The notes beneath the pieces are model-generated. The model did no database searches. It was not told where the DNA came from and saw nothing but the letters and a program-made list of their open reading frames with translations. The position numbers were made by a program, and so were the translations under genes. 64,000 nucleotides of DNA from Fibrobacter sp. (GTDB lineage Bacteria > Fibrobacterota > Fibrobacteria > Fibrobacterales > Fibrobacteraceae), in assembly GCA_012511955.1 (NCBI GenBank), contig JAAZFC010000003.1:1-64000 (forward strand). The letters run 5' to 3'. This document shows, piece by piece, positions 1-64,000 of this stretch; positions within the stretch are counted from its first letter, which is position 1, and each line of letters opens with the position of its first letter.

Positions 1-818
1 GCGTTAGGGTCCGCAGCATTGGAACCCACATTGGCACCCCCCACCAAAGCGGCTACATACCCAGCCAAATCATCAATTGTATTGATATGTACGCCTATGG
101 TATAAGAACTAGGACCTATATTATTACCTAAAGCATCATAAGCACTTATGGTTATAACATCGCCGTCTTTGATACCCAAATCGCCACCCTTGCCATTGTA
201 TAAGCTACGAATATCATCGCCAGTTTCTGTATGATGCAAAAAGCTTTGCGTATAAGTTACCGTTCCCTTTGCATCTGAATCCGAGTCTAAATTTCTAGAG
301 AAATTAACCGTTTCGGTTACACTCGCTGGAGATTGCTCGTTAAAAGGCACACGAATATCACCCACCACAGTGCCGGCAGGAAAATTACCGTAGGAATCAG
401 CCATTTTACCTTGCAAGATCATACCATTGGTAGGTAAAATCAAATGCCCTTGGTAATCCAGTTGAAATGCACCATTGCGTGTAAAATAAGTACCTTCACC
501 ATCAGAAACGCCAAAGAAAGCATCCCCTTCTATGGCCAAATCTAACATTCTACCCGTGGCATCTAAATTGCCTTGAGTGTGCATGGTATCTATGGACCCA
601 ATACTCATGCCCAAACCAACTTGTAAAGGATTTGTCCCCCCACCATTCCCAGGAGGACGGGAAGCACCTTGCAACAACTGAGAAAAGCTTTCCTCAAAAG
701 TTATGCGGCCTGACTTAAAACCAGTGGTGTTCACATTGGCAATATTATTACCAATGATATCCATCCGGGTTTGATGATTTTGCAACCCAGAAATGCTTGA
801 TGATAGTGATCTTAACAT
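1..818 (-). CDS. flgE: Flagellar hook protein FlgE, N-terminal part (runs off the window)
   Basis: The frame is open from an ATG at 818-816 to the window edge, giving about 272 residues with no stop. The N-terminus begins MLRSLSSSISGLQNHQ and continues with the rod/hook signature IGNNIANVNTTGFKSGR, then the D1-type segment DLAIEGDAFFGV and a TYFTRNGAF motif. These are hallmarks of FlgE, the hook subunit exported by the flagellar type III apparatus and polymerised under the FlgD cap. A strong ribosome binding site (AAGGAG) lies 8 nt before the ATG. It is the last visible gene of the motE-like-fliK-flgD-flgE operon, 21 nt after flgD. A distal-rod protein of the same superfamily is less likely, given flgD directly upstream. 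Confidence 0.93.
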   Translation of the reverse strand, partial: MLRSLSSSISGLQNHQTRMDIIGNNIANVNTTGFKSGRITFEESFSQLLQGASRPPGNGGGTNPLQVGLGMSIGSIDTMHTQGNLDATGRMLDLAIEGDAFFGVSDGEGTYFTRNGAFQLDYQGHLILPTNGMILQGKMADSYGNFPAGTVVGDIRVPFNEQSPASVTETVNFSRNLDSDSDAKGTVTYTQSFLHHTETGDDIRSLYNGKGGDLGIKDGDVITISAYDALGNNIGPSSYTIGVHINTIDDLAGYVAALVGGANVGSNAADPN

Positions 819-839
819 ATTATTTCTCCTTCCCTAAAC

Positions 840-1607
840 CTAGACTTCTAAAACATTTAAAATGTAACGAGGCAAATAGTTTTGTCCATCAATTTGCACA
901 TTAGCACCATTATCAGTGTATTTAATAGCTTCAACTTTACCTTCTACATAAACGCTACCCACACTGCGATTTTGATATTCATCCATAATTTCTACTGTAT
1001 ATTGGCCATTATTGGCAGACAAGTTTTCTTTGGTCAGACCTTGCCAAGTATATGAGGTATTTAAATTTCCTTCTGTGTCTATTTTTTCATTAAACACCAC
1101 CTCACCCTCACTGTCTTTTATAACCACCATTAGCGAAGATCTCTTATCGTGAGTTTGGATATTTATTTCCACGGGACTACCAGCATAATTTATTTCTGGA
1201 GCTGAAACCCTTACTTTTTTGCCTAAAAGACCAATGGATTGGGAATTTATAGCGCTTTGACTATTTAAGGTTTGCAAAGTCATAAATTCATTCATATTCT
1301 CCGCTAACCCCGTCATACTCTCCACCATAGTTTGAGAGTTTTCCAAAGAGGTAAATTGTGCCAGTTGGGAAACAAATTCCGTATCTTCGGTGGGGTTCAA
1401 AGGATCTTGATACCGCAATTGAGTCACTAAAAGATTCAAAAAGGCATCCTTGCCCATTTCATTTGATTCTTCAAATATCCTTGTGTCACCTTCTGCAAGC
1501 ACTTTGCTCCTTCCATCCATAGATGAAGTTACTTTTCTAGCCTGTTGCTTGCTAGGATTCATCAGCTCTTCTAGCTCGTACGCTCTTGTTGTATCTATTC
1601 CAGTCAT
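840..1607 (-). CDS. flgD: Flagellar hook capping protein FlgD
   Basis: FlgD is the scaffold that sits on the growing hook and places FlgE subunits. The conserved N-terminal part carries KDAFLNLLVTQLRYQDPLNP and then TEFVSQLAQFTSLEN, both diagnostic. The C-terminal part has the Ig-like/tudor region, including a LSANNGQYTVEI strand and a final basic-hydrophobic tail. Length of about 255 residues is normal. An in-frame TTG lies 15 nt upstream, but the ATG at 1607 has GAGG seven nt before it, so the ATG is chosen. It starts 8 nt after the fliK stop and is followed by flgE, the usual hook-operon order. Confidence 0.95.
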   Translation of the reverse strand: MTGIDTTRAYELEELMNPSKQQARKVTSSMDGRSKVLAEGDTRIFEESNEMGKDAFLNLLVTQLRYQDPLNPTEDTEFVSQLAQFTSLENSQTMVESMTGLAENMNEFMTLQTLNSQSAINSQSIGLLGKKVRVSAPEINYAGSPVEINIQTHDKRSSLMVVIKDSEGEVVFNEKIDTEGNLNTSYTWQGLTKENLSANNGQYTVEIMDEYQNRSVGSVYVEGKVEAIKYTDNGANVQIDGQNYLPRYILNVLEV

Positions 1608-1614
1608 ATTAACC

Positions 1615-2991
1615 TCAAGCAATTATTTCCATGCTATTGTATCCTAACCTTCTGCCAGTGTCTGCACCAACACCATCTACTTCTTCATTAGCAACTTTTG
1701 TGCCATGATTAAACTGCATACGCATTCGGCGACCTTTTTTAAGAAACTCGCGGTTGTAAGCTTCAAAAGAATTTTCACCCTCTTGACTCACGCTCACCTC
1801 TAAATCATCTATTTGAATTTGCTGTTTTTCCAAACTTTCGCGCAATTGGGACACATTGGATTCCAAAAGGTTTTTTACTTCTTGATTTTCCACCATCATT
1901 TGAACTTTAAGTTCACCAGGCTTTAACTCTATTTCCATTTGCACTTTGCCTAATTCAGGGGGATCTAAGCGCAAAGTCATCTTATTTTCTTTTAAATCAA
2001 TAAGTCCAGCTATTTTTGTGCTTATCTGTTGCACCACTTGAAAACTATCTATACGCGCCTGCATATCTAAACGCGTGCTTAACTCTAAATGGCGTTCCGC
2101 TGCCTTTGTTTCCAGTTGTTGTGGCTCAGGATTTAACAAGGGTCGTATCTCATCTGCAAATTCTCTGTGGATATCTTTGCTAACAACTCGTGGGGCTATT
2201 AAATTTTCTAAAGGCTCTTTTTCTGATAACTTTGGCTCTGTAACTTCTGTTTTTATATTTTCTTTAACATTGATTTCAGGCTCTAACAACCGTTTTTCGA
2301 CTAAATCATCCACTTCTTTTTGCATTGATGCAAAAACTAGATTTTCCCCCTGCAACTCGCTAGCTTTTGTTTGAGTATTGGATAGGTTATCTTGATTTTT
2401 AAAAAGTTCATCTTGAGGCGAAAGATCTTCTTTTGTAGGCGCAACTTCTATAAGACTTGTAAGCTCTGGGTTCTCTAAAAGTTCATGAATATGATTTAAA
2501 AAATGCAGAGCTTCTTTAATCTTCGCCACTTTGTCTATATCTAAAAGTGCCGTATTATCGATAATTTCTTGTAATTTTTGCCCTATTTCATCGCCATCAA
2601 GTTTTTGCTGGGCAAACAGCAACTGTCCTAATTGCGCATATAGTTCCTGGCTTAGTTCGGAAATAACATCTAAAACTTCCTCTTTGTCGTCTAAACTCAA
2701 TTCAGAAAAATCTATGTGTGGTAAAAGAGAGTGCAAAAAATCAGTCAAAAGCACGGTTAAATCACCTAAAACTTCTTCAGAAAGATCTAAACCGGATAGT
2801 AAATCTAAGTTATCAGCTAAAGCTTCTGTATTTATTTCCTGTCCTAATTCGGTCAAAGACAAAACCTCTTCTGAATCGGACATTAAAGTTTGTAAAAATA
2901 TGTTAAAAATACCAGCATCTGAACCTTTCCAATCAGTGCCTTTCATAAAATCGTTGCCATGTCCTAAACTCGTTAAATCTTGCACTTCCAT
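1615..2991 (-). CDS. fliK: Flagellar hook-length control protein FliK-like
   Basis: 458 residues, mostly low-complexity and acidic (a Leu/Asp/Glu-rich first 250 residues), as in most FliK proteins, whose N-terminal part acts as a ruler and diverges fast. The recognisable part is the C-terminal Flg_hook domain, about residues 325-400, with MTLRLDPPELGKVQMEI and a following helix LLESNVSQLRESLE. This domain contacts FlhB to switch export from hook to filament subunits. Position directly before flgD supports the call. The start codon overlaps the stop region of the motE-like gene, which suggests translational coupling. The N-terminal two thirds would not be recognisable without context. Confidence 0.88.
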   Translation of the reverse strand: MEVQDLTSLGHGNDFMKGTDWKGSDAGIFNIFLQTLMSDSEEVLSLTELGQEINTEALADNLDLLSGLDLSEEVLGDLTVLLTDFLHSLLPHIDFSELSLDDKEEVLDVISELSQELYAQLGQLLFAQQKLDGDEIGQKLQEIIDNTALLDIDKVAKIKEALHFLNHIHELLENPELTSLIEVAPTKEDLSPQDELFKNQDNLSNTQTKASELQGENLVFASMQKEVDDLVEKRLLEPEINVKENIKTEVTEPKLSEKEPLENLIAPRVVSKDIHREFADEIRPLLNPEPQQLETKAAERHLELSTRLDMQARIDSFQVVQQISTKIAGLIDLKENKMTLRLDPPELGKVQMEIELKPGELKVQMMVENQEVKNLLESNVSQLRESLEKQQIQIDDLEVSVSQEGENSFEAYNREFLKKGRRMRMQFNHGTKVANEEVDGVGADTGRRLGYNSMEIIA

Positions 2992-2992
2992 A

Positions 2993-3589
2993 TCACAACC
3001 CTTCTTTTTTCCAACCTAAAGTTTTAGTTATATTAGCAGCACGCCGATTATCCATGGCTCCTATAGCAGCCATTAGCTTCGCTTGAGCACGCACTTCGGG
3101 CACTCTTTTAATAATCCTAGCTATGGAGACATTGTCTAAATTCAATAAAATAGGAGCAGCTTCTACTGGCTTCATAGAGCCATAAACCTCAGCTAACTCT
3201 TGTACCTTTTGTTCGGACAAACTTTTAGATTCATCCACCAACTTGTCAATTCGCTCCCTTTCGGCAAAAACTTCATTGCGCAATTGGGCATTTTCTGCCC
3301 GTAAAGCCTCTAAGCGAGCAATTTCTTCCTGAATTTCTTTTTTAGCTTGCTCCAAAGAATCGGCCATTTTTACATTAGCTTTGTATAAATTACTTTGCTC
3401 TTTATCAAACTGCTGTTGTTCGCTATCAAACCTCTCTAAATAACCCGATAGCTGTTCTTTAAGCACCGATGTATCGCTAAACTCCAAGTGTGCCACACCC
3501 GTACCTAACAATACCGCAAAGAAAACCACAGGAAAGACCAATAGCGAAGCTATGCCTACTCCAATAATATCTCTAGCTTTTAAATTCAT
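2993..3589 (-). CDS. MotE-like / MgtE-N-domain flagellar protein with one membrane helix
   Basis: About 198 residues: an N-terminal membrane segment (about residues 8-30, IGVGIASLLVFPVVFFAVLL), a long coiled coil rich in Glu, Lys and Gln (about 45-130), and a C-terminal MgtE_N-like helical domain with YGSMKPVEAAPILLNL. This is the architecture of MotE, a chaperone for the stator protein MotC in some bacteria, and of unnamed proteins that sit by fliJ/fliK elsewhere. The start is placed at the ATG at 3589, which follows GGAGATTAAT, rather than the TTG 12 nt upstream. It is the first gene after a sigma-54 promoter and heads the fliK-flgD-flgE operon. Exact role here is inferred. Confidence 0.75.
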   Translation of the reverse strand: MNLKARDIIGVGIASLLVFPVVFFAVLLGTGVAHLEFSDTSVLKEQLSGYLERFDSEQQQFDKEQSNLYKANVKMADSLEQAKKEIQEEIARLEALRAENAQLRNEVFAERERIDKLVDESKSLSEQKVQELAEVYGSMKPVEAAPILLNLDNVSIARIIKRVPEVRAQAKLMAAIGAMDNRRAANITKTLGWKKEGL

Positions 3590-3617
3590 ATTAATCTCCA
3601 AGCGCTACAACACACCT

Positions 3618-3634
3618 AGCAATTAATATGCCAA
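3618..3634 (-). promoter_or_regulatory. Sigma-54 promoter of the motE-like-fliK-flgD-flgE operon
   Basis: Read on the minus strand the site is TTGGCATATTAATTGCT, that is TGGCA-N6-TTGCT, which matches the RpoN -24/-12 consensus (TGGCACG-N4-TTGCW) at all the key GG and GC positions with exact spacing. The inferred start lies about 19 nt before the ATG at 3589. The site immediately follows the flgM terminator. Confidence 0.85.
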
Positions 3635-3667
3635 ATAAAAAACGCTGAGATGATATCATCTCAGCGT
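3633..3667 (-). terminator. Intrinsic terminator after flgM
   Basis: Positions 3642-3667 form a perfect 26-nt palindrome (arm ACGCTGAGATGAT). On the minus strand it is followed by TTTTTATTT. A folded RNA would have an 11-12 bp stem with a minimal loop and a U-tract. It lies 18 nt after the flgM stop and insulates flgM from the next promoter, whose -24 element starts right at the end of the U-tract. Confidence 0.85.
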
Positions 3668-3685
3668 CCAAGCTAAAGTGTTGGT

Positions 3686-3967
3686 TTACAGTAATGAAAC
3701 AATTTTTAGAGCGATTTGATCCTCAATGGCAGGACTAATCCTATATCTGTTATTCTGCACTTGTTCCGTTACTTTATTCACTCGCACAATGCGTTCTTTC
3801 TCCCAATTACTCTCAGCATTTAAAAGATCTTTGCTTTTAGCTAAGCTTTCTTGGGACAACACAACCCTATCCACTTGAGCCTGGGCAGGTGCAGACCGCT
3901 CAGCACTCTTGCGGGCTTCGGGGTTGCGGATAAATTCCGCCACTCGGGCCACTATTGGAGTCTGCAT
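3686..3967 (-). CDS. flgM: FlgM-like anti-sigma-28 factor
   Basis: 93 residues. The C-terminal half, with VDRVVLSQES, then ERIVRVNKVTEQVQNNRYRI and a final helix ending IALKIVSLL, has the spacing and character of FlgM. In that family this half binds FliA (sigma-28) and is released when FlgM is exported through the finished hook. The N-terminal 30 residues are basic and probably disordered, also typical. It stands alone between its own sigma-28 promoter (4002-4028) and a strong terminator (3633-3667), so FlgM would be autoregulated by the factor it inhibits. Family similarity is modest by eye; the promoter and neighbourhood raise confidence. Confidence 0.8.
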   Translation of the reverse strand: MQTPIVARVAEFIRNPEARKSAERSAPAQAQVDRVVLSQESLAKSKDLLNAESNWEKERIVRVNKVTEQVQNNRYRISPAIEDQIALKIVSLL

Positions 3968-4001
3968 AATTTTAACCTCTTCTATGTTACACCTATTATA
4001 T

Positions 4002-4028
4002 ATATCGCCATTTTAATAATTAACTTTA
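4002..4028 (-). promoter_or_regulatory. Sigma-28 (FliA) promoter of flgM
   Basis: On the minus strand TAAAGTTA, an 11-nt spacer and GGCGATAT are seen. The enterobacterial FliA consensus is TAAAGTTT-N11-GCCGATAA; this matches 7 of 8 in the -35 and 6 of 8 in the -10 with exact spacing. The flgM ATG is 35 nt downstream of the -10. The site fits in the short gap after the glycosyltransferase stop at 4044. Confidence 0.82.
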
Positions 4029-4043
4029 GAGCAAAGCATTAAT

Positions 4044-6632
4044 TTATTTTAAACCTAAATCAGATTTAAGTTCTTTATATAGGTAAACTAGCTCTTCATT
4101 TTGTGGATATTTTTTAGCTCCCATTTCTAATAGACCTAAACTTTCCTCGATTTTATTACTCATTATATAAACTTTTGCTAAAGCCAAAGTATTTTCAGCG
4201 TTGGCTTCAATCATTGTCGCCGTAGCAAGTATAGGCTCGGTATACTCATACAGCTCCAGGTCAAAATACAAAGCCGCCAAAGAAGCTCCATGCACTATTT
4301 CTCCTTTGCCTACCGCCAAACCCATTTTTAAAATATCCACCGCCAAAGCAACCTGTTGTCTTTCGTGCCAATAAACTGACAAAAACTTACAGGCCTCAAC
4401 TTTCATTTGCACATAATCCACTGGAGTTAAGGTAGGTTCTTCTTGAAAGCACATTAAAGTACCATATATATGGGCTGCGTCTGTGGGTAAATCCATGGTT
4501 TTTAAAATTTGCGCAAAAACTAAACGAGCAGCGGGCAATAAAGAATTGCGCTGTATATATTGCGATAAAATATCATAAGCCTCTTGCAAATTTCCTTGCT
4601 GAGCTTTTACTTCTGCAATTTTTACGGGAGCCATTTTAAGCAAATGTTGATCTTCTCCCACCTTTTCTGCCCTTTCCATGCTTTTGCTATACCACTTAAT
4701 TGCATTTTCATACTCTCCTAAATCCAAATAAGCATTTCCCATAGTGTAATACTTCATAGCATTCACATTTTTGGGGTCTAAGACTATATCTTTTTCCAAA
4801 AGTTTAAGGTTGCGCTGCTGCTTCTCTTTTATAGTTGCAAAATCTGTATAACCCGTATGTATAACTTTAATGCTTAAAAATTTAACAGGGATTTTTAACT
4901 TTTGTAAAGAAGGCATCACTTGTTCATGTACTCTTCCTTCGAATCTGATTTGATTATTATTAGGGAAAAGACGAATTTGATTGAACACCGCACCAGTTAG
5001 CCCGATATCTTGGCTATTTTTAATCAAAAAACTATAGGCTTCATTGGCCACTGCGCTTTCCACCAACTTTTTTATCGCATCTTTATCAGCTGCCAACAAC
5101 ACATCGTCAGCATCTAACCAGAAAATCCACTTTCCCTGCGCCTCTGCCAAAGACTTGTTGCGGGCAGCAGAAAAGTCGTTTACCCAAGGAAATTGCACCA
5201 CTTTGGCCCCAAAGCTTTGGGCTATACTAACAGTGTTATCAGTGGATCCTGTGTCCACTACAATAAGCTCATCCCATAAACCAGTAATGGCTTCTAAACA
5301 TTTAGATAAATACTTCTCTTCATTTTTTACTATCATACAAACAGATAATAAAATGTCTGTATCTTCTGCATTATCCGGTGCTAAAGCTCGCTCCATTCTT
5401 GTTTTAGCTTCTTGCATTTTTATATGATTACCGCTAAGTTCATAAGCTGTAATTAAAGCCAGCCAAGCTTCGCGGCTTAAAAGTTCATCTTTGGCTATAC
5501 CCTGCTCCAAATAATAAATAGCCTTGGCGTACTGCCTGCGAGCCAAAAATATCTTACCTAACCAAAAAGAAGTTTCTATAACCATGGGAAACTCTTCTTT
5601 AAACTTTTTTGCAATTTCTAAGGCAGCGGCATATTCCTTTTCGCGGTATAAAATATTGCATAAAAACTCGTAGACGTACATGCGTATCACATTGTAATTT
5701 TGTGCTTGGGTGCTTTTTTCCACTCCCAATTCCAATGATTTATACAATAGTGGCTTCGCTATAGCATGCTCATTGTCAAAATAATGCGCCTCGCCTAAAT
5801 GAAAAGTCGCTTCTAAGGAATTTTTATCGTTTTCTAAAGCTTGCTTGTACCAAGCCTGGGCTTCTTTATACTCTTTTAATCTAAAGAAAGACTTACCAAT
5901 GGCTAAAATTGAAGTCTGCCAAGCATCATAATTTAATTGTTTAGAGTTGGGGATTTCTAAAACTTCTTTATAAGCCAAAATGGCTTGGGTATGCTGTTCC
6001 AAAATCGCATAGCTATCCCCTAATTGGGTAGAAATCACTGGATCTTTACCGCGGTCGGGTTCTAACAAAAGCAAATCTAAATTCCGTTGAGCTTTTTGCT
6101 TGCGCATCTCTTCATCTTCATAGCCTGTATGCCAAATTTGCACATCAGTGCGCACTTGTTTTAAGCCCAAATTTTGCACTGCAAAAACTATTTGTTCGTG
6201 GATTTTACGACGAAAACGCAATTCTGGATGATTGGGGAACATTCTAATTTGAGAAAACACTGCACCAATAGCTAAACCAGCTTGGGTATTTATAACTTCA
6301 AAAGAAAAAACTCTATCCAAATCTTGCTGTGTCAATTGTTTTAACGATTCTACTTGGTCTTCAGGAATCACATCGTCCGCATCCATAAATAAAATCCAAG
6401 TTCCCGTAGCATGCTCTAGGCTTTGATTGCGCGCTAGACTAAAATCATTTTCCCATTTATTTTCTATGAATTTTACTTTAGGATAGCGTTGGAGAATTTC
6501 TAAAGTACCATCCGTGGAACCTGTGTCATTAACAATGATTTCATCAGCCACAGGGAGAAAACTTTCTATGGCTGTGGCTATATTTGCTTCCTCATTTTTT
6601 ACAATCATACATATTGATAAAGTCTGCCCCAT
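4044..6632 (-). CDS. Tandem GT2 glycosyltransferase with TPR repeats
   Basis: 862 residues with two GT-A (family 2) domains. The first is at about residues 1-240 (start LSICMIVKNEEANI, then DTGSTDGT and the metal-binding FMDADDV). The second is at about 430-660 (SVCMIVKNEEKYL, DTGSTDNT, FWLDADDV). Each is followed by TPR repeats, at about 240-420 and 610-860. No signal peptide or membrane helix is visible, so it is probably cytoplasmic. Both catalytic DxD motifs look intact. It ends the sigma-54-driven operon beginning with the MerR-like gene, and lies between flagellin and flgM. Modification of flagellin or another flagellar protein is the best guess; a substrate cannot be read from sequence. 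An AAGGA ribosome binding site precedes the ATG. Confidence 0.8.
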   Translation of the reverse strand: MGQTLSICMIVKNEEANIATAIESFLPVADEIIVNDTGSTDGTLEILQRYPKVKFIENKWENDFSLARNQSLEHATGTWILFMDADDVIPEDQVESLKQLTQQDLDRVFSFEVINTQAGLAIGAVFSQIRMFPNHPELRFRRKIHEQIVFAVQNLGLKQVRTDVQIWHTGYEDEEMRKQKAQRNLDLLLLEPDRGKDPVISTQLGDSYAILEQHTQAILAYKEVLEIPNSKQLNYDAWQTSILAIGKSFFRLKEYKEAQAWYKQALENDKNSLEATFHLGEAHYFDNEHAIAKPLLYKSLELGVEKSTQAQNYNVIRMYVYEFLCNILYREKEYAAALEIAKKFKEEFPMVIETSFWLGKIFLARRQYAKAIYYLEQGIAKDELLSREAWLALITAYELSGNHIKMQEAKTRMERALAPDNAEDTDILLSVCMIVKNEEKYLSKCLEAITGLWDELIVVDTGSTDNTVSIAQSFGAKVVQFPWVNDFSAARNKSLAEAQGKWIFWLDADDVLLAADKDAIKKLVESAVANEAYSFLIKNSQDIGLTGAVFNQIRLFPNNNQIRFEGRVHEQVMPSLQKLKIPVKFLSIKVIHTGYTDFATIKEKQQRNLKLLEKDIVLDPKNVNAMKYYTMGNAYLDLGEYENAIKWYSKSMERAEKVGEDQHLLKMAPVKIAEVKAQQGNLQEAYDILSQYIQRNSLLPAARLVFAQILKTMDLPTDAAHIYGTLMCFQEEPTLTPVDYVQMKVEACKFLSVYWHERQQVALAVDILKMGLAVGKGEIVHGASLAALYFDLELYEYTEPILATATMIEANAENTLALAKVYIMSNKIEESLGLLEMGAKKYPQNEELVYLYKELKSDLGLK

Positions 6633-6634
6633 GC

Positions 6635-7294
6635 TTAGTCCTTGACAAAGGTTAAACGATAATTTTTAATATACAAGACTTCCAAATTGTCAGCGAAATT
6701 AGAAAAATAAAATAACACATCTAAATCTCTATGCTGAAATCCTCCCTTTAGCATAGTGTTTTTAATACTTTCATCTATTTCTAATTCTTTATTTTGCAAA
6801 TCAAACCCCAAAAACTCCAAATGCTGTATAAGCCTTTTTAGGCGCAAAGTTGTATCAGCCATAGTTAAACTATTGGGCATGGTAATATACTCCCTACTAG
6901 TTTTTAAAATTAAATTTAAAAAATAGCGAGGGTTATTAAGCCTAACATTTAAAGTACCTCCCTCGGCTAAACCTTGCACACAATCTATGCAAAAATCTGG
7001 TGTTCTTTCCCATAAATCAGAAAACCCATGGTTACAAATCACACTATGATAGTCCCAGTCACTCAAAGGCCAAGATGCACTTAAATCTTTCATATAAATT
7101 ACATCTTTGTCATTATCCAAAGCCAAACCTGGAGCTAAAACTAAAGATTTAGCATCCCAACCAAGTTTTTTATAAGCAGACAGTTCCGCTGACCCCGCTT
7201 GTAACAACAATAAACGATTTTCAGTTGTACCTTTTGCTGGTTGTAACCACCAATTATCTGCATTTTTGGTGTAAGCACACAGTAACTCACTCAT
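6635..7294 (-). CDS. Degenerate methyltransferase-like protein in the glycosyltransferase operon
   Basis: 219 residues. The layout resembles a class I SAM methyltransferase: a strand with LLLLQAGSAELSAYKKLGW where motif I should be, then YHSVICNHGFSDLW (motif II/III-like), then LAEGGTLNVRLNN (post-motif). The glycine-rich motif I is not conserved (QAGSAE instead of the usual D/ExGxGxG), so SAM binding is doubtful. Its ATG overlaps the stop of the upstream 872-residue glycosyltransferase by 4 nt, and it ends 2 nt before the next glycosyltransferase gene, so the three are translated together. It may act as a structural partner of the transferases or in a methylation of the glycan; neither is shown. 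Confidence 0.55.
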   Translation of the reverse strand: MSELLCAYTKNADNWWLQPAKGTTENRLLLLQAGSAELSAYKKLGWDAKSLVLAPGLALDNDKDVIYMKDLSASWPLSDWDYHSVICNHGFSDLWERTPDFCIDCVQGLAEGGTLNVRLNNPRYFLNLILKTSREYITMPNSLTMADTTLRLKRLIQHLEFLGFDLQNKELEIDESIKNTMLKGGFQHRDLDVLFYFSNFADNLEVLYIKNYRLTFVKD

Positions 7295-9876
7295 TCAAAA
7301 CCCTCTAGTATTGATGTTATATCTTTTAAATTAGGATCTACCTCTACAGCGTTTCTCAAATAAAGCAAAGCTTCTGCTGTAATATTTGTCTTTTTTGCCG
7401 CTTCCCATAAATTTTTCAACGAATCATTGTCCAAAGGATAAAGTTCCACAGCCTGTTTAAAAACCTCGTAGGCTGTAGTAAAATCGCCCCTATAAAAAGC
7501 CCCTATTCCCATACCATTTAAAGCATCCAAATTAGTAGGGTCTATATCTAAAACATCGCCAAAAACTAAAATTCCCTGATCCACATCTTGTTTATCGATA
7601 AAATCATGAGCTTTTTGTAATAACTTTGGAATATTATACTGTTTTTGCTCTGAATCTTTGTAAGCATAAAGCATTTTCTCTACTTCATCTTGCTTAATCT
7701 GCTTATAAATGCTTTGAAATTCAGGATTTTCGCCATTAACATTTTTTACCAAAGTCAAAACTTCATCAAAATCTTGGGGTTGCTTTGCTTTTTTTCCACT
7801 GTGATAAAAATTGCTAAAAGCATCTAAAAACCAAGGATTCTCAACCACGGCTTTCTTAAAATAATTGTAAGCTGCCAGATAATCTTGCCTATACCATTCT
7901 GCAATGCCATAATTGTTTAAAGAACGATAATATTCTGGCTCCAGAGGCAAAACCTCATCTAAAAGTTCTAAAGCTTGCTCCCATAAACCCTCGCGGAGTA
8001 GATTTTCTATTTCCGCATTATAGCTACGCAATTGGGCTAAGTTCTCCGCAGAAAGGGGATTTTCGCTTTTTAGTCTTTGCAATTCGTGGGAAATCATTTT
8101 CAAAACTGGCGATGAGGGATTATATAATAATGCTTTTTCTAAAATAGCTTCCACAGCTTTAGTATCGCCTAAACGAATGCAAGTATCATGAAAATTCAAT
8201 AAAACATCTTCGTCGCCAGGCTTTATGGCCAAAGCTTTTTTAAACCAAGTACTGGCTTCGGCAAAAAAACTCTGATAGTACCTGACTAGGCCCAAATAAT
8301 TGTATATCATAAACAAATCCTGACCACTAGGCACTAAAGATTTAAGTAAAAGCAGAGCCTTTTCAAATTCCCCTTTTTCTAACAAAGATTTAACTTCATT
8401 TTGCCATTTATCCCAAATATTCAAGTCTGCAACAAACTGCAAATTTTTAACTTCAGGAAACTTTTCTCTCAAAACTCTTAGCAACTCCAATGAACTTTCC
8501 ACAGAGTAGTGCTGGGCCAAAAACTCTTTAATAAGAGTGGCTGATTTTTCTGCGGTCAGACGATCTTCTAAAGCTAAGCGATAGTGAGTAAATGCCTGGG
8601 TAAACTCCTGGTTTTGCTCGGCAATTTTACCTTGTTGCAAACTGTAATAGCCCACTGAGTGATTGGCTAGGCCATTTTCTCGACCTTTAGACCATTTTTG
8701 TTTAAAAATCAAATCATTTTTCAGCATCTGCGTGGTCCAATCTATTTGCGCACCTTTAAAGCTCACGCTGCCAAAATGAAATAAAAAACTATCATCGGCC
8801 ACTAGCAATTTATAGCCCAAATATCTGGCCCTGCAAGAATAATCATCATCTTCAAAATTACCGAGTCCAAAAACCTCATCAAAAGGTCCCACATCTTTTA
8901 AAACATTTTGTGGAATTAGCATGCAAAAACCTTTTGCCCTGCTGATTTCCCATGCAGACAAATCATTGGCATCTTGAATTTCCTTTGCTAATTGTGTAAT
9001 CTCTGCTTCGCTTTGGTAACTGAAGCCATTGACTATTTGCGGTCCCCCCACACTATTGGAACGACACGAAACAATGCCCGCTGAGGGGTGATTTTGTGCG
9101 CATCGCACCATATTTTCTAAAAAGTTTGGACCACATATAGTATCGTTATTCAAAATTAACGCATAGTCCCCAGTAACAAGCTCTAAACCTTGATTCCATC
9201 CTTTGGCTACCCCCAAATTTTCGGCATTATGTATAACTTTTGCACCAGAAATAGCATCAAAATACTCTTTGGTGCCATCGGTAGAACCATTATTAACCAA
9301 AATCAGCTCATATTTCTGCCGGCAATGCTTTGCTAAGCTCTCTATGCACTTTTTGGTATATTCCAGCTGATTTAGTGCTAATATTATGATAGAAACTTTC
9401 TTTTCTAAATGGTAAGCGCTTTGGCAGGCTTGGGCTTTGACCAGGATTTTTTGACTTTCACCCCATAGAATCTCTTCGGGTAAAAAGCCTGCACTATTGA
9501 CTTTATGACCGAGGTAATTAGGATTGTAATCCACATGATCTGCGTTTTCCCAACTTTCCATAAAGTCAATAGCAAATCCCCCCTGCATAATTTCGCGCCG
9601 CACATCGTGGGGGGATAAAGCGCTATTCGTGTTATAATTAGCTTCGGGGCATTGATAAAATGCATTTTCGAAAAGCACAAATAATGTATGCAATTTATGT
9701 TTTCGCAAATGGCGGATGTATTTAGCACTACCAGGAAGTTCTAGGGAACTAATATTCCACACCAAAACCTCGCAATCCTCGGGCAGAACTTCGCGATTTT
9801 GTAGATCTAAGCAAACTCCTAGAGATAAAACTCCAACTTTTGCGGAAATATTTAAATGCCTATGCAACTGCATAGG
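7291..9876 (-). CDS. GT2 glycosyltransferase with TPR repeats
   Basis: Up to 872 residues. A central GT-A domain (about residues 165-400) has VSIIILALNQLEYTKKCIE, NNGSTDGT, the ENLGVAKGWNQGLE helix and the catalytic LILNNDT. TPR-like repeats fill the C-terminal 450 residues (for example FTQAFTHYRLALE and FAEASTWFKKALAI). The first 160 residues match nothing I know; one piece (SPHDVRREIMQGGFAIDF) recalls the tail of a methyltransferase. The start is uncertain: TTG at 9909 has no good ribosome binding site; ATGs at 9876 and 9870 lie inside a 28-bp inverted repeat. 9876 is used here. Second gene of the sigma-54 operon after the MerR-like gene; flagellin glycosylation is inferred from position. 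Confidence 0.78.
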   Translation of the reverse strand, partial: PMQLHRHLNISAKVGVLSLGVCLDLQNREVLPEDCEVLVWNISSLELPGSAKYIRHLRKHKLHTLFVLFENAFYQCPEANYNTNSALSPHDVRREIMQGGFAIDFMESWENADHVDYNPNYLGHKVNSAGFLPEEILWGESQKILVKAQACQSAYHLEKKVSIIILALNQLEYTKKCIESLAKHCRQKYELILVNNGSTDGTKEYFDAISGAKVIHNAENLGVAKGWNQGLELVTGDYALILNNDTICGPNFLENMVRCAQNHPSAGIVSCRSNSVGGPQIVNGFSYQSEAEITQLAKEIQDANDLSAWEISRAKGFCMLIPQNVLKDVGPFDEVFGLGNFEDDDYSCRARYLGYKLLVADDSFLFHFGSVSFKGAQIDWTTQMLKNDLIFKQKWSKGRENGLANHSVGYYSLQQGKIAEQNQEFTQAFTHYRLALEDRLTAEKSATLIKEFLAQHYSVESSLELLRVLREKFPEVKNLQFVADLNIWDKWQNEVKSLLEKGEFEKALLLLKSLVPSGQDLFMIYNYLGLVRYYQSFFAEASTWFKKALAIKPGDEDVLLNFHDTCIRLGDTKAVEAILEKALLYNPSSPVLKMISHELQRLKSENPLSAENLAQLRSYNAEIENLLREGLWEQALELLDEVLPLEPEYYRSLNNYGIAEWYRQDYLAAYNYFKKAVVENPWFLDAFSNFYHSGKKAKQPQDFDEVLTLVKNVNGENPEFQSIYKQIKQDEVEKMLYAYKDSEQKQYNIPKLLQKAHDFIDKQDVDQGILVFGDVLDIDPTNLDALNGMGIGAFYRGDFTTAYEVFKQAVELYPLDNDSLKNLWEAAKKTNITAEALLYLRNAVEVDPNLKDITSILEGFE

Positions 9877-9881
9877 CATTT
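9854..9881. repeat. Inverted repeat over the glycosyltransferase start codons
   Basis: Two 13-nt arms (AAATGCCTATGCA and its complement) are separated by 2 nt. The repeat covers the two candidate ATG starts (9876 and 9870) of the large glycosyltransferase gene. It has no U-tract after it. It could be a translation-blocking hairpin or a protein-binding operator; it also encodes residues, so chance is possible. Confidence 0.6.
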
Positions 9882-9941
9882 CAACTATCTTTTCTGTTTT
9901 ATTTCCCAAACTTTAACCGCCATTCAAAGAAGTGTGTTATT

Positions 9942-10187
9942 CTATGCAGCTTCTAGTTTTAGCAAACGCTTAGCACCCGCTATGGAATAGCCCTCGATTT
10001 TAAGCAGATGCTTTATGCGCTCAAGCTTAGAAATGCTATCATCATCATAACGACGCTGGCGACCACTAGTTCTATACAAATTAATATAAAAATGAAATTC
10101 CTTTTCCCAAAACCTCAATGTATGGGCAGGAATAGACAAAAATCGGGAAACATCGCCAATGCCAACTAATGTATTTAAAGATTTCAT
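9942..10187 (-). CDS. MerR-family HTH DNA-binding protein
   Basis: 81 residues forming a single winged-helix HTH of MerR type: VGIGDVSRFLSIPAHTLRFW, then the wing RTSGRQRRYDDDSI and a helix LLKIEGYSIAGAKRLL. No effector-binding domain follows, so it resembles the stand-alone MerR-like regulators. It is the first gene after a sigma-54 promoter at 10216-10232 and precedes two large glycosyltransferases by 33-66 nt. It may control this operon or another flagellar step. Its target is unknown; the 28-bp inverted repeat at 9854-9881 is a candidate. Confidence 0.8.
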   Translation of the reverse strand: MKSLNTLVGIGDVSRFLSIPAHTLRFWEKEFHFYINLYRTSGRQRRYDDDSISKLERIKHLLKIEGYSIAGAKRLLKLEAA

Positions 10188-10215
10188 AATATCTCCTTAG
10201 ATTATACACTAGTAA

Positions 10216-10232
10216 AGCAAAAACCTTGCCAT
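10216..10232 (-). promoter_or_regulatory. Sigma-54 promoter of the MerR/glycosyltransferase operon
   Basis: The minus strand reads ATGGCAAGGTTTTTGCT: TGGCA-N6-TTGCT, with the -24 GG and -12 GC in exact register. It is about 30 nt before the MerR-like ATG at 10187. The rest of the 129-nt gap down from csrA (10233-10316) shows no further clear signal. Confidence 0.8.
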
Positions 10233-10316
10233 TACAAAAGCTTAGTTTATCCTTTAGTATATACTTTAACTATTGAAAGTTCAGGAATATTTTTCAACTC
10301 TTAGGTATATTTTTCC

Positions 10317-10544
10317 TTATTTTTTAAACATCTGCTGCAAAGAACTTATTCCTATAGAAGCTTGTTGTGCTGCCTGTTTATTTTCTTCTAGGATTTTTTG
10401 ATAAACTTCTTCTCTATAAATGCTTATTGCTCGAGGCGCATCTATTCCTAATTTTATGTTGTTGCCGTCTATTTCCACCACTATTACTTTAATATTATCT
10501 GCTATGCGAATAGACTCACCAGGTTTTCGAGTTAAAACTAACAT
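10317..10544 (-). CDS. csrA: Carbon storage regulator / translational repressor CsrA
   Basis: 75 residues starting MLVLTRKPGESIRI, followed by VVEIDGNNIKLGIDAP and a helix EVYQKILEENKQA: the complete CsrA fold, with the RNA-binding strand 1 and the Arg of the IYREE region. The tail after residue 60 is slightly longer than in E. coli. CsrA binds GGA motifs in mRNA leaders and blocks ribosomes. It lies 2 nt after fliW, the gene for its protein antagonist, and close to flagellin, the classic arrangement of the FliW-CsrA-flagellin switch. Confidence 0.95.
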   Translation of the reverse strand: MLVLTRKPGESIRIADNIKVIVVEIDGNNIKLGIDAPRAISIYREEVYQKILEENKQAAQQASIGISSLQQMFKK

Positions 10545-10546
10545 GA

Positions 10547-10978
10547 CTATAGCTCCTCCGGCATAAGTAATTCTCTAGTGGTGTATTTGCCATCATCTAA
10601 AATAACTTGCTTGCCTATCTTTTTTTCGATATTTATCAATACTGGACCAGACAAGTTTGCGGTGGATTCCTTAGCCACAGGTTTTAAAGTTACAATAACA
10701 AACAATAAAAGATCCTTTCCATCTTCTATTTGTAAATCTGCAATCTGCTCTTTGCTCAGCTTGGGGGAATAATCTTGACGAAAATTCAGGGGATTAATCA
10801 TCAAGAAACGAATCTTAGGGTCGTCCACCGAATTAAGCCAAACAAAAGGTTCATGCTCAGCACTCATGGACAACAAATATCTAGTCAGGGATTCAAATCC
10901 GGGTACACCACCTTGAAAATGAATTACATCGGAAAGATCATAAGCCATACCATGCAATTGTTTTTTTTCTTCTACCAT
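10547..10978 (-). CDS. fliW: Flagellar assembly factor FliW
   Basis: About 143 residues. FliW binds either newly made flagellin or CsrA, so that flagellin secretion releases FliW to inactivate CsrA and permit flagellin translation. Visible family motifs are FQGGVPGFESLTRYLL near the N-terminus, PFVWLNSVDDPKIRFLMINP in the middle, and NLSGPVLINIEKKIGKQVIL near the end. The ATG at 10978 has GAGG 6-7 nt upstream and is preferred to the TTG at 10993. The gene is followed directly by csrA and preceded by the flagellin gene and its terminator. Confidence 0.94.
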   Translation of the reverse strand: MVEEKKQLHGMAYDLSDVIHFQGGVPGFESLTRYLLSMSAEHEPFVWLNSVDDPKIRFLMINPLNFRQDYSPKLSKEQIADLQIEDGKDLLLFVIVTLKPVAKESTANLSGPVLINIEKKIGKQVILDDGKYTTRELLMPEEL

Positions 10979-10993
10979 AAAGACCTCAAACAA

Positions 10994-11022
10994 ATTATAG
11001 ACAAATTATTTAGTTATTACAA
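10994..11022 (-). promoter_or_regulatory. Sigma-70-type promoter of fliW-csrA
   Basis: On the minus strand TTGTAA, a 17-nt spacer and a perfect TATAAT. The -10 ends 15 nt before the fliW ATG, so the leader would be about 9 nt and hold little more than the GAGG ribosome binding site. This would uncouple fliW-csrA from the sigma-54-driven flagellin gene upstream. Confidence 0.7.
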
Positions 11023-11066
11023 TAAAAAACAAAAAGATCGGGCCAGCAGGCAGCTTGACCCGATCT
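11020..11066 (-). terminator. Intrinsic terminator after the flagellin gene
   Basis: On the minus strand an AGATCGGG / CCCGATCT stem (11059-11066 with 11035-11042) encloses a partly paired loop and is followed by TTTTTGTTTTTTATT. It begins 19 nt after the flagellin stop. Its U-tract runs into the -35 region of the fliW promoter. Confidence 0.85.
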
Positions 11067-11084
11067 CACGGAACGGAGGAAAAC

Positions 11085-11933
11085 TTATTGGTCGAAAAGA
11101 CCCAAAATACTCTTAGGCAAGGAATTTGCTTGAGCTAGCATAGCCGTAGAAGCTTCGTTGAGAATTTGATAACGCACCATTTCCGTTGTCATACGCGCAA
11201 AATCAGTATCTCTAATAGTGGACTCCGCTGCCTGGGTGTTAGATTCTTGAACCATCAAGTTATTAACCACAACTTCTAACCTATTCATTAACGCTCCTAG
11301 GGTAGCTCTATTGCTACTTACACTAAACAAAGCGTCATCCAGTTCATCTACAGCCAAATAAACAGAGTTTAAATCAGCAATTCCTGAAGTCTCCAAACCC
11401 AAGGCATCTAAAGTTACAGATTGAATACTAACATTAATAGTATCAACACCTATGCTATTATTAACCCCTAAATGTATAACTGAAGGGCCACCCAAAGAAC
11501 CAAAAGAAGTGGTTTCATCATTTAAAATCTGCATAGAGTTGTATTGGGTTTGGTAAGCAATACGATCAAGTTCTTCTTTAAGAGATTGATATTCCACATC
11601 CATATAATTGCGATCATTGCTGGTCCACACGCCGTTAGCTGATTGCACTGCCAACTCACGCATTCTCTGTAAAATATTAGTCACTTCGTCTAAAGCGCCT
11701 TCGGCGATTTGTAGCAATGAAGTTGCATCATGAGCATTGCGTGTCACCACAGCAGAACCGCGAATTACTTGGCGTAATTGCTCAGAAACTGATAAATTTG
11801 TAGGATCATCTGCAGCTCTATTTATTCTTAGCCCCGTACTTAACTGAGTCATTGCATTTCGTAAGCTTCTGTCACTTACACTTAATGACTGCTGGGACAC
11901 CAAAGCTGGTATATTATGATTTATTCTAGCCAT
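11085..11933 (-). CDS. fliC: Flagellin
   Basis: 282 residues with both conserved flagellin ends. The N-terminal D0/D1 part starts MARINHNIPALVSQQSL and includes QLSTGLRINRAADDPTNLSV and MRELAVQSANG. The C-terminal part includes ESTIRDTDFARMTTEMVRYQ and the exported tail SLPKSILGLFDQ. The variable central domain is short (about residues 140-200), so the subunit lacks a large D2/D3 outer domain. It has its own sigma-54 promoter and terminator, so it is transcribed alone. A CGGAG ribosome binding site sits 4 nt before the ATG and overlaps a possible CsrA site. Three neighbouring glycosylation-type genes suggest that it is modified after translation. Confidence 0.96.
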   Translation of the reverse strand: MARINHNIPALVSQQSLSVSDRSLRNAMTQLSTGLRINRAADDPTNLSVSEQLRQVIRGSAVVTRNAHDATSLLQIAEGALDEVTNILQRMRELAVQSANGVWTSNDRNYMDVEYQSLKEELDRIAYQTQYNSMQILNDETTSFGSLGGPSVIHLGVNNSIGVDTINVSIQSVTLDALGLETSGIADLNSVYLAVDELDDALFSVSSNRATLGALMNRLEVVVNNLMVQESNTQAAESTIRDTDFARMTTEMVRYQILNEASTAMLAQANSLPKSILGLFDQ

Positions 11934-11935
11934 AT

Positions 11936-11945
11936 CTCCGTTCCT
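11936..11945 (-). promoter_or_regulatory. Candidate CsrA-binding sites on the flagellin ribosome binding site
   Basis: The predicted 27-nt flagellin leader contains AGGAACGGAG just before the start codon: two GGA cores three nt apart, the second being the Shine-Dalgarno sequence itself. CsrA binding there would block translation, as known for hag of Bacillus. Two sites this close could not both be filled by one dimer, so only one may be used. Confidence 0.45.
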
Positions 11946-11970
11946 ATTTTATATATCTGCTTACAACTAA

Positions 11971-11987
11971 AGCAACTACCGTGCCAA
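11971..11987 (-). promoter_or_regulatory. Sigma-54 promoter of flagellin
   Basis: The minus strand reads TTGGCACGGTAGTTGCT, a complete match to TGGCACG-N4-TTGCW. The inferred start is near 11960, 27 nt before the ATG. It is the best sigma-54 match in the window. Confidence 0.92.
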
Positions 11988-12068
11988 TACTTTTATGCTG
12001 TTTTTTACTGTATACTTTCATTTTTTTCACTATTTCAAGGCATTATTTTCCTTATCAGCAAGTTTTAC

Positions 12069-13295
12069 CTACAAAAAGTTCAATAATGTGGGGGTTAAAA
12101 CTCGGCTAGCACTTTGTAGTGAAGCAGTGAATATTGATTGAGATAACATAAAATCAGAAATTGCTTCGGCAAAGTCTAAATCTTCTAATTGTGACTGCAA
12201 CCTCGTAGTTTCAATGATATTTTCATTATTTCTATCCATGGTAGCCTCTGATCTATTCAACCAAGAACCCACCGTGGCCTGTTGGCTAATAATTCTTTGA
12301 AAAGAATTGTCTAAATTGGTTATGCTTGTCTCTATCTCCCCTTGCTTGTCGGTATGTAATCCTTGCATAAGCGTAATTATGGAGCTAAAATTATCCATTT
12401 CAATTTCTTTACCAAAGATATTATCTGGGTTGATGTTAATCTGCATTACAGTACCTGTTTCCACCTCGCGATTAATAGCACCATTGTGGTTTTTCATCTC
12501 ATTGCGACGCACCCAGTCAAATTCGATTTCTAAACCATCAGAAACCCCGGGAATAGTAGTGGCAGCATTGATAGCGCCAACGGTTAAATAAGTGATAGTA
12601 CCATTCACATAATCCAACTCATAATCCACTCCTTCTACTAAGTGAGGTGCTGACAGCTTTACCGTACCTGGAATCACCCTATTGACTTGGGGATTTCCAT
12701 AATTACTCAAAGTGGCTTCGGCGTCGTTTACATTGCGGTCAAACAACTGCATAGGAACCCCTATGACCACCGCTTGGTCTGAAGGGTCAGGAAGCGCTCC
12801 CCCAGGGGGAATTTCTCCTGCAATCTCATTCATGGTTATTTTACCATGCAAAACTGTATATGGTGGAATATGTATATCTGTACCAGAAAACATATATTCA
12901 CCTTTGTAAGTAGCATTGGCCACATTCACAAACTGCAAAAGCATTTGATGCACTTCGTTATTAACATAACCTCTATCTCTAGCCAAAAGCGTGTCAGTAG
13001 CTCCTTGCAGAGCCAACTCTCTCACTCTTTGGCTCAAGTCATCCATCTCCATCATGGTAGAATCTAAAACGGCTAAGTAGTTATTACCACTGCTGGCGTT
13101 GCGCAGATTCTGTTCACGATGCGACAAATTGCTACGCAAAGCCATTGCGTTTACAGCATCCACTGGATGATCAGAAGGTCTATTTATTCTTTTTCCCGAT
13201 GACAAAGCCTCTTGTAAGCCTGCCATTTTAACCTGATTTTTACCTAAATTCCACTGAACCGTGTTGTTTAGTTGTCCAAAAGTTATTCTAGCCAT
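12069..13295 (-). CDS. flgL: Flagellar hook-filament junction protein FlgL (HAP3)
   Basis: 408 residues. Flagellin-like ends are present: MARITFGQLNNTVQWNLGKN and ALSSGKRINRPSDHPVDAVN at the N-terminus, and LEDLDFAEAISDFMLSQSIF at the C-terminus. The protein is longer than the roughly 310 residues of E. coli FlgL, because the middle (about 205-265) carries an extra beta-rich segment with GVDYELDYVNGTITYL. A similar segment occurs in FlgK next door. AAGGAGG precedes the ATG. The gene follows flgK by 9 nt, and a gap of about 80 nt without a clear hairpin separates it from the flagellin promoter. Confidence 0.93.
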   Translation of the reverse strand: MARITFGQLNNTVQWNLGKNQVKMAGLQEALSSGKRINRPSDHPVDAVNAMALRSNLSHREQNLRNASSGNNYLAVLDSTMMEMDDLSQRVRELALQGATDTLLARDRGYVNNEVHQMLLQFVNVANATYKGEYMFSGTDIHIPPYTVLHGKITMNEIAGEIPPGGALPDPSDQAVVIGVPMQLFDRNVNDAEATLSNYGNPQVNRVIPGTVKLSAPHLVEGVDYELDYVNGTITYLTVGAINAATTIPGVSDGLEIEFDWVRRNEMKNHNGAINREVETGTVMQININPDNIFGKEIEMDNFSSIITLMQGLHTDKQGEIETSITNLDNSFQRIISQQATVGSWLNRSEATMDRNNENIIETTRLQSQLEDLDFAEAISDFMLSQSIFTASLQSASRVLTPTLLNFL

Positions 13296-13304
13296 GATTC
13301 CTCC

Positions 13305-14975
13305 TTACATTCTCATTAAAACATCGAGCATATCGCCAATGGTGGTTAAAAACCGCGCCGATGCTTGGAATGTATGTTGATATTTTATAAGACTGGCAAT
13401 TTCTTCGTCTAAGTTTACTCCGCTGATGGATTCTTGCTGGTTAGACAATTGCGCTACCAAATAGTGTTGAGTTTCCAGCTCTAACTTGGCTTGATTGCGC
13501 TCTACCCCCAAACGGCCGATATAACCTGCATAAAACTCATTAAAGTTGTTGGCATAACTACCATTCACTTTTTCATTCATGGTTTTGGCAGATCGCAGCA
13601 ATGAAATGTTCAGTGCATTATTACCATCTCCCTCTCCAGAAAACCCTCTATCATTGTACTGAAAACTCACCGTAAAACTATGACCAGCAGCATAAGCAGG
13701 ATTCAAAATCCTCACTCGACCAAGTTCATGGTCAATGACATAATCTTTATCTGCCCCCAATAAAAGTTCGTAACCTGTGGCTGTATCCACTACTTTTACA
13801 CTTCCTTCAACTATATCCCTATACTTTAAATCCACGTTAGTAAGAGTTAAGGTGTTGTCAGAATCCATTGCTAAAGTTGCATCCATGGGAGTTACCACAT
13901 TCCCCCCTTGGGCAGCAGCAATATTATTTGAACTTTCCATAATGGCCGCTGAAAGCGACATGGTGATGGCTGAAGTTTTACTTGAATCAAAAAACTCTAC
14001 ACCAGTTAAATGATCTATGGTATAACCCTTAGCATGAGCTTCATTCACTTCGCGAACAATACCGGTCACCAGGACATCTAATTCTTTTTCAAAGCTAGGG
14101 ATAATTTCATCGCGAATGTCAAATAAAGCCTTTAACTCTCCATTTTGAGGTACAAAAGGCTCGTGGGTTCCTACAAAACGCAAACCATTATAAGTAAATC
14201 TAAAACCATCAGGCTCCACTAAAGTATGCCGTACAGTTTCTAATTCAAAGGCTCTTTGGGGACTAACTAACATATTCCCCCCGGTGGTTACAGTAACTGC
14301 ACCAGTGCTATCTTCCACATAAGAAATGGAAACCATATCTGCCAGTTCTTTTAGCAAAGTATCGCGCAAATCTCTGCTGTCATTGGCGTTTTGTGAATGA
14401 ATACTTTCTGAATTAACCACTTTATAGTTCAGATCTGATATCTGTTTAGCCAAATTATTTAATTGTTTTGTTTTAGCTTCTATTTCATCGTTAATAGACA
14501 ACTTATAATTACGCATTTCTTGAGCAGTATAATGAAATCGTTCAGTCATCACAATAGTTGTGCTTTTCAAAGTTTCTCTACTACTCTTATCACTGGGATT
14601 GTTTGCTACATCAGACCAGGCATCCCAAAAGTCTTCCATCACTTGAGCTATGCCATTTTCTGAGGGTTCTTGATGAATGTTTTCTATGCGTTCAAAACCA
14701 TAATTCACCATTTCTTTATAGCCATGGGTGGCCAATTGCTCCACCAATTGTTTATCTACAAAAGCATTGCGTACACGCTCTATAAAGCGCACATCTACGC
14801 CGAAACCCACCTGGCCAAAAGCTCCATCTTTGCGACTTTCAGCCACCAAAGCCAATCTTTTACGGGAATAGCCCTCAGTATTGGCATTAGAAATATTTTC
14901 ACCAGTTACATGCAAGCCCATCTGTGAAGCATGTAGGGCTCGAGATCCTATGGAAAGTCCTGAAAATAACGACAT
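13305..14975 (-). CDS. flgK: Flagellar hook-associated protein FlgK (HAP1)
   Basis: 556 residues, typical for FlgK, which joins hook to filament together with FlgL. The N-terminus has LSIGSRALHASQMGLHVTGE, ISNANTEGYSRKR and, further on, VEDFWDAW-type residues (MEDFWDAWSDVANNPSD). The C-terminus has SGVNLDEEIASLIKYQHTF and ending SARFLTTIGDMLDVLMRM, as expected. Residues about 392-445 include KDYVIDHELGRVRIL and VSFQYNDRGFSGEG, a beta-module also seen in FlgL. It begins 2 nt after flgN, which codes for its export chaperone, behind a GGAGG ribosome binding site. Confidence 0.95.
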   Translation of the reverse strand: MSLFSGLSIGSRALHASQMGLHVTGENISNANTEGYSRKRLALVAESRKDGAFGQVGFGVDVRFIERVRNAFVDKQLVEQLATHGYKEMVNYGFERIENIHQEPSENGIAQVMEDFWDAWSDVANNPSDKSSRETLKSTTIVMTERFHYTAQEMRNYKLSINDEIEAKTKQLNNLAKQISDLNYKVVNSESIHSQNANDSRDLRDTLLKELADMVSISYVEDSTGAVTVTTGGNMLVSPQRAFELETVRHTLVEPDGFRFTYNGLRFVGTHEPFVPQNGELKALFDIRDEIIPSFEKELDVLVTGIVREVNEAHAKGYTIDHLTGVEFFDSSKTSAITMSLSAAIMESSNNIAAAQGGNVVTPMDATLAMDSDNTLTLTNVDLKYRDIVEGSVKVVDTATGYELLLGADKDYVIDHELGRVRILNPAYAAGHSFTVSFQYNDRGFSGEGDGNNALNISLLRSAKTMNEKVNGSYANNFNEFYAGYIGRLGVERNQAKLELETQHYLVAQLSNQQESISGVNLDEEIASLIKYQHTFQASARFLTTIGDMLDVLMRM

Positions 14976-14977
14976 AA

Positions 14978-15496
14978 CTAGCCCCTCCGATTTATAAGGC
15001 TGACATGCTCTGAACTGCGTAAAGCTGTGCTACCTTTAGCATTGTAAGTCTTATTACTTTTTGCTTTAACACTAGCGGGAACTTTTAGCACTGTCTCCAT
15101 AAAAAGTTGGTTCTTAGCATGGGCAGCGTTAATAAGAGTTGCATTAATTTGCACATTTTCCTCAATATCTATACGCAATTGTTTTAGCTCTTCCATAATA
15201 GGCAAAAGTTTGGAATAATCTTCCTTGGGAAAAGCCCCTTGAAGCTGTTTTATATTAGCTATGGGCTCTCCATGGCGCTCAGACAACATTTCCATAAAAG
15301 CTATGCGATTATCATTTTTAAAAAAAATCTGTTCGGTAATTTTTTCCATTTGGGGCAGTATATTCCCTAAAGCCACCATATTATTTTCTACTACTGCTGT
15401 TCTCTGCTCATGCACCAAGCCTTTAAACTTTTGATAATCAGCCTCCATACGAGCAAGCAGTTGCGTTAATCCATCTAATTCCTTTTTAATGGACAT
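14978..15496 (-). CDS. flgN: FlgN-like export chaperone for FlgK/FlgL
   Basis: 172 residues, almost wholly helical with heptad-like spacing, beginning MSIKKELDGLTQLLARMEA and containing LVHEQRTAVVENNMVAL and LPIMEELKQLRIDIEENVQI: the pattern of the FlgN family, which escorts FlgK and FlgL to the export gate. It lies directly upstream of flgK and its start overlaps the flgJ stop by 11 nt, with GGAGGT before the ATG. The C-terminal 40 residues are basic and Ser/Asn-rich and less conserved. Confidence 0.82.
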   Translation of the reverse strand: MSIKKELDGLTQLLARMEADYQKFKGLVHEQRTAVVENNMVALGNILPQMEKITEQIFFKNDNRIAFMEMLSERHGEPIANIKQLQGAFPKEDYSKLLPIMEELKQLRIDIEENVQINATLINAAHAKNQLFMETVLKVPASVKAKSNKTYNAKGSTALRSSEHVSLINRRG

Positions 15497-16232
15497 TTTG
15501 AACCTCCGTGTTCCTTATTAAACTTCTGTTAGCAAGTACATTTTGTACATAATCTTGAGTTTCTTTATAATTAGGTATGCCATCGTGTCGCTCTACTGCA
15601 CCAGGACCGGCATTATAAGCCGCCAAAGCCAGAGCTTCATCACCATCAAAGCGTAGAAGCATTTGTTTTAAATAACGAGCTCCACCTAAAATATTCTCTC
15701 GCCCATCCCAAGGATTTTGCACCCCCATTTCTTGGGCGGTTAAAGGCATTAATTGAGTCAATCCCATGGCTCCCTTAGCAGAGCGTGCCAAGGAATTCCC
15801 TCCAGACTCTTGGCTTATTAAAGCACTAAGTAAATTTTGATCTAAATCAAAAGCTTGAGCAGCTTCCTTCACCCATTTTTGTATTTCTTCGGTGCTAGCT
15901 TTGGGAGCTAAGGCTTGGCGACCATAATTTTGCAAAGCTCTCACTTCAGCTGCGGTGCCATACCCACCACCTAAGTCCTCATAAATCTTTTTGGTCAACC
16001 CCATGCTACTTACTTTAGATATGTGGCCTGCCAGTTCTTCATCTAGCATTTCGGTAAATATTTCCCGAGCATGGCTGGCATCTTCACTATGTACTGTTTT
16101 GCGCATGGATTTTAGCATTTGATGCACAAACATCGCTTCAAAATCTTGAGCGATTTTCCACTTTTTCTTATCAGTGGCCATAGCATTACCAACACTTTGT
16201 TGATAGTTTGTTGAAATATTTTGTGCCTGCAT
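15486..16232 (-). CDS. flgJ: FlgJ rod-binding domain fused to an SLT-type lytic transglycosylase
   Basis: About 248 residues. Residues 20-100 are the rod-binding domain (IAQDFEAMFVHQMLKSMRKT, then FTEMLDEELAGHIS and MGLTKKIYEDLGG). Residues 125-240 are a goose-lysozyme-like transglycosylase: catalytic Glu in ALISQESGGNSLARS, then GAMGLTQLMPLTAQEMGV, YLKQMLLRF and LALAAYNAGPGAV. So the peptidoglycan-cutting part is a lytic transglycosylase and not the GH73 glucosaminidase of enteric FlgJ. No signal peptide is present, in line with export through the rod. The ATG at 16232 (AGGATTAAT upstream) is chosen over a TTG at 16244. It is first in the sigma-54-driven flgJ-flgN-flgK-flgL operon. Confidence 0.92.
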   Translation of the reverse strand: MQAQNISTNYQQSVGNAMATDKKKWKIAQDFEAMFVHQMLKSMRKTVHSEDASHAREIFTEMLDEELAGHISKVSSMGLTKKIYEDLGGGYGTAAEVRALQNYGRQALAPKASTEEIQKWVKEAAQAFDLDQNLLSALISQESGGNSLARSAKGAMGLTQLMPLTAQEMGVQNPWDGRENILGGARYLKQMLLRFDGDEALALAAYNAGPGAVERHDGIPNYKETQDYVQNVLANRSLIRNTEVQNVH

Positions 16233-16253
16233 ATTAATCCTCAACCATTAGCA

Positions 16254-16270
16254 AGCAAATCGCGTGCCAA
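16254..16270 (-). promoter_or_regulatory. Sigma-54 promoter of flgJ-flgN-flgK-flgL
   Basis: The minus strand reads TTGGCACGCGATTTGCT, a full match to TGGCACG-N4-TTGCW. The inferred start is near 16243, so the leader before the flgJ ATG (16232) is only about 11 nt and just covers the AGGA ribosome binding site. Confidence 0.9.
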
Positions 16271-16289
16271 AAGATTGAAACTATGCAGA

Positions 16290-17783
16290 TTATTTTTTTG
16301 AGAAGTGTTTTATGATTTTATTTCTATAAGCATCCCCACCTTTAGCAAAATAATTTGCCATATACTTTTGCGCTCGTGGAGATTCTAACTTATAATATTC
16401 ATAAGCTAAGGCTAAGTTTTTTTCAAAAAACGGATCAGAAGCTTTATGTTTCACTGCTTTTTGCATAACATTGATTAGCGCGTCCCATTGCTTTTGCTCG
16501 CCTAAAAGCATCGCCTGCAATTTCCAAGCCGATTCCAAGGAAGCATTGTACCTAGTAGAATGACGCAATTCTACCAAAGCTTCATTTAACATGTTTTGTG
16601 AAGCGTATAGCAGAGCTAGCTGTTCGTACAATAAAGCTTTACGAGGCTGTTGCTTGATTTTTCGTTGCAGTGAAATTCGTTGATTTTCGTATTCTCTAAA
16701 ACTATATTTTTGTACTTTCCTATCTTTCCATTGGGGATTGTATTGGGACCAAACCATGGACATCAGTTCTTGTCTTAAAAAATACCTATCCATATCTTTA
16801 CCAGCTTCCCGATGCAAATATTTATGCAGATAACTTATACCTTTCAAAGTGTCTGCCAAATGATAAACGCTTAGCACCCCCAAATTTCTAAGAGTTTCTA
16901 AATGAGTGGAGTCTATGCTATAAGCTTTGCGTAATGCAATATGCGCCTGCCCAATATTTTCTTGTTCTTGATAAACCGTAGCCAAAAGATTCCAATAAAT
17001 TACATTTTTATGGTCTAATTCTATGGCTTTTTGCACATAAGTTAAAGCTTTGCTAAACAAGGCTTTTTGTAAATAGACTTCACCCAACCAACGGTTTGCC
17101 TCAGCACTTACAGTTTTTCTACTTTGGAGCTTTGTCAAAATATTTATAGCACTATCCAATTCAGAAGCTTTAAATAGATCTTTCTCTGTTTTGCTCAAAA
17201 CTTGTTGTGTGCCGTATTCTGCCCAAGATTCTTGATTCATATTATGGCGAGCTATGCCAATAAAGACAATGGCTTTTTGCAGGAGTAGTCCCTCGTCACC
17301 GGGCTGAGCGGCTAATTTAGCACTAATTTCCTCATGGGCGCCCTCCATGGTACCCGCAGATTTTTTGGCCAAAGAGCGAATTTGTTGGTCAGTATTTTTA
17401 GAGGATGACGGCTCAAAATGAGATAAAATAAACTCACTGCCAAAATAGAAAAGCACAAAAGAAAGCAAAAGAATGCCACTAAGAATAAAAGCCACGCCTT
17501 TTCCTAGCCTAAATTTGGGAGAATGTTCAACTGGGTCTAAACTTGGAATCACTATTGCAGGCAAAGGTGGCTGAACATCTACCTCTGCACCCAAATCGGC
17601 AAATAATTGTTCTATTTTACGAGCATACTCAGTGGAAGCACTCTCAATCATAGTGTGTGGCAAAACTTTTAAAATTTCCACCGCCTCTTTTTTGCTTATG
17701 CCCTCTAAAGCGCTTAGAGATATTGCAATGTTGCGCAAATCAGATTTAAGGGTTATTTTTTTTAAAATAACTTTGTGCCGCAC
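16290..17783 (-). CDS. TPR membrane protein with an L7/L12-like N-terminal domain
   Basis: 497 residues. Residues 1-72 resemble the C-terminal domain of ribosomal protein L7/L12: HKVILKKITLKSDLRNIAI, a helix GISKKEAVEILKVLPH and a final LFADLGAEVDV. A proline-rich linker leads to one membrane helix (about 95-115, GVAFILSGILLLSFVLFYFG). The remainder has TPR repeats, such as FSKALTYVQKAIELDHKNVI and LNEALVELRHSTRYNASLES, on the far side of the membrane. It follows a lipoprotein gene by 11 nt and lies just upstream of the flgJ promoter. A role in scaffolding an envelope complex is possible; nothing links it firmly to flagella. Confidence 0.7.
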   Translation of the reverse strand: MRHKVILKKITLKSDLRNIAISLSALEGISKKEAVEILKVLPHTMIESASTEYARKIEQLFADLGAEVDVQPPLPAIVIPSLDPVEHSPKFRLGKGVAFILSGILLLSFVLFYFGSEFILSHFEPSSSKNTDQQIRSLAKKSAGTMEGAHEEISAKLAAQPGDEGLLLQKAIVFIGIARHNMNQESWAEYGTQQVLSKTEKDLFKASELDSAINILTKLQSRKTVSAEANRWLGEVYLQKALFSKALTYVQKAIELDHKNVIYWNLLATVYQEQENIGQAHIALRKAYSIDSTHLETLRNLGVLSVYHLADTLKGISYLHKYLHREAGKDMDRYFLRQELMSMVWSQYNPQWKDRKVQKYSFREYENQRISLQRKIKQQPRKALLYEQLALLYASQNMLNEALVELRHSTRYNASLESAWKLQAMLLGEQKQWDALINVMQKAVKHKASDPFFEKNLALAYEYYKLESPRAQKYMANYFAKGGDAYRNKIIKHFSKK

Positions 17784-17794
17784 CCTATACGCTC

Positions 17795-18211
17795 CTATTC
17801 ATCAGCTTTTTCTTCGCTGGTTTGTTTTTTGTCGAAAACATAAAAACCTCGCAAAGACGACATGGGAATAGTCAAAGATTTTTTACCACTGCGGCCGTGC
17901 AATTCACCACCAACTTCAATAAAAGCATAAGAACCACTATCTGAAGGCCAAAGACTACCATCATCTAACTCTAAAATAGCTCCAAAATAAAATTCAGAAT
18001 TAATTTCTCGCTTAACATCGGGAACTATTTGCATCTTTTTAATATTTTGTGCTGCAATTTTCACTTCCATATCTCCCGACAATAGTGATATTTTGCTTTT
18101 AGGGCTAAAACCAGGGTCAGTTATTTTTTGTTGTTGCCCATGCTTTTCAACTAATACCCATTGGGAAGAACAAGAAAATAAAAGTAAAAACAACCATAAA
18201 TATTTCTTCAT
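17795..18211 (-). CDS. Putative lipoprotein
   Basis: 138 residues with a lipoprotein signal: MKKYLWLFLLLFSCSS, Cys near position 14 preceded by LFS. The mature part is beta-rich and includes LLSGDMEVKIAAQNIKKMQI and LELDDGSLWPSDSGSYAFIE and ends in a charged tail. I do not recognise the family. Its ATG overlaps the stop of the small upstream gene by 4 nt and its end is 11 nt from the TPR membrane protein, so the three form a unit. Confidence 0.7.
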   Translation of the reverse strand: MKKYLWLFLLLFSCSSQWVLVEKHGQQQKITDPGFSPKSKISLLSGDMEVKIAAQNIKKMQIVPDVKREINSEFYFGAILELDDGSLWPSDSGSYAFIEVGGELHGRSGKKSLTIPMSSLRGFYVFDKKQTSEEKADE

Positions 18212-18393
18212 AACTCCTCCAAATCCCTTTCAAAAATTAAAGTTGTACTTTCCATCATTTCATCAGTTATAGCATTTACAAAAAACCAACCCTCTTCATG
18301 TAGCTGAGAAGCTACCTTTTCTATCTCTACGGCTACTTTTTCTGGATTTTTAAGTCTTTTTATGCTTATAACTCTTTCTATATATTGTTTCAT
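18208..18393 (-). CDS. Small protein, DUF4177-like in character
   Basis: 61 residues beginning MKQYIERVISIKRLKNPE and including VASQLHEEGWFFVNAITDE. The pattern of a helix followed by EGW and two strands recalls the small DUF4177 type of protein, but this is a weak resemblance. There is no signal peptide. No Shine-Dalgarno is visible; a TAAATT hexamer lies 7 nt before the ATG on this strand, so the mRNA may be leaderless. It is the first gene of the lipoprotein-TPR unit. Confidence 0.55.
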   Translation of the reverse strand: MKQYIERVISIKRLKNPEKVAVEIEKVASQLHEEGWFFVNAITDEMMESTTLIFERDLEEL

Positions 18394-18438
18394 TAATGAT
18401 AATTTAATTCAATTCACCTTCTCTAACTAAGCTTTTTC

Positions 18439-18444
18439 TATTTT
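18439..18444 (+). promoter_or_regulatory. Putative -10 element of argA-folE (leaderless)
   Basis: TATTTT ends exactly 6 nt before the argA ATG and no ribosome binding site is present. No convincing -35 is seen. The call rests mainly on the same spacing at four other operons in the window. Confidence 0.35.
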
Positions 18445-18450
18445 CATATT

Positions 18451-19785
18451 ATGAATGACCCAAAAAATGAATTAATCAGCAGTATTCGCGAAGTTTTCGG
18501 ATATATAGCCCGCTTTAAAGGCCAAATTTTCATCTTAAAAATTGAAGACAGCCTGTTGGAGCACCCGCTATTTCCCATATTAATGCGCGATATTAGCCAA
18601 TTAAATAAAATTGGTATAAGGATAATTATAATCCCAGGAACTCGCAAGTCCATTGATGAAAAATTAAAAGCTTTTGGATTTAGCAGTGACTTTCACAATG
18701 GCATCAGACTCACCTCACGAGAATCTTTGCCCATAGTAGAGCTAGCATCTCTGGGTGTTACTGAAGTCATCATGTCACAATTAACTGCCAATGGCTGCCA
18801 CGGCATTCAAGGCAATTGGATACAAGCACGCTCTTTAGGCATTGTAGATGGCACGGATTATATGGCCACAGGCGTGGTGGAAAAAATTCAAAAAGATATT
18901 ATTCTACGCTTATTAAATGATTCTTTTGTTCCTATAATTCCTCCCATTGGATGGAACAAAATGGGGCATCCTTATAACATTAATTCCACAGAATTAGCCA
19001 AATCTCTTTGCGAACACTTGAGCGTGGGCAAATTGTTTTTTATTGGCATTGAAGAAGGAATCCGCTCCAAAGGTTTAGAGCTAGGGCCTTTAACTTCATA
19101 TTTAGAAGTCAATGAATGGGGAATAGTTTCTGCTTTAGATATAACCCAAGCGAAGGAAATTTTAACCCTTAACGCTAGTTCTCTGGATCACGCCCAAAAA
19201 GAATATTTAAGCAATGCGGTAATGGCATGTGAGGCGGGAGCAGATCGTGTCCACTTGGTGAGCGGTCTTTCCCAAGGGGCAATTTTACACGAAGTTTTTT
19301 CCAGTCGCGGCGATGGCACCATGGTATATGCTAATCAATATTCATCAGTGCGCCCAGCCAAAGCTGGCGATATTGTGGATATACTACGCATTATGGAAGA
19401 CCATGTCAAAAAAGGCTTTTTATTACCCCGATCCGCCGAAGAAATATCTAGCAAATTAAATGATTATGTTATCTACGAAGTTGATAATTCCATTCTAGGC
19501 TGCGGAGCTGTCCACGATTGGGGCGATAATTATGGCGAAATAGCTGCTATTGCCGTGGACTCCGCCTACCGCAAAGCGGGCATTGGCGAAGTTATTGTAC
19601 ACTCTCTTTTGAAAAAAGCCCCCCAAAACGGCTTTAAAAAAGTATTTTTGCTCACCACTCAAGCTTTAGATTGGTTTTATAGTTTGGGTTTTGAAGATGC
19701 CAGTATTGCAGATTTGCCCAAAGCGAAGCAAGAAAGCTACGATTACAAAAGAAACTCGCGCATTCTCACAAAGGATTTACCATGA
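18451..19785 (+). CDS. argA: Amino-acid N-acetyltransferase (N-acetylglutamate synthase), kinase-GNAT fusion
   Basis: 444 residues, the same length as E. coli ArgA. The N-terminal amino-acid-kinase fold (about 1-290) has [35 protein letters not shown] and later [18 protein letters not shown]. The C-terminal GNAT domain (about 300-444) has [19 protein letters not shown] and the acetyl-CoA loop [18 protein letters not shown]. It makes N-acetylglutamate, the first step of arginine synthesis, and in this family is usually inhibited by arginine through the kinase-like domain. Its stop overlaps the folE start (ATGA). No Shine-Dalgarno is visible before the ATG. Confidence 0.92.
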
Positions 19786-20351
19786 ACTACGATGAAGAAA
19801 AAATTCGCCAGGGATTCAAGCTCATTTTAGAAGGATTGGGAGAAGACACCCAAAGAGAAGGACTATTAAAGACCCCAGACCGAGTGGCGCGCATGTACAA
19901 AGAACTGCTTTCTAGCCTTTGGCAAAGCCCTGATGATATTCTCAACACGCAGTTTTCTGAAGATTATGATGAAATGATTGTCTTAAAGGATATTCCTTTT
20001 ATTTCTATGTGTGAACATCATTTTTTGCCTTTTATTGGCAAAGCCCATGTAGCCTACATTCCCAGAGACAAAGTTGTGGGGCTTTCAAAACTTGCCCGAG
20101 TGGTGGACTTTTATGCGCGTATGCCACAAATTCAGGAACGCATGACCAGGCAAATCGCCACTTTAATCTCAGAAAAGCTTTCTCCCATTGGCGTAGCTGT
20201 AGTGGTAGAAAGCCAACATAGTTGCATGACCATGCGAGGCATAAAAAAGCCTGGTTCTACCATGGTAACCTCTAAATTGTTGGGAGTTTTTAAAAACAAT
20301 CCCGAAACTAGAGCGGAATTTATGAGTCTGATTGGGAGTGGGGCGTTATAA
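19782..20351 (+). CDS. folE: GTP cyclohydrolase I
   Basis: 189 residues. It converts GTP to 7,8-dihydroneopterin triphosphate for folate. The zinc and substrate residues are visible: [20 protein letters not shown] in the middle and [19 protein letters not shown] near the end; [16 protein letters not shown] is the usual N-terminal motif and [20 protein letters not shown] the core helix. It is coupled to argA by a 4-nt overlap. Its last 32 nt overlap the 3' end of scpA on the other strand. Confidence 0.97.
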
Positions 20352-21315
20352 GTTCCACCTCTTCTTCTTCTTTACCCTCCAAGAGCGCTTGTAGCTCATG
20401 CTCACTGACAAAATCGCCGCTTTGAACCTTTGTGAGCACAGTTTTCATCACTTGATCTAAAGAAATTTCAGCACTTTTGGTTTTTTGGCTTTGGGACGCT
20501 TGCAAAGTTTCTACTAAACCAGCGTCTAAGGGTGTGTCTGGAGTATAAATAAAATTTTCATAGGACATTTCTTTGGAATATTCTTTATTGTTTTTTCGTC
20601 TATAAATCCAAATTGCACCTTTATTTTCACTTTGGCGAAAAACCAAATCCTCTGTTTTAGCCATTTCTAAAATGGCCATAAAGCTCACCACCACCACTAT
20701 GGGCCGCGTATCTCTGCCAATTAGATCTTCGAATAAAGCACGACCATTTTGGTTTAAATAGTTGGTAATATGCTGTTGGCGATCTTCGATGGTTACATCG
20801 TCTAATTCGATAAAATGCGTAGTTTCGGCGCTCTCTTTTTCTAAGGTTTTCTGAAATGCCGCAAATAATTGCCACACCCCCACTTCAGTCATGGCATCTT
20901 TTGTGTTCTTCATTTTCTCATCGCGTCCACGATAATGGGTGTCGAAGTTTTCATCTTCTTTTTCTTGCAACACTTGAGCTACTTTTTTGAACTTTTGATA
21001 TTCCAACATCTGGGCAATAAGCGCTTCGCGATCTTGGTCAAACTCTTGTAATTCCAGCTCACTTTGCTCTTCTTGGGGCAGTAATTCCCTAGCTTTGAGT
21101 GCCATCAAACGCGCCGCCATCACCAAAAACTCCCCCGCTGCCGAAAGATCCGCTTCGGGTATAGAACGCAACCATTCCAAATACTGGTCAGCGATTTGCG
21201 CCAAAGAAATATCTTTGGGCTCTACTTCGTTTTTTTGCACTAAATAAAGCAATAAATCCATGGGCCCTTCAAAAGCCCCAATATGAACTTCGTAGCTATC
21301 TGGATAAAGTGGCAT
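20320..21315 (-). CDS. scpA: Segregation and condensation protein ScpA
   Basis: 331 residues. ScpA is the kleisin subunit that bridges SMC heads in chromosome condensation. The N-terminal motif [20 protein letters not shown] and the following [13 protein letters not shown], then [20 protein letters not shown], are diagnostic. The central region is acidic and the C-terminal winged helix (about 190-250) includes [20 protein letters not shown]. The tail of some 60 residues is longer than usual. The ATG overlaps the glmS stop (TAATG). No scpB is visible here. Confidence 0.92.
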
Positions 21316-23144
21316 TATTCCACCATGACACTTTTGGTTAAATTGCGGGGCTGATCCACATTATTACCACGCAAAACCGCTATATGATAAGCCAACAATT
21401 GCAAAGGAATACATGTTAAAATGGGCATTAGCATGGATAAAGTACTAGGAATAACTATAACTTCGTCGGTAAATTGTTCTAAATGCTCATTAGCTTCAGT
21501 GGTTACCACTATAACCCTAGCTTTGCGAGCTTTGATTTCTTGAATATTCGACAAAACCTTTTCAAACAAAGCGTCTTTGGGAGCCACTACCACCACAGGC
21601 ATATTTTCATCTATCAACGCAATGGGACCATGTTTGATTTCTGCTGCGGGATAGCCCTCAGCGTGTATATAGGAGATTTCTTTGAGCTTTAAAGCGCCTT
21701 CCATGGCCACGGGATAGTTATAATGTCTTCCTAAGTACAAAAAGTTAGGCGCGTTGGTAAAACGCGAAGCAATGTCTTTTATGCGATCGTTAAGCTTCAA
21801 GATTTCTTGGACTTTAGCGGGCAATTCTTGCATGGCTTGGGCTATTTCTACCCCTTGTTCAAAGGAAACTCGGCGCATACGACCTAGCAACAGAGCAATC
21901 ATGGCTAAAACGCTTACCTGAGCGGTGAAAGCTTTGGTGGATGCCACGCCAATTTCGGGTCCCACATGCAAATAGACTCCCCCATCAGACTCCCGCGCCA
22001 AAGTTGAGCCCACCACATTGCAAATACCTAAAGCGGTGGCTCCCCGCCGTTGGGATTCTTTAAGAGCAGCTAAGGTATCTGCGGTTTCTCCGGACTGCGA
22101 AATAGCCAAAACGATGGTATTGGGGCCAATAACGGGATTGCGATAGCGAAATTCCGAAGCGTATTCCACTTCTACGGGGATTCCCGCCAGTTCTTCTATC
22201 ATATATTCTCCCACCATACCAGCGTAATAACTTGTACCGCAAGCGGTGATTATTATGCGATCTATGGAACGCAATTCCTTAATATTGGTAGCTAAACCGC
22301 TAAGTTTGGCGGTGCCTTCATTGATTAATAAGCGCCCCCGCGTACAGTTGCGTATGGAATCGGGCTGTTCAAAAATTTCTTTGAGCATAAAATGGTCAAA
22401 ACCACCTTTTTCCACATGTTCTACGGAAAACTCCACTTCTTCCACTTCGCGTTGCACTTCTTGGCTATGCAAATTCACAATGCGGTGACTGCCATCGTTA
22501 CGCATAAAAACCACATCGTTATCGTCTAAATAAACCACTTTAGAAGTATGACCTATCACCGCCGCCACATCGCTGCTCAAAAAAAGATCATCTTTAGCTA
22601 TGCCCACCAACAAAGGGCTACCCCGCCGCGCACCTATCAGCATTTCGGGGTTATCCAAAGATACAATCCCCAAACCAAAAGCTCCTTGTAGCATATTTAA
22701 AGCTTGCAACACCGCTTTACCCACATCGCCTTTGTATAAATGGGCAATTAAATGTGCCACCACTTCGCTATCGGTGTCAGATTTAAACTCAATGCCTTTT
22801 TGCATAAGCTTATTTTTCAATGTCATATAGTTTTCGATGATGCCATTGTGCACCACCGCAAACTTACCATCAAAACTCAAATGCGGGTGGGTATTTACTT
22901 TATTGGGTTCTCCATGGGTAGCCCAACGAGTATGCCCCACGCCCATGGTTCCAGGATATTCCTTTCCTCCCATGGCTTTTTCTAATTCCACAATCTTACC
23001 AGGGGTACGCACCACCTGTAATGCCTCTGGGGAATGCACCACTAAACCTGCACTATCATATCCTAAATACTCTAAATCTTTTAAGCCTTTAAGCAAAATT
23101 GGAGCAGCATCTTTTTTACCGATATATCCGATTATTCCGCACAT
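21315..23144 (-). CDS. glmS: Glutamine-fructose-6-phosphate aminotransferase (isomerizing)
   Basis: 609 residues, the full length. It makes glucosamine 6-phosphate for peptidoglycan and lipid A. The nucleophile Cys follows Met1 (MCGIIGYIGKKDA). The glutaminase domain (about 1-240) has GVGHTRWATHGEPNKVNTHP. The two SIS domains (about 290-600) have ACGTSYYAGMVG, LAISQSGETADTLAAL and EGALKLKEISYIHAEGY, ending in NVDQPRNLTKSVMVE. It starts 26 nt after the glmM stop. No glmS ribozyme can fit in that gap. Confidence 0.98.
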   Translation of the reverse strand: MCGIIGYIGKKDAAPILLKGLKDLEYLGYDSAGLVVHSPEALQVVRTPGKIVELEKAMGGKEYPGTMGVGHTRWATHGEPNKVNTHPHLSFDGKFAVVHNGIIENYMTLKNKLMQKGIEFKSDTDSEVVAHLIAHLYKGDVGKAVLQALNMLQGAFGLGIVSLDNPEMLIGARRGSPLLVGIAKDDLFLSSDVAAVIGHTSKVVYLDDNDVVFMRNDGSHRIVNLHSQEVQREVEEVEFSVEHVEKGGFDHFMLKEIFEQPDSIRNCTRGRLLINEGTAKLSGLATNIKELRSIDRIIITACGTSYYAGMVGEYMIEELAGIPVEVEYASEFRYRNPVIGPNTIVLAISQSGETADTLAALKESQRRGATALGICNVVGSTLARESDGGVYLHVGPEIGVASTKAFTAQVSVLAMIALLLGRMRRVSFEQGVEIAQAMQELPAKVQEILKLNDRIKDIASRFTNAPNFLYLGRHYNYPVAMEGALKLKEISYIHAEGYPAAEIKHGPIALIDENMPVVVVAPKDALFEKVLSNIQEIKARKARVIVVTTEANEHLEQFTDEVIVIPSTLSMLMPILTCIPLQLLAYHIAVLRGNNVDQPRNLTKSVMVE

Positions 23145-23170
23145 TTAAAACCTCGTGGCAAAAATAGTAA

Positions 23171-24517
23171 TTAGCTCTTAAGTAAAAGCTCTACTTGAGC
23201 ACATAGTTCTTCGGCGTATTCGGAGCTTGGTGCTTCGGCTATGACGCGCACCACAGGTTCAGTATTAGAAGCTCGCACATGAAGCCATGATTTATCTTTG
23301 CTAAGCCATAAACCATCTCGCCTATCTATCTTCCAATCGGGGAATTTGCTTAAAACTTGGGCAAATAAATCATCTAAATCGGTGTTTCCTAAATCAAACT
23401 TCTTTTTTGGCATGGCATAAGCGATGTTTTCCTGCACAAAATCCTCTACTTTCTTTTGATGACGCGCCATCCAATCTAACACCAATGCAATGGCCACCAA
23501 AGAATCTCTTCCGTAATGCAAAGCGGGTAAAATCACACCGCCATTGCCTTCGCCCCCAATAACGCAGCCTTCGGCAATCATAGCCAAGCTCACATGGATT
23601 TCTCCCACCGGCGACCGAAAACATGGCACACCGTGCTTAGCCGCCACATCGTCATTCATGCGCGAAGTGGATAAATTTATGGCCATGGGCCGTTTTTCTC
23701 TTTCCAAAACCGTATCCGCAGCAATGGCCAAGGTGTATTCTTCGCCCACAGCCACTCCTTGGGAATCCACCAAAGCACAGCGATCCGCATCAGGATCCAA
23801 TGCAAAACCTACATGACATTTTTGCTCCCGCACCAACTCTCCTAAATCTTGCAGATTTTCTGCCAAAGGCTCAGCGCCGCGGGGAAACAACCCATCGGGT
23901 TCACAATACAAAGGCACCACTTCGCAACCCAAAGCTTCTAACAACTGAGGAACTATATGGGAACCAGCTCCATTTACAGCATCAATTGCTACCTTAAACT
24001 GTGCTTTTTTTATAGCTTCTAAATCCACAAAAGGCAATTGCAAAACCCCATCAATATGGGCTTGATTTGCAGATTCCCCAGCCACCACAGCGGTCACAGC
24101 ATTCCACGCCGCCCAGCGAAAACTTCCCGCATCGGCCAATTCAAAAAGCTCTTTGATTTCTTTGGGACCTAAAAACATACCTTCTTGATTTAAAAATTTT
24201 AAAGCGTTCCACTCTATGGGATTATGACTAGCTGTTAAAATTATTCCCCCTTGGGCCCTATGAATTTCCACCGCTAATGCCACCGTAGGCGTGGTGGCCA
24301 AGCCTATATCTATGACTTTTACTCCAGCCATGCGACAAACCGCTTGAACTAAATCTGAAATAACTAAACCTGTGGGACGGCTATCGCGCCCCAAAACTAT
24401 GACCTCTGCTTGGGTGATTTCTAAAAAAGCACGCAGATGGGAAACTAAAACCTCAGGGGTTAAACTTGAACCCACAATTCCCCTAATTCCAGACACCGAA
24501 CGCATTAAAACCGCCAT
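23171..24517 (-). CDS. glmM: Phosphoglucosamine mutase / phosphohexomutase
   Basis: 448 residues of the alpha-D-phosphohexomutase superfamily. Four landmarks are seen: RSVSGIRGIVGSSLTPE at the start, the phosphoserine loop GGIILTASHNPIEWNALK (Ser near 97), the metal loop ALDPDADRCALVD, and the sugar-binding GGEGNGGVI. The phosphate-binding VRASNTEPVVRVIAEAP is near the end. The metal loop is DPDADR, as in phosphomannomutase-like members, instead of the DGDGDR of classic GlmM. Its position between lpxK and glmS argues for glucosamine 6-P to 1-P conversion, though broader sugar use is possible. Confidence 0.85.
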   Translation of the reverse strand: MAVLMRSVSGIRGIVGSSLTPEVLVSHLRAFLEITQAEVIVLGRDSRPTGLVISDLVQAVCRMAGVKVIDIGLATTPTVALAVEIHRAQGGIILTASHNPIEWNALKFLNQEGMFLGPKEIKELFELADAGSFRWAAWNAVTAVVAGESANQAHIDGVLQLPFVDLEAIKKAQFKVAIDAVNGAGSHIVPQLLEALGCEVVPLYCEPDGLFPRGAEPLAENLQDLGELVREQKCHVGFALDPDADRCALVDSQGVAVGEEYTLAIAADTVLEREKRPMAINLSTSRMNDDVAAKHGVPCFRSPVGEIHVSLAMIAEGCVIGGEGNGGVILPALHYGRDSLVAIALVLDWMARHQKKVEDFVQENIAYAMPKKKFDLGNTDLDDLFAQVLSKFPDWKIDRRDGLWLSKDKSWLHVRASNTEPVVRVIAEAPSSEYAEELCAQVELLLKS

Positions 24518-24531
24518 AAAACTCCTTATTA

Positions 24532-25437
24532 TTAGTCTTTAGCAAAATACTTATACAGTTGCTTTAAGTCAAACTTTAATTCTAAGTTCGCTATATACAG
24601 TAATTTGTGATTTTTTATTTCATCACTAAACTTAACAGCATCTTTTTCTGTCACTACTACTTTTAAGCCTTTATCTAACTCTTTCTTTACCACATTGGCC
24701 ACATTTGTCGCATGATTTCGCAGTTTTATTTTTTTATCCACCCGTAAACCAAGAGCTTGTATATCCTGCATCAAACGCTGAAAATCTCCCACTCCGCTAC
24801 ATAAAACTACACTTTCCCCTGATTTTAACCCAAAAGGCATAAGCGCTTCGTATTTTAGCGCTGGGTTTTCGCCATATAAGGCAATTGTATAATCCACTTT
24901 TAGATCTGAACGCAAAAACTTCAACTTCCCCAAAGGAAACAACTCTTTTAGCGATCCTCCAGGCTCCCCCCAATCCAACAAAAACTTTTGCGCCCCTATC
25001 AAACGAGGATCAGATAAACCATCATCGCTTATAAGCAAATCCAAACCGCCTCTTTTACTAAGCTTTTCCCAAGTTTTGCGTCTATTTCTAGTGGCCCAAA
25101 GTTCATATTTCCCATTTTGCGCATGCCACACCGCCTCATCGCTGCTTTGCCGCCAATCATCTCCTTTGCGCACCAAAGTCCCCGATCCAGGGACGCGAGC
25201 ATGCACCGCATATACCATCACGGCCACTCTCAACCCTTGACCTGTCAAATAATTTGCCCATAAATTTACCACTGGAGTCTTGCCAGCCCCTCCCATACGC
25301 AAAGAACCCACCACCCATAAGGGAAGCAAAGCATCATTTTGAACTTGAGATTCTCTTTTTAACCAAAATTGTCCTCCTAACCATGCGCATCGCCATAGCA
25401 TTGCTAAAAAATATTTGATAAGATTTAACATATACAC
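24532..25437 (-). CDS. lpxK: Tetraacyldisaccharide 4'-kinase LpxK
   Basis: About 301 residues. LpxK phosphorylates the lipid A disaccharide at the inner membrane, so the cell has an LPS-type outer membrane. Evidence is the P-loop variant VGSLRMGGAGKTPVVNLW (about residues 45-62), the LLISDDGLSD metal/phosphate loop, and VVTEKDAVKF near the end, all LpxK hallmarks. A hydrophobic N-terminal helix precedes the P-loop. The GTG at 25437 lies exactly 6 nt after a TATAAT, so a leaderless GTG start is likely; an ATG 6 nt downstream (25431) is the alternative. It heads lpxK-glmM-glmS-scpA. Confidence 0.92.
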   Translation of the reverse strand: MYMLNLIKYFLAMLWRCAWLGGQFWLKRESQVQNDALLPLWVVGSLRMGGAGKTPVVNLWANYLTGQGLRVAVMVYAVHARVPGSGTLVRKGDDWRQSSDEAVWHAQNGKYELWATRNRRKTWEKLSKRGGLDLLISDDGLSDPRLIGAQKFLLDWGEPGGSLKELFPLGKLKFLRSDLKVDYTIALYGENPALKYEALMPFGLKSGESVVLCSGVGDFQRLMQDIQALGLRVDKKIKLRNHATNVANVVKKELDKGLKVVVTEKDAVKFSDEIKNHKLLYIANLELKFDLKQLYKYFAKD

Positions 25438-25443
25438 TTAACA

Positions 25444-25449
25444 ATTATA
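25444..25449 (-). promoter_or_regulatory. Putative -10 element of the lpxK operon (leaderless)
   Basis: A perfect TATAAT on the minus strand ends 6 nt before the lpxK GTG codon. At the -35 position there is only TAATGT. With 34 nt between lpxK and the divergent DUF2225 gene, both promoters must overlap. Confidence 0.5.
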
Positions 25450-25471
25450 AGAATAGCAAGCTAAAAACATT

Positions 25472-26446
25472 ATGGACAACACACAAGCAAAAAACAATGA
25501 GATTAAAAGAAGACTTTTACTTTTATTAGAAAACAATGAATATTTAGTAGATGAATACATTCAAAAAAACGGTTTCACCATTGATATAAACGCAATAAAA
25601 GCTATTCGCCAACAGCAAACAAATGGCAATGACAAAGCTTTAAGCTCCCCAGTTTATGAAATTCACCTAACATGCCCGTGTTGTCACACTAAAGGAATTG
25701 CACATCGAGAACTACATGCAAGTGCTATGGCTGTACGCAACGATCCTTTTATGGCCCCAGTTTACTTCCCTTTAGAAAAATATGAACCATTAAACTACTT
25801 AACCTTAAGCGTAGCAGTTTGCCCTCACTGCTATTTTGCCAGCCCAGACAAGAAAGACTTTATACAATACAATAAAACACGAAAAACAAACATCCCCAGT
25901 CAGCTAAGCCCAGGAGTTATTGCAGAATTACAGGAAGAAACTCCTAAAAGACAAAAATTAGTGAATGAGTCTTCATTTAAAACCAGCTTTCAAAAAAAAA
26001 GGCGTTCCATGAATCAAGCTATTTTAAGCTACACTTTGGCAAATATGCGCGCCGAAATAGAAACAGAAAATAAAACACCTTTTTCCACTGTAAAACAAGG
26101 AGGTTATTTTACCCGCATAGCCTTGCTAAAAAGACAGAATGGTGAGGAATACGAAGAAGCTTTAAAAGAAGCTTTAAAACACTATAAAAAAGCTTATTTT
26201 CTCAGCGATTTTCCCAGTCACAACATTGAGTTTCAGAGCTGCTTTATTATTTTCAGCATACATCTACGCTTTGGCGAGCTTAAAGAAGCGAGAGAATTTG
26301 TCGCAGTGATGGACCAAAGCAAAAAAGAACTAGAAGAAAATAATGAGCGCAGCGCTCTGAGCAGCCTAAACTCTTGGTTAGATCAAGCTAAAACTAGGTG
26401 GGAAGACCGCGATGAAGATAATTTGTGGGATTTACCCACAAGTTAA
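25472..26446 (+). CDS. DUF2225 domain protein
   Basis: 324 residues. Two cysteine pairs typical of DUF2225 are visible: LTCPCCHTKGIAHRE and, 60 residues on, SVAVCPHCYFASPDKKDF, which probably bind a metal. The C-terminal half is helical and TPR-like, with EALKEALKHYKKAYFLSDFP and FGELKEAREFVAVMD. No signal peptide is present, so it is cytoplasmic. The function of the family is unknown. No Shine-Dalgarno precedes the ATG. Its stop is 2 nt from the end of the convergent sigma-factor gene. Confidence 0.75.
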   Translation: MDNTQAKNNEIKRRLLLLLENNEYLVDEYIQKNGFTIDINAIKAIRQQQTNGNDKALSSPVYEIHLTCPCCHTKGIAHRELHASAMAVRNDPFMAPVYFPLEKYEPLNYLTLSVAVCPHCYFASPDKKDFIQYNKTRKTNIPSQLSPGVIAELQEETPKRQKLVNESSFKTSFQKKRRSMNQAILSYTLANMRAEIETENKTPFSTVKQGGYFTRIALLKRQNGEEYEEALKEALKHYKKAYFLSDFPSHNIEFQSCFIIFSIHLRFGELKEAREFVAVMDQSKKELEENNERSALSSLNSWLDQAKTRWEDRDEDNLWDLPTS

Positions 26447-26448
26447 GA

Positions 26449-27276
26449 CTATTGCACCACGGAATGCTGGGCTTTTAAATAACCAGTGAATTTTTCCTGT
26501 AAATTTTCACTATAAGTCATTCGTCTAATGCGGCGCAAAGCTTGATCTCGTAATTGGCGCACTCTTTCATGGGAAATATTTAAATTTTCTCCCACTTCTC
26601 GTAAATTCATCGAAGATTCATGCTCAATGCCATATAAGCTACGCAACACTTGAGACTCGCGTTTAGGCAATTGTTTTATTATTTCTAAGAGATTTTCATC
26701 AATTTGGCTAATCTCTACTTCTGCCTCTGGAGACATGCTGCTTTCATCGGTAATAGCATCTCCAAGACTTCGACTATCTTCTTGAGAGATGGGATCGTCA
26801 AAAGAAGCCCCCCCTTCAGAAAGCTGCATTAAATACCTGACATCATCACTTAATTCACCAGTTACACGCGCAGTACGCATGGCTTTTTTTATGCGCAAAT
26901 GTTGGTTGGCAGGCAATCTTATTAAATTACCTTGCTCGTTTATTGCTCTAGTTATATAAGCTTTAATCCACCAAACTGCATAGGAAATAAATTTTAAGCC
27001 GCGAGTATGATCAAAAGACTCTATGGCTCGCATTAAACCCATGCTTCCTTCACTGATTAGATCTTGGAGGGGGATTTTACAACCCTTGTAGCGCAATGCT
27101 ACTTTTAAAACAAATCGCATATTAGAAGAAACAATCTTTTCTCTAGCTAAAGAGTTGCCTTGTTTGGCCAAAACAAACAAGTATTGCTCCTCTTTGCGAC
27201 TAATGGGAGCTGTTTTCCGAATATCTTCCAAGTATCGCTTTAAAACATCGTCACTTGCTATATATCCCATCATCAT
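26449..27276 (-). CDS. RpoD-family RNA polymerase sigma factor without region 1.1
   Basis: 275 residues. It starts at region 1.2 (DDVLKRYLEDIRKTAPISRK), then has region 2 with LISEGSMGLMRAIESFDHTR and KFISYAVWWIKAYITRAINE, the region 3 segment and a full region 4 with LREVGENLNISHERVRQLRD. The KFISYAVWWI form and the short N-terminus match the primary sigma of Bacteroidota-like phyla, so it could be the primary factor or a group 2 paralogue; one window cannot tell. It is neither FliA nor RpoN. Three in-frame ATGs follow AAAGGA; the third (27270) has the best spacing. It is divergent from the sigma-28-driven fliD operon. Confidence 0.9.
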   Translation of the reverse strand: MMMGYIASDDVLKRYLEDIRKTAPISRKEEQYLFVLAKQGNSLAREKIVSSNMRFVLKVALRYKGCKIPLQDLISEGSMGLMRAIESFDHTRGLKFISYAVWWIKAYITRAINEQGNLIRLPANQHLRIKKAMRTARVTGELSDDVRYLMQLSEGGASFDDPISQEDSRSLGDAITDESSMSPEAEVEISQIDENLLEIIKQLPKRESQVLRSLYGIEHESSMNLREVGENLNISHERVRQLRDQALRRIRRMTYSENLQEKFTGYLKAQHSVVQ

Positions 27277-27296
27277 CCTTTTCTAGGTACAACTGC

Positions 27297-27302
27297 ATTA
27301 TA
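27297..27302 (-). promoter_or_regulatory. Putative -10 element of the sigma-factor gene
   Basis: TATAAT on the minus strand, 20 nt before the first ATG, with TTGAGA 19 nt upstream of it as a possible -35 at long spacing. Confidence 0.45.
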
Positions 27303-27353
27303 AACTAATCTATACACATTTTCTCAACAAAGCACTTTTTCTTCATAAAACAT

Positions 27354-27381
27354 TAAAGTTTTTAAAAATAAGAGCCGATAC
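27354..27381 (+). promoter_or_regulatory. Sigma-28 (FliA) promoter of fliD-fliS
   Basis: TAAAGTTT, a 12-nt spacer and GCCGATAC. The -35 is perfect and the -10 matches 7 of 8 to GCCGATAA; the spacer is one nt longer than the usual 11. The fliD ATG lies 22 nt after the -10, with GAGGA between. Confidence 0.85.
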
Positions 27382-27402
27382 AATTACAAAGAGGATAATA
27401 TT

Positions 27403-29427
27403 ATGGGCAGTTTATCAGTCGGCGGTTTAGTTTCAGGTTTAGATACCAACTCAATGATCGAATCATTGACACAGATAGAAATGTCGCGTGTAAATAGAGT
27501 TCTGCAACAACAACAAAAAGTTCAAGAACAAAGTAGAGCTTTTAATGACTTAATTACTCGCGTCAACGGATTAGGCAAAAAAGCTACGGAATTATCCAAA
27601 CTTTCTACTTTCAATTTATTTACATCTAATTCTAACAATGAAGAGTTAGCCACAGTAACTGGTTCCGAAGAAGGTTCCAGTGGAAGTTTTGATATTGTGG
27701 TAAATAAATTAGCTACTTCACAAAAAGTTGCATCAAAATCTTTTGCCACTAGTAATGTTAGTTTAGGGTTTTCAGGAACCATTGAGCTTTCTACCACAGA
27801 AGCTTACCAAAAAAACAACCCTGGCAAAACAGGAGTAAATATTGATATCAATGAAAATGACGCTCTAAAAGATATTGTAAATAAAATCAACACAGCAGAA
27901 GGCTCTTCTGTTAGAGCTTCTATACTATCCTTAAGCAACGGAGAAAACCGTTTGGTTTTAACCGGAGTTGAAGAAGGTAGTGATGCTTTCTTTTTAAGAG
28001 ATATAGAAGGCAGCATACTCACCGATGATTTACAAATATTAGACGGCAAACAATCAGCGCGCACAGACTTTAGCTTTATGACCTTAGAGGGTTTTGCAGC
28101 TACTGCAGACACTACTTTTGCAGAATTGTTTAGTTCCATTGCCGGTAACAATTTAGATAGTGGTGATGCCATTAATATCACTGGCACCAATGCCCATGGC
28201 ATAGAAGTTGACGCTTCATTTACCATTGATCCAGAAACTAGCACCATTGGCGATTTTTTAGCAGCCATTAAAGACGCTTTCGGCCCCGAAACCGATGTAA
28301 GTATCAACAATTCTGGCGAAATTGTAATCACTAACACTGGAGATGGTGTAGGTGAAGTTTCCATGGATTTAACTTTTGTTGACCAAGGTCAAGCTAGCAA
28401 CTTACAGCTTGGCGGCACTAAAGCGCAAAACTCTTTCTCTAACTTAATTAGCGAAGGCACTAAAGCTTTTTACCTCTTGGACGGTATGGCAGTAAGTTCC
28501 CAAGGCAACACAGATGATAAAACCGTGGTGGGCGCAGAAATCACTTTACATAAAGCCAACCCCGACTCTGTGGTGAAATTAAACCTAGAAGTAGATACTA
28601 AAGGCGTCAAAAACAAAATTCAAGAGTTTTTAGATGAATACAATGCTGTTCTAAAATTCATTAAAGATAAGACCACTGTAGAAGTATCCGATGATCCTAA
28701 AAGTAAAGATGCTTTAAAAGCAGGACCATTGGCAGGCGATACTAAAGTTCGCACTTTGCAAAGACAATTACAAAGCATAATGACTTCTACTGTAAAAGAG
28801 TTAGAAGGCAAAACTCAATACACTTCTTTGGCTAGAATAGGAATCATGTCAAATAAACAAAGCGGTTTGTTAGAAATTGATGACAAGATCTTTGATAAAG
28901 CTTTAGAAGGTGACTTGGATGGCGTAAAAATGCTTTTCGCCGCCACTGGTTTTTCTTCTAACCCCGAACACGAATTGGGTCGTTTTGACAAGAATACCAA
29001 AGCTGGCGTTTACGAAATTAACGCTGACACTGGAGAATTTGACACAGATTTAAGCTCTGGCGTTAATTTTGTGAGTGGCAATCGCTCGGGCGATAGCTTA
29101 ACATCTAATGAGGGTGATTCCAAAGGGCTTTCTATTACCGCACCTGTAGGCAGTGGTAGTGGTGCCTTCACTTTTGCTCGTGGAATAGCTAGCCAGTTAC
29201 AAATGTTTATCGACGATGCTAATGATTTTGTAGATGGCTCCTTCAAAGTTACCAAAGAAACCTATCAAAAGCGTATATCAGATTATGACAAACGCATAAT
29301 TAAGCTAGAAGATCAAGTGGATGCTTATCGCAGTCGCCTAATCAATCAATTTACAGCTTTAGAGCAAACTATGCAGCGTTTACAAAGTCAAAATTCAGCG
29401 TTTTTAGCGCAACTTGGCTCATTTTAA
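27403..29427 (+). CDS. fliD: Flagellar filament capping protein FliD (HAP2)
   Basis: 674 residues, on the long side for FliD. The N-terminal domain (about 1-100) has SVGGLVSGLDTNSMIESLTQ and QEQSRAFNDLITRVNGL. The C-terminal domain (about 440-674) has VKNKIQEFLDEYNAVLKFIK, GPLAGDTKVRTLQRQLQSIM and the closing MQRLQSQNSAFLAQLGSF. The extra length is in the central domains that face outward from the cap. FliD directs flagellin folding at the filament tip. It is the first gene after a sigma-28 promoter and is followed by fliS. Confidence 0.95.
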   Translation: MGSLSVGGLVSGLDTNSMIESLTQIEMSRVNRVLQQQQKVQEQSRAFNDLITRVNGLGKKATELSKLSTFNLFTSNSNNEELATVTGSEEGSSGSFDIVVNKLATSQKVASKSFATSNVSLGFSGTIELSTTEAYQKNNPGKTGVNIDINENDALKDIVNKINTAEGSSVRASILSLSNGENRLVLTGVEEGSDAFFLRDIEGSILTDDLQILDGKQSARTDFSFMTLEGFAATADTTFAELFSSIAGNNLDSGDAINITGTNAHGIEVDASFTIDPETSTIGDFLAAIKDAFGPETDVSINNSGEIVITNTGDGVGEVSMDLTFVDQGQASNLQLGGTKAQNSFSNLISEGTKAFYLLDGMAVSSQGNTDDKTVVGAEITLHKANPDSVVKLNLEVDTKGVKNKIQEFLDEYNAVLKFIKDKTTVEVSDDPKSKDALKAGPLAGDTKVRTLQRQLQSIMTSTVKELEGKTQYTSLARIGIMSNKQSGLLEIDDKIFDKALEGDLDGVKMLFAATGFSSNPEHELGRFDKNTKAGVYEINADTGEFDTDLSSGVNFVSGNRSGDSLTSNEGDSKGLSITAPVGSGSGAFTFARGIASQLQMFIDDANDFVDGSFKVTKETYQKRISDYDKRIIKLEDQVDAYRSRLINQFTALEQTMQRLQSQNSAFLAQLGSF

Positions 29428-29457
29428 TTTAAAGTTTGTGAATAACGGAGGTTCATA

Positions 29458-29895
29458 ATGCAAGGGAAATTGAATACTTACAAAAAGAATGATGTAGGTA
29501 CAGCTGACCGCGGTCGCTTGTTGTTAATGATTTACGATCATTGCATAAAATGGGCCAATAATGCAGTAGAAGCCATTAATAATGGTGAAATAGCACAAAA
29601 AAACTTAGCCCTAGTTAAAGTTCAAGATGGTATTAATGAATTATCATATTCTTTGGACTTAGAAAAAGGCGGAGAAATTGCTAAAAACCTGCAAAATCTT
29701 TATGCTTTTTATAATCAACATTTAGTGGAAGCTAACCTAAAAAATTCTGCTAGCCATGTGAAAGAAGTCATAGCCATGCTCCAAGACTTGCGCGATGCAT
29801 GGTCTAAAGCTATTTCTACTGTGCGCAAAGACAAGAATACCGCAGGAAGACTACAACAATCTAGCCAAAAATCGTATATTAGTATGGTAGGTTAG
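29458..29895 (+). CDS. fliS: Flagellin export chaperone FliS
   Basis: 145 residues. The N-terminal YKKNDVGTADRGRLLLMIYD and AIKWA-type helix (IKWANNAVEAINNGEIAQKN), then DGINELSYSLDLEKGGEIAK and LYAFYNQHLVEANLKN, define the FliS four-helix bundle, which holds the flagellin C-terminus before export. AACGGAGG lies in front of the ATG. It is 30 nt after fliD in the usual order. Confidence 0.95.
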   Translation: MQGKLNTYKKNDVGTADRGRLLLMIYDHCIKWANNAVEAINNGEIAQKNLALVKVQDGINELSYSLDLEKGGEIAKNLQNLYAFYNQHLVEANLKNSASHVKEVIAMLQDLRDAWSKAISTVRKDKNTAGRLQQSSQKSYISMVG

Positions 29896-29898
29896 AAT

Positions 29899-30309
29899 GT
29901 GATTGCAAAAAACAAATTAATAGAATTAGATAAAGAAGTAGCAAATTTTCGCCAATGGATAACCAAAGCCCTAAACATTGGCGAAAATTTGCTTTCTAAA
30001 GAAAGTGAAGACCTAGCCAGTGCTATGGATGAACGCCAAAGAATTTTAAATCGAACTAGTGCTATTATACATAAAATCACAGCCTTGCAAAATGAATTGC
30101 AATCTCAGCAAGGTCTTAGTCCTGCTCAACAGGCACAAATCAAAGAAAAAAGAGCTTTAATTTCCGATTTAGGACCTAAAATATTGGAACAGGAAAAGCG
30201 TTTGCTAAAAAAAATGCGCAAACAAACTCACAGCATAAATTCTGAATTAGCTAGTAATGTGCGCAACACTAAGGTTATAAAACAATATTTAACCCAGCCG
30301 CGCATTTAG
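29899..30309 (+). CDS. FliT/FlgN-like coiled-coil protein after fliS
   Basis: 136 residues, all helical, with IELDKEVANFRQWITKALNI, LASAMDERQRILNRTSAIIH and a basic C-terminal segment with KRLLKKMRKQTHSI. The position after fliS is that of fliT, and the helix-turn-helix length suits a chaperone of FliD, but sequence similarity to FliT is weak. The start is a GTG at 29899, 3 nt after the fliS stop, so translation is probably coupled. Its final 21 nt overlap the 3' end of the convergent GT4 gene. Confidence 0.65.
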   Translation: MIAKNKLIELDKEVANFRQWITKALNIGENLLSKESEDLASAMDERQRILNRTSAIIHKITALQNELQSQQGLSPAQQAQIKEKRALISDLGPKILEQEKRLLKKMRKQTHSINSELASNVRNTKVIKQYLTQPRI

Positions 30310-31479
30310 CACTTTATTATAAAAAGATATTTGTCTTTCTATAATATTTTCCCAAGAAAAATACTGTCCAATATGCTTTTTAGCTCCTTGAGTAAGCTTT
30401 TCTCGCAAATCGGGATTTTCGTAAACTTTAAGTATAGCCTCAGCTAATGCTTGGGGATCTTTTTCAGGGACCAACAAGCCAGTTTCGTTATTTTTTACCA
30501 CATCTACAATGCCCCCCACGGAGCTGGCTATCAAACTCAAGTTGTATTCGGCAGCTTCTATAAGCACCACGCCTAAACCTTCGGTATCGCCTTTGGAATC
30601 CACTATGGCGGGTAGCACAAAAGCGTGACTATTCTCATATTCTTTTTGCAGATCTTCGGAGCTGATTTTCCCTAAAAAATGCACTTTGTCTAAAGATTTT
30701 TCTTGAGCGTATTTACGCAAAGTTTCGCTTTGATCCCCATGGCCCACAATGCGAAACTCGATGTTTTTATTTGCTAATATTTTGGCTGATTTTAGCAAAT
30801 AAAAAATCCCTTTGCGTTCGATGTGCCGCCCTACAAAAAGCACTTTGAAAGTCTCTTTGCTGAGATCTTGCTCTTTTTTAAAATCTATGCTTTGCAGGGT
30901 GGTTCCATAGGGGCTAATTTCCACGGGAACATCTCTTATGGCTTGGATTTTAGCTTTAGTAAAGGAAGAATTACACAAAATTCCTGAAGATTGACCTAAC
31001 AAAAAGCGCAAAATCCACTTTACCCAGGGATGTTTGCGTATAAGTAAGAGTTCTGCACCATGAAAGTTCAACACCATAGGTATGGAAAGCAATTTTGCCA
31101 CGGGCCAAGCCATTAAGCCGTGGGGAAAAGGCCAATGGGCATGGATTATTTGCGGAGGATTTTTGCGACACCGGCGCCAGCAGCGCCAAGTTCCCGATAT
31201 AATATAAGGTATAGCCAACAACTGCATCCAAGGCTTGCTAGCCATTTTTGAAGGCGCGCCTTCGTCATGGGTTAAAACTTCCCAAGAAGCCGGACCATAA
31301 GCAAAACGATGGACTTTTATCCCATCAATTTCGTGACTTTTAAGACCTTTCCAACGGGGAGCTAAAACTTCAGCTTTAACTCCTTGCCTAACTAAGCGCT
31401 TTAAAGACTCGCGCAACCAAGGCACTTCTGTATCAGAATCCCGTCGCGGATAAACCGAACTAATCACCAAGATTTTCAT
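30289..31479 (-). CDS. GT4-family glycosyltransferase
   Basis: 396 residues with a GT-B fold. N-terminal half: MKILVISSVYPRRDSDTEV and IIHAHWPFPHGLMAWPV. C-terminal half: VLFVGRHIERKGIFYLLKSA, FVLPAIVDSKGDTEGLGVVL and the usual EAAEYNLSLIASSVGGIVDV. The E-x7-E motif is present in the G-D-TEGLGVVLIEAA region. It probably adds a sugar to a lipid-linked or surface glycan using a nucleotide sugar. Its start overlaps the preceding GGDEF-like gene by 20 nt. Confidence 0.85.
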   Translation of the reverse strand: MKILVISSVYPRRDSDTEVPWLRESLKRLVRQGVKAEVLAPRWKGLKSHEIDGIKVHRFAYGPASWEVLTHDEGAPSKMASKPWMQLLAIPYIISGTWRCWRRCRKNPPQIIHAHWPFPHGLMAWPVAKLLSIPMVLNFHGAELLLIRKHPWVKWILRFLLGQSSGILCNSSFTKAKIQAIRDVPVEISPYGTTLQSIDFKKEQDLSKETFKVLFVGRHIERKGIFYLLKSAKILANKNIEFRIVGHGDQSETLRKYAQEKSLDKVHFLGKISSEDLQKEYENSHAFVLPAIVDSKGDTEGLGVVLIEAAEYNLSLIASSVGGIVDVVKNNETGLLVPEKDPQALAEAILKVYENPDLREKLTQGAKKHIGQYFSWENIIERQISFYNKVLNARLG

Positions 31480-31927
31480 TATTATCCTTAACTAAGCTGC
31501 TTAAAGCATCGGGATACATGGTTATTTTCAAAAAATCCTGCAATTCTAGTTCTTCGGCAACCCAGCCCACTTCTTTCAGGCTTTCCAAAATTCTGTTACC
31601 GCCCAATTCTGCCCCTGCTTTTTTAACATCCAACAAAACCACACCTAAACCCGCAGAATCCTCTATGTAACCCATAATATCCGAACCGCGGAAAAATCGC
31701 GTTAAGTGTTCAAAAATGCGCCCCCAAAAATGATTTTGCTCCACAAAATGATATTTGTGTTTTTCCATATTTTCAAAGTGTAGTTCCACATAAGCAAAAT
31801 AACTTCCCGTGCGATCCGAGCGTATCATTTCCTCTTGAATACGCTGTTCAAACATCTCCCAGGGATAAATAAATAGCTCGTGGTTTAGATGCCCAGCCAA
31901 CTCTTTTAAAATAACTGCAGTGTGCAT
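31460..31927 (-). CDS. Degenerate GGDEF-like domain protein
   Basis: 155 residues. The order of elements recalls a diguanylate cyclase fold: SDRTGSYFAYVELHFENMEK (substrate strand and helix), GRIFEHLTRFFRGSDIMGYI (where R-x-SD-x-x-GR normally stands) and then DSAGLGVVLLDVKKAGAELG. The GG(D/E)EF signature is absent, so it cannot be an active cyclase of the usual type. It could be a c-di-GMP-independent regulatory domain. Strong similarity is not claimed. Its -10 element lies 6 nt before the ATG with no ribosome binding site. It is divergent from the DUF4954 gene. Confidence 0.5.
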   Translation of the reverse strand: MHTAVILKELAGHLNHELFIYPWEMFEQRIQEEMIRSDRTGSYFAYVELHFENMEKHKYHFVEQNHFWGRIFEHLTRFFRGSDIMGYIEDSAGLGVVLLDVKKAGAELGGNRILESLKEVGWVAEELELQDFLKITMYPDALSSLVKDNNENLGD

Positions 31928-31933
31928 TACTCA

Positions 31934-31939
31934 ATTGTA
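31934..31939 (-). promoter_or_regulatory. Putative -10 element of the GGDEF-like gene (leaderless)
   Basis: TACAAT on the minus strand, ending exactly 6 nt before the ATG at 31927. No clear -35 was found. Confidence 0.4.
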
Positions 31940-31951
31940 GCAAATCTTGTG

Positions 31952-31957
31952 TATCTT
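31952..31957 (+). promoter_or_regulatory. Putative -10 element of the DUF4954 operon (leaderless)
   Basis: TATCTT ends exactly 6 nt before the ATG at 31964; no Shine-Dalgarno is visible. It lies 12 bp from the divergent -10 at 31934-31939, so the two polymerases would compete. Confidence 0.38.
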
Positions 31958-31963
31958 TTCTGT

Positions 31964-33859
31964 ATGGATATTTCACAAAACATTAAAAACGATTTTATTT
32001 CTAGCCCTCTGGGAAGTTTTTCTGAGCAATTGGCTCAAGCTAAGATTTTTCGCCAAAAGATAAGAGCTCTAAAAGATGAAGAAATCGAAAAATTAAAATC
32101 CCAAGGTAACATTTGTGAAAATTGGTCCGAAATTATGGTAGCCCCTGATTTTACCACTGAACGCATTCACTACAATATATTTCGCGGAAAACTTGTTTTG
32201 CCTCATTTCTTCGGGTCTGTGCTCACCCCAGGCGGAGTTTCTGTGCCCACGGGTATCTATCGCAGCACTTTAGGAGAATGTATCATAGAAAACAGCCATA
32301 TCCAAGATGTCTCCATTATGTCCGGGGTTATAGTTTCTGCGGGGGCTACTTTACAAAACATCGGTTCTTTTATCGCCAGCGGTATTACCTCGTTTGGCAC
32401 AGGTCGAAGCATTGCCGTAGGCAGTGAAATGGGGGGCAGAAGTTTCCGCATAAATGCCGATATTTCATGGGATTTATGCACCCAACTGATTTTAAACCCT
32501 GAAAACACTGAATTACAAGAGTCTTACGATAACTTTATGGACGACTGGAAACTCACCAACCAGCACAATATGTGCTTTGTGGGCAAAGCTGTGGCTTTAT
32601 GCAACACGAATATTGTGCGCAATGTGTGGATTGGCGACAACGCGCGTATTGATGGTGCGGCTAAGTTACGCAATGCGGTAATTTATAGTTCGCTGGAGTT
32701 TCCCACAGAAGTTTTCGATGGAGTGATATTAGAAGGTGCCCAAGTCCAAGAAGGCTCCAAAGTACACTCCTTTGCCCAAGTGCGCGATTCCATAATGTTT
32801 AAGCAAAGTCGCGCTGGGCGCAATGCATTAATCAGTTCTTCGCTCATAGGTTCTTTTGCTCATTTAGAAGAAGCTGAAATTACATCTTCGCTAGTGGGTC
32901 CATTAACCCAAATGCACCACCAATCCCTACTTATCGGTGCTTTATGGCCTCAGGGACGAGGTAATGTAGGTTATGGGGCCAATGTGGGTAGCAATCATAC
33001 TGGTAAAATGGCCGATCAAGAACTTTTCGCAGGTGAAGGAATGTTTTTTGGTTTGGGTTGTAGCGTAAAATTTCCCACGGATTTTGCCCAAGCCCCCTAT
33101 AGTATAATTGCCACAGATGTATGCACTGATTCCCAAAAAATGACATTCCCTTTTGCCTTGGTTTGCAAACCTTTACAACGACCTAGTGGTATAAACGCAA
33201 ATTTAAACGAAATTATCCCAGGTTGGCAATTTGCCTACAATGCTTTTGCCTTAGAACGCAACTTTTTTAAATACAGCCAAAGGGTAAAATCCCCAGATTT
33301 TGTTTTTGAAAAAAACATTTTTAACCCTGAATTGGCTCAACTGGTACTCAATGCTTTAATTGCACTTAAAAAAGCTCCTCTTAAAGACATTTATACCAAT
33401 GATGACATTCCTGGGCTAGGAAGCAACTTTATGCGAGCATCCACCTTACAAAACGCCATTAATAGCTATGAAAAATACTTAGAGCACTTTGGTATCACGG
33501 GAGCTATGGAAATCTTGGAAAAACAAACCCTTAAAAACATTAAAAGAAGCACGCTTACTAATGTAAAACGGATTTTCCAGGGAGATTTGCTAAAAGATAT
33601 CTATGAGTTGGTGGAATTTCCCCAAAAAACTTCCGCTCTAGTGCGCCGACATCGCACTTTAGAAAGACAATGGCAAGAGCAAATAAAGATATCCCAAGAA
33701 AGAGACGCAATCAAAGGTCGGGAAATTTTCTCTGATTACGATGCCACTCACCCACCCCAAACAGATTTTATACAATGGTGCAAGGATCGCTATGAAAGAG
33801 AACGCAAAAGATGTAACACCATGCTCAATGCCCTTAAACTCACTAGAAAAAATGATTAG
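31964..33859 (+). CDS. DUF4954 left-handed beta-helix protein
   Basis: 631 residues from the ATG at 31964 (MDISQNIKNDFISSPLG); longer readings to 31922 are unsupported. The middle (about 65-400) has many hexapeptide-like turns, for example VWIGDNARIDGAAKLRNAVI, GAQVQEGSKVHSFAQV and GNVGYGANVGSNHTGKM, as in sugar-nucleotide acyl- or nucleotidyltransferases. The C-terminal 150 residues are helical and charged. DUF4954 occurs mainly in Bacteroidota, spirochaetes and relatives and has no proven function; nucleotide-sugar or glycan chemistry is likely. It is the first gene of a six-gene + strand unit. Confidence 0.8.
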   Translation: MDISQNIKNDFISSPLGSFSEQLAQAKIFRQKIRALKDEEIEKLKSQGNICENWSEIMVAPDFTTERIHYNIFRGKLVLPHFFGSVLTPGGVSVPTGIYRSTLGECIIENSHIQDVSIMSGVIVSAGATLQNIGSFIASGITSFGTGRSIAVGSEMGGRSFRINADISWDLCTQLILNPENTELQESYDNFMDDWKLTNQHNMCFVGKAVALCNTNIVRNVWIGDNARIDGAAKLRNAVIYSSLEFPTEVFDGVILEGAQVQEGSKVHSFAQVRDSIMFKQSRAGRNALISSSLIGSFAHLEEAEITSSLVGPLTQMHHQSLLIGALWPQGRGNVGYGANVGSNHTGKMADQELFAGEGMFFGLGCSVKFPTDFAQAPYSIIATDVCTDSQKMTFPFALVCKPLQRPSGINANLNEIIPGWQFAYNAFALERNFFKYSQRVKSPDFVFEKNIFNPELAQLVLNALIALKKAPLKDIYTNDDIPGLGSNFMRASTLQNAINSYEKYLEHFGITGAMEILEKQTLKNIKRSTLTNVKRIFQGDLLKDIYELVEFPQKTSALVRRHRTLERQWQEQIKISQERDAIKGREIFSDYDATHPPQTDFIQWCKDRYERERKRCNTMLNALKLTRKND

Positions 33860-34217
33860 CGCCGATCATCCGTTTTTTTTAGCCCACGAGCAAGCTCATA
33901 TTATGCTTAAACACGAGCTTAAGCGTAAAATGCTATTTACTGTAATCATATCTGCGAGTTTAGCTTTTGCGAAGATATTAAATTTTTCTGTTTTTTTTAT
34001 TTTACTTAGCCCTATTCTAAGCCTATGGCTCAGCTCTCCTTTGTGGTTATGGTGGATGCGCAAGCAAGAGCTAAGCGCCGATCGTTTAGCTACACAACTC
34101 ACCAGTAAAACCAGCGCAAAACATTCTTTGAATATGCTCAAAAACCGAAATTTCAGCCTATTTAGCACCCATCCCACCAAAAACCAACGCTTATTTGCCA
34201 TTTTTTATAAGTTTTAG
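33792..34217 (+). CDS. Small M48-family (HtpX-like) membrane metallopeptidase
   Basis: About 141 residues. The zinc motif HEQAH is followed about 50 residues later by the third-ligand helix KQELSADRLATQL and then the family-typical STHPTKNQRL. Two hydrophobic segments lie between (IISASLAFAKILNFSVFFIL and LLSPILSLWLSSPLWLWW). It is half the normal size of HtpX: it lacks the N-terminal membrane part. The start is placed at 33792 because AAGGA precedes it; this makes the gene overlap DUF4954 by 68 nt. An ATG at 33852 is the alternative, giving about 121 residues and keeping the zinc motif. Confidence 0.72.
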   Translation: MKENAKDVTPCSMPLNSLEKMISADHPFFLAHEQAHIMLKHELKRKMLFTVIISASLAFAKILNFSVFFILLSPILSLWLSSPLWLWWMRKQELSADRLATQLTSKTSAKHSLNMLKNRNFSLFSTHPTKNQRLFAIFYKF

Positions 34218-34219
34218 TT

Positions 34220-35170
34220 ATGAGTTTGTTAAATAAAGCTTTTTTGTTTTTTTTAAGCCTTGCTATCCTTGGCTGGACCAATACAAAGCACTTTTATAAT
34301 CACTCTACCTCCAAGCAAAATTATTACGAGTTTTGGGATTATCAATTTGTTTTCAAAAATGGTACCAAAGTCTTTTTAACCTATTCTTTGGTTAATATCC
34401 CGGCTTTGGGAAAAAAGGTGGCCGCAGAACTCTCCATGCATGCTTTTCAGGGTGCGCATCCATCGGTGGGCAGACAATTTCCCCACTCCGATTGGCATGA
34501 AGACAAAGCCCAGCAAAGGATTTTTATGCGACAAGGGCATTTTATGGAAAATGCCCCTGGTAACAACCATCGCGTGCTTTTTGAAACACAAAAAAATCAA
34601 GGTTTTTTAATAGATATAACTTTTAGTCAATGCGCTAAATCTGGTCCTTTAGATGTCAGTCCAGCGGCTAAAGACACATTGCATATCATCAGCCATATTC
34701 CCCACGGTCAAGTCAAAGGAACCATCGCCGTGGGTAAAGATACTCTACAAGTTACAGGCTACGGATCTTTAGTACATTCTTGGCATAAAAGGAATATCAG
34801 CGATTTAGCCAGTAAATCCGTTTTCCTTTTAGGTTCAAATTCCCAGCTTCCCACCGCAAAACTTTTCCAAGACAAAAACGGTAATGTTTTGGGAATTGCC
34901 ACTGCTGTAATCCAAGGGCAAAGCACCAATTTAAGAGCTCGAAGCATAGAGGAAAAAGACAAAATATTAACCATAAAATGGAACAAAAATGTTCCTAACA
35001 CAACCATAAATTTAAATCAAGTTAAACAGCGCTATTCAGCCTTAACCAACATTGATAGCTGGTTAGAAAAGCAAGCGGCGCGTTTAATTTTAGGCGGCGA
35101 AATGATTCTTTTACGCGGAGCCACATCAGCAGCAACTGGAATAGTGCATTGGACTGCCGCTGGGTACTAA
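34220..35170 (+). CDS. Exported CrtC/AttH/Svf1-like lipocalin-fold protein
   Basis: 316 residues with a signal peptide (MSLLNKAFLFFLSLAILGW). The body reads as a two-lobed lipocalin of the AttH/CrtC (hydroxyneurosporene synthase-like) group: YYEFWDYQFVFKNGTKVFLT in the first lobe and the family turn GYGSLVHSWHKRNISD (usually G-x-GY-x-DHNWG) in the second. The carotenoid hydratase activity itself is not implied, as the DHNWG core is altered to VHSWH. It may bind a lipid in the periplasm. It lies 2 nt after the peptidase and 1 nt before hisA. Confidence 0.68.
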   Translation: MSLLNKAFLFFLSLAILGWTNTKHFYNHSTSKQNYYEFWDYQFVFKNGTKVFLTYSLVNIPALGKKVAAELSMHAFQGAHPSVGRQFPHSDWHEDKAQQRIFMRQGHFMENAPGNNHRVLFETQKNQGFLIDITFSQCAKSGPLDVSPAAKDTLHIISHIPHGQVKGTIAVGKDTLQVTGYGSLVHSWHKRNISDLASKSVFLLGSNSQLPTAKLFQDKNGNVLGIATAVIQGQSTNLRARSIEEKDKILTIKWNKNVPNTTINLNQVKQRYSALTNIDSWLEKQAARLILGGEMILLRGATSAATGIVHWTAAGY

Positions 35171-35171
35171 T

Positions 35172-35960
35172 ATGAGAAAAAACGCAAAGAAACGCACTAA
35201 ATTTAGACCGTGCATAGATATACATCAAGGAAAAGTTAAGCAAATTGTCGGGGGTAGTTTAAAAGATTCTGGCAAAGGCCTTATTACAAACTTTGTCTCG
35301 GAACAAAGTCCAGCTTATTTTGCCAAAATGTATAAGAAAGATCAACTTCAAGGCGGACATATTATTATGCTAGGTCCAGATAACGAAGATGCTGCTATCC
35401 AAGCACTAAAAGCCTGGCCCCAAGGTATGCAAATTGGCGGTGGTATCAACTTAGAAAACGCTAGTTTTTGGATAGAACAAGGGGCTTCCCATGTTATTGT
35501 TACTTCGTGGATTTTCAAAAATAACTCCCTGAATTTAAAAAGACTGGAACAATTGCACGAAAAAGTGGGACGGGAACATCTTGTTTTAGATTTAAGTTGT
35601 CGCAAAACTTCTGAGGGTTGGAATGTGGCCATAAATCGTTGGCAAACTATTACCCCAGTACAAATAATTCCCAAAACCTTAGATTTATTAGCCGAATATT
35701 GCGATGAGTTTTTAATTCACGCCGCCGATGTAGAAGGTAAACAGCAAGGAATGGACGAAGATCTTATCAAGTTTTTGGCAGAATATTGTCCCATTCCCGT
35801 TACCTATGCTGGAGGAGGTCGTTCCATCGATGATTTGCGCAAGTGCAATGAAATTTCCCAAGGATTGGTTGACTTAACTATTGGTAGTGCTTTAGACATT
35901 TTTGGAGGCAAAGGAGCCAAGTATGAAGAATGCGTTCGCTACAACCAAGGAAAACTCTAA
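35172..35960 (+). CDS. hisA: HisA of the eukaryotic (His6) type
   Basis: 262 residues, a TIM barrel that isomerises ProFAR to PRFAR in histidine synthesis. The sequence follows the fungal/plant His6 form and not the usual bacterial form: FRPCIDIHQGKVKQIVGGSL, GGHIIMLGPDNEDAAIQALK, VIVTSWIFKNNSLNLKRLE, LVLDLSCRKTSEGWNVAIN, EFLIHAADVEGKQQGMDE and VDLTIGSALDIFGGKG all have direct yeast counterparts. The two phosphate-binding loops (GGGINLENA, AGGGRSIDDL) and catalytic Asp near the N-terminus are kept. No other his gene is near; it sits in an envelope operon. The next gene starts inside its last 38 nt. Confidence 0.92.
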   Translation: MRKNAKKRTKFRPCIDIHQGKVKQIVGGSLKDSGKGLITNFVSEQSPAYFAKMYKKDQLQGGHIIMLGPDNEDAAIQALKAWPQGMQIGGGINLENASFWIEQGASHVIVTSWIFKNNSLNLKRLEQLHEKVGREHLVLDLSCRKTSEGWNVAINRWQTITPVQIIPKTLDLLAEYCDEFLIHAADVEGKQQGMDEDLIKFLAEYCPIPVTYAGGGRSIDDLRKCNEISQGLVDLTIGSALDIFGGKGAKYEECVRYNQGKL

Positions 35961-37335
35961 AGACGAATACGATATCCCTGGACGTAAAATTACCAGCAGA
36001 TTCAAAGGCAAATACTTTAGATATTGCACTGAAAATCCTGTCTGGGGAGTATTTTTAATACCTATTCTCGCTACAGCGCAGATTTTAATATATTTGCCCC
36101 AATTGATAAAACTGCGTTTTTACATAAAATCGTACCGCAAAAAGAATCCCCAACGCCCTCAAAGAGTGGTTTTTTGGTCAGACACTTTAGATGAAGTTAA
36201 TGGCATCGCCAACAACATACGCTTAGCAGTAAAAGAGCACTTAAAACAAGGGCGAAAAGTGCATTTGATTGGGGCTATTCATCGCAGTCGCACCCAAGGC
36301 AAAGTGGAAGATAGCTTGGCCATGCTTTTACCCGTGTTTTTCGCCATGCCGCAACTAGGATATCCCAGCAGTGAGCTTTCTATTCCGCACATCAAGCCTT
36401 TACTCCGCTTAGCAAAGCGCTATCCCCCGGATTTAATAGAATTGCAAACCCCTAATCCCGGGTCGTGGACACTAATGTTTATGGCGCGAATTATTGGGGT
36501 AAAAGCTATTTCCCACTATCGCACTGATGGCGTGGGTTATACTAGGCTTTTAGTCAAATTTAAACCCATGCACTACTATGTACACGCTTTAATTTGGGTG
36601 TTTTCTCGCTTTACCACCCCAGTGATAGTTCCTTCTAAAGATTTTGAAAAGAAAGTGCGTCGCCAAATGTCTCTAAAAGCCGATCAAGTGGTACTTTTGC
36701 CTCGGGGAATTGATTTACAGCCTTTCAGTCCTAAATTACGGAGCAATAATTATTGGAATAAGCATTTTCCTCCCTCAAAATCAGCCTCTCAACCAGTGCG
36801 CTTTATATCAGTGGGGCGGGTTTCCTTAGAAAAATCTTTGCCTTTTTTAGAAGAAGTTTGGCAAGATTTTCGCCAAAAAAATCTAGATGCTCAGCTTTTG
36901 ATCGTGGGAGATGGTCCTTATTTGCAAGAGATGCAAGCCCAACAAAAAGACTATGCTAGCATTAGATTTACAGGGCAATTAACTGGTGCTGAACTGTATA
37001 GCCTTTTTGCAGAAGCTGATTTTTTTGTGTTTCCCAGCGGCAACGATACTTTTGGCAATGTGATTGTAGAGTCCATGGCTAGCGGTACCCCAGTGATTGT
37101 TTCAGATCAGGGCGGACCCAAAGATATTTGCACCCCCCAAACCGGTTGGATCAAAGGTTTTTTACAAAAAAACGAATGGATAAATGCCCTGGAACATTGC
37201 TGGAAGCTTAAAACCCATGCCCCAGACGATTACAAAACCATGCGCAAAAAATGCTGGGAAAACTCTAAAAATTATTCTTTAAACAGTGCTTGTACGGCAC
37301 AATGGGAGTTCTTTCGTACTCTTATTAAAAATTAA
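35923..37335 (+). CDS. GT4-family glycosyltransferase
   Basis: About 470 residues. The ATG at 35923 with AAAGGAG upstream is used; it overlaps the hisA end by 38 nt. A membrane-associated helix (GVFLIPILATAQILIYLPQL) precedes the GT-B fold. Then come VFWSDTLDEVNGIANNIR (DG/DEVNG N-lobe motif), LLPRGIDLQPFSPKLR, FISVGRVSLEKSLPFLEEVW and VFPSGNDTFGNVIVESMASG with the E-x7-E arrangement. This resembles phosphatidylinositol- or diacylglycerol-sugar transferases that begin with D-x-x-x-G. A lipid acceptor is plausible but unproven. Confidence 0.83.
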   Translation: MKNAFATTKENSKDEYDIPGRKITSRFKGKYFRYCTENPVWGVFLIPILATAQILIYLPQLIKLRFYIKSYRKKNPQRPQRVVFWSDTLDEVNGIANNIRLAVKEHLKQGRKVHLIGAIHRSRTQGKVEDSLAMLLPVFFAMPQLGYPSSELSIPHIKPLLRLAKRYPPDLIELQTPNPGSWTLMFMARIIGVKAISHYRTDGVGYTRLLVKFKPMHYYVHALIWVFSRFTTPVIVPSKDFEKKVRRQMSLKADQVVLLPRGIDLQPFSPKLRSNNYWNKHFPPSKSASQPVRFISVGRVSLEKSLPFLEEVWQDFRQKNLDAQLLIVGDGPYLQEMQAQQKDYASIRFTGQLTGAELYSLFAEADFFVFPSGNDTFGNVIVESMASGTPVIVSDQGGPKDICTPQTGWIKGFLQKNEWINALEHCWKLKTHAPDDYKTMRKKCWENSKNYSLNSACTAQWEFFRTLIKN

Positions 37336-37353
37336 TTTATTAGCTTTGCCCCC

Positions 37354-37683
37354 ATGAATGCTTGGATAATAATTTTTATTGCGGGAATTTTTGAAGTGGG
37401 TTTTGCTTTTTGTTTAGGTAAAGCCAATCAAAGCTCTGGAAGCACTGCAGCTATTTGGTACGGAGCTTTTGCTGTAAGTTTAACTATCAGCATGGCTTTA
37501 TTGATAAAAGCCACCCAAACTTTGCCCATAGGAACCGCTTATGCGCTGTGGACGGGGATTGGAGCTTTGGGTAGCGTAATCGTGGGGATTTTGATTTTTA
37601 AAGAACCCGCTACTTTTTGGAGAATATTCTTTTTAAGCACTCTAATAGTATCCATTGGAGGCTTAAAATATGTGTCTAATTAG
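37354..37683 (+). CDS. SMR-family exporter, Gdx/SugE type
   Basis: 109 residues with four membrane helices. The conserved Glu sits in helix 1 (IIFIAGIFEVGFAFCLG), and the helix 3 motif LPIGTAYALWTGIGALGSVI is the SugE/Gdx form, known to export guanidinium, or quaternary ammonium in some members. Members work as homodimers with dual topology or as pairs; a single gene suits a homodimer. No guanidine riboswitch fits in the 18-nt gap after the GT4 gene. It ends 2 nt before the convergent sugar-transferase gene. Confidence 0.88.
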   Translation: MNAWIIIFIAGIFEVGFAFCLGKANQSSGSTAAIWYGAFAVSLTISMALLIKATQTLPIGTAYALWTGIGALGSVIVGILIFKEPATFWRIFFLSTLIVSIGGLKYVSN

Positions 37684-37685
37684 AG

Positions 37686-39140
37686 CTATTGTGCGCCTTT
37701 TCCTGTGAGTACCACCCAAATAGTACGCACTAATATTTGAAAATCTAAGAGCAAAGACATATTTTCGAAATAATATAAATCGTATTGCAACTTTTTCTGC
37801 ACATCTTCTATGCTGGAATCATAACTGTGGCGAACTTGCGCCCAGCCTGTGAGCCCAGGTTTCATTTTTAAGCGAAACATATAGAGAGGAATTTGCGTGC
37901 GTAGGGTATTGATAAAATGCTCTCTTTCGGGACGCGGGCCCACCATGGACATATCGCCCTGGAGCACGCACCACAGCTGTGGTAACTCATCTATGCGAGT
38001 TTTGCGCAGAAAGCGACCTATGCGGGTGATACGCGGGTCATTTTTGCTGGCCCATTGGGGACCATCTGCTTCTGCATCAATACGCATGGTACGGAACTTA
38101 TGCACCATAAACTTTCTACCATACAAACCCACTCTTTCTTGACTGTAAAATATAGGGCCTTTGCTATCTATTTTGATTAAAATCATGGTTAAAAGCATTA
38201 TCGGTGCGGTTAAAAGAAGCAAGGCTCCGGCAATAAAGACATCCATTATGCGCTTAGTACGCACTTGCCAAGGAGCCATATTATAAGCAAATAATTCTTG
38301 TAATTCTACGCCATGCACAATATTTCCCTTGAAATGCCCAGAAACTACGCCGTATAAGTCGGGAATTATATAAATATGCAAATGAATTTCAGCCACCCTA
38401 TCTAAAACTCGCAATACTTCTTTAATAGATGAGCTTTCGTGGGCTATAATTATGCTGCGCGCACCATGTTCTTTGATAAGCTTGGGTAAATCTGCGTATT
38501 TGCCCAATACTGGTATATTTGCAAAAACTTTATCTTGAAGAGTAGAAAATCCCTCATCTACAAAACCCACTACTTTTTGTCCTAATTCAGGGCACTTTTG
38601 CAGCTTTGCCACCACATCTCTGCCCATTTCATTGGCCCCTAGAACCAAAACCTTATCTACACCATAACCTTTGCGCAAAAGCTGCCGCAAAAAGCTATAA
38701 ACCAACATTCTCCCCCCAGCTACCACCACTAACACCAAAACCCCATATAATAAAATCAATTTTATGCGGTCTTGATATACATAATTTTGGGTAGTAGCTT
38801 CAGGTGAAAAAATTTTTTCCAAAAAACTCATGCCAAACAGGGCTGCAAACACTAAAATCATGCCATACACCACTGCTTGTCCTAAAACCAAAACTTGTGT
38901 TGTACGCGATTCTAATAGCCATTTGCGATAAAGCCCCACTAGTGCAAACAAGAACATCCACCCCAAATTAACCACAATTCCTGCATGGTAATATTCAGCA
39001 AAACTTTTGGATAAATCATACTTTTCTACAATCCATCCTGTATGAAATTGCAACCAATAGGCCAAATAAAAGCATAAGCTTAAGCCTATAAAGTCCATGG
39101 CAAAAAGCGTGATTTTTTCTAGGGTAGATGCGCGAATCAT
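37686..39140 (-). CDS. Polyprenyl-phosphate glycosyl-1-phosphotransferase (WbaP/EpsE type)
   Basis: 484 residues. The N-terminal part has four membrane helices (about 10-125). A Rossmann-like CoA_binding_3 domain follows (about 145-265), with KVLVLGANEMGRDVVAKLQ and VVGFVDEGFSTLQDKVF. The catalytic bacterial sugar transferase domain (about 285-484) has TKRIMDVFIAGALLLLTAPI, SQERVGLYGRKFMVHKFRTM, RITRIGRFLRKTRIDELPQL and MSMVGPRPEREHFI. It starts a glycan on undecaprenyl phosphate at the inner membrane. The start overlaps the hom stop by 4 nt. Confidence 0.93.
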   Translation of the reverse strand: MIRASTLEKITLFAMDFIGLSLCFYLAYWLQFHTGWIVEKYDLSKSFAEYYHAGIVVNLGWMFLFALVGLYRKWLLESRTTQVLVLGQAVVYGMILVFAALFGMSFLEKIFSPEATTQNYVYQDRIKLILLYGVLVLVVVAGGRMLVYSFLRQLLRKGYGVDKVLVLGANEMGRDVVAKLQKCPELGQKVVGFVDEGFSTLQDKVFANIPVLGKYADLPKLIKEHGARSIIIAHESSSIKEVLRVLDRVAEIHLHIYIIPDLYGVVSGHFKGNIVHGVELQELFAYNMAPWQVRTKRIMDVFIAGALLLLTAPIMLLTMILIKIDSKGPIFYSQERVGLYGRKFMVHKFRTMRIDAEADGPQWASKNDPRITRIGRFLRKTRIDELPQLWCVLQGDMSMVGPRPEREHFINTLRTQIPLYMFRLKMKPGLTGWAQVRHSYDSSIEDVQKKLQYDLYYFENMSLLLDFQILVRTIWVVLTGKGAQ

Positions 39141-40408
39141 AAAAATCTTATGGTGCGACTGGGCTCAGTAACAGCTTCTAAGGCATCTATTTCTCTTAAA
39201 GCTTGAGCCACATTGGATTCCAAAACCTTTTCGGTAATAACTACCACCGAAACTTTGTGCGGATCTTTTACATTTTTTTGCACAATGGACTCTATGGAAA
39301 TCTCATTTTTACTTAAAATGCTAGTGATAGAAGCTAAAACACCACGGGCATCTTTAGTAGTAAAACGGAAATAATACCTAGTTTTAAGCTCGTTAATAGG
39401 AACTAAATCTGCTGTATTATTTTCATTAAAACAGTCCATGGGTATGGGTATGCGGTTTTGTGAGCGTGCCAAAAAAGCTAAGTCAGCCACTACGGCAGAC
39501 GCAGTGGGAAGTTTGCCTGCCCCTGCACCGGTTTGTAGAGCTGGGCCTAAATTATCCCCTTCTAAATAAACCCCATTAAGCACGCCATTAATGCTTGCCA
39601 ATAAATGATCTTCGGGAACAAAACATGCATGCACCCTAGCATCGACTCTGTCACCTTGGCGGCTATAAATGCCTAGCAATTTGATAACGCACCCAAACTC
39701 TTGGGCGAACTCTATATCAGTAGCGCTTATTTGAGAGATTCCTGACACATGAATTTTCTCAAAATCCACAAATGTTCCAGAGCTTAAGGAAGCTAAAATA
39801 GCCAATTTATGGGCTGAATCTATACCTTCCACATCAAAAGTAGGATCTGCTTCGGCATAACCTAATTTTTGCGCTTCTGCCAAAACATCGGGGTAAGAAA
39901 TCCCCTCTCTAGTCATTCGAGATAAAATATAATTACAAGTGCCGTTAATAATGCAAGACAAGTGTTCCACTGTATTGCCAGTCATGCCCTCTTGTAAGGT
40001 GCGAATAATGGGAATTCCACCGCCCACCGCAGCTTCAAACAGTATTTGTAGAGATTTTTCTTTAGCCAGTGGAAAAAGTTCTGCTCCGTGCTTTGCTATT
40101 AGCGCTTTGTTAGCAGTAACTACATGCTTGCCATTTTCTAAGGCCGTTTTAATCCATTGCTTAGGTAATTCATAGCCCCCAACTAGCTCCACAAAAACAT
40201 CAATACTTGGATCAGCTATGATTTCATTTACATCGGTGCATAATTTATAGTCCTTTCCCTCAAAGCCAACTAGTTCATCCATGGATTTTGCTGCTAAAGC
40301 AACTATTTCTAAGTTTATACCTTGATTTTTCCAAAGTTCTTGACGCTCTTCAATTATCTCTATAACACCAGAGCCGACGGTTCCAACACCAACAATACCT
40401 ATACGCAT
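39137..40408 (-). CDS. hom: Homoserine dehydrogenase with ACT domain
   Basis: 423 residues. It reduces aspartate semialdehyde to homoserine for Met and Thr synthesis. NAD(P) fold: MRIGIVGVGTVGSGVIEIIE. Catalytic part: VVTANKALIAKHGAELF, GGGIPIIRTLQEGMTGNTVE, ISCIINGTCNYILSRM (as CIINGTCNYILSRMTREG) and GYAEADPTFDVEGIDSAHKL. A C-terminal ACT domain (about 340-415), RYYFRFTTKDARGVLASITS, suggests feedback control, usually by threonine. It follows gerW-like by 13 nt, with GGAG before the ATG. Confidence 0.97.
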   Translation of the reverse strand: MRIGIVGVGTVGSGVIEIIEERQELWKNQGINLEIVALAAKSMDELVGFEGKDYKLCTDVNEIIADPSIDVFVELVGGYELPKQWIKTALENGKHVVTANKALIAKHGAELFPLAKEKSLQILFEAAVGGGIPIIRTLQEGMTGNTVEHLSCIINGTCNYILSRMTREGISYPDVLAEAQKLGYAEADPTFDVEGIDSAHKLAILASLSSGTFVDFEKIHVSGISQISATDIEFAQEFGCVIKLLGIYSRQGDRVDARVHACFVPEDHLLASINGVLNGVYLEGDNLGPALQTGAGAGKLPTASAVVADLAFLARSQNRIPIPMDCFNENNTADLVPINELKTRYYFRFTTKDARGVLASITSILSKNEISIESIVQKNVKDPHKVSVVVITEKVLESNVAQALREIDALEAVTEPSRTIRFL

Positions 40409-40421
40409 AAATACTCCAAAT

Positions 40422-40763
40422 TTAAAGCTTATTTTTCTTTTCTTTACTTGAAAAAGTTGAAATAAGCTCAGGAACTAATTCATAAACTTTTTGCATTAAA
40501 CCACTTTCTTTGGCCACAGGTAGTACTTTTACCTCTTCGCCATGAATTACTAGAAAAGCCACAGGGTCAACCCTAGCACCACCTCCAGAGGCGTTAGCAT
40601 CTATTTTCCCTTGATTACCCCCTAAACCAAAGCCTAAAGACACACGAGAAACAGGAATGATGGTAACTTCACCTGTCTGCACAGGCTTGCCCACCACAGT
40701 TTCAGCTTGAGCTATATAGCGCAATTTTTCTAATAGGGTTTCTGCTAAAGATTCTAAGGACAT
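40422..40763 (-). CDS. GerW/YtfJ-family protein
   Basis: About 113 residues: LESLAETLLEKLRYIAQAE, then VVGKPVQTGEVTIIPVSRVS, a glycine-rich GFGLGGNQGKIDANASGGGA and VDPVAFLVIHGEEVKVLPV. This is the YtfJ/GerW fold, first named from Bacillus spores but common in non-sporulating phyla including this kind of Gram-negative; its role there is unknown. The ATG at 40763 with AAGGAG is chosen; an upstream extension to 40805 would run through the tRNA terminator and is rejected. Confidence 0.85.
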   Translation of the reverse strand: MSLESLAETLLEKLRYIAQAETVVGKPVQTGEVTIIPVSRVSLGFGLGGNQGKIDANASGGGARVDPVAFLVIHGEEVKVLPVAKESGLMQKVYELVPELISTFSSKEKKNKL

Positions 40764-40788
40764 AAAAATCTCCTTTTCTATATAAATA

Positions 40789-40820
40789 CAAAAAAGTCTG
40801 ACCATATACCATAGCCAGAC
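40789..40820 (-). terminator. Intrinsic terminator after tRNA-Arg
   Basis: On the minus strand GTCTGGC pairs with GTCAGAC (7 bp with one G-U) over an 11-nt loop, followed by TTTTTT. It begins 10 nt after the tRNA 3' end. Confidence 0.75.
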
Positions 40821-40829
40821 CTTTTATAA

Positions 40830-40903
40830 TACAGATGCCAGGATTTGAACCTGGAATCTTCTGGTTCGTAGCCAGATGCCTTATCCAGTTTGGCCACATC
40901 TGC
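40830..40903 (-). tRNA. tRNA-Arg, anticodon ACG
   Basis: A 74-nt cloverleaf on the minus strand. Acceptor arm GCAGATG / CATCTGT (first pair G-U), D-arm GCC / GGC, anticodon arm TCTGG / CCAGA with loop CTACGAA, giving anticodon ACG, variable loop of 5 nt, T-arm CCAGG / CCTGG with loop TTCAAAT, discriminator A. CCA is not encoded. The A34 must be made to inosine by TadA to read CGU, CGC and CGA. Confidence 0.96.
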
Positions 40904-40946
40904 ATTTAATGAAACAAATTTAACATAAGAAAGCATTTTTGCAAGC

Positions 40947-41798
40947 CTAATCATTGTCAGTTGTGATTATTTTTAGTTTTAATACATAAGGAGATGGACT
41001 TTGGTCACTATTTTTAGCGTATTTCACTCCTAAATAATATTTTTGTGGCACATTTACATCAGAATTGCCGTAAAATGCTCTATTAGCATCCACAGACACA
41101 CTTAAAAGCTTATCGTCCTCAATGCTTCCGTCAAAAATTTCTTTTTTATCATTTATTGGACCTTCAAAAGAAATTTTAAGATCATTTTGTGGACTAGACA
41201 ATTCTACCCATACACTATCTTGTACTTTAAGTATTATGGAATACCAGTCATAAAAATCGTCATCTTGCATACGATTAGCAGTTAAAAGCCCCGCTACAAC
41301 TACACTATCTGAAAGCTTTGTACCATCAAAATACCCAGCACTATCAGCTAAGACATCGGCCTGAGAGCGGCTATTGTTGTTTAGTGGATTATCGTCATCA
41401 TCTATATCAAAATCAGAATCCAATATAGGCATTGTCCTAAAACTCAGCTTTAATTCGTCTTTTTGAAGTTCTCCATCTTTACTTTCTAAATCCTTAAAGG
41501 TTATGGAATAGTTAGTATCTGCTAGTAACTGGGTTATACCTGCAATTCTCTTATCACTCACAATAAAAAACTGCTCTTTTTGCTCAATTATTTTAATGGG
41601 TAAGTTTGATTTATAATTTTCTTCTTTGACCTCCACTACCTTTCCCTTAAAAGGAATTTCTAAAGTATCAAAAGGAGAAACTAACCCCACGGAGCTTTTT
41701 TTAAGCTCTGGAGCATCTTTTTCTGGCATAGGACCACAAGAACTGAGTAAAAAACCATGAAAAAACAACAAAAAAGTTAAAACAATAATTCTATTCAT
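40947..41798 (-). CDS. Lipoprotein with Ig-like and PPC-like domains
   Basis: 283 residues. Lipoprotein signal MNRIIVLTFLLFF with LLSSC near position 21. An N-terminal Ig-like strand pattern (SPFDTLEIPFKGKVVEVKEE, YSITFKDLESKDGELQ) is followed by an acidic DSDFDIDDDDNPLNNN linker and a C-terminal beta domain with DDDFYDWYSIILKVQDSVWV, similar to bacterial pre-peptidase C-terminal (PPC) domains. It is probably an outer-membrane or periplasmic surface lipoprotein. The DIDDDDNP segment looks like a calcium-binding loop. It precedes tRNA-Arg and is divergent from PBP1A. Confidence 0.7.
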   Translation of the reverse strand: MNRIIVLTFLLFFHGFLLSSCGPMPEKDAPELKKSSVGLVSPFDTLEIPFKGKVVEVKEENYKSNLPIKIIEQKEQFFIVSDKRIAGITQLLADTNYSITFKDLESKDGELQKDELKLSFRTMPILDSDFDIDDDDNPLNNNSRSQADVLADSAGYFDGTKLSDSVVVAGLLTANRMQDDDFYDWYSIILKVQDSVWVELSSPQNDLKISFEGPINDKKEIFDGSIEDDKLLSVSVDANRAFYGNSDVNVPQKYYLGVKYAKNSDQSPSPYVLKLKIITTDND

Positions 41799-41898
41799 AA
41801 TATTGGCCTATTATTTTTATAATTCCGTTCATATAATTTACATTTATTACTTAACAATAGTTTAGCAACTTATAGATATAGGTTTCAAGCACAATATT

Positions 41899-44142
41899 AT
41901 GAAAGATAAAATCATTTCTGCCATAAAGCCAAACCGCTCCCGCGTTATTTGGACTGTTATATTATCATTTCCCATAATTCTTATTATCACAGCCATCATA
42001 ACCACGGTTTATTATATGGGGCCCACCTTACCTTCATTGGCGCAATTAGAAGACATAGACCCTAAATTAATTACCAAAATTTATGATAAAGATTCTAATT
42101 TAGTACATGAATTCTATGTGGAAAAAAGGATTTGGACTTCCTATGACTCCATACCCTTAGCTACCAAACAAGCAGTTATGGCCATAGAAGACCGTACTTT
42201 TTTTAAACACTGGGGTTTTAATGTTTGGGCCATACCTAGCGCTGTTTTAGAGTCACTGAGCTCTGGCAAAAGGTTGCGCGGCGCATCTACTCTTACTCAA
42301 CAATTAGCTAAGCTCTTGTTTCTTACACCAGAACGATCTATTATTAGAAAGATTAAAGAAGCTTTAACAGCTGTTCGCATTGAACAAACCTACACCAAAG
42401 AAGAAATTTTAGAGTTTTATTTAAACCAAGTTTATTTAGGTGGGGGAACTTATGGTTTCCAAGCTGCAGCGCAAATGTATTTTGGACGACCTTTGTCTGA
42501 ACTAAACATTCCCGAAACAGCAACCTTAGCAGGGATGCTACAGCGCCCTGAAGGTTACAGGCCTGATAGACATCCCCAAGCGTCCTTGGATCGTAGAAAC
42601 ACTGTTTTATACGCCATGCGTGATGCTGGTTATATCACCAACGAAAACTATCAAACATATATTAAACAACCTTTACAAACCGCTGAGCGTTCAGAAGACG
42701 GCCCTCCTGGTCCCTATTACATCGAGGAAGTGCGCAAGTATTTAGAGCGCAAATATGGCGAAAGTAGCCTTTATGCCGATGGCGTATCTGTTTATACCAC
42801 TCTTGATAGTGAAATTCAACGGTTTGCCGACTCTGTGGTGCAAATTCACCTAAAACGCATAAGAAACAAACTTAAATATCGACATACTTATATGCTGGCA
42901 TTAAACCAAAAGTATAAGATGTCTGTGGATAGTGTAGTGGTGCATTTTGATTCCATATATAGTGAATTTGAAAAAGATTATTTGTCTAAAGACACTAGCA
43001 GTATTGATTCTTTGCGCACTTTCCCAGACTCTACCAGATACAGACCAGCGCAAATCGCCATGGTGCTAATAGAAAATGACCAAGGGGCTATAAGAGCTTT
43101 AGTAGGTGGAAGTAACTTTAATTTAACCAAATTTAATCGCGCCACTCAATCTTTTAGACAACCTGGTTCAGCTTTTAAGCCTTTTGTTTATGCCACAGCC
43201 ATGGATAATGGCGCTAGTCCTTGTGATTCAGTAAATGATCAGCCCATTACCATTCCCGATCCCGAAGATAGCACCAAATTTTGGCGACCTTCTAACTATG
43301 AAAGAAAGTTTGAAGGTTTTATGACTTATAGACGAGCTTTGGCTTTATCTAAAAACTTACCTGCCATCCAAATCGGCATGCAATATGGTCTATCCAATGT
43401 TGTTAGCTATTCTAGAAAATTTGGTTTAACAGCTCCTCTAAGCCCAGTTCCATCATTAGCCATAGGTTCCATAGGAGCGACTTTAATGGAGATGACCAGT
43501 GCTTTTACAGTGTTTCCTAACATGGGAACACGCATTGAACCTTATATGGTAGAATCAGTTATTGGTCGTAATGGCGATGTTTTTGAAAGAAATATGAAAG
43601 TTGAACATGAAGTTATAAAAAGGTCTTCTGCATATTTAATGGTAAGCATGCTCCAATTGGTAAACACTGGTGGTACTGCGGCTCGCATTTATGCTTCTGG
43701 TTTCACCCATCCTTCAGGGGGAAAAACAGGCACAACCAATGATTATACTGATGCATGGTACATAGGTTTCACAAAGCAATATACCATGGGTGTTTGGGTG
43801 GGTACTGATGCTAATATGCCCATGGGCCCAGGGCATACTGGTGGTCAAGACGCTATGCCATATTGGTTAGATGTTATGACTGAATTACACAAAGACAAGC
43901 CCAAACTTTCATTTCAAGTGCCTCCTGGAGTAACCTCAAGACCTATATGTAATCATACCGGAAAAGTAGCAGGAGAATTTTGTTCACCCACCACTTCATG
44001 TTTATTTAGTAGCATAGATGTGCCTGATGAAGTTTGCGATGGCAATCACTTGCAAAACAAAAACATTACAAGAGATGCTTCTCTTTTTGGAAACTCCTCA
44101 AATCAGGGTTCTTCTAAACCTAAAACTAGAAGGCTGTTTTGA
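41899..44142 (+). CDS. mrcA: Class A penicillin-binding protein 1A
   Basis: 747 residues. One N-terminal membrane helix (about 19-40). The GT51 glycosyltransferase (about 60-240) has AIEDRTFFKHWGFNVWAIPS, GASTLTQQLAKLLFL and YLNQVYLGGGTYGFQAAAQM. The transpeptidase (about 370-690) has the SxxK motif in RQPGSAFKPFVYATAMD, the SxN motif in LALSKNLPAIQ and KTG in SGGKTGTTNDYTDAWYIG. It polymerises and crosslinks peptidoglycan. The C-terminal tail of 60 residues has paired cysteines (PICNHTGKVAGEFC, TTSCLFSSIDVPDEVC), which may form disulfides. No Shine-Dalgarno is obvious. The gene ends 2 nt from the convergent FecR gene. Confidence 0.94.
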   Translation: MKDKIISAIKPNRSRVIWTVILSFPIILIITAIITTVYYMGPTLPSLAQLEDIDPKLITKIYDKDSNLVHEFYVEKRIWTSYDSIPLATKQAVMAIEDRTFFKHWGFNVWAIPSAVLESLSSGKRLRGASTLTQQLAKLLFLTPERSIIRKIKEALTAVRIEQTYTKEEILEFYLNQVYLGGGTYGFQAAAQMYFGRPLSELNIPETATLAGMLQRPEGYRPDRHPQASLDRRNTVLYAMRDAGYITNENYQTYIKQPLQTAERSEDGPPGPYYIEEVRKYLERKYGESSLYADGVSVYTTLDSEIQRFADSVVQIHLKRIRNKLKYRHTYMLALNQKYKMSVDSVVVHFDSIYSEFEKDYLSKDTSSIDSLRTFPDSTRYRPAQIAMVLIENDQGAIRALVGGSNFNLTKFNRATQSFRQPGSAFKPFVYATAMDNGASPCDSVNDQPITIPDPEDSTKFWRPSNYERKFEGFMTYRRALALSKNLPAIQIGMQYGLSNVVSYSRKFGLTAPLSPVPSLAIGSIGATLMEMTSAFTVFPNMGTRIEPYMVESVIGRNGDVFERNMKVEHEVIKRSSAYLMVSMLQLVNTGGTAARIYASGFTHPSGGKTGTTNDYTDAWYIGFTKQYTMGVWVGTDANMPMGPGHTGGQDAMPYWLDVMTELHKDKPKLSFQVPPGVTSRPICNHTGKVAGEFCSPTTSCLFSSIDVPDEVCDGNHLQNKNITRDASLFGNSSNQGSSKPKTRRLF

Positions 44143-44144
44143 GT

Positions 44145-44822
44145 CTATCTTTTTATTTTTTTGTCGCGTTGCTGGTTAAATAAATACCATGCATCGTGGC
44201 TTTCTTCTTTATCATCCACATCGCTAGTAGCATATTTACCATCACTTTGAATATTTATTTGCGTTCCTGGTTTTAGCCTAATCCAAGTATCCACGCTTAC
44301 TTCATAAGGGCCAGGAATTTGTGCAGGAGGACCCCACGAACTAGTGGTTTCTTGGGTTTTGCGAATACTTGTTGTGTCACTTGGCCCTACATCAACTAAA
44401 CCAGAGTATAAGGCCACTGTGGAGCTTTGGTCTGCCCCTGACTCCACCCTAAACACAGTACCTCGTACCGCCGCTGTTGCCACTGGAGTATTTACTACAA
44501 AATTATTTTTGGTCATTTTTTTAACATTAGCCCAAACTTTTCCTTTTTGCATTTTGACACTAGAAGCAACTTCACTTCCATCAAGAGTTACCAAGCTATT
44601 TTCAGCGATTCTAAGTACAGTACCGTGATTATATGTAATTTCTAAAATTGACTCTTGCTCAGTCTTAATCAAACAGCCTGATTTTATTTTTTGACTAACC
44701 CGTATGGGTCTTTCTCGCTTTTTACTAATCTGATAAACATTGCCGGTAACAAAGGTTGCTTTTCCTAAATCAGCCCCAAAAGTTAATGTTGCCACAAACA
44801 AAATCAATCTAAGCATTTCCAC
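44145..44822 (-). CDS. Exported FecR-domain protein
   Basis: 225 residues with a signal peptide (MEMLRLILFVATLTFG). The FecR domain (about 40-135) contains GCLIKTEQESILEITYNHGT, VLRIAENSLVTLDG and VVNTPVATAAVRGTVFRVES, the most conserved FecR motif. There is no TonB receptor or ECF sigma gene nearby, so it belongs to the stand-alone periplasmic FecR proteins, whose role is unknown. It is last in the long operon, 30 nt after pilT. Confidence 0.82.
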   Translation of the reverse strand: MEMLRLILFVATLTFGADLGKATFVTGNVYQISKKRERPIRVSQKIKSGCLIKTEQESILEITYNHGTVLRIAENSLVTLDGSEVASSVKMQKGKVWANVKKMTKNNFVVNTPVATAAVRGTVFRVESGADQSSTVALYSGLVDVGPSDTTSIRKTQETTSSWGPPAQIPGPYEVSVDTWIRLKPGTQINIQSDGKYATSDVDDKEESHDAWYLFNQQRDKKIKR

Positions 44823-44852
44823 TCCTTTTTACTCTTTAAGCTTACAAAACCA

Positions 44853-45950
44853 TTACATCCATGATCTATCTGATGTACCCTCAATGCCACGAATTTTCAA
44901 ATCCAAATCGTCGGGGTTGGTAGCCGCTTGATAAGCTACATCATATTCTATAATACCATCATTGTATAAAGATAAAATAGATTGATCAAAAGTTTGGCTA
45001 CCATATTGTTTATGCCCATCCGCGATAGCCCCAAGAATTTCAGAACCTTTATCACGATCTAATATATACTCCCTAATTGCAGCTGTATTTATCATTACTT
45101 CTGCCGCAGGCACTCTCCCTTTGCCATCTTTGGTCCCTAACAAGCGCATAGAAATAATGCCCACTAAACAATCAGCCAGCATTATCCGCACTTCTTCGTG
45201 TTGATGGGGAGGATACATTGATAAAATTCTAGTTATAGTTTCAGTGGCATTAGTAGTGTGAATAGTTGCAAAAACCATGTGCCCTGTATCTGCTGCAGTT
45301 AAAGCAATTTGCATGGTTTCTAAATCGCGGATTTCCCCCACTAGCAACACATCTGGATCTTGTCGTAGCGATGCACGCAAAGCTTCTGAATAACTAAAAG
45401 TGTCCACTCCTATTTCTCGTTGTGTAACTATGGATTTTTTGTCTCGATGCAAAAACTCTATGGGATCCTCAATGGTTATTATATGACTACTAGTATGCTG
45501 ATTAATATGGTCAACCATAGCTGCCAAACAAGTTGACTTTCCAGAACCAGTGGTTCCTGTAACCAATATCAAGCCCCGCTCTTTCATAGAAATATCTAAG
45601 ATGACTTCGGGCAAATGCAGTTCTGAAAATGGAGGTATAGTTGCCTTAATATGCCTTATCACCAAACCTACGGTCCCTCTTTGCCTAAACACATTAATAC
45701 GAAAGCGCCCCATATTTCGAGCACCAATGGCAAAGTCTATTTCTTTCTTTTCTTCGAATCTGCTGCGCTGCTCCCTATTCATAATATCACTTAGAAATCC
45801 ATCCATCATTTCTTGATCAGTTCTTGTGTCTATGAGTTTATGTAATTTTCCATTAATGCGGAAAGCAGGGCTTATACCCACTTTTATATGCAAATCAGAA
45901 GCCCCGCGCTTCACCATCTCTCTAAGCAGCATTTCTATTTTTAAAGACAT
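44853..45950 (-). CDS. pilT: Type IV pilus retraction ATPase PilT-like
   Basis: 365 residues. N-terminal PAS-like/N1D domain with LLREMVKRGASDLHIKVGIS. RecA-like part: Walker A LILVTGTTGSGKSTCLAAM, Asp box TIEDPIEFLHRDKKSIVTQ, Walker B LRQDPDVLLVGEIRDLETM and His box DTGHMVFATIHTTNA. The AIRE retraction motif is altered; a related AIREYILDRDKGS is present. Such hexamers drive pilus retraction or, as PilU-like forms, assist it. A PilM/PilN-like pair at the window end supports a pilus system. It follows the acidic TPR gene by 7 nt. Confidence 0.92.
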   Translation of the reverse strand: MSLKIEMLLREMVKRGASDLHIKVGISPAFRINGKLHKLIDTRTDQEMMDGFLSDIMNREQRSRFEEKKEIDFAIGARNMGRFRINVFRQRGTVGLVIRHIKATIPPFSELHLPEVILDISMKERGLILVTGTTGSGKSTCLAAMVDHINQHTSSHIITIEDPIEFLHRDKKSIVTQREIGVDTFSYSEALRASLRQDPDVLLVGEIRDLETMQIALTAADTGHMVFATIHTTNATETITRILSMYPPHQHEEVRIMLADCLVGIISMRLLGTKDGKGRVPAAEVMINTAAIREYILDRDKGSEILGAIADGHKQYGSQTFDQSILSLYNDGIIEYDVAYQAATNPDDLDLKIRGIEGTSDRSWM

Positions 45951-45957
45951 AAATTAC

Positions 45958-47364
45958 CTAAGCGTTTTCGTCTCCCTCAGCAATTATTTTGCGAATTTCT
46001 TCAGCGCGCGCAACAGTTGCTTCATTTTCAGGTTCCAAACTAATCAACTCATCGTACATTTGCAATGCTTCACTATATAAGCCTTGATTAAAATATATCT
46101 CAGCTAAGGTTTGGGTAGCTCCTTGGAACTCTCCTGTTTCTTCATCTGCTAACGCTAGCATCACATCTTCGGTAGTTTCAGGTTTTTTTTCATCATCTGG
46201 GCCAAATGCTCCTAGCTCATCATCTGGGCCAAATAATTCATCGAAAGCTGTGCTGACATCATCACTTAAATCGCTATCGCTTTCTACTGCATCGCTTTCT
46301 AAGGCAAGCTCTGGCGCTGCAACGCTTGATTCTTCAGGCGCTATTGCTAAGTCACCAGCAAGTTCCAAAGATAAATCAGAACTTGCTTCATCTTCTAAAC
46401 TCAAATCACCAAGTTCTTCGCTAGAATCAGTAATCTCCTCTGCATCTTCCTCTGCTATATCTGAAACACTTTCTGTGCTTAAATCAGACATGACTTCACT
46501 GGATTCTAGCTCATCATCTGAACCAAATAGTTCATCAAAAGAACTACTTAAATCACCATCATCTGCAAACGGTGAGGCTTCTAAAGCTACTTCAGAATCG
46601 GTAAAACCTAATCCTTCAATGTCCATTTCACCGCCGACACCAGTATCTAAGACTAAATCCGTAGAATCATCTAAAGACAAACTTGAATCATCATCGCTAG
46701 CTTCAAATAAGTTATCAAAAGCAGAACTAAGTTTTTCACTAGTTATATCTGTTAAAGCAGCATCATCTTCACCATCTTCAGTAAATGAGTCCATACTTTC
46801 TTTTAAGGCGGATTCTAAACTTTTTTGCAAATCTGTTGCTGACAATTCATCGTCTAAATCATCGTCATCTTCAATAAATACTTTATCCAAAGATGCAAAC
46901 AAAGCTTCTTGTTCATCTTCAGAAATTAATCCTAAACCACCCGCTCCTAAATCAACACTAGAATCTGAGTCTGCAGCATCGAGCAGATTAGAATCAACTT
47001 GCGCGCCCAATATATCTAGTTCGTTTAGTTGGCCTCCATAAAAATTAGCCTGTTGCTTATCGCCTTTTTTAATAAAAAGTTCATAAAGCCATTTCATGGC
47101 CATTTGATGCATGGGATCTACATTTAAGATTTTTTCTAAATGTTCAATGGCTAAATCAACTTCATCCTTTTGTTTCAATGCTTTAGCATAAATTATTAAG
47201 CCTGGTACATAAGTTTGCCATATACTTAAACCTTTTTCTAAAATTTCTAAGGCCAAATCAAGCTCATCAGTTTCCAATAAGTAGTCGGCATAACGAGCAA
47301 ACGCCTTAGAGCTTTTTTTAGATTCTACCTTTTTTCTTAGCTTAGTAATTTCTGATACTAACAT
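45958..47364 (-). CDS. TPR protein with long acidic repeat region
   Basis: 468 residues. TPR units at both ends: LALEILEKGLSIWQTYVPGL and VDLAIEHLEKILNVDPMHQM near the start, and AEIYFNQGLYSEALQMYDEL at the end. The 270 residues between are very rich in Asp, Glu and Ser. A short motif recurs there: AFDNLFEASDDDSS, SFDELFGSDDELESS and AFDELFGPDDELGAFG. No membrane segment. Acidic linkers with FDxLF motifs could dock partners. It is next to pilT, so a role in pilus or gliding function is possible; it could also be related to FimV-like proteins, which share the C-terminal TPR and acidic stretch. Confidence 0.72.
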   Translation of the reverse strand: MLVSEITKLRKKVESKKSSKAFARYADYLLETDELDLALEILEKGLSIWQTYVPGLIIYAKALKQKDEVDLAIEHLEKILNVDPMHQMAMKWLYELFIKKGDKQQANFYGGQLNELDILGAQVDSNLLDAADSDSSVDLGAGGLGLISEDEQEALFASLDKVFIEDDDDLDDELSATDLQKSLESALKESMDSFTEDGEDDAALTDITSEKLSSAFDNLFEASDDDSSLSLDDSTDLVLDTGVGGEMDIEGLGFTDSEVALEASPFADDGDLSSSFDELFGSDDELESSEVMSDLSTESVSDIAEEDAEEITDSSEELGDLSLEDEASSDLSLELAGDLAIAPEESSVAAPELALESDAVESDSDLSDDVSTAFDELFGPDDELGAFGPDDEKKPETTEDVMLALADEETGEFQGATQTLAEIYFNQGLYSEALQMYDELISLEPENEATVARAEEIRKIIAEGDENA

Positions 47365-47616
47365 TTACACCTCCGGTGTAATAGACTCATACACCAACAA
47401 TACAGGAATACCTTCAATTACAGGATAAAATCGTAAACCATCTTCTGTTACCAACGCATTTTTTAAAGTATTGGCTATTTTTTCTCCAGTCTTGTTAACA
47501 AGTGCGCCCAACTCTATCTTTTTATTTAGCAAAACTAATTCTTCTTCATTTGCAAACCTTAACGGTTGTTTATCTAAAGGGCAACATAGCATTTCCAATA
47601 ACTTTTCATCAATCAC
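47365..47616 (-). CDS. Trm112-like (UPF0434/YcaR) small zinc-binding-type protein
   Basis: 83 residues: LLEMLCCPLDKQPLRF at the start and GLRFYPVIEGIPVLLVYE at the end are the family landmarks. The first cysteine pair is kept, whereas the second pair of typical Trm112 is absent. Such proteins partner methyltransferases. In this window it sits between a GT2 fusion gene and the TPR gene. The start is a GTG at 47616 with GAGGA 8 nt upstream. Confidence 0.85.
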   Translation of the reverse strand: MIDEKLLEMLCCPLDKQPLRFANEEELVLLNKKIELGALVNKTGEKIANTLKNALVTEDGLRFYPVIEGIPVLLVYESITPEV

Positions 47617-47628
47617 TTTTACAATTCC

Positions 47629-49161
47629 TCACTTTAAAAATGACAAATCCACCAAGGCAAAAGTTTGGGTTTGGGGAAACCCTATAACTAGATTAGGTTT
47701 CATTTTGCGCAACTTTTCAAATTGAGCAGGTAATTCTTCGTACCGACCAGCAGAATCTGCCACCACTAACAATTCTTTACACCCTGTGCGATTGTAAATA
47801 TCTTCTAAATTGGAGCTGTTTCCTAAATAGTGTTCTCTTATATCATCCACAGGTTCAATGGAACTGACACAACCTAACACATCTCTTTCAGGTATTAAAT
47901 TTTCTCTAGTAAACCACTTCGCTATTCCTTTATGATTTCCTAAAATCACACTGCGCTGACGAGCGCCTGTAAAAACAGCTTTAAAATAGCTAACCCATCG
48001 CCATATTTTACGCCAAGACCATAAAAACAAAATACCACAAGTGGCTACTATTCCTGCACTTAAACCATAGCCTGATGCAAATCCCGTCATAAAAGTTAAA
48101 ATAATTAATAAAAGTCCCCAAAACCTAGAAAACTTAAATAAAGAAGAGTTTTTTGCGAAATAATCGCCACTTAGAGCAAATAATGCTATAACTGTGATAG
48201 TAGAACCTGCAAATACTGGTAAAAAATCAGCTTCTTTGACATGAGCAAAGCCCAAAGATAATGCTGCCATCACCAAAGCATCAGCTACTACCTTCCACCA
48301 AGAGGGTATTAATCGAGAAAAAACTCCCAATAAGGCGGCAAACATAACACCTATGCTAATTATCCAAAGAGGCACAGGTTTAAATTTTTTATGCTTACTC
48401 GCAAAGATCATCATGGCTTGATAAAAGTTAAAATAAGAACCAAACCTCCTAGTTTTTGAACTTTGCCCTTTAAAGTGAATAAGTGTCGTACCTGGGAAAT
48501 AATAATTTTTGTACCCAGCTTCTTGCACTCTGTAACAGATATCTAAATCTTCGCCGTAGAGGAAAAAATCTTCATCAAAGCCATTAACTCCATCATATAC
48601 TTTTTTGCGAATGCAAAAAAACGACCCCGAAACCGCATCTACTTCAGCCTCCACATCTGGGTCTAAATAAGTTAAATTATAGGCGCCAAACCTTTTGCTA
48701 TTAGGAAACAAATTAGCCAACCCAAGCGTTTTATAAATAGCTGTCATGGGCGAAGGAAAACTACGCCTACATGCCCATTGCAAAGTGCCGTCACCGTTTA
48801 AAATTTTACCTCCCACCACTCCCGCCTCAGGTTTTTCACTGATATATTCGAGCAAGAGGTCAAAAGTATCTAAAGAAACTATGGTGTCGGGATTTACAAA
48901 GAACAAAAATTCATGCTTTGCTTTTTGGGCTGCTAAATTACATGCTTTGCCAAAACCATGATTTTTATCAGACTCCATCCATAGAACATCTGAATAAGAT
49001 GTTTTTAAATCGTTTCCCAAAGGCATAGGAGAATTATTATCATAGACTATTATCTGGTGCTCACGATTTTGTAAAGATCTTTTAATAGAGTACAAGCAAG
49101 TGGGTAAATAGTCCCCTGAATTATATGATATTATTATAACAGAACAGGGAGCTATACTCAT
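47629..49161 (-). CDS. GT2 glycosyltransferase fused to membrane helices and a WbaP-type Rossmann domain
   Basis: 510 residues. The GT-A domain (about 1-260) is of rhamnosyltransferase type: PCSVIIISYNSGDYLPTCLY, ENHGFGKACNLAAQ-like (DKNHGFGKACNLAAQKA), FLFFVNPDTIVSLDTFD and DEDFFLYGEDLDICYRVQEA. Four or so membrane helices follow (about 265-390). The C-terminal 110 residues (RQRSVILGNHKGIAKWF, DVLGCVSSIEPVDDI, NRTGCKELLVVADSAGRY) match the layout of the CoA_binding_3 domain of polyprenyl glycosylphosphotransferases, but no transferase domain follows. It is one of three consecutive GT2 genes. Confidence 0.8.
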   Translation of the reverse strand: MSIAPCSVIIISYNSGDYLPTCLYSIKRSLQNREHQIIVYDNNSPMPLGNDLKTSYSDVLWMESDKNHGFGKACNLAAQKAKHEFLFFVNPDTIVSLDTFDLLLEYISEKPEAGVVGGKILNGDGTLQWACRRSFPSPMTAIYKTLGLANLFPNSKRFGAYNLTYLDPDVEAEVDAVSGSFFCIRKKVYDGVNGFDEDFFLYGEDLDICYRVQEAGYKNYYFPGTTLIHFKGQSSKTRRFGSYFNFYQAMMIFASKHKKFKPVPLWIISIGVMFAALLGVFSRLIPSWWKVVADALVMAALSLGFAHVKEADFLPVFAGSTITVIALFALSGDYFAKNSSLFKFSRFWGLLLIILTFMTGFASGYGLSAGIVATCGILFLWSWRKIWRWVSYFKAVFTGARQRSVILGNHKGIAKWFTRENLIPERDVLGCVSSIEPVDDIREHYLGNSSNLEDIYNRTGCKELLVVADSAGRYEELPAQFEKLRKMKPNLVIGFPQTQTFALVDLSFLK

Positions 49162-49874
49162 TAGTGACCTCTTATACGCAAACGCAGCACTAAAAATAAC
49201 GCTTCAGAAATAATACCCCCACTCATTTTAGAAGTACCACGAGTTCTATCTGTAAAAACAATGGGTATTTCAGCCAAACGCAAACCTTTTTTCCAAATAG
49301 AAAAATTAACTTCTATCTGAAAACAGTAACCATCGCTGCGTAAGGTACTAAGGTCTAAAGTCTCTAAGGCTTCTCGACGAAAGCACTTAAACCCCCCAGT
49401 GGCATCGGCCAATGGTATACGAGTAACAATTCTCGTGTATAAATTTGCACCATAACTCAGCAGCAAGCGTTTCCAATCCCAATTTACTACACTTATGCGG
49501 CCTTCTAAATAGCGACTTCCCACCACCAAATCAGCATTTTCAGCTTTTTCTAAAAAACGAAGCAAATCATTGGGATTATGGGAAAAGTCAGCATCCATTT
49601 CAAAAACTCGCTGATAATCTTTTTCCAGTGCCCATTTAAATCCCGCTACATAAGCCGTCCCCAAGCCTTGTTTACCTGGCCTTTTTAATAAATGAACACG
49701 AGGCTCATGGCTGATTAAATCTTCCACAATTTCTGCAGTTCCATCTGGAGAATTATCATCTACCACCAGAACTTCTAAGCAATTATGTTGCTTTAGAACT
49801 TGAGGAATAATCAAAGCAATATTTTCTTTTTCATTATAAGTTGGGATAATCACTAAACTTTTTGGATAAGGCAT
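49161..49874 (-). CDS. GT2, dolichol/polyprenol-phosphate mannosyltransferase-like
   Basis: 237 residues: KSLVIIPTYNEKENIALIIP, EVLVVDDNSPDGTAEIVEDL, FEMDADFSHNPNDLLRFLE, DLVVGSRYLEGRISVVNW and GGFKCFRREALETLDL, then IPIVFTDRTRGTSKMSGGII. These are the DPM1 signatures. The product is the soluble form without C-terminal membrane helices. It would load a sugar on polyprenyl phosphate, which the DUF2723 protein two genes upstream could use as donor on the outer face of the inner membrane. GAGGA precedes the ATG. Confidence 0.9.
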   Translation of the reverse strand: MPYPKSLVIIPTYNEKENIALIIPQVLKQHNCLEVLVVDDNSPDGTAEIVEDLISHEPRVHLLKRPGKQGLGTAYVAGFKWALEKDYQRVFEMDADFSHNPNDLLRFLEKAENADLVVGSRYLEGRISVVNWDWKRLLLSYGANLYTRIVTRIPLADATGGFKCFRREALETLDLSTLRSDGYCFQIEVNFSIWKKGLRLAEIPIVFTDRTRGTSKMSGGIISEALFLVLRLRIRGH

Positions 49875-50807
49875 TTATTCCTCCTTGACCCTAATACTGG
49901 CCGCAATTGGGAAAACTGACCGCTGGGTGTTAGAATTTAACATTTCGCCCAACAAACCTAAAGAACCTAATTGCAACCCCGTTAATAATAACAAGCCACC
50001 GCCAAACATTAAAGGTCTAATATGCAATGCACCAGTAATAAGCCATTGCACGCCAAAATAGCCCAAAAGACCAGCACCCATTAACACAAATAGTAGTCCT
50101 ATACTACCAAAAAAATGCAAGGGTTTGACAGCAAATCGGTGCAAAAACAATAACGAAACTAGGTCTAAAAAGCCCGATATTAAGCGACTAGCACCATACT
50201 TAGACACTCCATGTATGCGGGGACGATGCTCCACCACCATTTCGGTAATTTTAAAACCTCGCCACTTAGCCATCACCGGAATAAAGCGATGATAATCGCC
50301 GTACAAAGGCAAGTGCATCACCACCTCTCGCCTATAAGCTTTTAGCCCGCAGTTAAAATCATGTAGGCGAATTCCAGCTACTATGGACACCACCACATTA
50401 TATAATTTTGAGGGTATGGTTTTATGCCAAGGGTCAAAACGACGTTTTTTCCAGCCACTGACTAAATCATAGCCTTCATCTAATTTTTGTAAAAGCCCAG
50501 GAATTTCATTGGGATTATCTTGTAAATCTCCATCCATGGTTATCACTTTATCGCCTTTAGCCTTAGAAAAGCCTAATGCCAAAGCAGTTGCTTTGCCACA
50601 ATTGTATTGTAGTTTTACAGCTCGCAACTGAGTATAGCCTCCAGAGAGATCTTGCAAAGTTGCCCAAGTTTGGTCAGTGCTGCCGTCATCTATAACTATG
50701 ACCTCATATTCTAATTCCAATGGTTTTACCGCAATATTAATCTCTTCGAGTAGCTTAGCTAAGCTTTCGGCTTCGTTTTTAACAGGTATAACTATAGATA
50801 AGTCCAT
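49875..50807 (-). CDS. GT2 with two C-terminal membrane helices (GtrB/ArnC type)
   Basis: 310 residues. GT-A domain: LSIVIPVKNEAESLAKLLEE, VIVIDDGSTDQTWATLQDL, ALALGFSKAKGDKVITMDGD, LQDNPNEIPGLLQKLDEGYD and LVSGWKKRRFDP, then DFNCGLKAYRREVV. Two hydrophobic helices are at about 225-290 (FGSIGLLFVLMGAGLLGYFG). It transfers a sugar to polyprenyl phosphate. It overlaps neither neighbour but touches the next gene, in line with an operon. Confidence 0.9.
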   Translation of the reverse strand: MDLSIVIPVKNEAESLAKLLEEINIAVKPLELEYEVIVIDDGSTDQTWATLQDLSGGYTQLRAVKLQYNCGKATALALGFSKAKGDKVITMDGDLQDNPNEIPGLLQKLDEGYDLVSGWKKRRFDPWHKTIPSKLYNVVVSIVAGIRLHDFNCGLKAYRREVVMHLPLYGDYHRFIPVMAKWRGFKITEMVVEHRPRIHGVSKYGASRLISGFLDLVSLLFLHRFAVKPLHFFGSIGLLFVLMGAGLLGYFGVQWLITGALHIRPLMFGGGLLLLTGLQLGSLGLLGEMLNSNTQRSVFPIAASIRVKEE

Positions 50808-50816
50808 ATTTTACCT

Positions 50817-53801
50817 TTATAAGCTACGCTTTTTTATTTCCTCTAAATAACCTATGCGTCTATTAATTTCGTCAGCTGTGGTAGCATCTACTTTATCTTG
50901 GGCACTTTTCAAAGTTTTAATAGCCTCTTCAAATTTGCCAGCTGCAGTTTGCAGTTCTGCAGCCACAGCATAGTTACGCCATTCCGAAGGGAACTGTTGC
51001 ATACCCTTTTCACAAAAAGACATTCCCAAGCTTAACAAAGAGTCAATTTTAGCATCAAAAGCTTGTACCAGATGGGTGGAATCGCTACCTTCTACACTGA
51101 CTTTTTGGCTAGCTAAGAGATTTATTTCTCCACGCATTTCTAAAGCCATGCGAATATAAATTGTATTGTAATTAAACAGCAATCTTTGGGTTTCGCTGTC
51201 AATAAAGGCAGTTCCATCACCTAAGCCGCGATATTGATAAACGCTATCCACCAGATATTGCGTAGCAGCCACATCCACTTGGTCGGGTTTAATATCTAAT
51301 TGTCCTCTCAACAATGTATAAACCATACCTTGTTGAATCATATACTTCTCTAAACCTACAAAGTTAGAAGTTCCCACGGTATTGGCAAAATGCAAGGGGC
51401 GATCAGGATTATTAAGCGCAATATCAAAGACCAATTTATCTTGGGTTTTCATGTGTCCATTGGCTCGTGGCGTACCCCATTGCACCAAGGCATCATAGAC
51501 TTGGAACATTTCAGCTTTGCGCTGTCTGTCAATCACTTGTGCTGAACTCGCCTCTCCTTCTGCAATAATTGAATCCAAGTCAGCAATTTGGGTTTTCAAA
51601 GTCGGTAAACGAGCCTGTACATTATCTAACCACCATTGCACACGATGGGTAGGATCGTGCATATTTTCTTGACTTAACACCATTTTGTTAACAATTTCTT
51701 CGTTGGTGTAGCTCATTTTAAGGGGTGGCACGCTATCGGGAATCACATCGCGGTTTTTCACTTGATCTATGTACCACTCTGTGTTTCCTAAACTTAAGTT
51801 TACCACACGTACATCACGGCGAATATTGGCAACTTCTTGGGCGAACCAAAGAGGGAAAGTATCGTTATCACCATTGGTGAATATCACCGAATTAGGAGCA
51901 CAAGACATTAACAAATTATAAGCGTAATCCCAGGGAACCCATAGGTTACGGCGACTGTGTTCTTTATAGTTGGCAAAAAGTGGTAAAGCAGCACTTAATA
52001 CCACTATCACCCCAGCCACAGCCTTAGTAGTAATGGCTCCACGAGAACTATACAAACTCAGCAATAACAACCCTAAACCCACTCCATAAATCATGGACAT
52101 AAAGATAAAGGCAGGAGCATAAAAATAATCTCGCTCTCGCACTTCTAAATGCACAGGATCAGGTAACTCTGGCGCAGGATAACCAGCAGAAGTATAGCCT
52201 GCTTGAATAGCTCTCCACTGACGCCAAGCTTGATTTTGCTCTAACTGTGAACGCTGTTCAGAGCTTTTAGCTTGGTGCATTTGCAAGCGCAATGCTAAAA
52301 GTTCATTGGGATCGGGAATTTCGGGCATATTTATACCCCGACTGGCCAGAGTTGAGCTTTCTGACTGCATCATGCTCACCCATTGCTCGGTATCGCGTTT
52401 TTCCAAGCGCGTTCCATCAGAAAAGTTGATGTAAAACAGCAAACCCGCTGAAGAAATTAGGTAAAGCAATAACATATAAATCGCAGTTTTAGGTCGCCGT
52501 TTATATCCTGCCCAAAATACCCAAAGTATTACTCCGTTGAACAAGGCAAACCATAAAAATTGCATGGCTTTATTGCCACCCATGATTTCCATTTGGCTAG
52601 GAAACTTTAGATTTCCTCGCTGCACTTCGCCATCAGACCTTGCAATATCGTATATACCAGGAGCTACATAATTCACATCACCTACTTTAAAAGGCGTATA
52701 TTGAGCTAACTGATAGCCTCCATAACCCATGTGAGGGAATGTTAAAAGTTGATTACCAAACTGAGCCCGGCGGTGAAAGGCGCGAGAAATCATAGATTCT
52801 GCACCGTATTGTTTACGCTCTATATAATCGTTGAAATTTTGCCAATTTTCTTTTTTAAATAACTCAGCGATGCTAATTTCACCTTGAGCATTGCGCACAT
52901 TAATTTCTGGTTGGTTTTCGTCGATGTTAGGATCCAAAGCCGAACGAATGGGAATATAAAAGTGCGTGCTAAAGCCCAATAAAGCCATGATAGTTAACCA
53001 CAAACTCAAACGCAAATGACGACGCAAATCAGTTTTAACTACCAACATGGAAATAGCTAGCACAATTAGCGTAATCAAAGACCAAGGCAAAAAGCTACTG
53101 GGCTTATAAACCATGGAGCACAAAATTGTTCCAGTAACCCACACCGGCCAACGAGCGATACGAGTGGCATGATCAGACCCTAAGAGCAATAAAACAAATA
53201 TAGCTGGTACAGTCAAAAGGGTATATAAGTGTACACCCACACCTAAGAATGCTAAATAACAGATCAAAATTAAAATGGTGTTTTCTTGTTTAGTGTTGCG
53301 ATAATCTAACCACTTAAAGCCCAACCAAGATATTAGCACCACTAAGAACATGGCAAAGCCGTAAACTTCAGCCTCCACAGCGTTAAACCAAAATGTATCA
53401 GAAAAGGCTAGCAAAAATCCGCCCATAAGCCCCCCTGCCGCCAAAACGATTTTGCGCATGATCCGGCTCATATCGAGGTCGGTTTTTTCCATAAACTTGG
53501 CAATCAAATCCCAGGTAAAAACCACCACCATAAATACTGTGGCCGCCGAAGAGACCACCGATATATAATTTACCCTTTTAGCGATTTCATCAATAAAAGG
53601 TAGGGCTAAAATAACCACCCTAGAAAAGAACACAAAGAAAGGGGTTCCTGGTGGGTGGGGAATACCCAAACCATAAGCGCTGGCAATAAACTCTCCGCAG
53701 TCCCAAAAAGACACTGTAGGTGCCATGGTTATCGCATAAACAATTAGAGCAACTAAACCTGCAAAGCCTGCAACTAACAATTTAAGCCTATTTTCCTTCA
53801 T
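50817..53801 (-). CDS. DUF2723 multi-pass membrane protein with C-terminal TPR region
   Basis: 994 residues. The N-terminus [20 protein letters not shown] with [20 protein letters not shown] is the DUF2723 signature, including the FWDCGEF Asp/Glu residues that resemble the catalytic loop of GT-C transferases. About ten to twelve membrane helices reach to residue 620. A large soluble domain follows, with [20 protein letters not shown] and [20 protein letters not shown], and a short TPR-like end. Common in Bacteroidota and relatives. A protein- or lipid-glycosylating role using polyprenyl sugar donors is inferred from the neighbouring GT2 genes. Confidence 0.85.
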
Positions 53802-53835
53802 TTATTTAGTCTCCTTAAAACATCGACTCTCTAAT

Positions 53836-54261
53836 TTAGTTTTGTCTGCCCAACATTTGGCGATCTTGGGCAAAACTATTTAAAATTCCATTAATAAAAC
53901 CACCAGAATCATCTGTGGAATATTTAGTGGCTATTTGTACAGCCTCTACAATAATAACCTTAATAGGCACATCTTCCACATATAGCATTTCCACTAGGGC
54001 TTGTCTTAAAATAATTTTATCTAAAACCGCCATGCGTTCCAAATCCCATTCTTTGGCATATTCAACAATAAAAGCATCGAGTTCAGCTATATGTTCTTGC
54101 ACTAAATCCACCAACTTCATGCCATAATCTTGCATATCTTTAGGGATTTTTAAGCTATTAATTACCGCTGTAATCACTTCACCCATGGCATTGCCAGAAA
54201 TTTCTACTCCATATAAAATTTGCATGGCAAAAACTCGGCCTTGTCGTCGAGAAGTTCTCAT
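53836..54261 (-). CDS. nusB: Transcription antitermination factor NusB
   Basis: About 141 residues: MRTSRRQGRVFAMQILYGVE, IAELDAFIVEYAKEWDLERM, VLDKIILRQALVEMLYVEDV and VIIVEAVQIATKYSTDDSGG, then FINGILNSFAQD. This is the full NusB helical fold, which joins rRNA antitermination complexes. The ATG at 54261 is preferred; a TTG at 54279 would overlap ribH. Co-location with ribH is very common in bacteria. Confidence 0.95.
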   Translation of the reverse strand: MRTSRRQGRVFAMQILYGVEISGNAMGEVITAVINSLKIPKDMQDYGMKLVDLVQEHIAELDAFIVEYAKEWDLERMAVLDKIILRQALVEMLYVEDVPIKVIIVEAVQIATKYSTDDSGGFINGILNSFAQDRQMLGRQN

Positions 54262-54265
54262 ATAA

Positions 54266-54739
54266 TTATAATTTCTCAACTTTTCGATAAAGTGAGGCCA
54301 TTTCTACAACTGCTACAGCGGCCTCGGCACCTTTATTGCCTGACTTCAAGCCGCTTCTATCCATGGCTTGCTCCACTGTATCTGTGGTTAGAACCCCAAA
54401 TATCACAGGAATATCAGCTTTCATAGACAAATTTGCTATGCCACTAGTAACACCGTTAACCACCATGTCAAAATGAGGAGTGTCACCTCGAATCACCGCC
54501 CCTAGACATATAATACCATGGTATTTATCTTGTTTCAATAGCTTATTTGCCAAGCCGGGGATTTCGAAAGCGCCTGGAACTTTAAATACATCTACATCTT
54601 CAGTGGATGCACCTAGGCGTTGAAGGCTATTAATAGCCCCAGCGGTTAAAGAATCCACTACCATTTCATTAAAACGCGCACTTATAATGGCTATGCGCAA
54701 TCCTTTGGCTTCTAAATTTCCTTCTATAAATTTACTCAT
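54266..54739 (-). CDS. ribH: 6,7-dimethyl-8-ribityllumazine synthase
   Basis: 157 residues: RIAIISARFNEMVVDSLTAG, VFKVPGAFEIPGLANKLLKQ, GIICLGAVIRGDTPHFDMVV and PVIFGVLTTDTVEQAMDRSG, then NKGAEAAVAVVEMASLYRK. All substrate-contact regions of the family are present, including the His of DTPHF. It condenses the pyrimidine from RibD with the butanone from RibB. GAGGAAGATTAA precedes the ATG; it follows ribBA directly. Confidence 0.97.
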   Translation of the reverse strand: MSKFIEGNLEAKGLRIAIISARFNEMVVDSLTAGAINSLQRLGASTEDVDVFKVPGAFEIPGLANKLLKQDKYHGIICLGAVIRGDTPHFDMVVNGVTSGIANLSMKADIPVIFGVLTTDTVEQAMDRSGLKSGNKGAEAAVAVVEMASLYRKVEKL

Positions 54740-55951
54740 TTAATCTTCCTCAAAATTTTGGGTTAAAACATGCCCCAATTTTTCTCTTTTAGTTTTAAGA
54801 TAGAATTCATTGACCTTATTATGGGGTATTTCTATGGGCATTCGCTCCACTATTTCCAATCCATAGCCTTTTAAACCTTCGATTTTCCGTGGATTATTGG
54901 TTAGCAGACGCATTTTTTTAATACCCAAACTAGCTAATATTTGCGCACCTATGCCATAGGAACGCTGATCTGCTTTGAACCCTAACTGATGGTTCGCTTC
55001 CACTGTGTCTAGTCCTTGATCTTGCAATTCATAGGCTTTTAGTTTGTTAGACAGGCCTATACCGCGGCCTTCGTGCCCACGCATATACAACACCACTCCC
55101 CCATGCTTAGCAACATTAGCCATAGCCGCATCTAATTGTTGCCCGCAATCACAACGCAAAGAGTGAAAGGTATCGCCAGTTAAACATTCGCTGTGCACCC
55201 GCACATTTACCACTTGGTCGGCCTTTATTTTGCCACTAACCCAAGCCACATGCTCCACCTTATCTAGGCGACTGCGAAAAGCGTGAGCTGTAAATTCACC
55301 GTATTTGGTGTCTATTTTAGGACTAGCTAACTTATCTACCAAAACTTCTGATTTAAATCTGTAAGCGATAAGATCGTTGGTGGTGCAAATTCGCAAACCA
55401 AACTTTTTGGCGATAATTTTTAACTGAGGCAAACGGGCCATGGTACCATCTTCATTCATAATTTCACACAGCACTCCAGCGGGTTCTAAACCTGCCAATC
55501 GGGCTAAATCCACCGTAGCTTCGGTATGCCCAGCACGAACTAAAACTCCCCCATCTTTTGCCCGCAAAGGGAAAGTATGTCCAGGAGAGACAAAATCTTG
55601 AGCGCCATAGCGCGGATTTGCCAAGCGGCGAGAGGTTAAAGCTCTTTCCGCTGCCGAAATCCCCGTCGTAGTGCCTTCCTTAGCTTCCACTGAAACCGTA
55701 AAAGCTGTTTCGTAGCGAGAGCTATTGCGAGTGGCCATCATGGGTAAAGCCAATTCATCAATGCGTGCAGCTTCCATGGCAGTGCAAACCAAACCACGAC
55801 CGTGGGTAGCCATAAAATTCACATGTTCTGCGGTACAAAGCGAAGCCGCACACACAAAATCCCCTTCGGATTCACGATCTTCATCATCGGCTACAATTAC
55901 AATGCGCCCGGCGCGAATATCTTCAATTACATCTTCTATTTTATCGAGCAT
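54740..55951 (-). CDS. ribBA: Bifunctional RibBA (DHBP synthase / GTP cyclohydrolase II)
   Basis: 403 residues. DHBP synthase half (about 1-200): [20 protein letters not shown] and [23 protein letters not shown] cyclohydrolase II half (about 205-403): zinc cysteines in [20 protein letters not shown], then [20 protein letters not shown] and the tail [20 protein letters not shown]. Both active sites look complete, unlike the many RibBA proteins with one dead half. It supplies both branches of riboflavin synthesis. It lies 1 nt after ribE. Confidence 0.97.
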
Positions 55952-55952
55952 T

Positions 55953-56561
55953 TTAAGCCTGTGGGGAATACCCCGATTGTTTTAAAAAGTTTTCTACATA
56001 TTTGCCGATCATATCCACTTCAACATTTACAGGATGATCTAGCAACCAATCTTCGATATTGGTTTTCGCTAAAGTTTCAGGAATCAAAGCAATGCGAATA
56101 ATAGCATCTCTTTTTTCTGCCACGGTCAAGCTTATACCATTTAAACAGATAGAACCTTTGGAAATCACATAACGCTCTAAATCTGAGGGTAATTCTAACT
56201 CAAGCTCCATCCCTGTTTCCCGGGGAATGATATTTTTAACTTGGGCTGTACCATCCACATGCCCCATAACAAAATGGCCACCCATAAAGCTATCCGGGCG
56301 ACAAGCTTGTTCCAAATTAAGCCTAGAGCCTTGTTTGCGCACGGCAAAAGCGGTGGTACTTACCGTTTGGTGAATTAAAGTGAACTGCGCTTCATCGGCG
56401 GTGCACTTTTCAATGGTTAAGCATACGCCATCGTTAGAAATGCTATCGCCCACCACATTGGGGCTAAAAAAACCAGGGCTACCCACAGTAATTTGCAAGG
56501 CATCACCTTGGTTTTCCATGCTTTTAATTTCGCCGATGGCTTGTATTATTCCTGTAAACAT
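55953..56561 (-). CDS. ribE: Riboflavin synthase alpha subunit
   Basis: 202 residues from the ATG at 56561 ([19 protein letters not shown]). Two lumazine-binding barrels in tandem: [15 protein letters not shown] and [17 protein letters not shown] in the first half; [18 protein letters not shown] and [14 protein letters not shown] in the second. It dismutates two lumazines to riboflavin. It overlaps the ribD 3' end by 38 nt. Confidence 0.96.
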
Positions 56562-57615
56562 TTTCAAATACCGTTAAAAAATCTGAACCAACGACCTCAA
56601 ATTTACTTAAATACAAGTTTTTATTCCAATTTGGACTAAGTTTAGTTTTCCAAGCGCTTCCTTCTGTCAAAAATTTAGGCGCTGTAAACAAGTAAAAACG
56701 ATTCCACAAACGAGTATCAGGCAAAACTGTAGCGGCTATATTTGCCCCTAACTCAAACAATATTCTGTGCACCCCCTGGGCACCTAATTCAGTTAGTAAG
56801 CCCAACCAAGAACTGGCAAAATCTTGATGAGACCACTGCTTTACAGACACTAAATCTGCTAAATGTCCTTGATGGCTTTGGGAATAAACTTCGGTGCCAG
56901 CGCGCAGCTCTTGAAATAACTTTAAGTTTAGCGGAAGAGCTTTTTTTCCATTTATAACCAACCTTCGGGGATCATTGCCTTCTACCCCGCGCACGGTTAA
57001 TTGGGGATTATCGCAAACAGCTGTGCCCCCACTTATAACTATATAATCGGATAAAGCACGCATTTTATGCACTTTTTTTAAGCTTTCTGGCCCTGTGATA
57101 GCCACGGGTTCATAATTTGGTCCCCCCACAAAGCCATCTAAAGACTGGGCTATTTTCACATCCACCCAAGGCAACTGATGCTGCATCCAATAGGTAAATC
57201 CTTGATAAAATTCTTTGCCATATTCGCCATTTACCCCAACCTCCACTTGAATCCCCGCCGCTTTTAACTGCTGGTAGCCCCCACCGTGAACTTTGGGGTT
57301 GGGATCCAAAACCGCTATGCAAACTTTTTTTATGCCCGCAGTAATTATTGCTTCTGTGCAGGGAGGGGTGCGTCCATAATGACAGCATGGCTCTAAAGTC
57401 ACATAAAGCGTTGCACCACGAGCTAAGTTTCCGGCTTTATCCAAGGCCACAATTTCCCCATGGCGTTGGCCTGGCTTTTCGGTGCGTCCTTGGGCTACCA
57501 CCTTTCCCTGGGATACAATAACCGCCCCCACCGCAGGATTAGGCCGTGATATACCCACCGCACCGAGAGCTTGGGTAAAAGCCATATTCATATAGTGTGT
57601 ATCTTCTGATTTCAT
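56524..57615 (-). CDS. ribD: Bifunctional RibD (deaminase / reductase)
   Basis: 363 residues. Deaminase (about 1-145): SRPNPAVGAVIVSQGKVVAQ, PGQRHGEIVALDKAGNLARG and VTLEPCCHYGRTPPCTEAII. Zinc ligands His, Cys and Cys are present. The usual HAE is HGE here; the catalytic Glu is kept. Reductase (about 150-363): WVDVKIAQSLDGFVGG, HKMRALSDYIVISGGTAVCD and NPQLTVRGVEGNDPRRLVIN. It is first in the riboflavin operon. There is no room for an FMN riboswitch (24 nt to the divergent gene). Confidence 0.95.
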   Translation of the reverse strand: MKSEDTHYMNMAFTQALGAVGISRPNPAVGAVIVSQGKVVAQGRTEKPGQRHGEIVALDKAGNLARGATLYVTLEPCCHYGRTPPCTEAIITAGIKKVCIAVLDPNPKVHGGGYQQLKAAGIQVEVGVNGEYGKEFYQGFTYWMQHQLPWVDVKIAQSLDGFVGGPNYEPVAITGPESLKKVHKMRALSDYIVISGGTAVCDNPQLTVRGVEGNDPRRLVINGKKALPLNLKLFQELRAGTEVYSQSHQGHLADLVSVKQWSHQDFASSWLGLLTELGAQGVHRILFELGANIAATVLPDTRLWNRFYLFTAPKFLTEGSAWKTKLSPNWNKNLYLSKFEVVGSDFLTVFENVYRNNTSHRRN

Positions 57616-57627
57616 AATTATTTATGC

Positions 57628-57633
57628 TAAATT
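57628..57633 (+). promoter_or_regulatory. Putative -10 element of the radical SAM gene (leaderless)
   Basis: TAAATT ends exactly 6 nt before the ATG at 57640. No ribosome binding site is visible. With only 24 nt between this gene and ribD, the -35 would lie inside the ribD coding region. Confidence 0.33.
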
Positions 57634-57639
57634 TTCACT

Positions 57640-58554
57640 ATGGATATGAAGATAGAAAATGCAAGCTTAAATAATGGCTCTACAAACTCGTTAAAAGACG
57701 CTTGGGCGGATCACAGCCGTCAATTTGACAAATATCACTGGGTTTATCCTGTGATTTCCCGACGAGCGGGAGGAATTTCCCTGGGTATCAACTTGAATAT
57801 CGACACTATTTGCAACTTCGATTGCGTATATTGCCAGGTAGATCGCACGGTAGCTCCCCCACAACCCACCCACAACGATGTGGAAAAGATCGCTGAAGAA
57901 CTCAGCCATGCCTTGGCTCACTGGCGCCACAATAAATTTCAAGACGCTCCTCGCTTTCAAAACATTGACCCCAGTTTTTTAGAATTAAAAGATTTTTGTT
58001 TTAGCGGCGATGGCGAGCCCACTTCGGCTCCAGAATTTGCCGAAATGGTGGATTTATTGGTGCAAATTAAAAACCAAGAAAACTTAAACTACTTAAAAAT
58101 TGTAGTTATTACTAACGCAACTTTACTTCATCGGCCAGCGGTGCAAAAAGCCTTAGCCACCATGGCAGCAAACCGCGGAGAAATTTGGGCAAAACTCGAC
58201 GCAGGCACTGAAGAGTATTTTCAAAGAATCAACCGCAGTCGCTATAAATTAGACCATATTGAAACTAACATTATTAACGCAGCCCAACAATTTCCCCTGC
58301 GCATTCAATCTATGTGGTGTGCTTATCGCAATGAGGTTCCCAGCCCAGCAGAAATTGAAGCTTATGCCCAACGGGTATTGCGCATCGAAGCCGCCGCCCA
58401 CCAAGCAGGGCACAAATTGTTGGAAATCCAACTTTACAGCGTAGTGCGACGCACCACCGAAGCCGAGGTGCAAGCCTTAGACCAAGAATTTTTATTAAAT
58501 ATAAAAGAAGCCCTAATGCAATTTGGTATCAAAACTTCCGTGGAGATTTATTAA
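57640..58554 (+). CDS. Radical SAM protein
   Basis: 304 residues. The [4Fe-4S] motif is in NIDTICNFDCVYCQVDRTVA (Cys-x3-Cys-x2-Cys, near residues 50-57). The following FCFSGDGEPTSAPEFAEMVD is the GGE-like SAM-binding segment, and KIVVITNATLLHRPAVQKAL a core strand and helix. WAKLDAGTEEYFQRINRSRY resembles the wyosine-type radical SAM branch (as in MoaA/TYW1-like and archaeal Twitch-less forms). The reaction is not known. It is followed 2 nt later by a small membrane protein and is divergent from ribD. Confidence 0.8.
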   Translation: MDMKIENASLNNGSTNSLKDAWADHSRQFDKYHWVYPVISRRAGGISLGINLNIDTICNFDCVYCQVDRTVAPPQPTHNDVEKIAEELSHALAHWRHNKFQDAPRFQNIDPSFLELKDFCFSGDGEPTSAPEFAEMVDLLVQIKNQENLNYLKIVVITNATLLHRPAVQKALATMAANRGEIWAKLDAGTEEYFQRINRSRYKLDHIETNIINAAQQFPLRIQSMWCAYRNEVPSPAEIEAYAQRVLRIEAAAHQAGHKLLEIQLYSVVRRTTEAEVQALDQEFLLNIKEALMQFGIKTSVEIY

Positions 58555-58556
58555 TT

Positions 58557-58841
58557 ATGACCTATCCTTTTAGCATCATTATTCCCGCATTAATCTCCTT
58601 GGTAGGGCAAATAGCCCTTTGGGTGGGATACTTCTTTTATATTCCCGCATTAAATAAAACTGCTGTGTTTTGGGGTGGCATTGCCTCAGCTATTATAGCT
58701 GCGATTTTCTTGGTTTTCTATAGATTTTTGATCAGTGTAGGCCAAAAAGCCTGGAATTTAACTGCTTTTATAGCTATTTTCATCCAAATTGCCACCATTT
58801 TTAGCGGTTTATGGATAGTGCGTGCCTGTTTTATGTATTAA
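58557..58841 (+). CDS. Small three-helix membrane protein
   Basis: 94 residues with three membrane helices (FSIIIPALISLVGQIALWVG, FWGGIASAIIAAIFLVFYRF and LTAFIAIFIQIATIFSGLWI). No family is recognised. It starts 2 nt after the radical SAM stop, so the two are co-translated, and ends 16 nt before the convergent ZIP transporter gene with no hairpin between. Confidence 0.6.
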   Translation: MTYPFSIIIPALISLVGQIALWVGYFFYIPALNKTAVFWGGIASAIIAAIFLVFYRFLISVGQKAWNLTAFIAIFIQIATIFSGLWIVRACFMY

Positions 58842-58857
58842 AAAATGAACTATCATC

Positions 58858-59637
58858 TTATTGAAAAGACACATCTAAGACAAACATCGCACAAAATCCA
58901 ATCATCAAACACCAAGTTGCCAAAGTTTTATTGCCCCGACTGTGAGTTTCAGGAATTATTTCATCACTAATTACAAAGAGCATAGCGCCCCCAGCAAAGC
59001 TTAAAACCACAGGCAAGGCTTGGGTGGAAAGAGCAGAAAGGGCCGCCCCCACAAAGCCACCAGTCACTTCTAAAAGCCCAGTTAGGGTACTAATCAAAAA
59101 AGCTTTACGCGCACTGTAACGAATAGATAACAAAGCTGCCGCCACCGCAAAACCTTCGGGAATATTTTGAGCGGCAATCCCCAAAGCTAAAGGCAAACCA
59201 CGGTTAATTTCTCCACTACCAAAACCTACCCCCACGGCCATACCTTCAGGAATATTATGAATGGTAATAGCTATGATAAAAAGCCACATGCGGCGAACTT
59301 TGACTCCTGAAACATTTTCTTGCCCAGAAAAGAAGTGTTCATGGGGCAGCATCTTGTGGATTAAACTTAAAACTAAGACCCCCAAAAAGATTCCCAGCAC
59401 CACATGCAAAGCACTGACTATGCTCGAAAAACCTAGCTCTTGGGCTGTTTCAAAAGCTGGGTGAATTAAGCTAAACATGGTGGCGGCTAACATGATTCCT
59501 GCCGCAGTGCTCAGCAGCGCATCTTCCACCGCCTCGGACATTTTGTTTCTAAAGAAAAAAATGAAAGCAGCCCCAATGGCGGTGGCTCCGCCGGCTAGTA
59601 AACTGGCCACTGTACCCAAAATAATTGGATTATCCAT
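58858..59637 (-). CDS. ZIP-family divalent metal transporter (ZupT type)
   Basis: 259 residues, eight membrane helices. Metal-site motifs in helices 4 and 5: TIHNIPEGMAVGVGFGSGE and AAQNIPEGFAVAAALLSIRY, the two H/N-x-PEG signatures. It takes up zinc, iron or manganese. The cytoplasmic loop between helices 3 and 4 is short (LIHKMLPHEHFFSGQENVSG) with two histidines. It overlaps the kinase gene stop by 8 nt. Confidence 0.93.
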   Translation of the reverse strand: MDNPIILGTVASLLAGGATAIGAAFIFFFRNKMSEAVEDALLSTAAGIMLAATMFSLIHPAFETAQELGFSSIVSALHVVLGIFLGVLVLSLIHKMLPHEHFFSGQENVSGVKVRRMWLFIIAITIHNIPEGMAVGVGFGSGEINRGLPLALGIAAQNIPEGFAVAAALLSIRYSARKAFLISTLTGLLEVTGGFVGAALSALSTQALPVVLSFAGGAMLFVISDEIIPETHSRGNKTLATWCLMIGFCAMFVLDVSFQ

Positions 59638-60622
59638 AATTTATCCCTTTTAAATATTCATTAATGCGTTCCCAACCTACAGCGGGAATCACCGCCCCCA
59701 TTACTTGCACCACTTCGGAAGCCACCAAAGAAGCCAGCTCCCCACATTGCTGCAAAGTGAGAGATTTTTGCATACCATATAAAAACCCCGTAGCCCATAA
59801 ATCCCCTGCCCCAGTGGTATCTATGGCTTTGACAACTTGGGCGTTAACTTGCACCACTTCGGTTCCTTTTTTGATTAAAGATCCTTTTTTGCCCAATTTT
59901 AACACACTAATTTTTGCACCTTCTTGGGCTAAAGCATCTAAAGCCGCTCGGCCTTCTAAACCAGTCCAAGCCTTGGCTTCATCTTCGTTGGCCACTAAAA
60001 GCCCCATTACGCCTAAATCTAAAGCCCATTGAATATCTTGACGGCAAAATTCCACCACGGAAACCGAGCCTAGATCTAAACCCACTTGCACACCAGCATC
60101 TTTGGCGGCTTGCACCACAGCTCTAAACCAGGGGGAATTAAAGGCTATATAGCCTTCCAAATAGACCATACCAAAGTCTTTGAGCATTTGAGGATTTATA
60201 TCGTCGGGGGTCATTTCATCGGAGGCCCCCATATAAGAAAACATGGTTCTTTCTGCATCGGGAGTTACTGCCGAAAGCACGCGTCCCGTGGGCAAAGGAT
60301 TTACTCCTAACAGCGACTCCACACCGCTTTTTTTAAGACTTTCCACAAAGATTTTCCCTAATTCATCGTCTTTAACCTTGCTCAAAAAAGCCACTGCGCC
60401 ACCTAAAGTTCCCAAACCGCGGATAGTATTGCAAGCAGATCCCCCAGGCACCATCTCAGGATCCTCTACTTTTTGCAAAAGAGCTTCCATACGGGGCCAA
60501 TCCACCAAAGTCATCCCCCCTTTAGCTTCTCCCTGCTCCACAATCCATTCTTCGCTTACTGGTGCTAAAAGGTCAACTAAAGCCGCACCTATGCCTAAAA
60601 TCTTTTTTCCTTTTATACTCAT
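59630..60622 (-). CDS. PfkB-family kinase, adenosine-kinase-like
   Basis: 330 residues. GIGAALVDLLAPVSEEW at the start, MVPGGSACNTIRGLGTLGGA (PfkB signature 1), LLVANEDEAKAWTGLEGRAA and VKAIDTTGAGDLWATGFLYG (signature 2, with the anion hole and catalytic Asp). The layout is that of bacterial adenosine/ribokinase-like sugar kinases; substrate not certain. It lies between rhomboid and ZIP genes. Confidence 0.88.
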   Translation of the reverse strand: MSIKGKKILGIGAALVDLLAPVSEEWIVEQGEAKGGMTLVDWPRMEALLQKVEDPEMVPGGSACNTIRGLGTLGGAVAFLSKVKDDELGKIFVESLKKSGVESLLGVNPLPTGRVLSAVTPDAERTMFSYMGASDEMTPDDINPQMLKDFGMVYLEGYIAFNSPWFRAVVQAAKDAGVQVGLDLGSVSVVEFCRQDIQWALDLGVMGLLVANEDEAKAWTGLEGRAALDALAQEGAKISVLKLGKKGSLIKKGTEVVQVNAQVVKAIDTTGAGDLWATGFLYGMQKSLTLQQCGELASLVASEVVQVMGAVIPAVGWERINEYLKGINYG

Positions 60623-60630
60623 TTTTACCT

Positions 60631-61434
60631 CTATTTAAAGGGATGACGACGGGGAGGGCGGCGCCTTTTACTGGCTTTTTGCAAAAACTCTAGTTCATAG
60701 GGGTTTAGGGATTGCATTCCCCGCTGAGCTACTTTTTGCAAAATAGCATCAAGTTCCTTTTGATCGTCCAAATAACCCACATGCCCAGTTAAGACACCAT
60801 CGTCGCTGGGCTTTTTACGGCGGGGAAGTTTAAAGTTACGAAGTTTATCTTCCCCTATTAAAAATAACCAACCAGCCAAAGCACCACCTAAATGAGTAAA
60901 GTGCGCCACCCCAGAACCAGTATTCGCCAGCATTAAATCTATGCCAATAAAAATCCAAATAGCATACTTTATGCGCATGGGAAACAAAAAGAAGATTAAG
61001 ATCTGTCGTTCAGGGAAAAAACGCGCATAGGCGACTAGTAAAGCAAATAGTGCCCCCGAAGCCCCCAATATATGAGTGCTATGACCAATAACATTGGCCG
61101 CATAAAAAGGCACGCTCACCAATGCTGCTCCCACCGCACCCACAAAATACAAGCTCAAAAAGCGTTTATGTCCCATCCAATTAGCCAGTTCATCACCAAA
61201 CATCCACAAAATCAACATATTGAATAAAAAATGCATGGGAGCTAAGTGCAAAAAAGCATAAGTTACTAAACGCCATATTTGCCAAGCTTGTTCGGGGATT
61301 AAAACCATTAAACCGGCTAAATAATAGACTGGAGTGATGCCCAATAAACGCGTTACAAAAAAGAAAGCAAATATCGCTGCATTAATCATCAACAGCGAAC
61401 GTACAGGTTTGGCTAAATAAGCAAAAGGTCTCAT
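60631..61434 (-). CDS. Rhomboid-family intramembrane protease
   Basis: 267 residues, six membrane helices. Helix 2 has HLAPMHFLFNMLILWMFG (H-x4-H-x3-N). The catalytic Ser is in ILGASGALFALLVAYARF and the catalytic His in GVAHFTHLGGALAGWLFLIG. The C-terminal 65 residues are basic and soluble, with a segment LDAILQKVAQRGMQSLNPYE, like many Bacteroidota rhomboids with an ankyrin-less tail. It overlaps the coaD stop by 4 nt. Confidence 0.92.
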   Translation of the reverse strand: MRPFAYLAKPVRSLLMINAAIFAFFFVTRLLGITPVYYLAGLMVLIPEQAWQIWRLVTYAFLHLAPMHFLFNMLILWMFGDELANWMGHKRFLSLYFVGAVGAALVSVPFYAANVIGHSTHILGASGALFALLVAYARFFPERQILIFFLFPMRIKYAIWIFIGIDLMLANTGSGVAHFTHLGGALAGWLFLIGEDKLRNFKLPRRKKPSDDGVLTGHVGYLDDQKELDAILQKVAQRGMQSLNPYELEFLQKASKRRRPPRRHPFK

Positions 61435-61916
61435 GGATTTAGCTCCATTTTTTTCAAAAATTTATAGACAGAAAGAGGAAGCATGGCTTGGTAATCCCCC
61501 CTATGATGCCACAATTCACGCACCAAAGACGAACTTAAATGCTGCCATTGGGGCTGGGCTAGCAAAAAGTATGTCTCTAACTCTGAAAATTGGGTGGAAT
61601 TACCCCAAGCCATGGCAGATTCCCACTCCAGATCAGCGGCAGAACGCAAAGAGCGCACCAAAATACTCTGGGGATATTTACGAGCAAAGTCCACCGTCAA
61701 ACCGCTCCAACTTTCCACAATAACATTTGGTAAATGCTGAGTAGCAGCTTCTACTAACTCCATGCGGTCGGCAACGGATAGCCAAGAGTTTTTTTTCTTA
61801 TTATACCCCACCAAAACTATCACTCGCTCAAAACTTTTGGCAACTCTCTGTACCACATCTAAATGTCCTAGAGTGAAAGGGTCAAAACTTCCAGCATATA
61901 TGGCTTTTCTTTGCAT
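61431..61916 (-). CDS. coaD: Pantetheine-phosphate adenylyltransferase
   Basis: 161 residues from the ATG at 61916 (MQRKAIYAGSFDPFTLGHLD), which gives the usual size; an extension to 62036 would overlap rsmD and is rejected. The nucleotidyltransferase motif SFDPFTLGHLDVV (T/HxGH), VAKSFERVIVLVGYNKKKNS and SILVRSLRSAADLEWESAMA are typical, as is YFLLAQPQWQHLSSSLVREL (ISSS/VRE). It makes dephospho-CoA. Confidence 0.96.
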   Translation of the reverse strand: MQRKAIYAGSFDPFTLGHLDVVQRVAKSFERVIVLVGYNKKKNSWLSVADRMELVEAATQHLPNVIVESWSGLTVDFARKYPQSILVRSLRSAADLEWESAMAWGNSTQFSELETYFLLAQPQWQHLSSSLVRELWHHRGDYQAMLPLSVYKFLKKMELNP

Positions 61917-61926
61917 AAACACCAAG

Positions 61927-62454
61927 TTAGAAAAATAGTGCGAGGGTGGACTCTCCATAGCGCCGTATTTCGGTAGATTCATCACTCCAAGGGGGCAAAT
62001 TGCGACTAGGCATTTCAAAGACCGCCACTCCCCCACTTTTTCTCAGAGCTAAAAAAGGTCTTAAATCTGGATATTGGTCTAAAAAAGGAGGATCCGCATA
62101 AATAAAATCATATTTAGAAGCTTTATTTTGTTCTTTTTGCTTTTTTAACCACAGTTCAACACTCATGTTCCAAATTTGGCAAAAATCAAATAAATCCAAG
62201 GATTTGGCATTAGCTTTTATCAAAGTATTGGCCTGGGGTGCTTTTTCCACGAAATCTACTCGTTCTGCACCACGACTTAAAGCTTCAAAGCCCATAATGC
62301 CGCTCCCCGCATAAAGATCCAACGCAAAACCATCTATGTTCCCTATAATATTGAATACTGCTTGGCGAACTTTTGCACCTGTGGGACGAGTATGTCTTGT
62401 CCCAGGACTTTTAATGTAACGACCGCGCAAGTTTCCACCACTTATGCGTATCAA
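61927..62454 (-). CDS. rsmD: 16S rRNA m2G966 methyltransferase RsmD
   Basis: 175 residues: MIRISGGNLRGRYIKSPG, RPTGAKVRQAVFNIIGN, SAM-binding ALDLYAGSGIMGFEALSRGA and catalytic YDFIYADPPFLDQYPD. The DPPF motif is the N-methyltransferase signature. Position just before coaD is the classic bacterial arrangement. Confidence 0.96.
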   Translation of the reverse strand: MIRISGGNLRGRYIKSPGTRHTRPTGAKVRQAVFNIIGNIDGFALDLYAGSGIMGFEALSRGAERVDFVEKAPQANTLIKANAKSLDLFDFCQIWNMSVELWLKKQKEQNKASKYDFIYADPPFLDQYPDLRPFLALRKSGGVAVFEMPSRNLPPWSDESTEIRRYGESTLALFF

Positions 62455-62461
62455 TAGTTCC

Positions 62462-63436
62462 TCACTGTTTTTTCTGAGGCTCGGTATAAATTACAAAATC
62501 GAAAGTTGATAACATTCCCGAAGTAGAAGGACTAATAACCACCTGTAAAACCCCAGCTTTAGATTGGGAAACCAATAAAGACTCTACAAATTTGTGCAAA
62601 GATGGAAAGTCTGATTTGCTTTGAGCACGCACTAATACCCTTTGATACAACCCCTGATTGGCTGACTTAGGGGCTTCAAATTTAAATTGCACCTTCTGTT
62701 CTTGGGAAAGGGTATTAAGCAAAGCTATCTCATTGTTTACTTGATTAAGAGGAACCACAGTTAACTTTTCATTCTGAGTTTTTACTTGCAATAAATTTCC
62801 ATAGGCCGTAAATTCATTAAGAGATTTTTCATTTACTGGGGTTGTTTTCATGGATTTAGAGTTGCGCTTTAGACTATCTAAATAATTTTCCACAGATTTT
62901 GAGTCAGTACCCACCCCCCTAACAAAATAATAATCTGGTGCCTTGTAAACCAAGTTACTAAAGCCAAAACTTGCTGGAGAAATACTTCTAAATGTATGGA
63001 AAAACTTATCCACCATAATTTTTTGCAACTTAATGCATTCCATGGGTAGTAATTGGCGATATTCTTTGCGCTCTATGTCATAGAACAAATCCGGTCTCAC
63101 GGTTTTTACAATTTCTTCTACCGCCCCATCTCTAACCACCGCAGGCTTGATTGTAGTAACTTCAACACTTGTAACTTCCTTAACATCTTGAACAGTTTTA
63201 ACATCTTGCTTAGGTGGAGTTTGAACAACAAAATGTTTTAACATTACATTGGGCATATAGTTCGCCACCATCACTGGTACACCATATATGGAAAAATACA
63301 AGAACGAAGCAGCTAAAAGCAAAGCCAAACCCAAAAGCATTCTAATACCGCGAAGATTTGAATTTCTTTTTATTTTCGGAGCCGAAATCTTAGGTACCAA
63401 AGGACCTGGTTCTTTAAATAAATTTAACTGAATCAT
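62462..63436 (-). CDS. PilN-like inner-membrane protein
   Basis: About 324 residues from the ATG at 63436. It begins MIQLNLFKEPGPLVPK, the PilN-type start (usually MIxINLLP), then a basic stretch and one membrane helix (about 30-50, MLLGLALLLAASFLYFSI). The periplasmic part has a Val/Thr/Lys-rich linker and a PilN/PilO-like alpha-beta domain (PLNQVNNEIALLNTLSQEQK and SKSDFPSLHKFVESLLVSQS). The start overlaps the stop of the PilM-like gene by 4 nt (ATGA). In the family it links PilM to PilO in the pilus alignment complex. Confidence 0.65.
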   Translation of the reverse strand: MIQLNLFKEPGPLVPKISAPKIKRNSNLRGIRMLLGLALLLAASFLYFSIYGVPVMVANYMPNVMLKHFVVQTPPKQDVKTVQDVKEVTSVEVTTIKPAVVRDGAVEEIVKTVRPDLFYDIERKEYRQLLPMECIKLQKIMVDKFFHTFRSISPASFGFSNLVYKAPDYYFVRGVGTDSKSVENYLDSLKRNSKSMKTTPVNEKSLNEFTAYGNLLQVKTQNEKLTVVPLNQVNNEIALLNTLSQEQKVQFKFEAPKSANQGLYQRVLVRAQSKSDFPSLHKFVESLLVSQSKAGVLQVVISPSTSGMLSTFDFVIYTEPQKKQ

Positions 63437-64000
63437 TTTCGATCTCCAAAATAACGCAGAGAAGCGCCAATGGCGGTCGCACAAAGTGGAGCTGTACTAG
63501 TGGGCGCTAAATTGGGGTCCAACAATAACTTTGGGAATGAATCCAAAAGATGATATAAAAAATCTGGGCTTTTTTGGCGTAGGCGATCAACAAAATCTTC
63601 TTGCACCGATAAATCACCACAAATATAAACCACCTTACCCTTAGCTTTAGATACACCTAATTGACTAAAGCCTTTATGCAGTTCTTCGGTAACATCGGCA
63701 GTTAAAGCATCAAAAGCCTCCAAGCGCTCCATGGAAGATAGTGCGCTCACACTAACCCAGCGCAGAGCTTGTAAAACCCCGTTTTTACCCCAAACTATAA
63801 TAACACCTGTGGTATCTACTTTAAGTGCACATACTAGTTTTTTGCTGTGTCCTAGAACCGTAGTAAGTAAGTTTATTAAAGAGAAGACATCTAATTCAAT
63901 CACATTAGGCACTAAATGCTTATTAGCAAACTCATGGCGAAGTGAATCTAACCATGCTTTGCGCACTCCAGCCACGATAGCGGTTTTTTCACCTCTTTTA
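63433..64000 (-). CDS. PilM-like ATPase, C-terminal part (runs off the window)
   Basis: The frame stays open to the window edge (KRGEKTAIVAGVRKAW at the edge), so the start is outside. About 188 residues are visible. They have the actin-like C-lobe layout of PilM: VIELDVFSLINLLTTVLG, VCALKVDTTGVIIVWGKNGV, a helix EAFDALTADVTEELHKGF, then KGKVVYICGDLSVQEDFVDR and a closing APLCATAIGASLRYFGDR (typical AIGLAL-R of PilM). Overlap with the PilN-like gene supports the call. PilM ties the pilus alignment complex to cytoplasmic parts. Confidence 0.7.
   Translation of the reverse strand, partial: KRGEKTAIVAGVRKAWLDSLRHEFANKHLVPNVIELDVFSLINLLTTVLGHSKKLVCALKVDTTGVIIVWGKNGVLQALRWVSVSALSSMERLEAFDALTADVTEELHKGFSQLGVSKAKGKVVYICGDLSVQEDFVDRLRQKSPDFLYHLLDSFPKLLLDPNLAPTSTAPLCATAIGASLRYFGDRK

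Follow-up and report, generated by a model that had tools for sequence, protein, structure and literature searches.

A candidate sigma-54-dependent flagellin glycosylation operon with a dedicated MerR gene in a Fibrobacterota genome

Flagellin glycosylation has been studied chiefly in Proteobacteria and Bacillota, and some of the flagellin glycosylation islands also contain methyltransferase genes. The best-known genus of the Fibrobacterota has lost its flagella. In Campylobacter, Helicobacter and Vibrio, RpoN drives the hook genes, the HAP genes and some of the flagellin genes, and a sigma-28/FlgM checkpoint operates. Flagellin glycosylation islands have been reported for Clostridioides difficile, Geobacillus and Enterobacteriaceae (PMC5207246, PMC5109656, PMC4875605) and carry glycosyltransferase genes at the flagellin locus, as does the locus described here. 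In the publications found, none of the islands is described as uniting a dedicated MerR gene with flgM behind a sigma-54 promoter, and Fibrobacterota are not covered. No publication combining flagellin glycosylation with both MerR and sigma-54 was found.

A close precedent in function for the two glycosyltransferases of this locus (GTA and GTB) is GmaR of Listeria monocytogenes, a flagellin O-GlcNAc transferase and MogR antirepressor, which transfers GlcNAc to flagellin and whose TPR region has been proposed to bind this substrate (PMC9638930). As in GmaR, a GT2 domain is followed by TPRs, the genes are linked to flagellar genes, the likely substrate is a short flagellin without large outer domains and the enzyme is paired with a DNA-binding regulator. 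In contrast to GmaR, GTB contains two GT2-TPR units, the sequence match obtained is confined to the glycosyltransferase domain, the partner regulator is of the MerR type instead of MogR, and the genes are driven by sigma-54. The same GT2 subfamily also includes the peptide S-glycosyltransferase SunS, which acts on a bacteriocin cysteine, whereas the context here is flagellar. The statement in the initial annotation that no named system has this composition is correct for the gene set, but the GT2-TPR enzymes have a precedent in GmaR. Judged from sequence, the best reading of the locus is a variation on known flagellin glycosylation, in which GmaR-type glycosyltransferases appear to be joined to a dedicated MerR.

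The analyzed window comprises 64,000 nucleotides of a Fibrobacterota MAG with a genome size of 2.68 Mb. On its minus strand, a single apparent transcription unit extends from position 10231 to 3640 in the order sigma-54 promoter, merR, GTA, methyltransferase-like gene, GTB, flgM and intrinsic terminator. All four previously annotated ORFs, encoding an 81-aa MerR (9942-10187), the 872-aa GTA (7291-9909), a 219-aa methyltransferase-like protein (6635-7294, sharing 4 bp with the end of GTA) and the 862-aa GTB (4044-6632), were found at the sizes given and on the minus strand. The operon had been taken to end at 4044, but the unit runs on to include an FlgM-like gene as its final gene (3686-3967, minus strand) and the terminator (3669-3640, minus strand), which has a 13-bp stem with 6 GC pairs and a TTTATTT tail. 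The location between csrA and flgM was likewise recovered, since csrA lies upstream at 10317-10544 and the FlgM-like gene lies at the far end. Upstream of the unit we found the gene order flgJ-flgN-flgK-flgL-flagellin-fliW-csrA, with csrA and fliW (10317-10993, minus strand; FliW Pfam E=5.8e-39, csrA identified through homologues in conserved order) in the adjoining flagellin operon. The flagellin, the likely substrate, is a 282-aa protein (11085-11986, minus strand; Pfam Flagellin_N E=6.6e-39) with its own sigma-54 site at 11971-11986. No genes for nucleotide-sugar synthesis were present within the operon. The product of 3686-3967 had no direct Pfam hit and only weak similarity (E=3.5e-4) to a protein encoded at the equivalent operon position in genome G056; this syntenic counterpart reaches the Pfam cut-off for FlgM and supports a putative assignment of the gene as FlgM-like, encoding an anti-sigma-28 factor.

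The promoter ahead of merR (TGGCAAGGTTTTTGCT, 10216-10231, minus strand) is a near-consensus -24/-12 site with exact GG-N10-GC spacing, and rpoN is present as one copy in the genome, in agreement with the earlier proposal of a sigma-54-driven flagellar operon. It is one of 35 exact matches to TGGCAN6TTGCW in the whole genome, five of which fall within the first 16.3 kb of the contig, all on the flagellar coding strand, where about 0.2 would be expected from the genome-wide density. Sigma-54 sites were located upstream of flgB, flgF/G, flgD, an FlbB-like gene, merR, flagellin and flgJ. For the most part, the genome's sigma-54 regulon is flagellar. The site upstream of merR is also present in G010 and in Fibromonas-like genomes. 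What sets this genome apart from the sigma-54 classes of Campylobacter, Helicobacter and Vibrio is that the class here takes in a candidate glycosylation operon that also contains merR and flgM. A single sigma factor would then control glycosylation, FlgM and the synthesis of flagellin.

Both halves of GTB match the glycosyltransferase domain of GmaR over about 185 residues (E=1.7e-35 and 1.3e-26), retaining the motifs VDTGSTD, the DXD-type DADD and HEQ/HxGY, and Pfam identifies the two GT2 stretches (1.8e-50) with TPRs following the glycosyltransferase domain in each half. GTA carries a GT2 domain (Pfam 9e-27) and a TPR tail. Outside the glycosyltransferase domain no match to GmaR was obtained in a sequence search of the PDB, whose copy may lack the antirepressor chain. 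SunS matches the GT2-TPR architecture almost as well as GmaR does, with a TIGR04195 (SunS) score of 207 bits lying under the 350-bit cut-off. The acceptor is deduced from genomic context, because this architecture also serves outside flagella, as in SunS.

The 219-aa protein encoded between the two glycosyltransferases is a putative methyltransferase, probably with a degenerate class I SAM-methyltransferase fold. It had no Pfam match, no match in a scan of GTDB contigs and an empty PDB profile search, and a two-sequence profile recovered only G010 across 137 genomes. The G010 homologue is fused to a TPR-like tail, and its sole match in a Pfam search at E 10 was to Methyltransf_23 at a sub-threshold E=0.1. 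Almost all of the best 50 listed PDB fold matches of the AF2 model were methyltransferases (best E about 1e-4), which serves as a hint only because the pLDDT of the model is 42. The glycine-rich SAM motif I (GxGxG) is missing, with LLLLQAGSAEL at this place here and LLVIQGSAEE in the G010 homologue.

To place these genes in the phylum, 137 Fibrobacterota genomes were surveyed, 50 of which are flagellin-positive and 87 flagellin-negative. At a threshold of E<=1e-20, GTB homologues were present in 39/50 flagellin-positive versus 0/87 flagellin-negative genomes (Fisher p=1.4e-24, relatedness of the genomes ignored), and the latter set includes Fibrobacter-like genomes rich in other GT2 candidates. 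Since 11 of the 50 flagellin-positive genomes are without a GTB homologue, members of the phylum can have flagella without this enzyme. The order merR-GTA-MT-GTB is found downstream of flagellin-fliW in G010, merR-GTA-...-GTB-flgM in G056, and flgJ-flgN-flgK-flgL-sigma54-flagellin-fliW-merR-GT2TPR in G096/G097, with csrA identified in G097. Homologues of GTA adjacent to merR were found in G010, G063, G064, G066 and six g15 genomes. Fibromonas-like genomes carry GTB alone and merR alone. The earlier expectation that the gene set would be kept with flagellar genes in relatives was borne out, but G010 was the only relative with all four genes, because the methyltransferase-like gene had no other detectable homologue among the 137 genomes. 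The core that is conserved widely is MerR plus a GT2-TPR, and the locus provides a concrete, conserved candidate gene set for flagellin glycosylation in Fibrobacterota.

The promoter, the order of the genes, the terminator, the domains and the conservation alongside flagellin can be read directly from the DNA. Together they make it likely that a flagellar operon under sigma-54 control serves here to O-glycosylate flagellin or some other axial protein that is exported. Flagellin glycosylation, already favored in the initial annotation, continues to be the best reading given the GmaR-type domains and the complete association with flagellin in the survey. In the proposed mechanism RpoN would switch on flgJ-flgN-flgK-flgL, flagellin-fliW-csrA and the present unit at the same time. 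GTA and GTB would use their TPR tails to dock unfolded flagellin in the cytoplasm, where the GT2 domains could move nucleotide-activated sugars onto Ser/Thr prior to export. GTB, with its two GmaR-type catalytic domains, would form the protein-sugar bond, GTA may lengthen or diversify the glycan, and the methyltransferase-like protein may cap it or provide a scaffold. FlgM, translated from this transcript as well, would hold sigma-28 back until export, and MerR is envisaged as a DNA-binding protein dedicated to regulating flagellar or glycosylation genes.

This MerR (Pfam MerR_1 E=8.7e-18; orthologue set A1) is a single-domain protein that ends just after the DNA-binding domain, the C-terminal coiled coil/effector domain being absent, and its orthologues have only short, variable tails. 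They form a separate clade (support 100/98) confined to flagellin-positive genomes, and the possibility that it is the common housekeeping MerR was rejected, as a housekeeping paralogue (C131) is encoded separately in the genome and the tree splits the two (100/98). Of the 26 genomes that carry the flagellar merR, 16, from nine families, have a GT2-TPR gene immediately after it, with a GTA-like partner in some genomes and a GTB-like partner in others, and this pair also occurs in two Armatimonadota genomes, both with flagellin (checked in five named genomes). The recurrence of the pair, Armatimonadota included, makes it testable whether the coupling of glycosyltransferase and regulator seen with GmaR/MogR in Listeria arose repeatedly. 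At the GTA start lies a 34-bp dyad (9851-9884) that was considered as a MerR operator and set aside; it is unique in the window, was not found at that place in other loci and may be an mRNA hairpin.

The pairing and the GmaR precedent speak for a switch similar to GmaR/MogR, in which MerR would repress (or activate) flagellar promoters and be bound by one GT2-TPR protein. This protein would have a double role, like GmaR in Listeria, and transcription would respond to free flagellin or to glycosylation load. The assembly-coupled switch proposed earlier would fit the sigma-54 and flgM context. A 15-mer, AAAGTATAyAsTAAA, precedes the sigma-54 site of merR as well as that of flagellin and has no other exact copy in the genome, but its rarity is partly circular, because it was discovered post hoc by inspecting two sequences, and it is missing upstream of merR in G010; we treat it as a lead. 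No k-mer ahead of the seven flagellar sigma-54 sites exceeded shuffles as a common operator. With the GmaR match ending at the glycosyltransferase domain, MerR retained without a glycosyltransferase neighbor in nine Fibromonas-like genomes and G075, and the 15-mer open to these objections, the switch is rather unlikely. Its generalization would be a two-part module of flagellar control, phylum-wide and present in Fibrobacterota and Armatimonadota, in which the GT2-TPR flagellin glycosyltransferase moonlights as a regulator with the adjoining single-domain MerR. Such a module would be analogous to GmaR/MogR, though its DNA-binding partner is unrelated, and would report flagellin load or glycosylation to sigma-54/sigma-28 flagellar transcription; we regard it as a tentative and doubtful possibility.

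Modification of another axial protein (hook FlgE or FlgK/FlgL) instead of flagellin could be argued from the sigma-54 class shared with flgD, flgJ-flgK-flgL and flgB and from the location of the operon between filament and hook genes, and is improbable given that the GmaR precedent concerns flagellin and that GTB-like genes adjoin flagellin in several genomes, directly and without hook genes nearby in G072 and G052. Further GTB-like genes lie near flagellin in G054 and G098 and adjoin flgJ in G082. A role in cell-surface polysaccharide or on some other protein, with the location due to chance or timing, is very unlikely, since the commonness of GT2 domains, the action of SunS-type enzymes on other peptides and some Chitinispirillaceae-like GTB-like genes situated away from flagellar genes are outweighed by the restriction of GTB homologues to flagellin-positive genomes and the phylum-wide conservation of the operon with merR and flagellar genes.

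On the minus strand of the window, which carries every flagellar gene discussed here, the four ORFs listed in the initial annotation (merR, GTA, the methyltransferase-like MT, and GTB) were present exactly as claimed. The source genome is a MAG of 2.68 Mb (97% complete, phylum Fibrobacterota), and the gene order from 5' to 3' is flgJ, flgN, flgK, flgL, flagellin, fliW, csrA, merR, GTA, MT, GTB, flgM-like, FlbB/MotE-like, fliK, flgD and flgE. The end of merR and the annotated GTA start are separated by 32 bases, GTA shares 4 bases with MT, and 2 bases lie between MT and GTB. A sigma-54 site of correct spacing (TGGCAAGGTTTTTGCT, 10216-10231, minus strand) is located 28 bases 5' of the merR start codon. 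Beyond flgM lies a strong intrinsic terminator (3669-3640, minus strand) with a stem of 13 bp and a T tract. Since no comparable minus-strand terminator was found within the merR-to-flgM unit, flgM and the glycosyltransferase genes are likely to share one transcript. The genome also encodes FliA (sigma-28). The protein between flgM and fliK (2993-3601) has its own sigma-54 site (3618-3633) and combines a single hydrophobic segment near its N-terminus with a coiled coil. It weakly resembles FlbB, the collar protein of periplasmic flagella (NCBIfam E=5e-5, under the cut-off), and would be either MotE-like or an FlbB, which would not be expected outside spirochaetes. Directly 5' of flgJ lies a 497-aa TPR protein (16290-17783).

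The genome contains one copy of rpoN. TGGCAN6TTGCW matches it exactly at 35 positions, and five of these, all on the coding strand, fall within the first 16.3 kb of the contig. Among 30 genome sites examined, the gene-proximal ones precede flgB, flgF/G, flgD, an FlbB-like gene, merR, flagellin and flgJ as well as a few others, e.g. spoVG-like and hsp20-like genes, with genes beyond the window named by eye from their N-terminal sequences. Because the downstream genes are mostly flagellar, the predicted sigma-54 regulon is largely a flagellar one that includes the merR-GT operon. The sequence AAAGTATAyAsTAAA (10253-10267 and 12004-12018, minus strand) precedes the -24 elements of merR and flagellin by about 20 bases. 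Found post hoc and without further exact matches in the genome, it is a possible operator. At the 5' end of GTA lies a near-perfect 34-bp dyad (TTTAAATGCCTATGCA/TGCATAGGCATTTCAA, 9851-9884). As RNA it folds around an alternative ATG into a 12-bp hairpin with an AGUU loop (z -3.4). The dyad may serve as translation control of GTA or as an operator; it was not found at the equivalent position in relatives.

The operon most likely functions in cytoplasmic O-glycosylation of flagellin before export. GTB is a tandem of two GT2-TPR units with intact nucleotide-sugar motifs, and in sequence searches the closest natural PDB match of each half was the GT domain of GmaR (the Listeria flagellin O-GlcNAc transferase and MogR antirepressor), followed by SunS; only engineered consensus TPR proteins scored comparably, via the repeats. 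GTA combines TPRs with a single GT2 domain of a subfamily unlike that of GTB, and its homologues in other genomes (1,371-1,750 aa) mostly carry an additional N-terminal GT2 domain. MT had no Pfam match, its sole detectable homologue (in G010, a genome of the same family) is fused to a TPR-like tail, and the top fold matches of a low-confidence AF2 model were almost only methyltransferases. The glycine-rich SAM motif is absent from its sequence, so MT may be catalytically dead. The TPRs of the GT enzymes would grip unfolded flagellin ahead of export, as proposed for GmaR (PMC9638930). Following general flagellar biology, the sigma-54 class would produce these enzymes once the hook-basal body stage permits flagellin expression, and FlgM from the same transcript would then hold back sigma-28.

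The order flgJ-flgN-flgK-flgL-flagellin-fliW-merR-GTA-MT-GTB is retained in G010 at 26-71% identity, with near-consensus sigma-54 sites before merR, flagellin and flgJ. A genome of another family in the same class (G056) has sigma54-merR-GTA-...-GTB-flgM, and two from outside that class (G096 and G097) have flgJ-flgN-flgK-flgL-sigma54-flagellin-fliW-merR-GT2TPR; in G097, csrA separates fliW from merR. Among 137 Fibrobacterota genomes, each at least 80% complete, GTB homologues (E<=1e-20) occurred in 39, all flagellin-positive, and in 0/87 flagellin-negative genomes. Flagellar MerR scored at least 121 bits in 21 of the 137 genomes, clearly separated from a housekeeping paralogue (at most 75 bits), and all 21 were flagellin-positive (Fisher p=2.3e-11). 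The survey p-values ignore shared ancestry: most flagellin-negatives belong to one Fibrobacter-like genus, but those of a second family, in genus g13 next to g15, lack GTB as well. The labels Fibrobacter-like and Fibromonas-like were inferred from habitat literature and gene content.

The merR product consists of a DNA-binding domain and nothing more. In a tree of 116 MerR domains, 26/26 Fibrobacterota flagellar MerRs formed one clade (100/98), with the paralogue apart. A GT2-TPR gene directly follows merR in 16 of these 26 genomes, spanning nine families, and in two flagellin-positive Armatimonadota genomes (L087 and L112). This tight linkage suggests functional coupling and invites comparison with GmaR and the flagellar repressor MogR. 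Alternatively, MerR may simply be a flagellar regulator placed first in the operon, since sequence searches showed no resemblance to GmaR beyond the GT domain and some genomes retain merR with no GT gene beside it, namely nine Fibromonas-like ones, where it stands alone with its own sigma-54 promoter, and G075, where it is last in a flagellin-fliW-csrA-merR set. In Fibromonas-like loci L066, L068, L069, L071, L072, L074 and L075 about 11 bases separate the end of the -12 element from the merR ATG, which would make this transcript nearly leaderless. The unclassified bacterium Tobar14m-G34 (L092, 9547-11781), also outside the phylum, carries two related-type merR genes directly 5' of a flagellin gene.

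Flagella are reported to be ancestral in Fibrobacteres and to have been lost in Fibrobacter (Abdul Rahman et al., PMC4704652), in a text silent on glycosylation and sigma factors. GT genes at flagellin loci are well known in other bacteria, and our literature search found no paper joining flagellin glycosylation, MerR and sigma-54; what is new here is therefore the regulatory and operonic setting, GmaR-type enzymes themselves being already known. Four further flagellin genes form a tandem array elsewhere (L194, G000:C42 7005-11526), the second being broken into N-terminal (8869-9402) and C-terminal (9505-9729) fragments by a frameshift or sequencing error.

Follow-up and report, generated by a model that had tools for sequence, protein, structure and literature searches.

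A HisA of the His6/HISN3 form in Fibrobacterota as a member of a probably old, patchily spread bacterial branch, the likely source of the eukaryotic genes

An ORF in the window, by which we mean the whole 64,000-nucleotide stretch of Fibrobacter DNA analyzed here, raises the question of how a bacterium comes to carry a HisA of the kind known from yeast (His6) and plants (HISN3). The original prediction had relied on five motifs, all of which are indeed present in the translation of ORF 35172-35960, to propose that the protein follows fungal and plant His6 more closely than standard bacterial HisA, and had offered two readings: either the gene passed between bacteria and eukaryotes, or the eukaryotic gene arose from an old bacterial branch. 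We consider it probable, at about 0.83, that the ORF encodes the HisA of this cell, that its form represents an old and patchily distributed bacterial branch replacing the standard enzyme, and that the eukaryotic genes probably came from bacteria. The product would be a TIM-barrel isomerase converting ProFAR to PRFAR in histidine synthesis. The features discussed below are collected in table 1.

Table 1. Coordinates of the hisA gene, of its neighbors in the window and of two HisH-HisF fusions found in other bacteria
Feature	Position	Strand	Remarks
hisA, TIGR02129 (His6/HISN3) form	35172..35960	+	ATG at 35172, stop codon ends at 35960, 262 codons (262 aa); putative ProFAR isomerase; conserved Asp16, Asp140, Glu188
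316-aa protein, unmatched in Pfam (E up to 1) and in NCBIfam (E up to 1e-10)	34220..35170	+	homolog adjoins hisA in 5/5 same-family loci
Glycosyltransferase, GT4 type	35902..37335	+	likely ATG start at 35923
DUF4954 protein	31922..33859	+	order upstream common to L053 (another genus of the family)
HisH-HisF fusion, Desulfobacter latus	L228:350-1939		both families over cut-off
HisH-HisF fusion, Nitrospirae MAG	L229:360-2057		both families over cut-off

The TIGR02129 model ("hisA_euk") matches the ORF product along its whole length (profile 1-255 of 255) with 406.3 bits at a cut-off of 229.3, compared with 68.4 bits for the standard HisA model TIGR00007, a score far below the cut-off of 228.95 that leaves the protein outside that family. 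With the protein as query in a phmmer search of PDB sequences, Medicago HISN3 (275.5 bits, E 3e-81; 51% identity) and yeast His6 (263.9 bits, E 1e-77; 52% identity) are followed in third place by the Campylobacter HisA 4gj1, at 38 bits. HISN3 and His6 are the only close relatives in the PDB, and the proposed closeness to the fungal and plant enzymes over standard HisA is borne out; the resemblance is far beyond chance. Within this named family, whose fold and reaction are already known, the gene is an ordinary member. It differs from yeast His6, apart from the identity value, in being bacterial and in adjoining a glycosyltransferase gene. Its G+C content is 0.395, against 0.398 for the window.

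With 26 aligned bacterial sequences as input, AlphaFold gave a model of the protein with a mean pLDDT of 94.6. Foldseek places two entries of the D57N mutant of Medicago HISN3 (9fcf and 9fcg) and yeast His6 (2agk) at ranks 1-3, with TM scores of 0.94 for 9fcf and 0.83 for 2agk; both the best HisF and the HisA of S. enterica (5abt) reach 0.76. The predicted fold is thus closest to plant HISN3 and yeast His6, and the barrel is shared with standard HisA, whose reaction the window protein presumably catalyzes too. In an alignment of the TIGR02129 form comprising 181 rows (179 bacterial; some genes are in twice), every row carries Asp140, Ser142, Trp157, His183, Glu188, Gly189 and Gly245-Gly246. 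Asp16 occurs in 179 rows, the exceptions being one gap and the Medicago chain, whose Asn at this first catalytic position is, according to the PDB entry titles, the engineered D57N change. Since the conserved positions occur in all 181 rows, the motifs quoted in the original prediction are not specific to eukaryotes. In an alignment to the Campylobacter enzyme (4gj1), Glu188 of the window protein lies opposite the Asp of the KDG motif, which we take to be the general acid of standard HisA; in the TIGR02129 form Glu188 may play the part of this canonical Asp. Forty-five of 160 rows share a C-terminal signature in which FGG is followed by four residues, an aromatic residue, two further residues and Cys; they comprise yeast, the gene of the window (present twice, as win and L002), 32 others of family f1, one row of f3, three of f4 and six Verrucomicrobiota. 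The f2 row L038 has the Cys with a three-residue spacing, and six of the 160 rows do not fit the pattern at all. Whole-length match, predicted fold, conserved residues and this signature are all common to the window protein and yeast His6, whereas Medicago has three residues and Val in the signature.

A standard hisA was sought with the PF00977 profile in the assembly of the window's genome (2.68 Mb, 96.85% complete). The search returned three matches: HisF on contig 35 (243.9 bits), the present gene on contig 15, and, on contig 43, a weak match below the cut-off whose ORF resembles TrpA. The names HisF and TrpA come from a reading of the sequences, the former being supported by its use as a query in a tree with HisF rows. 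With these as the sole matches to PF00977, no standard hisA was found in the 2.68 Mb assembly, and the TIGR02129 gene is the only HisA candidate found. Contig 78 carries histidinol dehydrogenase (PF00815, 512 bits), adjacent to ORFs that, judged by their sequences, resemble citramalate synthase and IlvE. Although hisF and hisD are present, a search of the window's genome for HisH, which partners HisF in the next step, found none, so that the genes recovered do not add up to a complete histidine pathway; loss, divergence or gaps in the assembly may account for the missing hisH. A TIGR01855 (HisH) match is missing in 7 of the 31 genomes of the relatives search, the window's genome included.

The position of the gene in other bacteria bears on its function. 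Cohnella luojiensis (L130) has the arrangement hisG-hisD-hisB-hisH-[TIGR02129]-hisF-hisIE-hisJ, and every his neighbor passes the cut-off of one or more models for its family. The TIGR02129 gene here fills the hisA slot of a his operon, which supports a HisA function. A second Bacillota locus (L160) has hisD-, hisB- and hisH-like ORFs before the gene and a hisF-like ORF after it, as named from their sequences. On the basis of its family, its conserved residues and the Cohnella operon, the window protein would have ProFAR isomerase activity. When 24 of the 80 named genomes carrying the form were searched with PF00977, the matches beyond the gene itself were HisF-like, half-length or, in G187, a fragment at the end of a contig, and no additional long HisA-like match appeared; one of the 24 (G175) has no HisF match either. 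The half-length matches (profile about 1-130 to 2-144) lie in ORFs of 431-459 aa, beside HisF and the His6 form, in four Lachnospiraceae: Kineothrix (G177), Mediterraneibacter (G183), Roseburia porci (G185) and Blautia (G188). A second strong PF00977 match in Scalindua (223 bits) was considered as a standard HisA and rejected, being best to HisF and WbuZ, below both cut-offs, and adjacent to HisH. For Roseburia, a published study places hisA apart from the his operons (PMC7478625).

In the window, a single base (35171) separates the stop codon of the 316-aa protein from the start of hisA, and the glycosyltransferase, read from its likely ATG, would share 38 bases with the end of hisA. We compared the window's genes with 12 other loci. 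The trio of 316-aa gene, hisA and glycosyltransferase recurs in all five loci of the same family (L053, L052, L004, L012, L021), the homologs of the 316-aa protein directly before hisA having 29-45% identity, and the pair of hisA and glycosyltransferase in the one f2 locus compared (L038). At the remaining six loci hisA stands alone among the genes compared, the glycosyltransferase not being found there.

Is the form peculiar to this organism? Among 167 Fibrobacterota genomes, TIGR02129 has a match in 155 and exceeds its cut-off in 152. Twelve genomes are without any match. Three of these (G164, G165 and G166) are the only genomes of the phylum sample with standard HisA (TIGR00007) above the cut-off, and in G166 the standard hisA lies directly before hisF; the other nine, with completeness of 65-92%, have neither HisA form over the cut-off. 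Two genomes of the window's class (G156 and G158, family f4) also have neither form over the cut-off at 95-98% completeness, with HisH and a HisF-like match present in both. One Fibrobacterota family is very rich in species of one genus.

Beyond the phylum, TIGR02129 matches above the cut-off were obtained for 58 of the 145 Verrucomicrobiota genomes sampled, 43 of the 64 from Latescibacterota, 3 of the 249 from Pseudomonadota and 5 of the 249 from the phylum of Kineothrix, each whole-genome phylum sample including its own center genome, which has the gene by choice. This brings the total over the five phyla sampled to 261 genomes (152+58+43+3+5). Fourteen control genomes gave a weak match in 13 cases and none over the cut-off, and the Verrucomicrobiota scores are two-humped, lying at 314 bits or more or at 49 bits or less among the matches listed. 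A scan of named bacterial and archaeal genomes yielded at least 596 pattern matches, 589 of these encoding relatives. The best 80 were chosen by likeness to Medicago and are not an even sample; 79 of them carry 13 NCBI phylum labels, namely Bacillota (41), Thermodesulfobacteriota (11), Verrucomicrobiota (6), Pseudomonadota (6), Myxococcota (4), Latescibacterota (2), Kiritimatiellota (2), Lentisphaerota (2) and five phyla with one each. Bin labels are those deposited at NCBI; L095 (G175), labeled Gemmatimonadota, falls in the phylum of the Latescibacterota genome. The name "eukaryotic HisA" is thus misleading for a form common in several bacterial phyla of the collections searched, and the original prediction needs correction where it took the likeness as a mark of exchange involving this organism in particular, the form being widespread in bacteria. 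A search with yeast His6 against viral contigs gave two pattern matches, neither of them a relative. On plasmids (tblastn), one of 11 records is close, that of Paenibacillus cellulosilyticus (annotated hisA, 50% over 95% of the query); the other ten are weak (22-31% identity), two of them carrying an annotation as HisF and eight as the standard isomerase.

Three maximum-likelihood trees were computed, with 108, 99 and 67 rows, respectively. The second takes 99 of the 181 rows, in which several genes occur twice, and adds 24 Verrucomicrobiota and 5 Latescibacterota; the third (67 rows, 65 different) combines 56 rows of the TIGR02129 form with 5 canonical HisA and 6 HisF, one gene being present three times. 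Most loci of the genus-rich family f1 were left out, the eukaryotes are represented by two rows, yeast (a fungus) and Medicago (a plant), and the bootstraps had not settled in the first and third trees. In the third tree the 56 rows stand apart from canonical HisA and HisF at 100/100, and a placement inside standard HisA, which would have spoken against the original prediction, was not found. Standard HisA is joined by a very long branch (10 changes per column, with a program warning of long branches), which leaves the root inside the TIGR02129 form unfixed. The first tree unites the window, its class and yeast in a group of 14 (99/98), with four Verrucomicrobiota rows adjacent (99/93); elsewhere in this tree the locus named Chitinispirillaceae (L162) falls among the f6/f7 family rows. 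In the second tree the corresponding group A has 27 rows (100/98), composed of 10 from the window's class, 14 Verrucomicrobiota, 2 Pseudomonadota and yeast, and the other side, group B, contains 14 rows from other Fibrobacterota classes, 16 further Verrucomicrobiota and Medicago. The five rows nearest to the window in this tree are all bacterial. Constraining all 24 Fibrobacterota rows to one clade costs 117.8 log units and is rejected (p 2e-23), so the gene has been transferred, or duplicated and lost, among bacteria too. For the 10 rows of the window's class, a group defined once the tree was known, a single clade is not rejected (p 0.076).

All three trees place both eukaryotic rows among bacterial ones, yeast always inside the window's group and Medicago always outside it. 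A single clade of the two is not rejected in the first set (p 0.0645) and is rejected in the better-sampled second set (p 0.00048). The 26 bacteria of group A without yeast, again a group defined once the tree was known, are not rejected as a clade (p 0.0725), and yeast may therefore be sister to group A and not inside it. The yeast branch is long (1.41, 1.22 and 0.97 in the first, second and third trees). An origin of the fungal gene from the window's class in particular was suggested by the first tree, with yeast inside the class beside L038 (92/82), but was discarded when, after the addition of 24 more Verrucomicrobiota rows, yeast shifted in the second tree to join Verrucomicrobiota within that group (85/18 and 91/84). 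The neighbors of Medicago in group B are Latescibacterota and others in the first and second trees and Lachnospiraceae in the third. As the nearest neighbors of both eukaryotes change between trees, we name no donor; the closest bacterial relatives of the yeast gene include the window's class.

The two readings of the original prediction do not fare equally, an old bacterial branch fitting much better than transfer from a eukaryote into this lineage, because the form is over the cut-off in those 261 genomes and the eukaryotic rows fall among bacterial ones in every tree. Had an ancestor of the lineage taken the gene from a fungus or plant, for example in a gut, with later spread among bacteria, the constant presence of yeast in the window's group would be explained, as would the C-terminal signature with Cys common to yeast, the f1, f3 and f4 rows and six Verrucomicrobiota; the TIGR02129 family text, moreover, reportedly attributes the copy in Fibrobacter succinogenes to a plant donor. 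The form is nevertheless over the cut-off in 152 of 167 Fibrobacterota and common in other phyla, and the nearest rows to the window are bacterial. The G+C of hisA also matches that of the window, though this is expected after an old transfer too, and on balance we find a eukaryotic donor quite improbable. Straight descent from the phylum ancestor, the likeness to eukaryotes reflecting slow change only, accords with the same 152 genomes and with the gene order kept in the five family loci. It is rejected for the phylum as a whole by the one-clade constraint, and three Fibrobacterota genomes have standard HisA instead; a single clade is compatible with the data for the class alone, and we give this explanation very little weight. 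Equally improbable is a paralog with another role, tied for instance to the neighboring glycosyltransferase, instead of the HisA of histidine synthesis. The gene does adjoin the glycosyltransferase, away from his genes, and HisH was not found in the window's genome, but the gene is the only HisA candidate found there, HisF and histidinol dehydrogenase are present, the conserved positions are kept, and the form stands in a his operon in Cohnella.

If the old-branch reading is right, the His6/HISN3 form would represent a broad bacterial branch of patchy distribution, taking the place of standard HisA and passed from one bacterial phylum to another. It would comprise a sub-form of the window's class shared with some Verrucomicrobiota and yeast (group A) and a sub-form of the other Fibrobacterota classes that have it, into which Medicago would fall (group B). 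The eukaryotic genes would most likely derive from such bacteria and not the reverse; we infer both this direction and the number of transfers. A single transfer to eukaryotes is possible, one fungus and one plant having been sampled and the yeast branch being long. A double origin of the eukaryotic gene, separately in fungi and plants, is from this one fungus and one plant a lead. We put forward, tentatively and at somewhat less than even odds, at least two acquisitions by eukaryotes, the fungal gene from group A and the plant gene from the other group, with the HisHF step perhaps sharing bacterial sources. A 2024 paper on Medicago HISN3 reportedly proposes a non-cyanobacterial origin. In the literature searched, which leaves most subscription journals outside, no discussion was found of the TIGR02129 form as a bacterial family or of a double origin. 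The breadth of the form in bacteria and the possible double origin in eukaryotes are the points of interest here, and should the split between yeast and plant hold with more eukaryotes, the histidine pathway would become a readable case of eukaryotes assembling a single pathway from several bacterial donors.

For step four of histidine synthesis, the data favor bacteria as givers. A 2007 paper took plants to be the source of the fused HisHF of two delta-proteobacteria (PMC1963479), a comparable case interpreted the opposite way, which counts against the direction from bacteria to eukaryotes. A 2021 paper finds plant HISN2 closest to Deltaproteobacteria (PMC8102479) and another work describes a fungal-like histidine pathway in robust corals (PMC6214176). 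Some of the bacteria with the His6 form also have a HIS7-like HisHF, so that for two consecutive steps of their pathway eukaryotes may have drawn on the same bacterial sources. The genome of Desulfobacter latus carries both the His6 form and the HisHF fusion, and the latter scores 569 bits to yeast HIS7, the next match being HisF-LUCA at 181.5.
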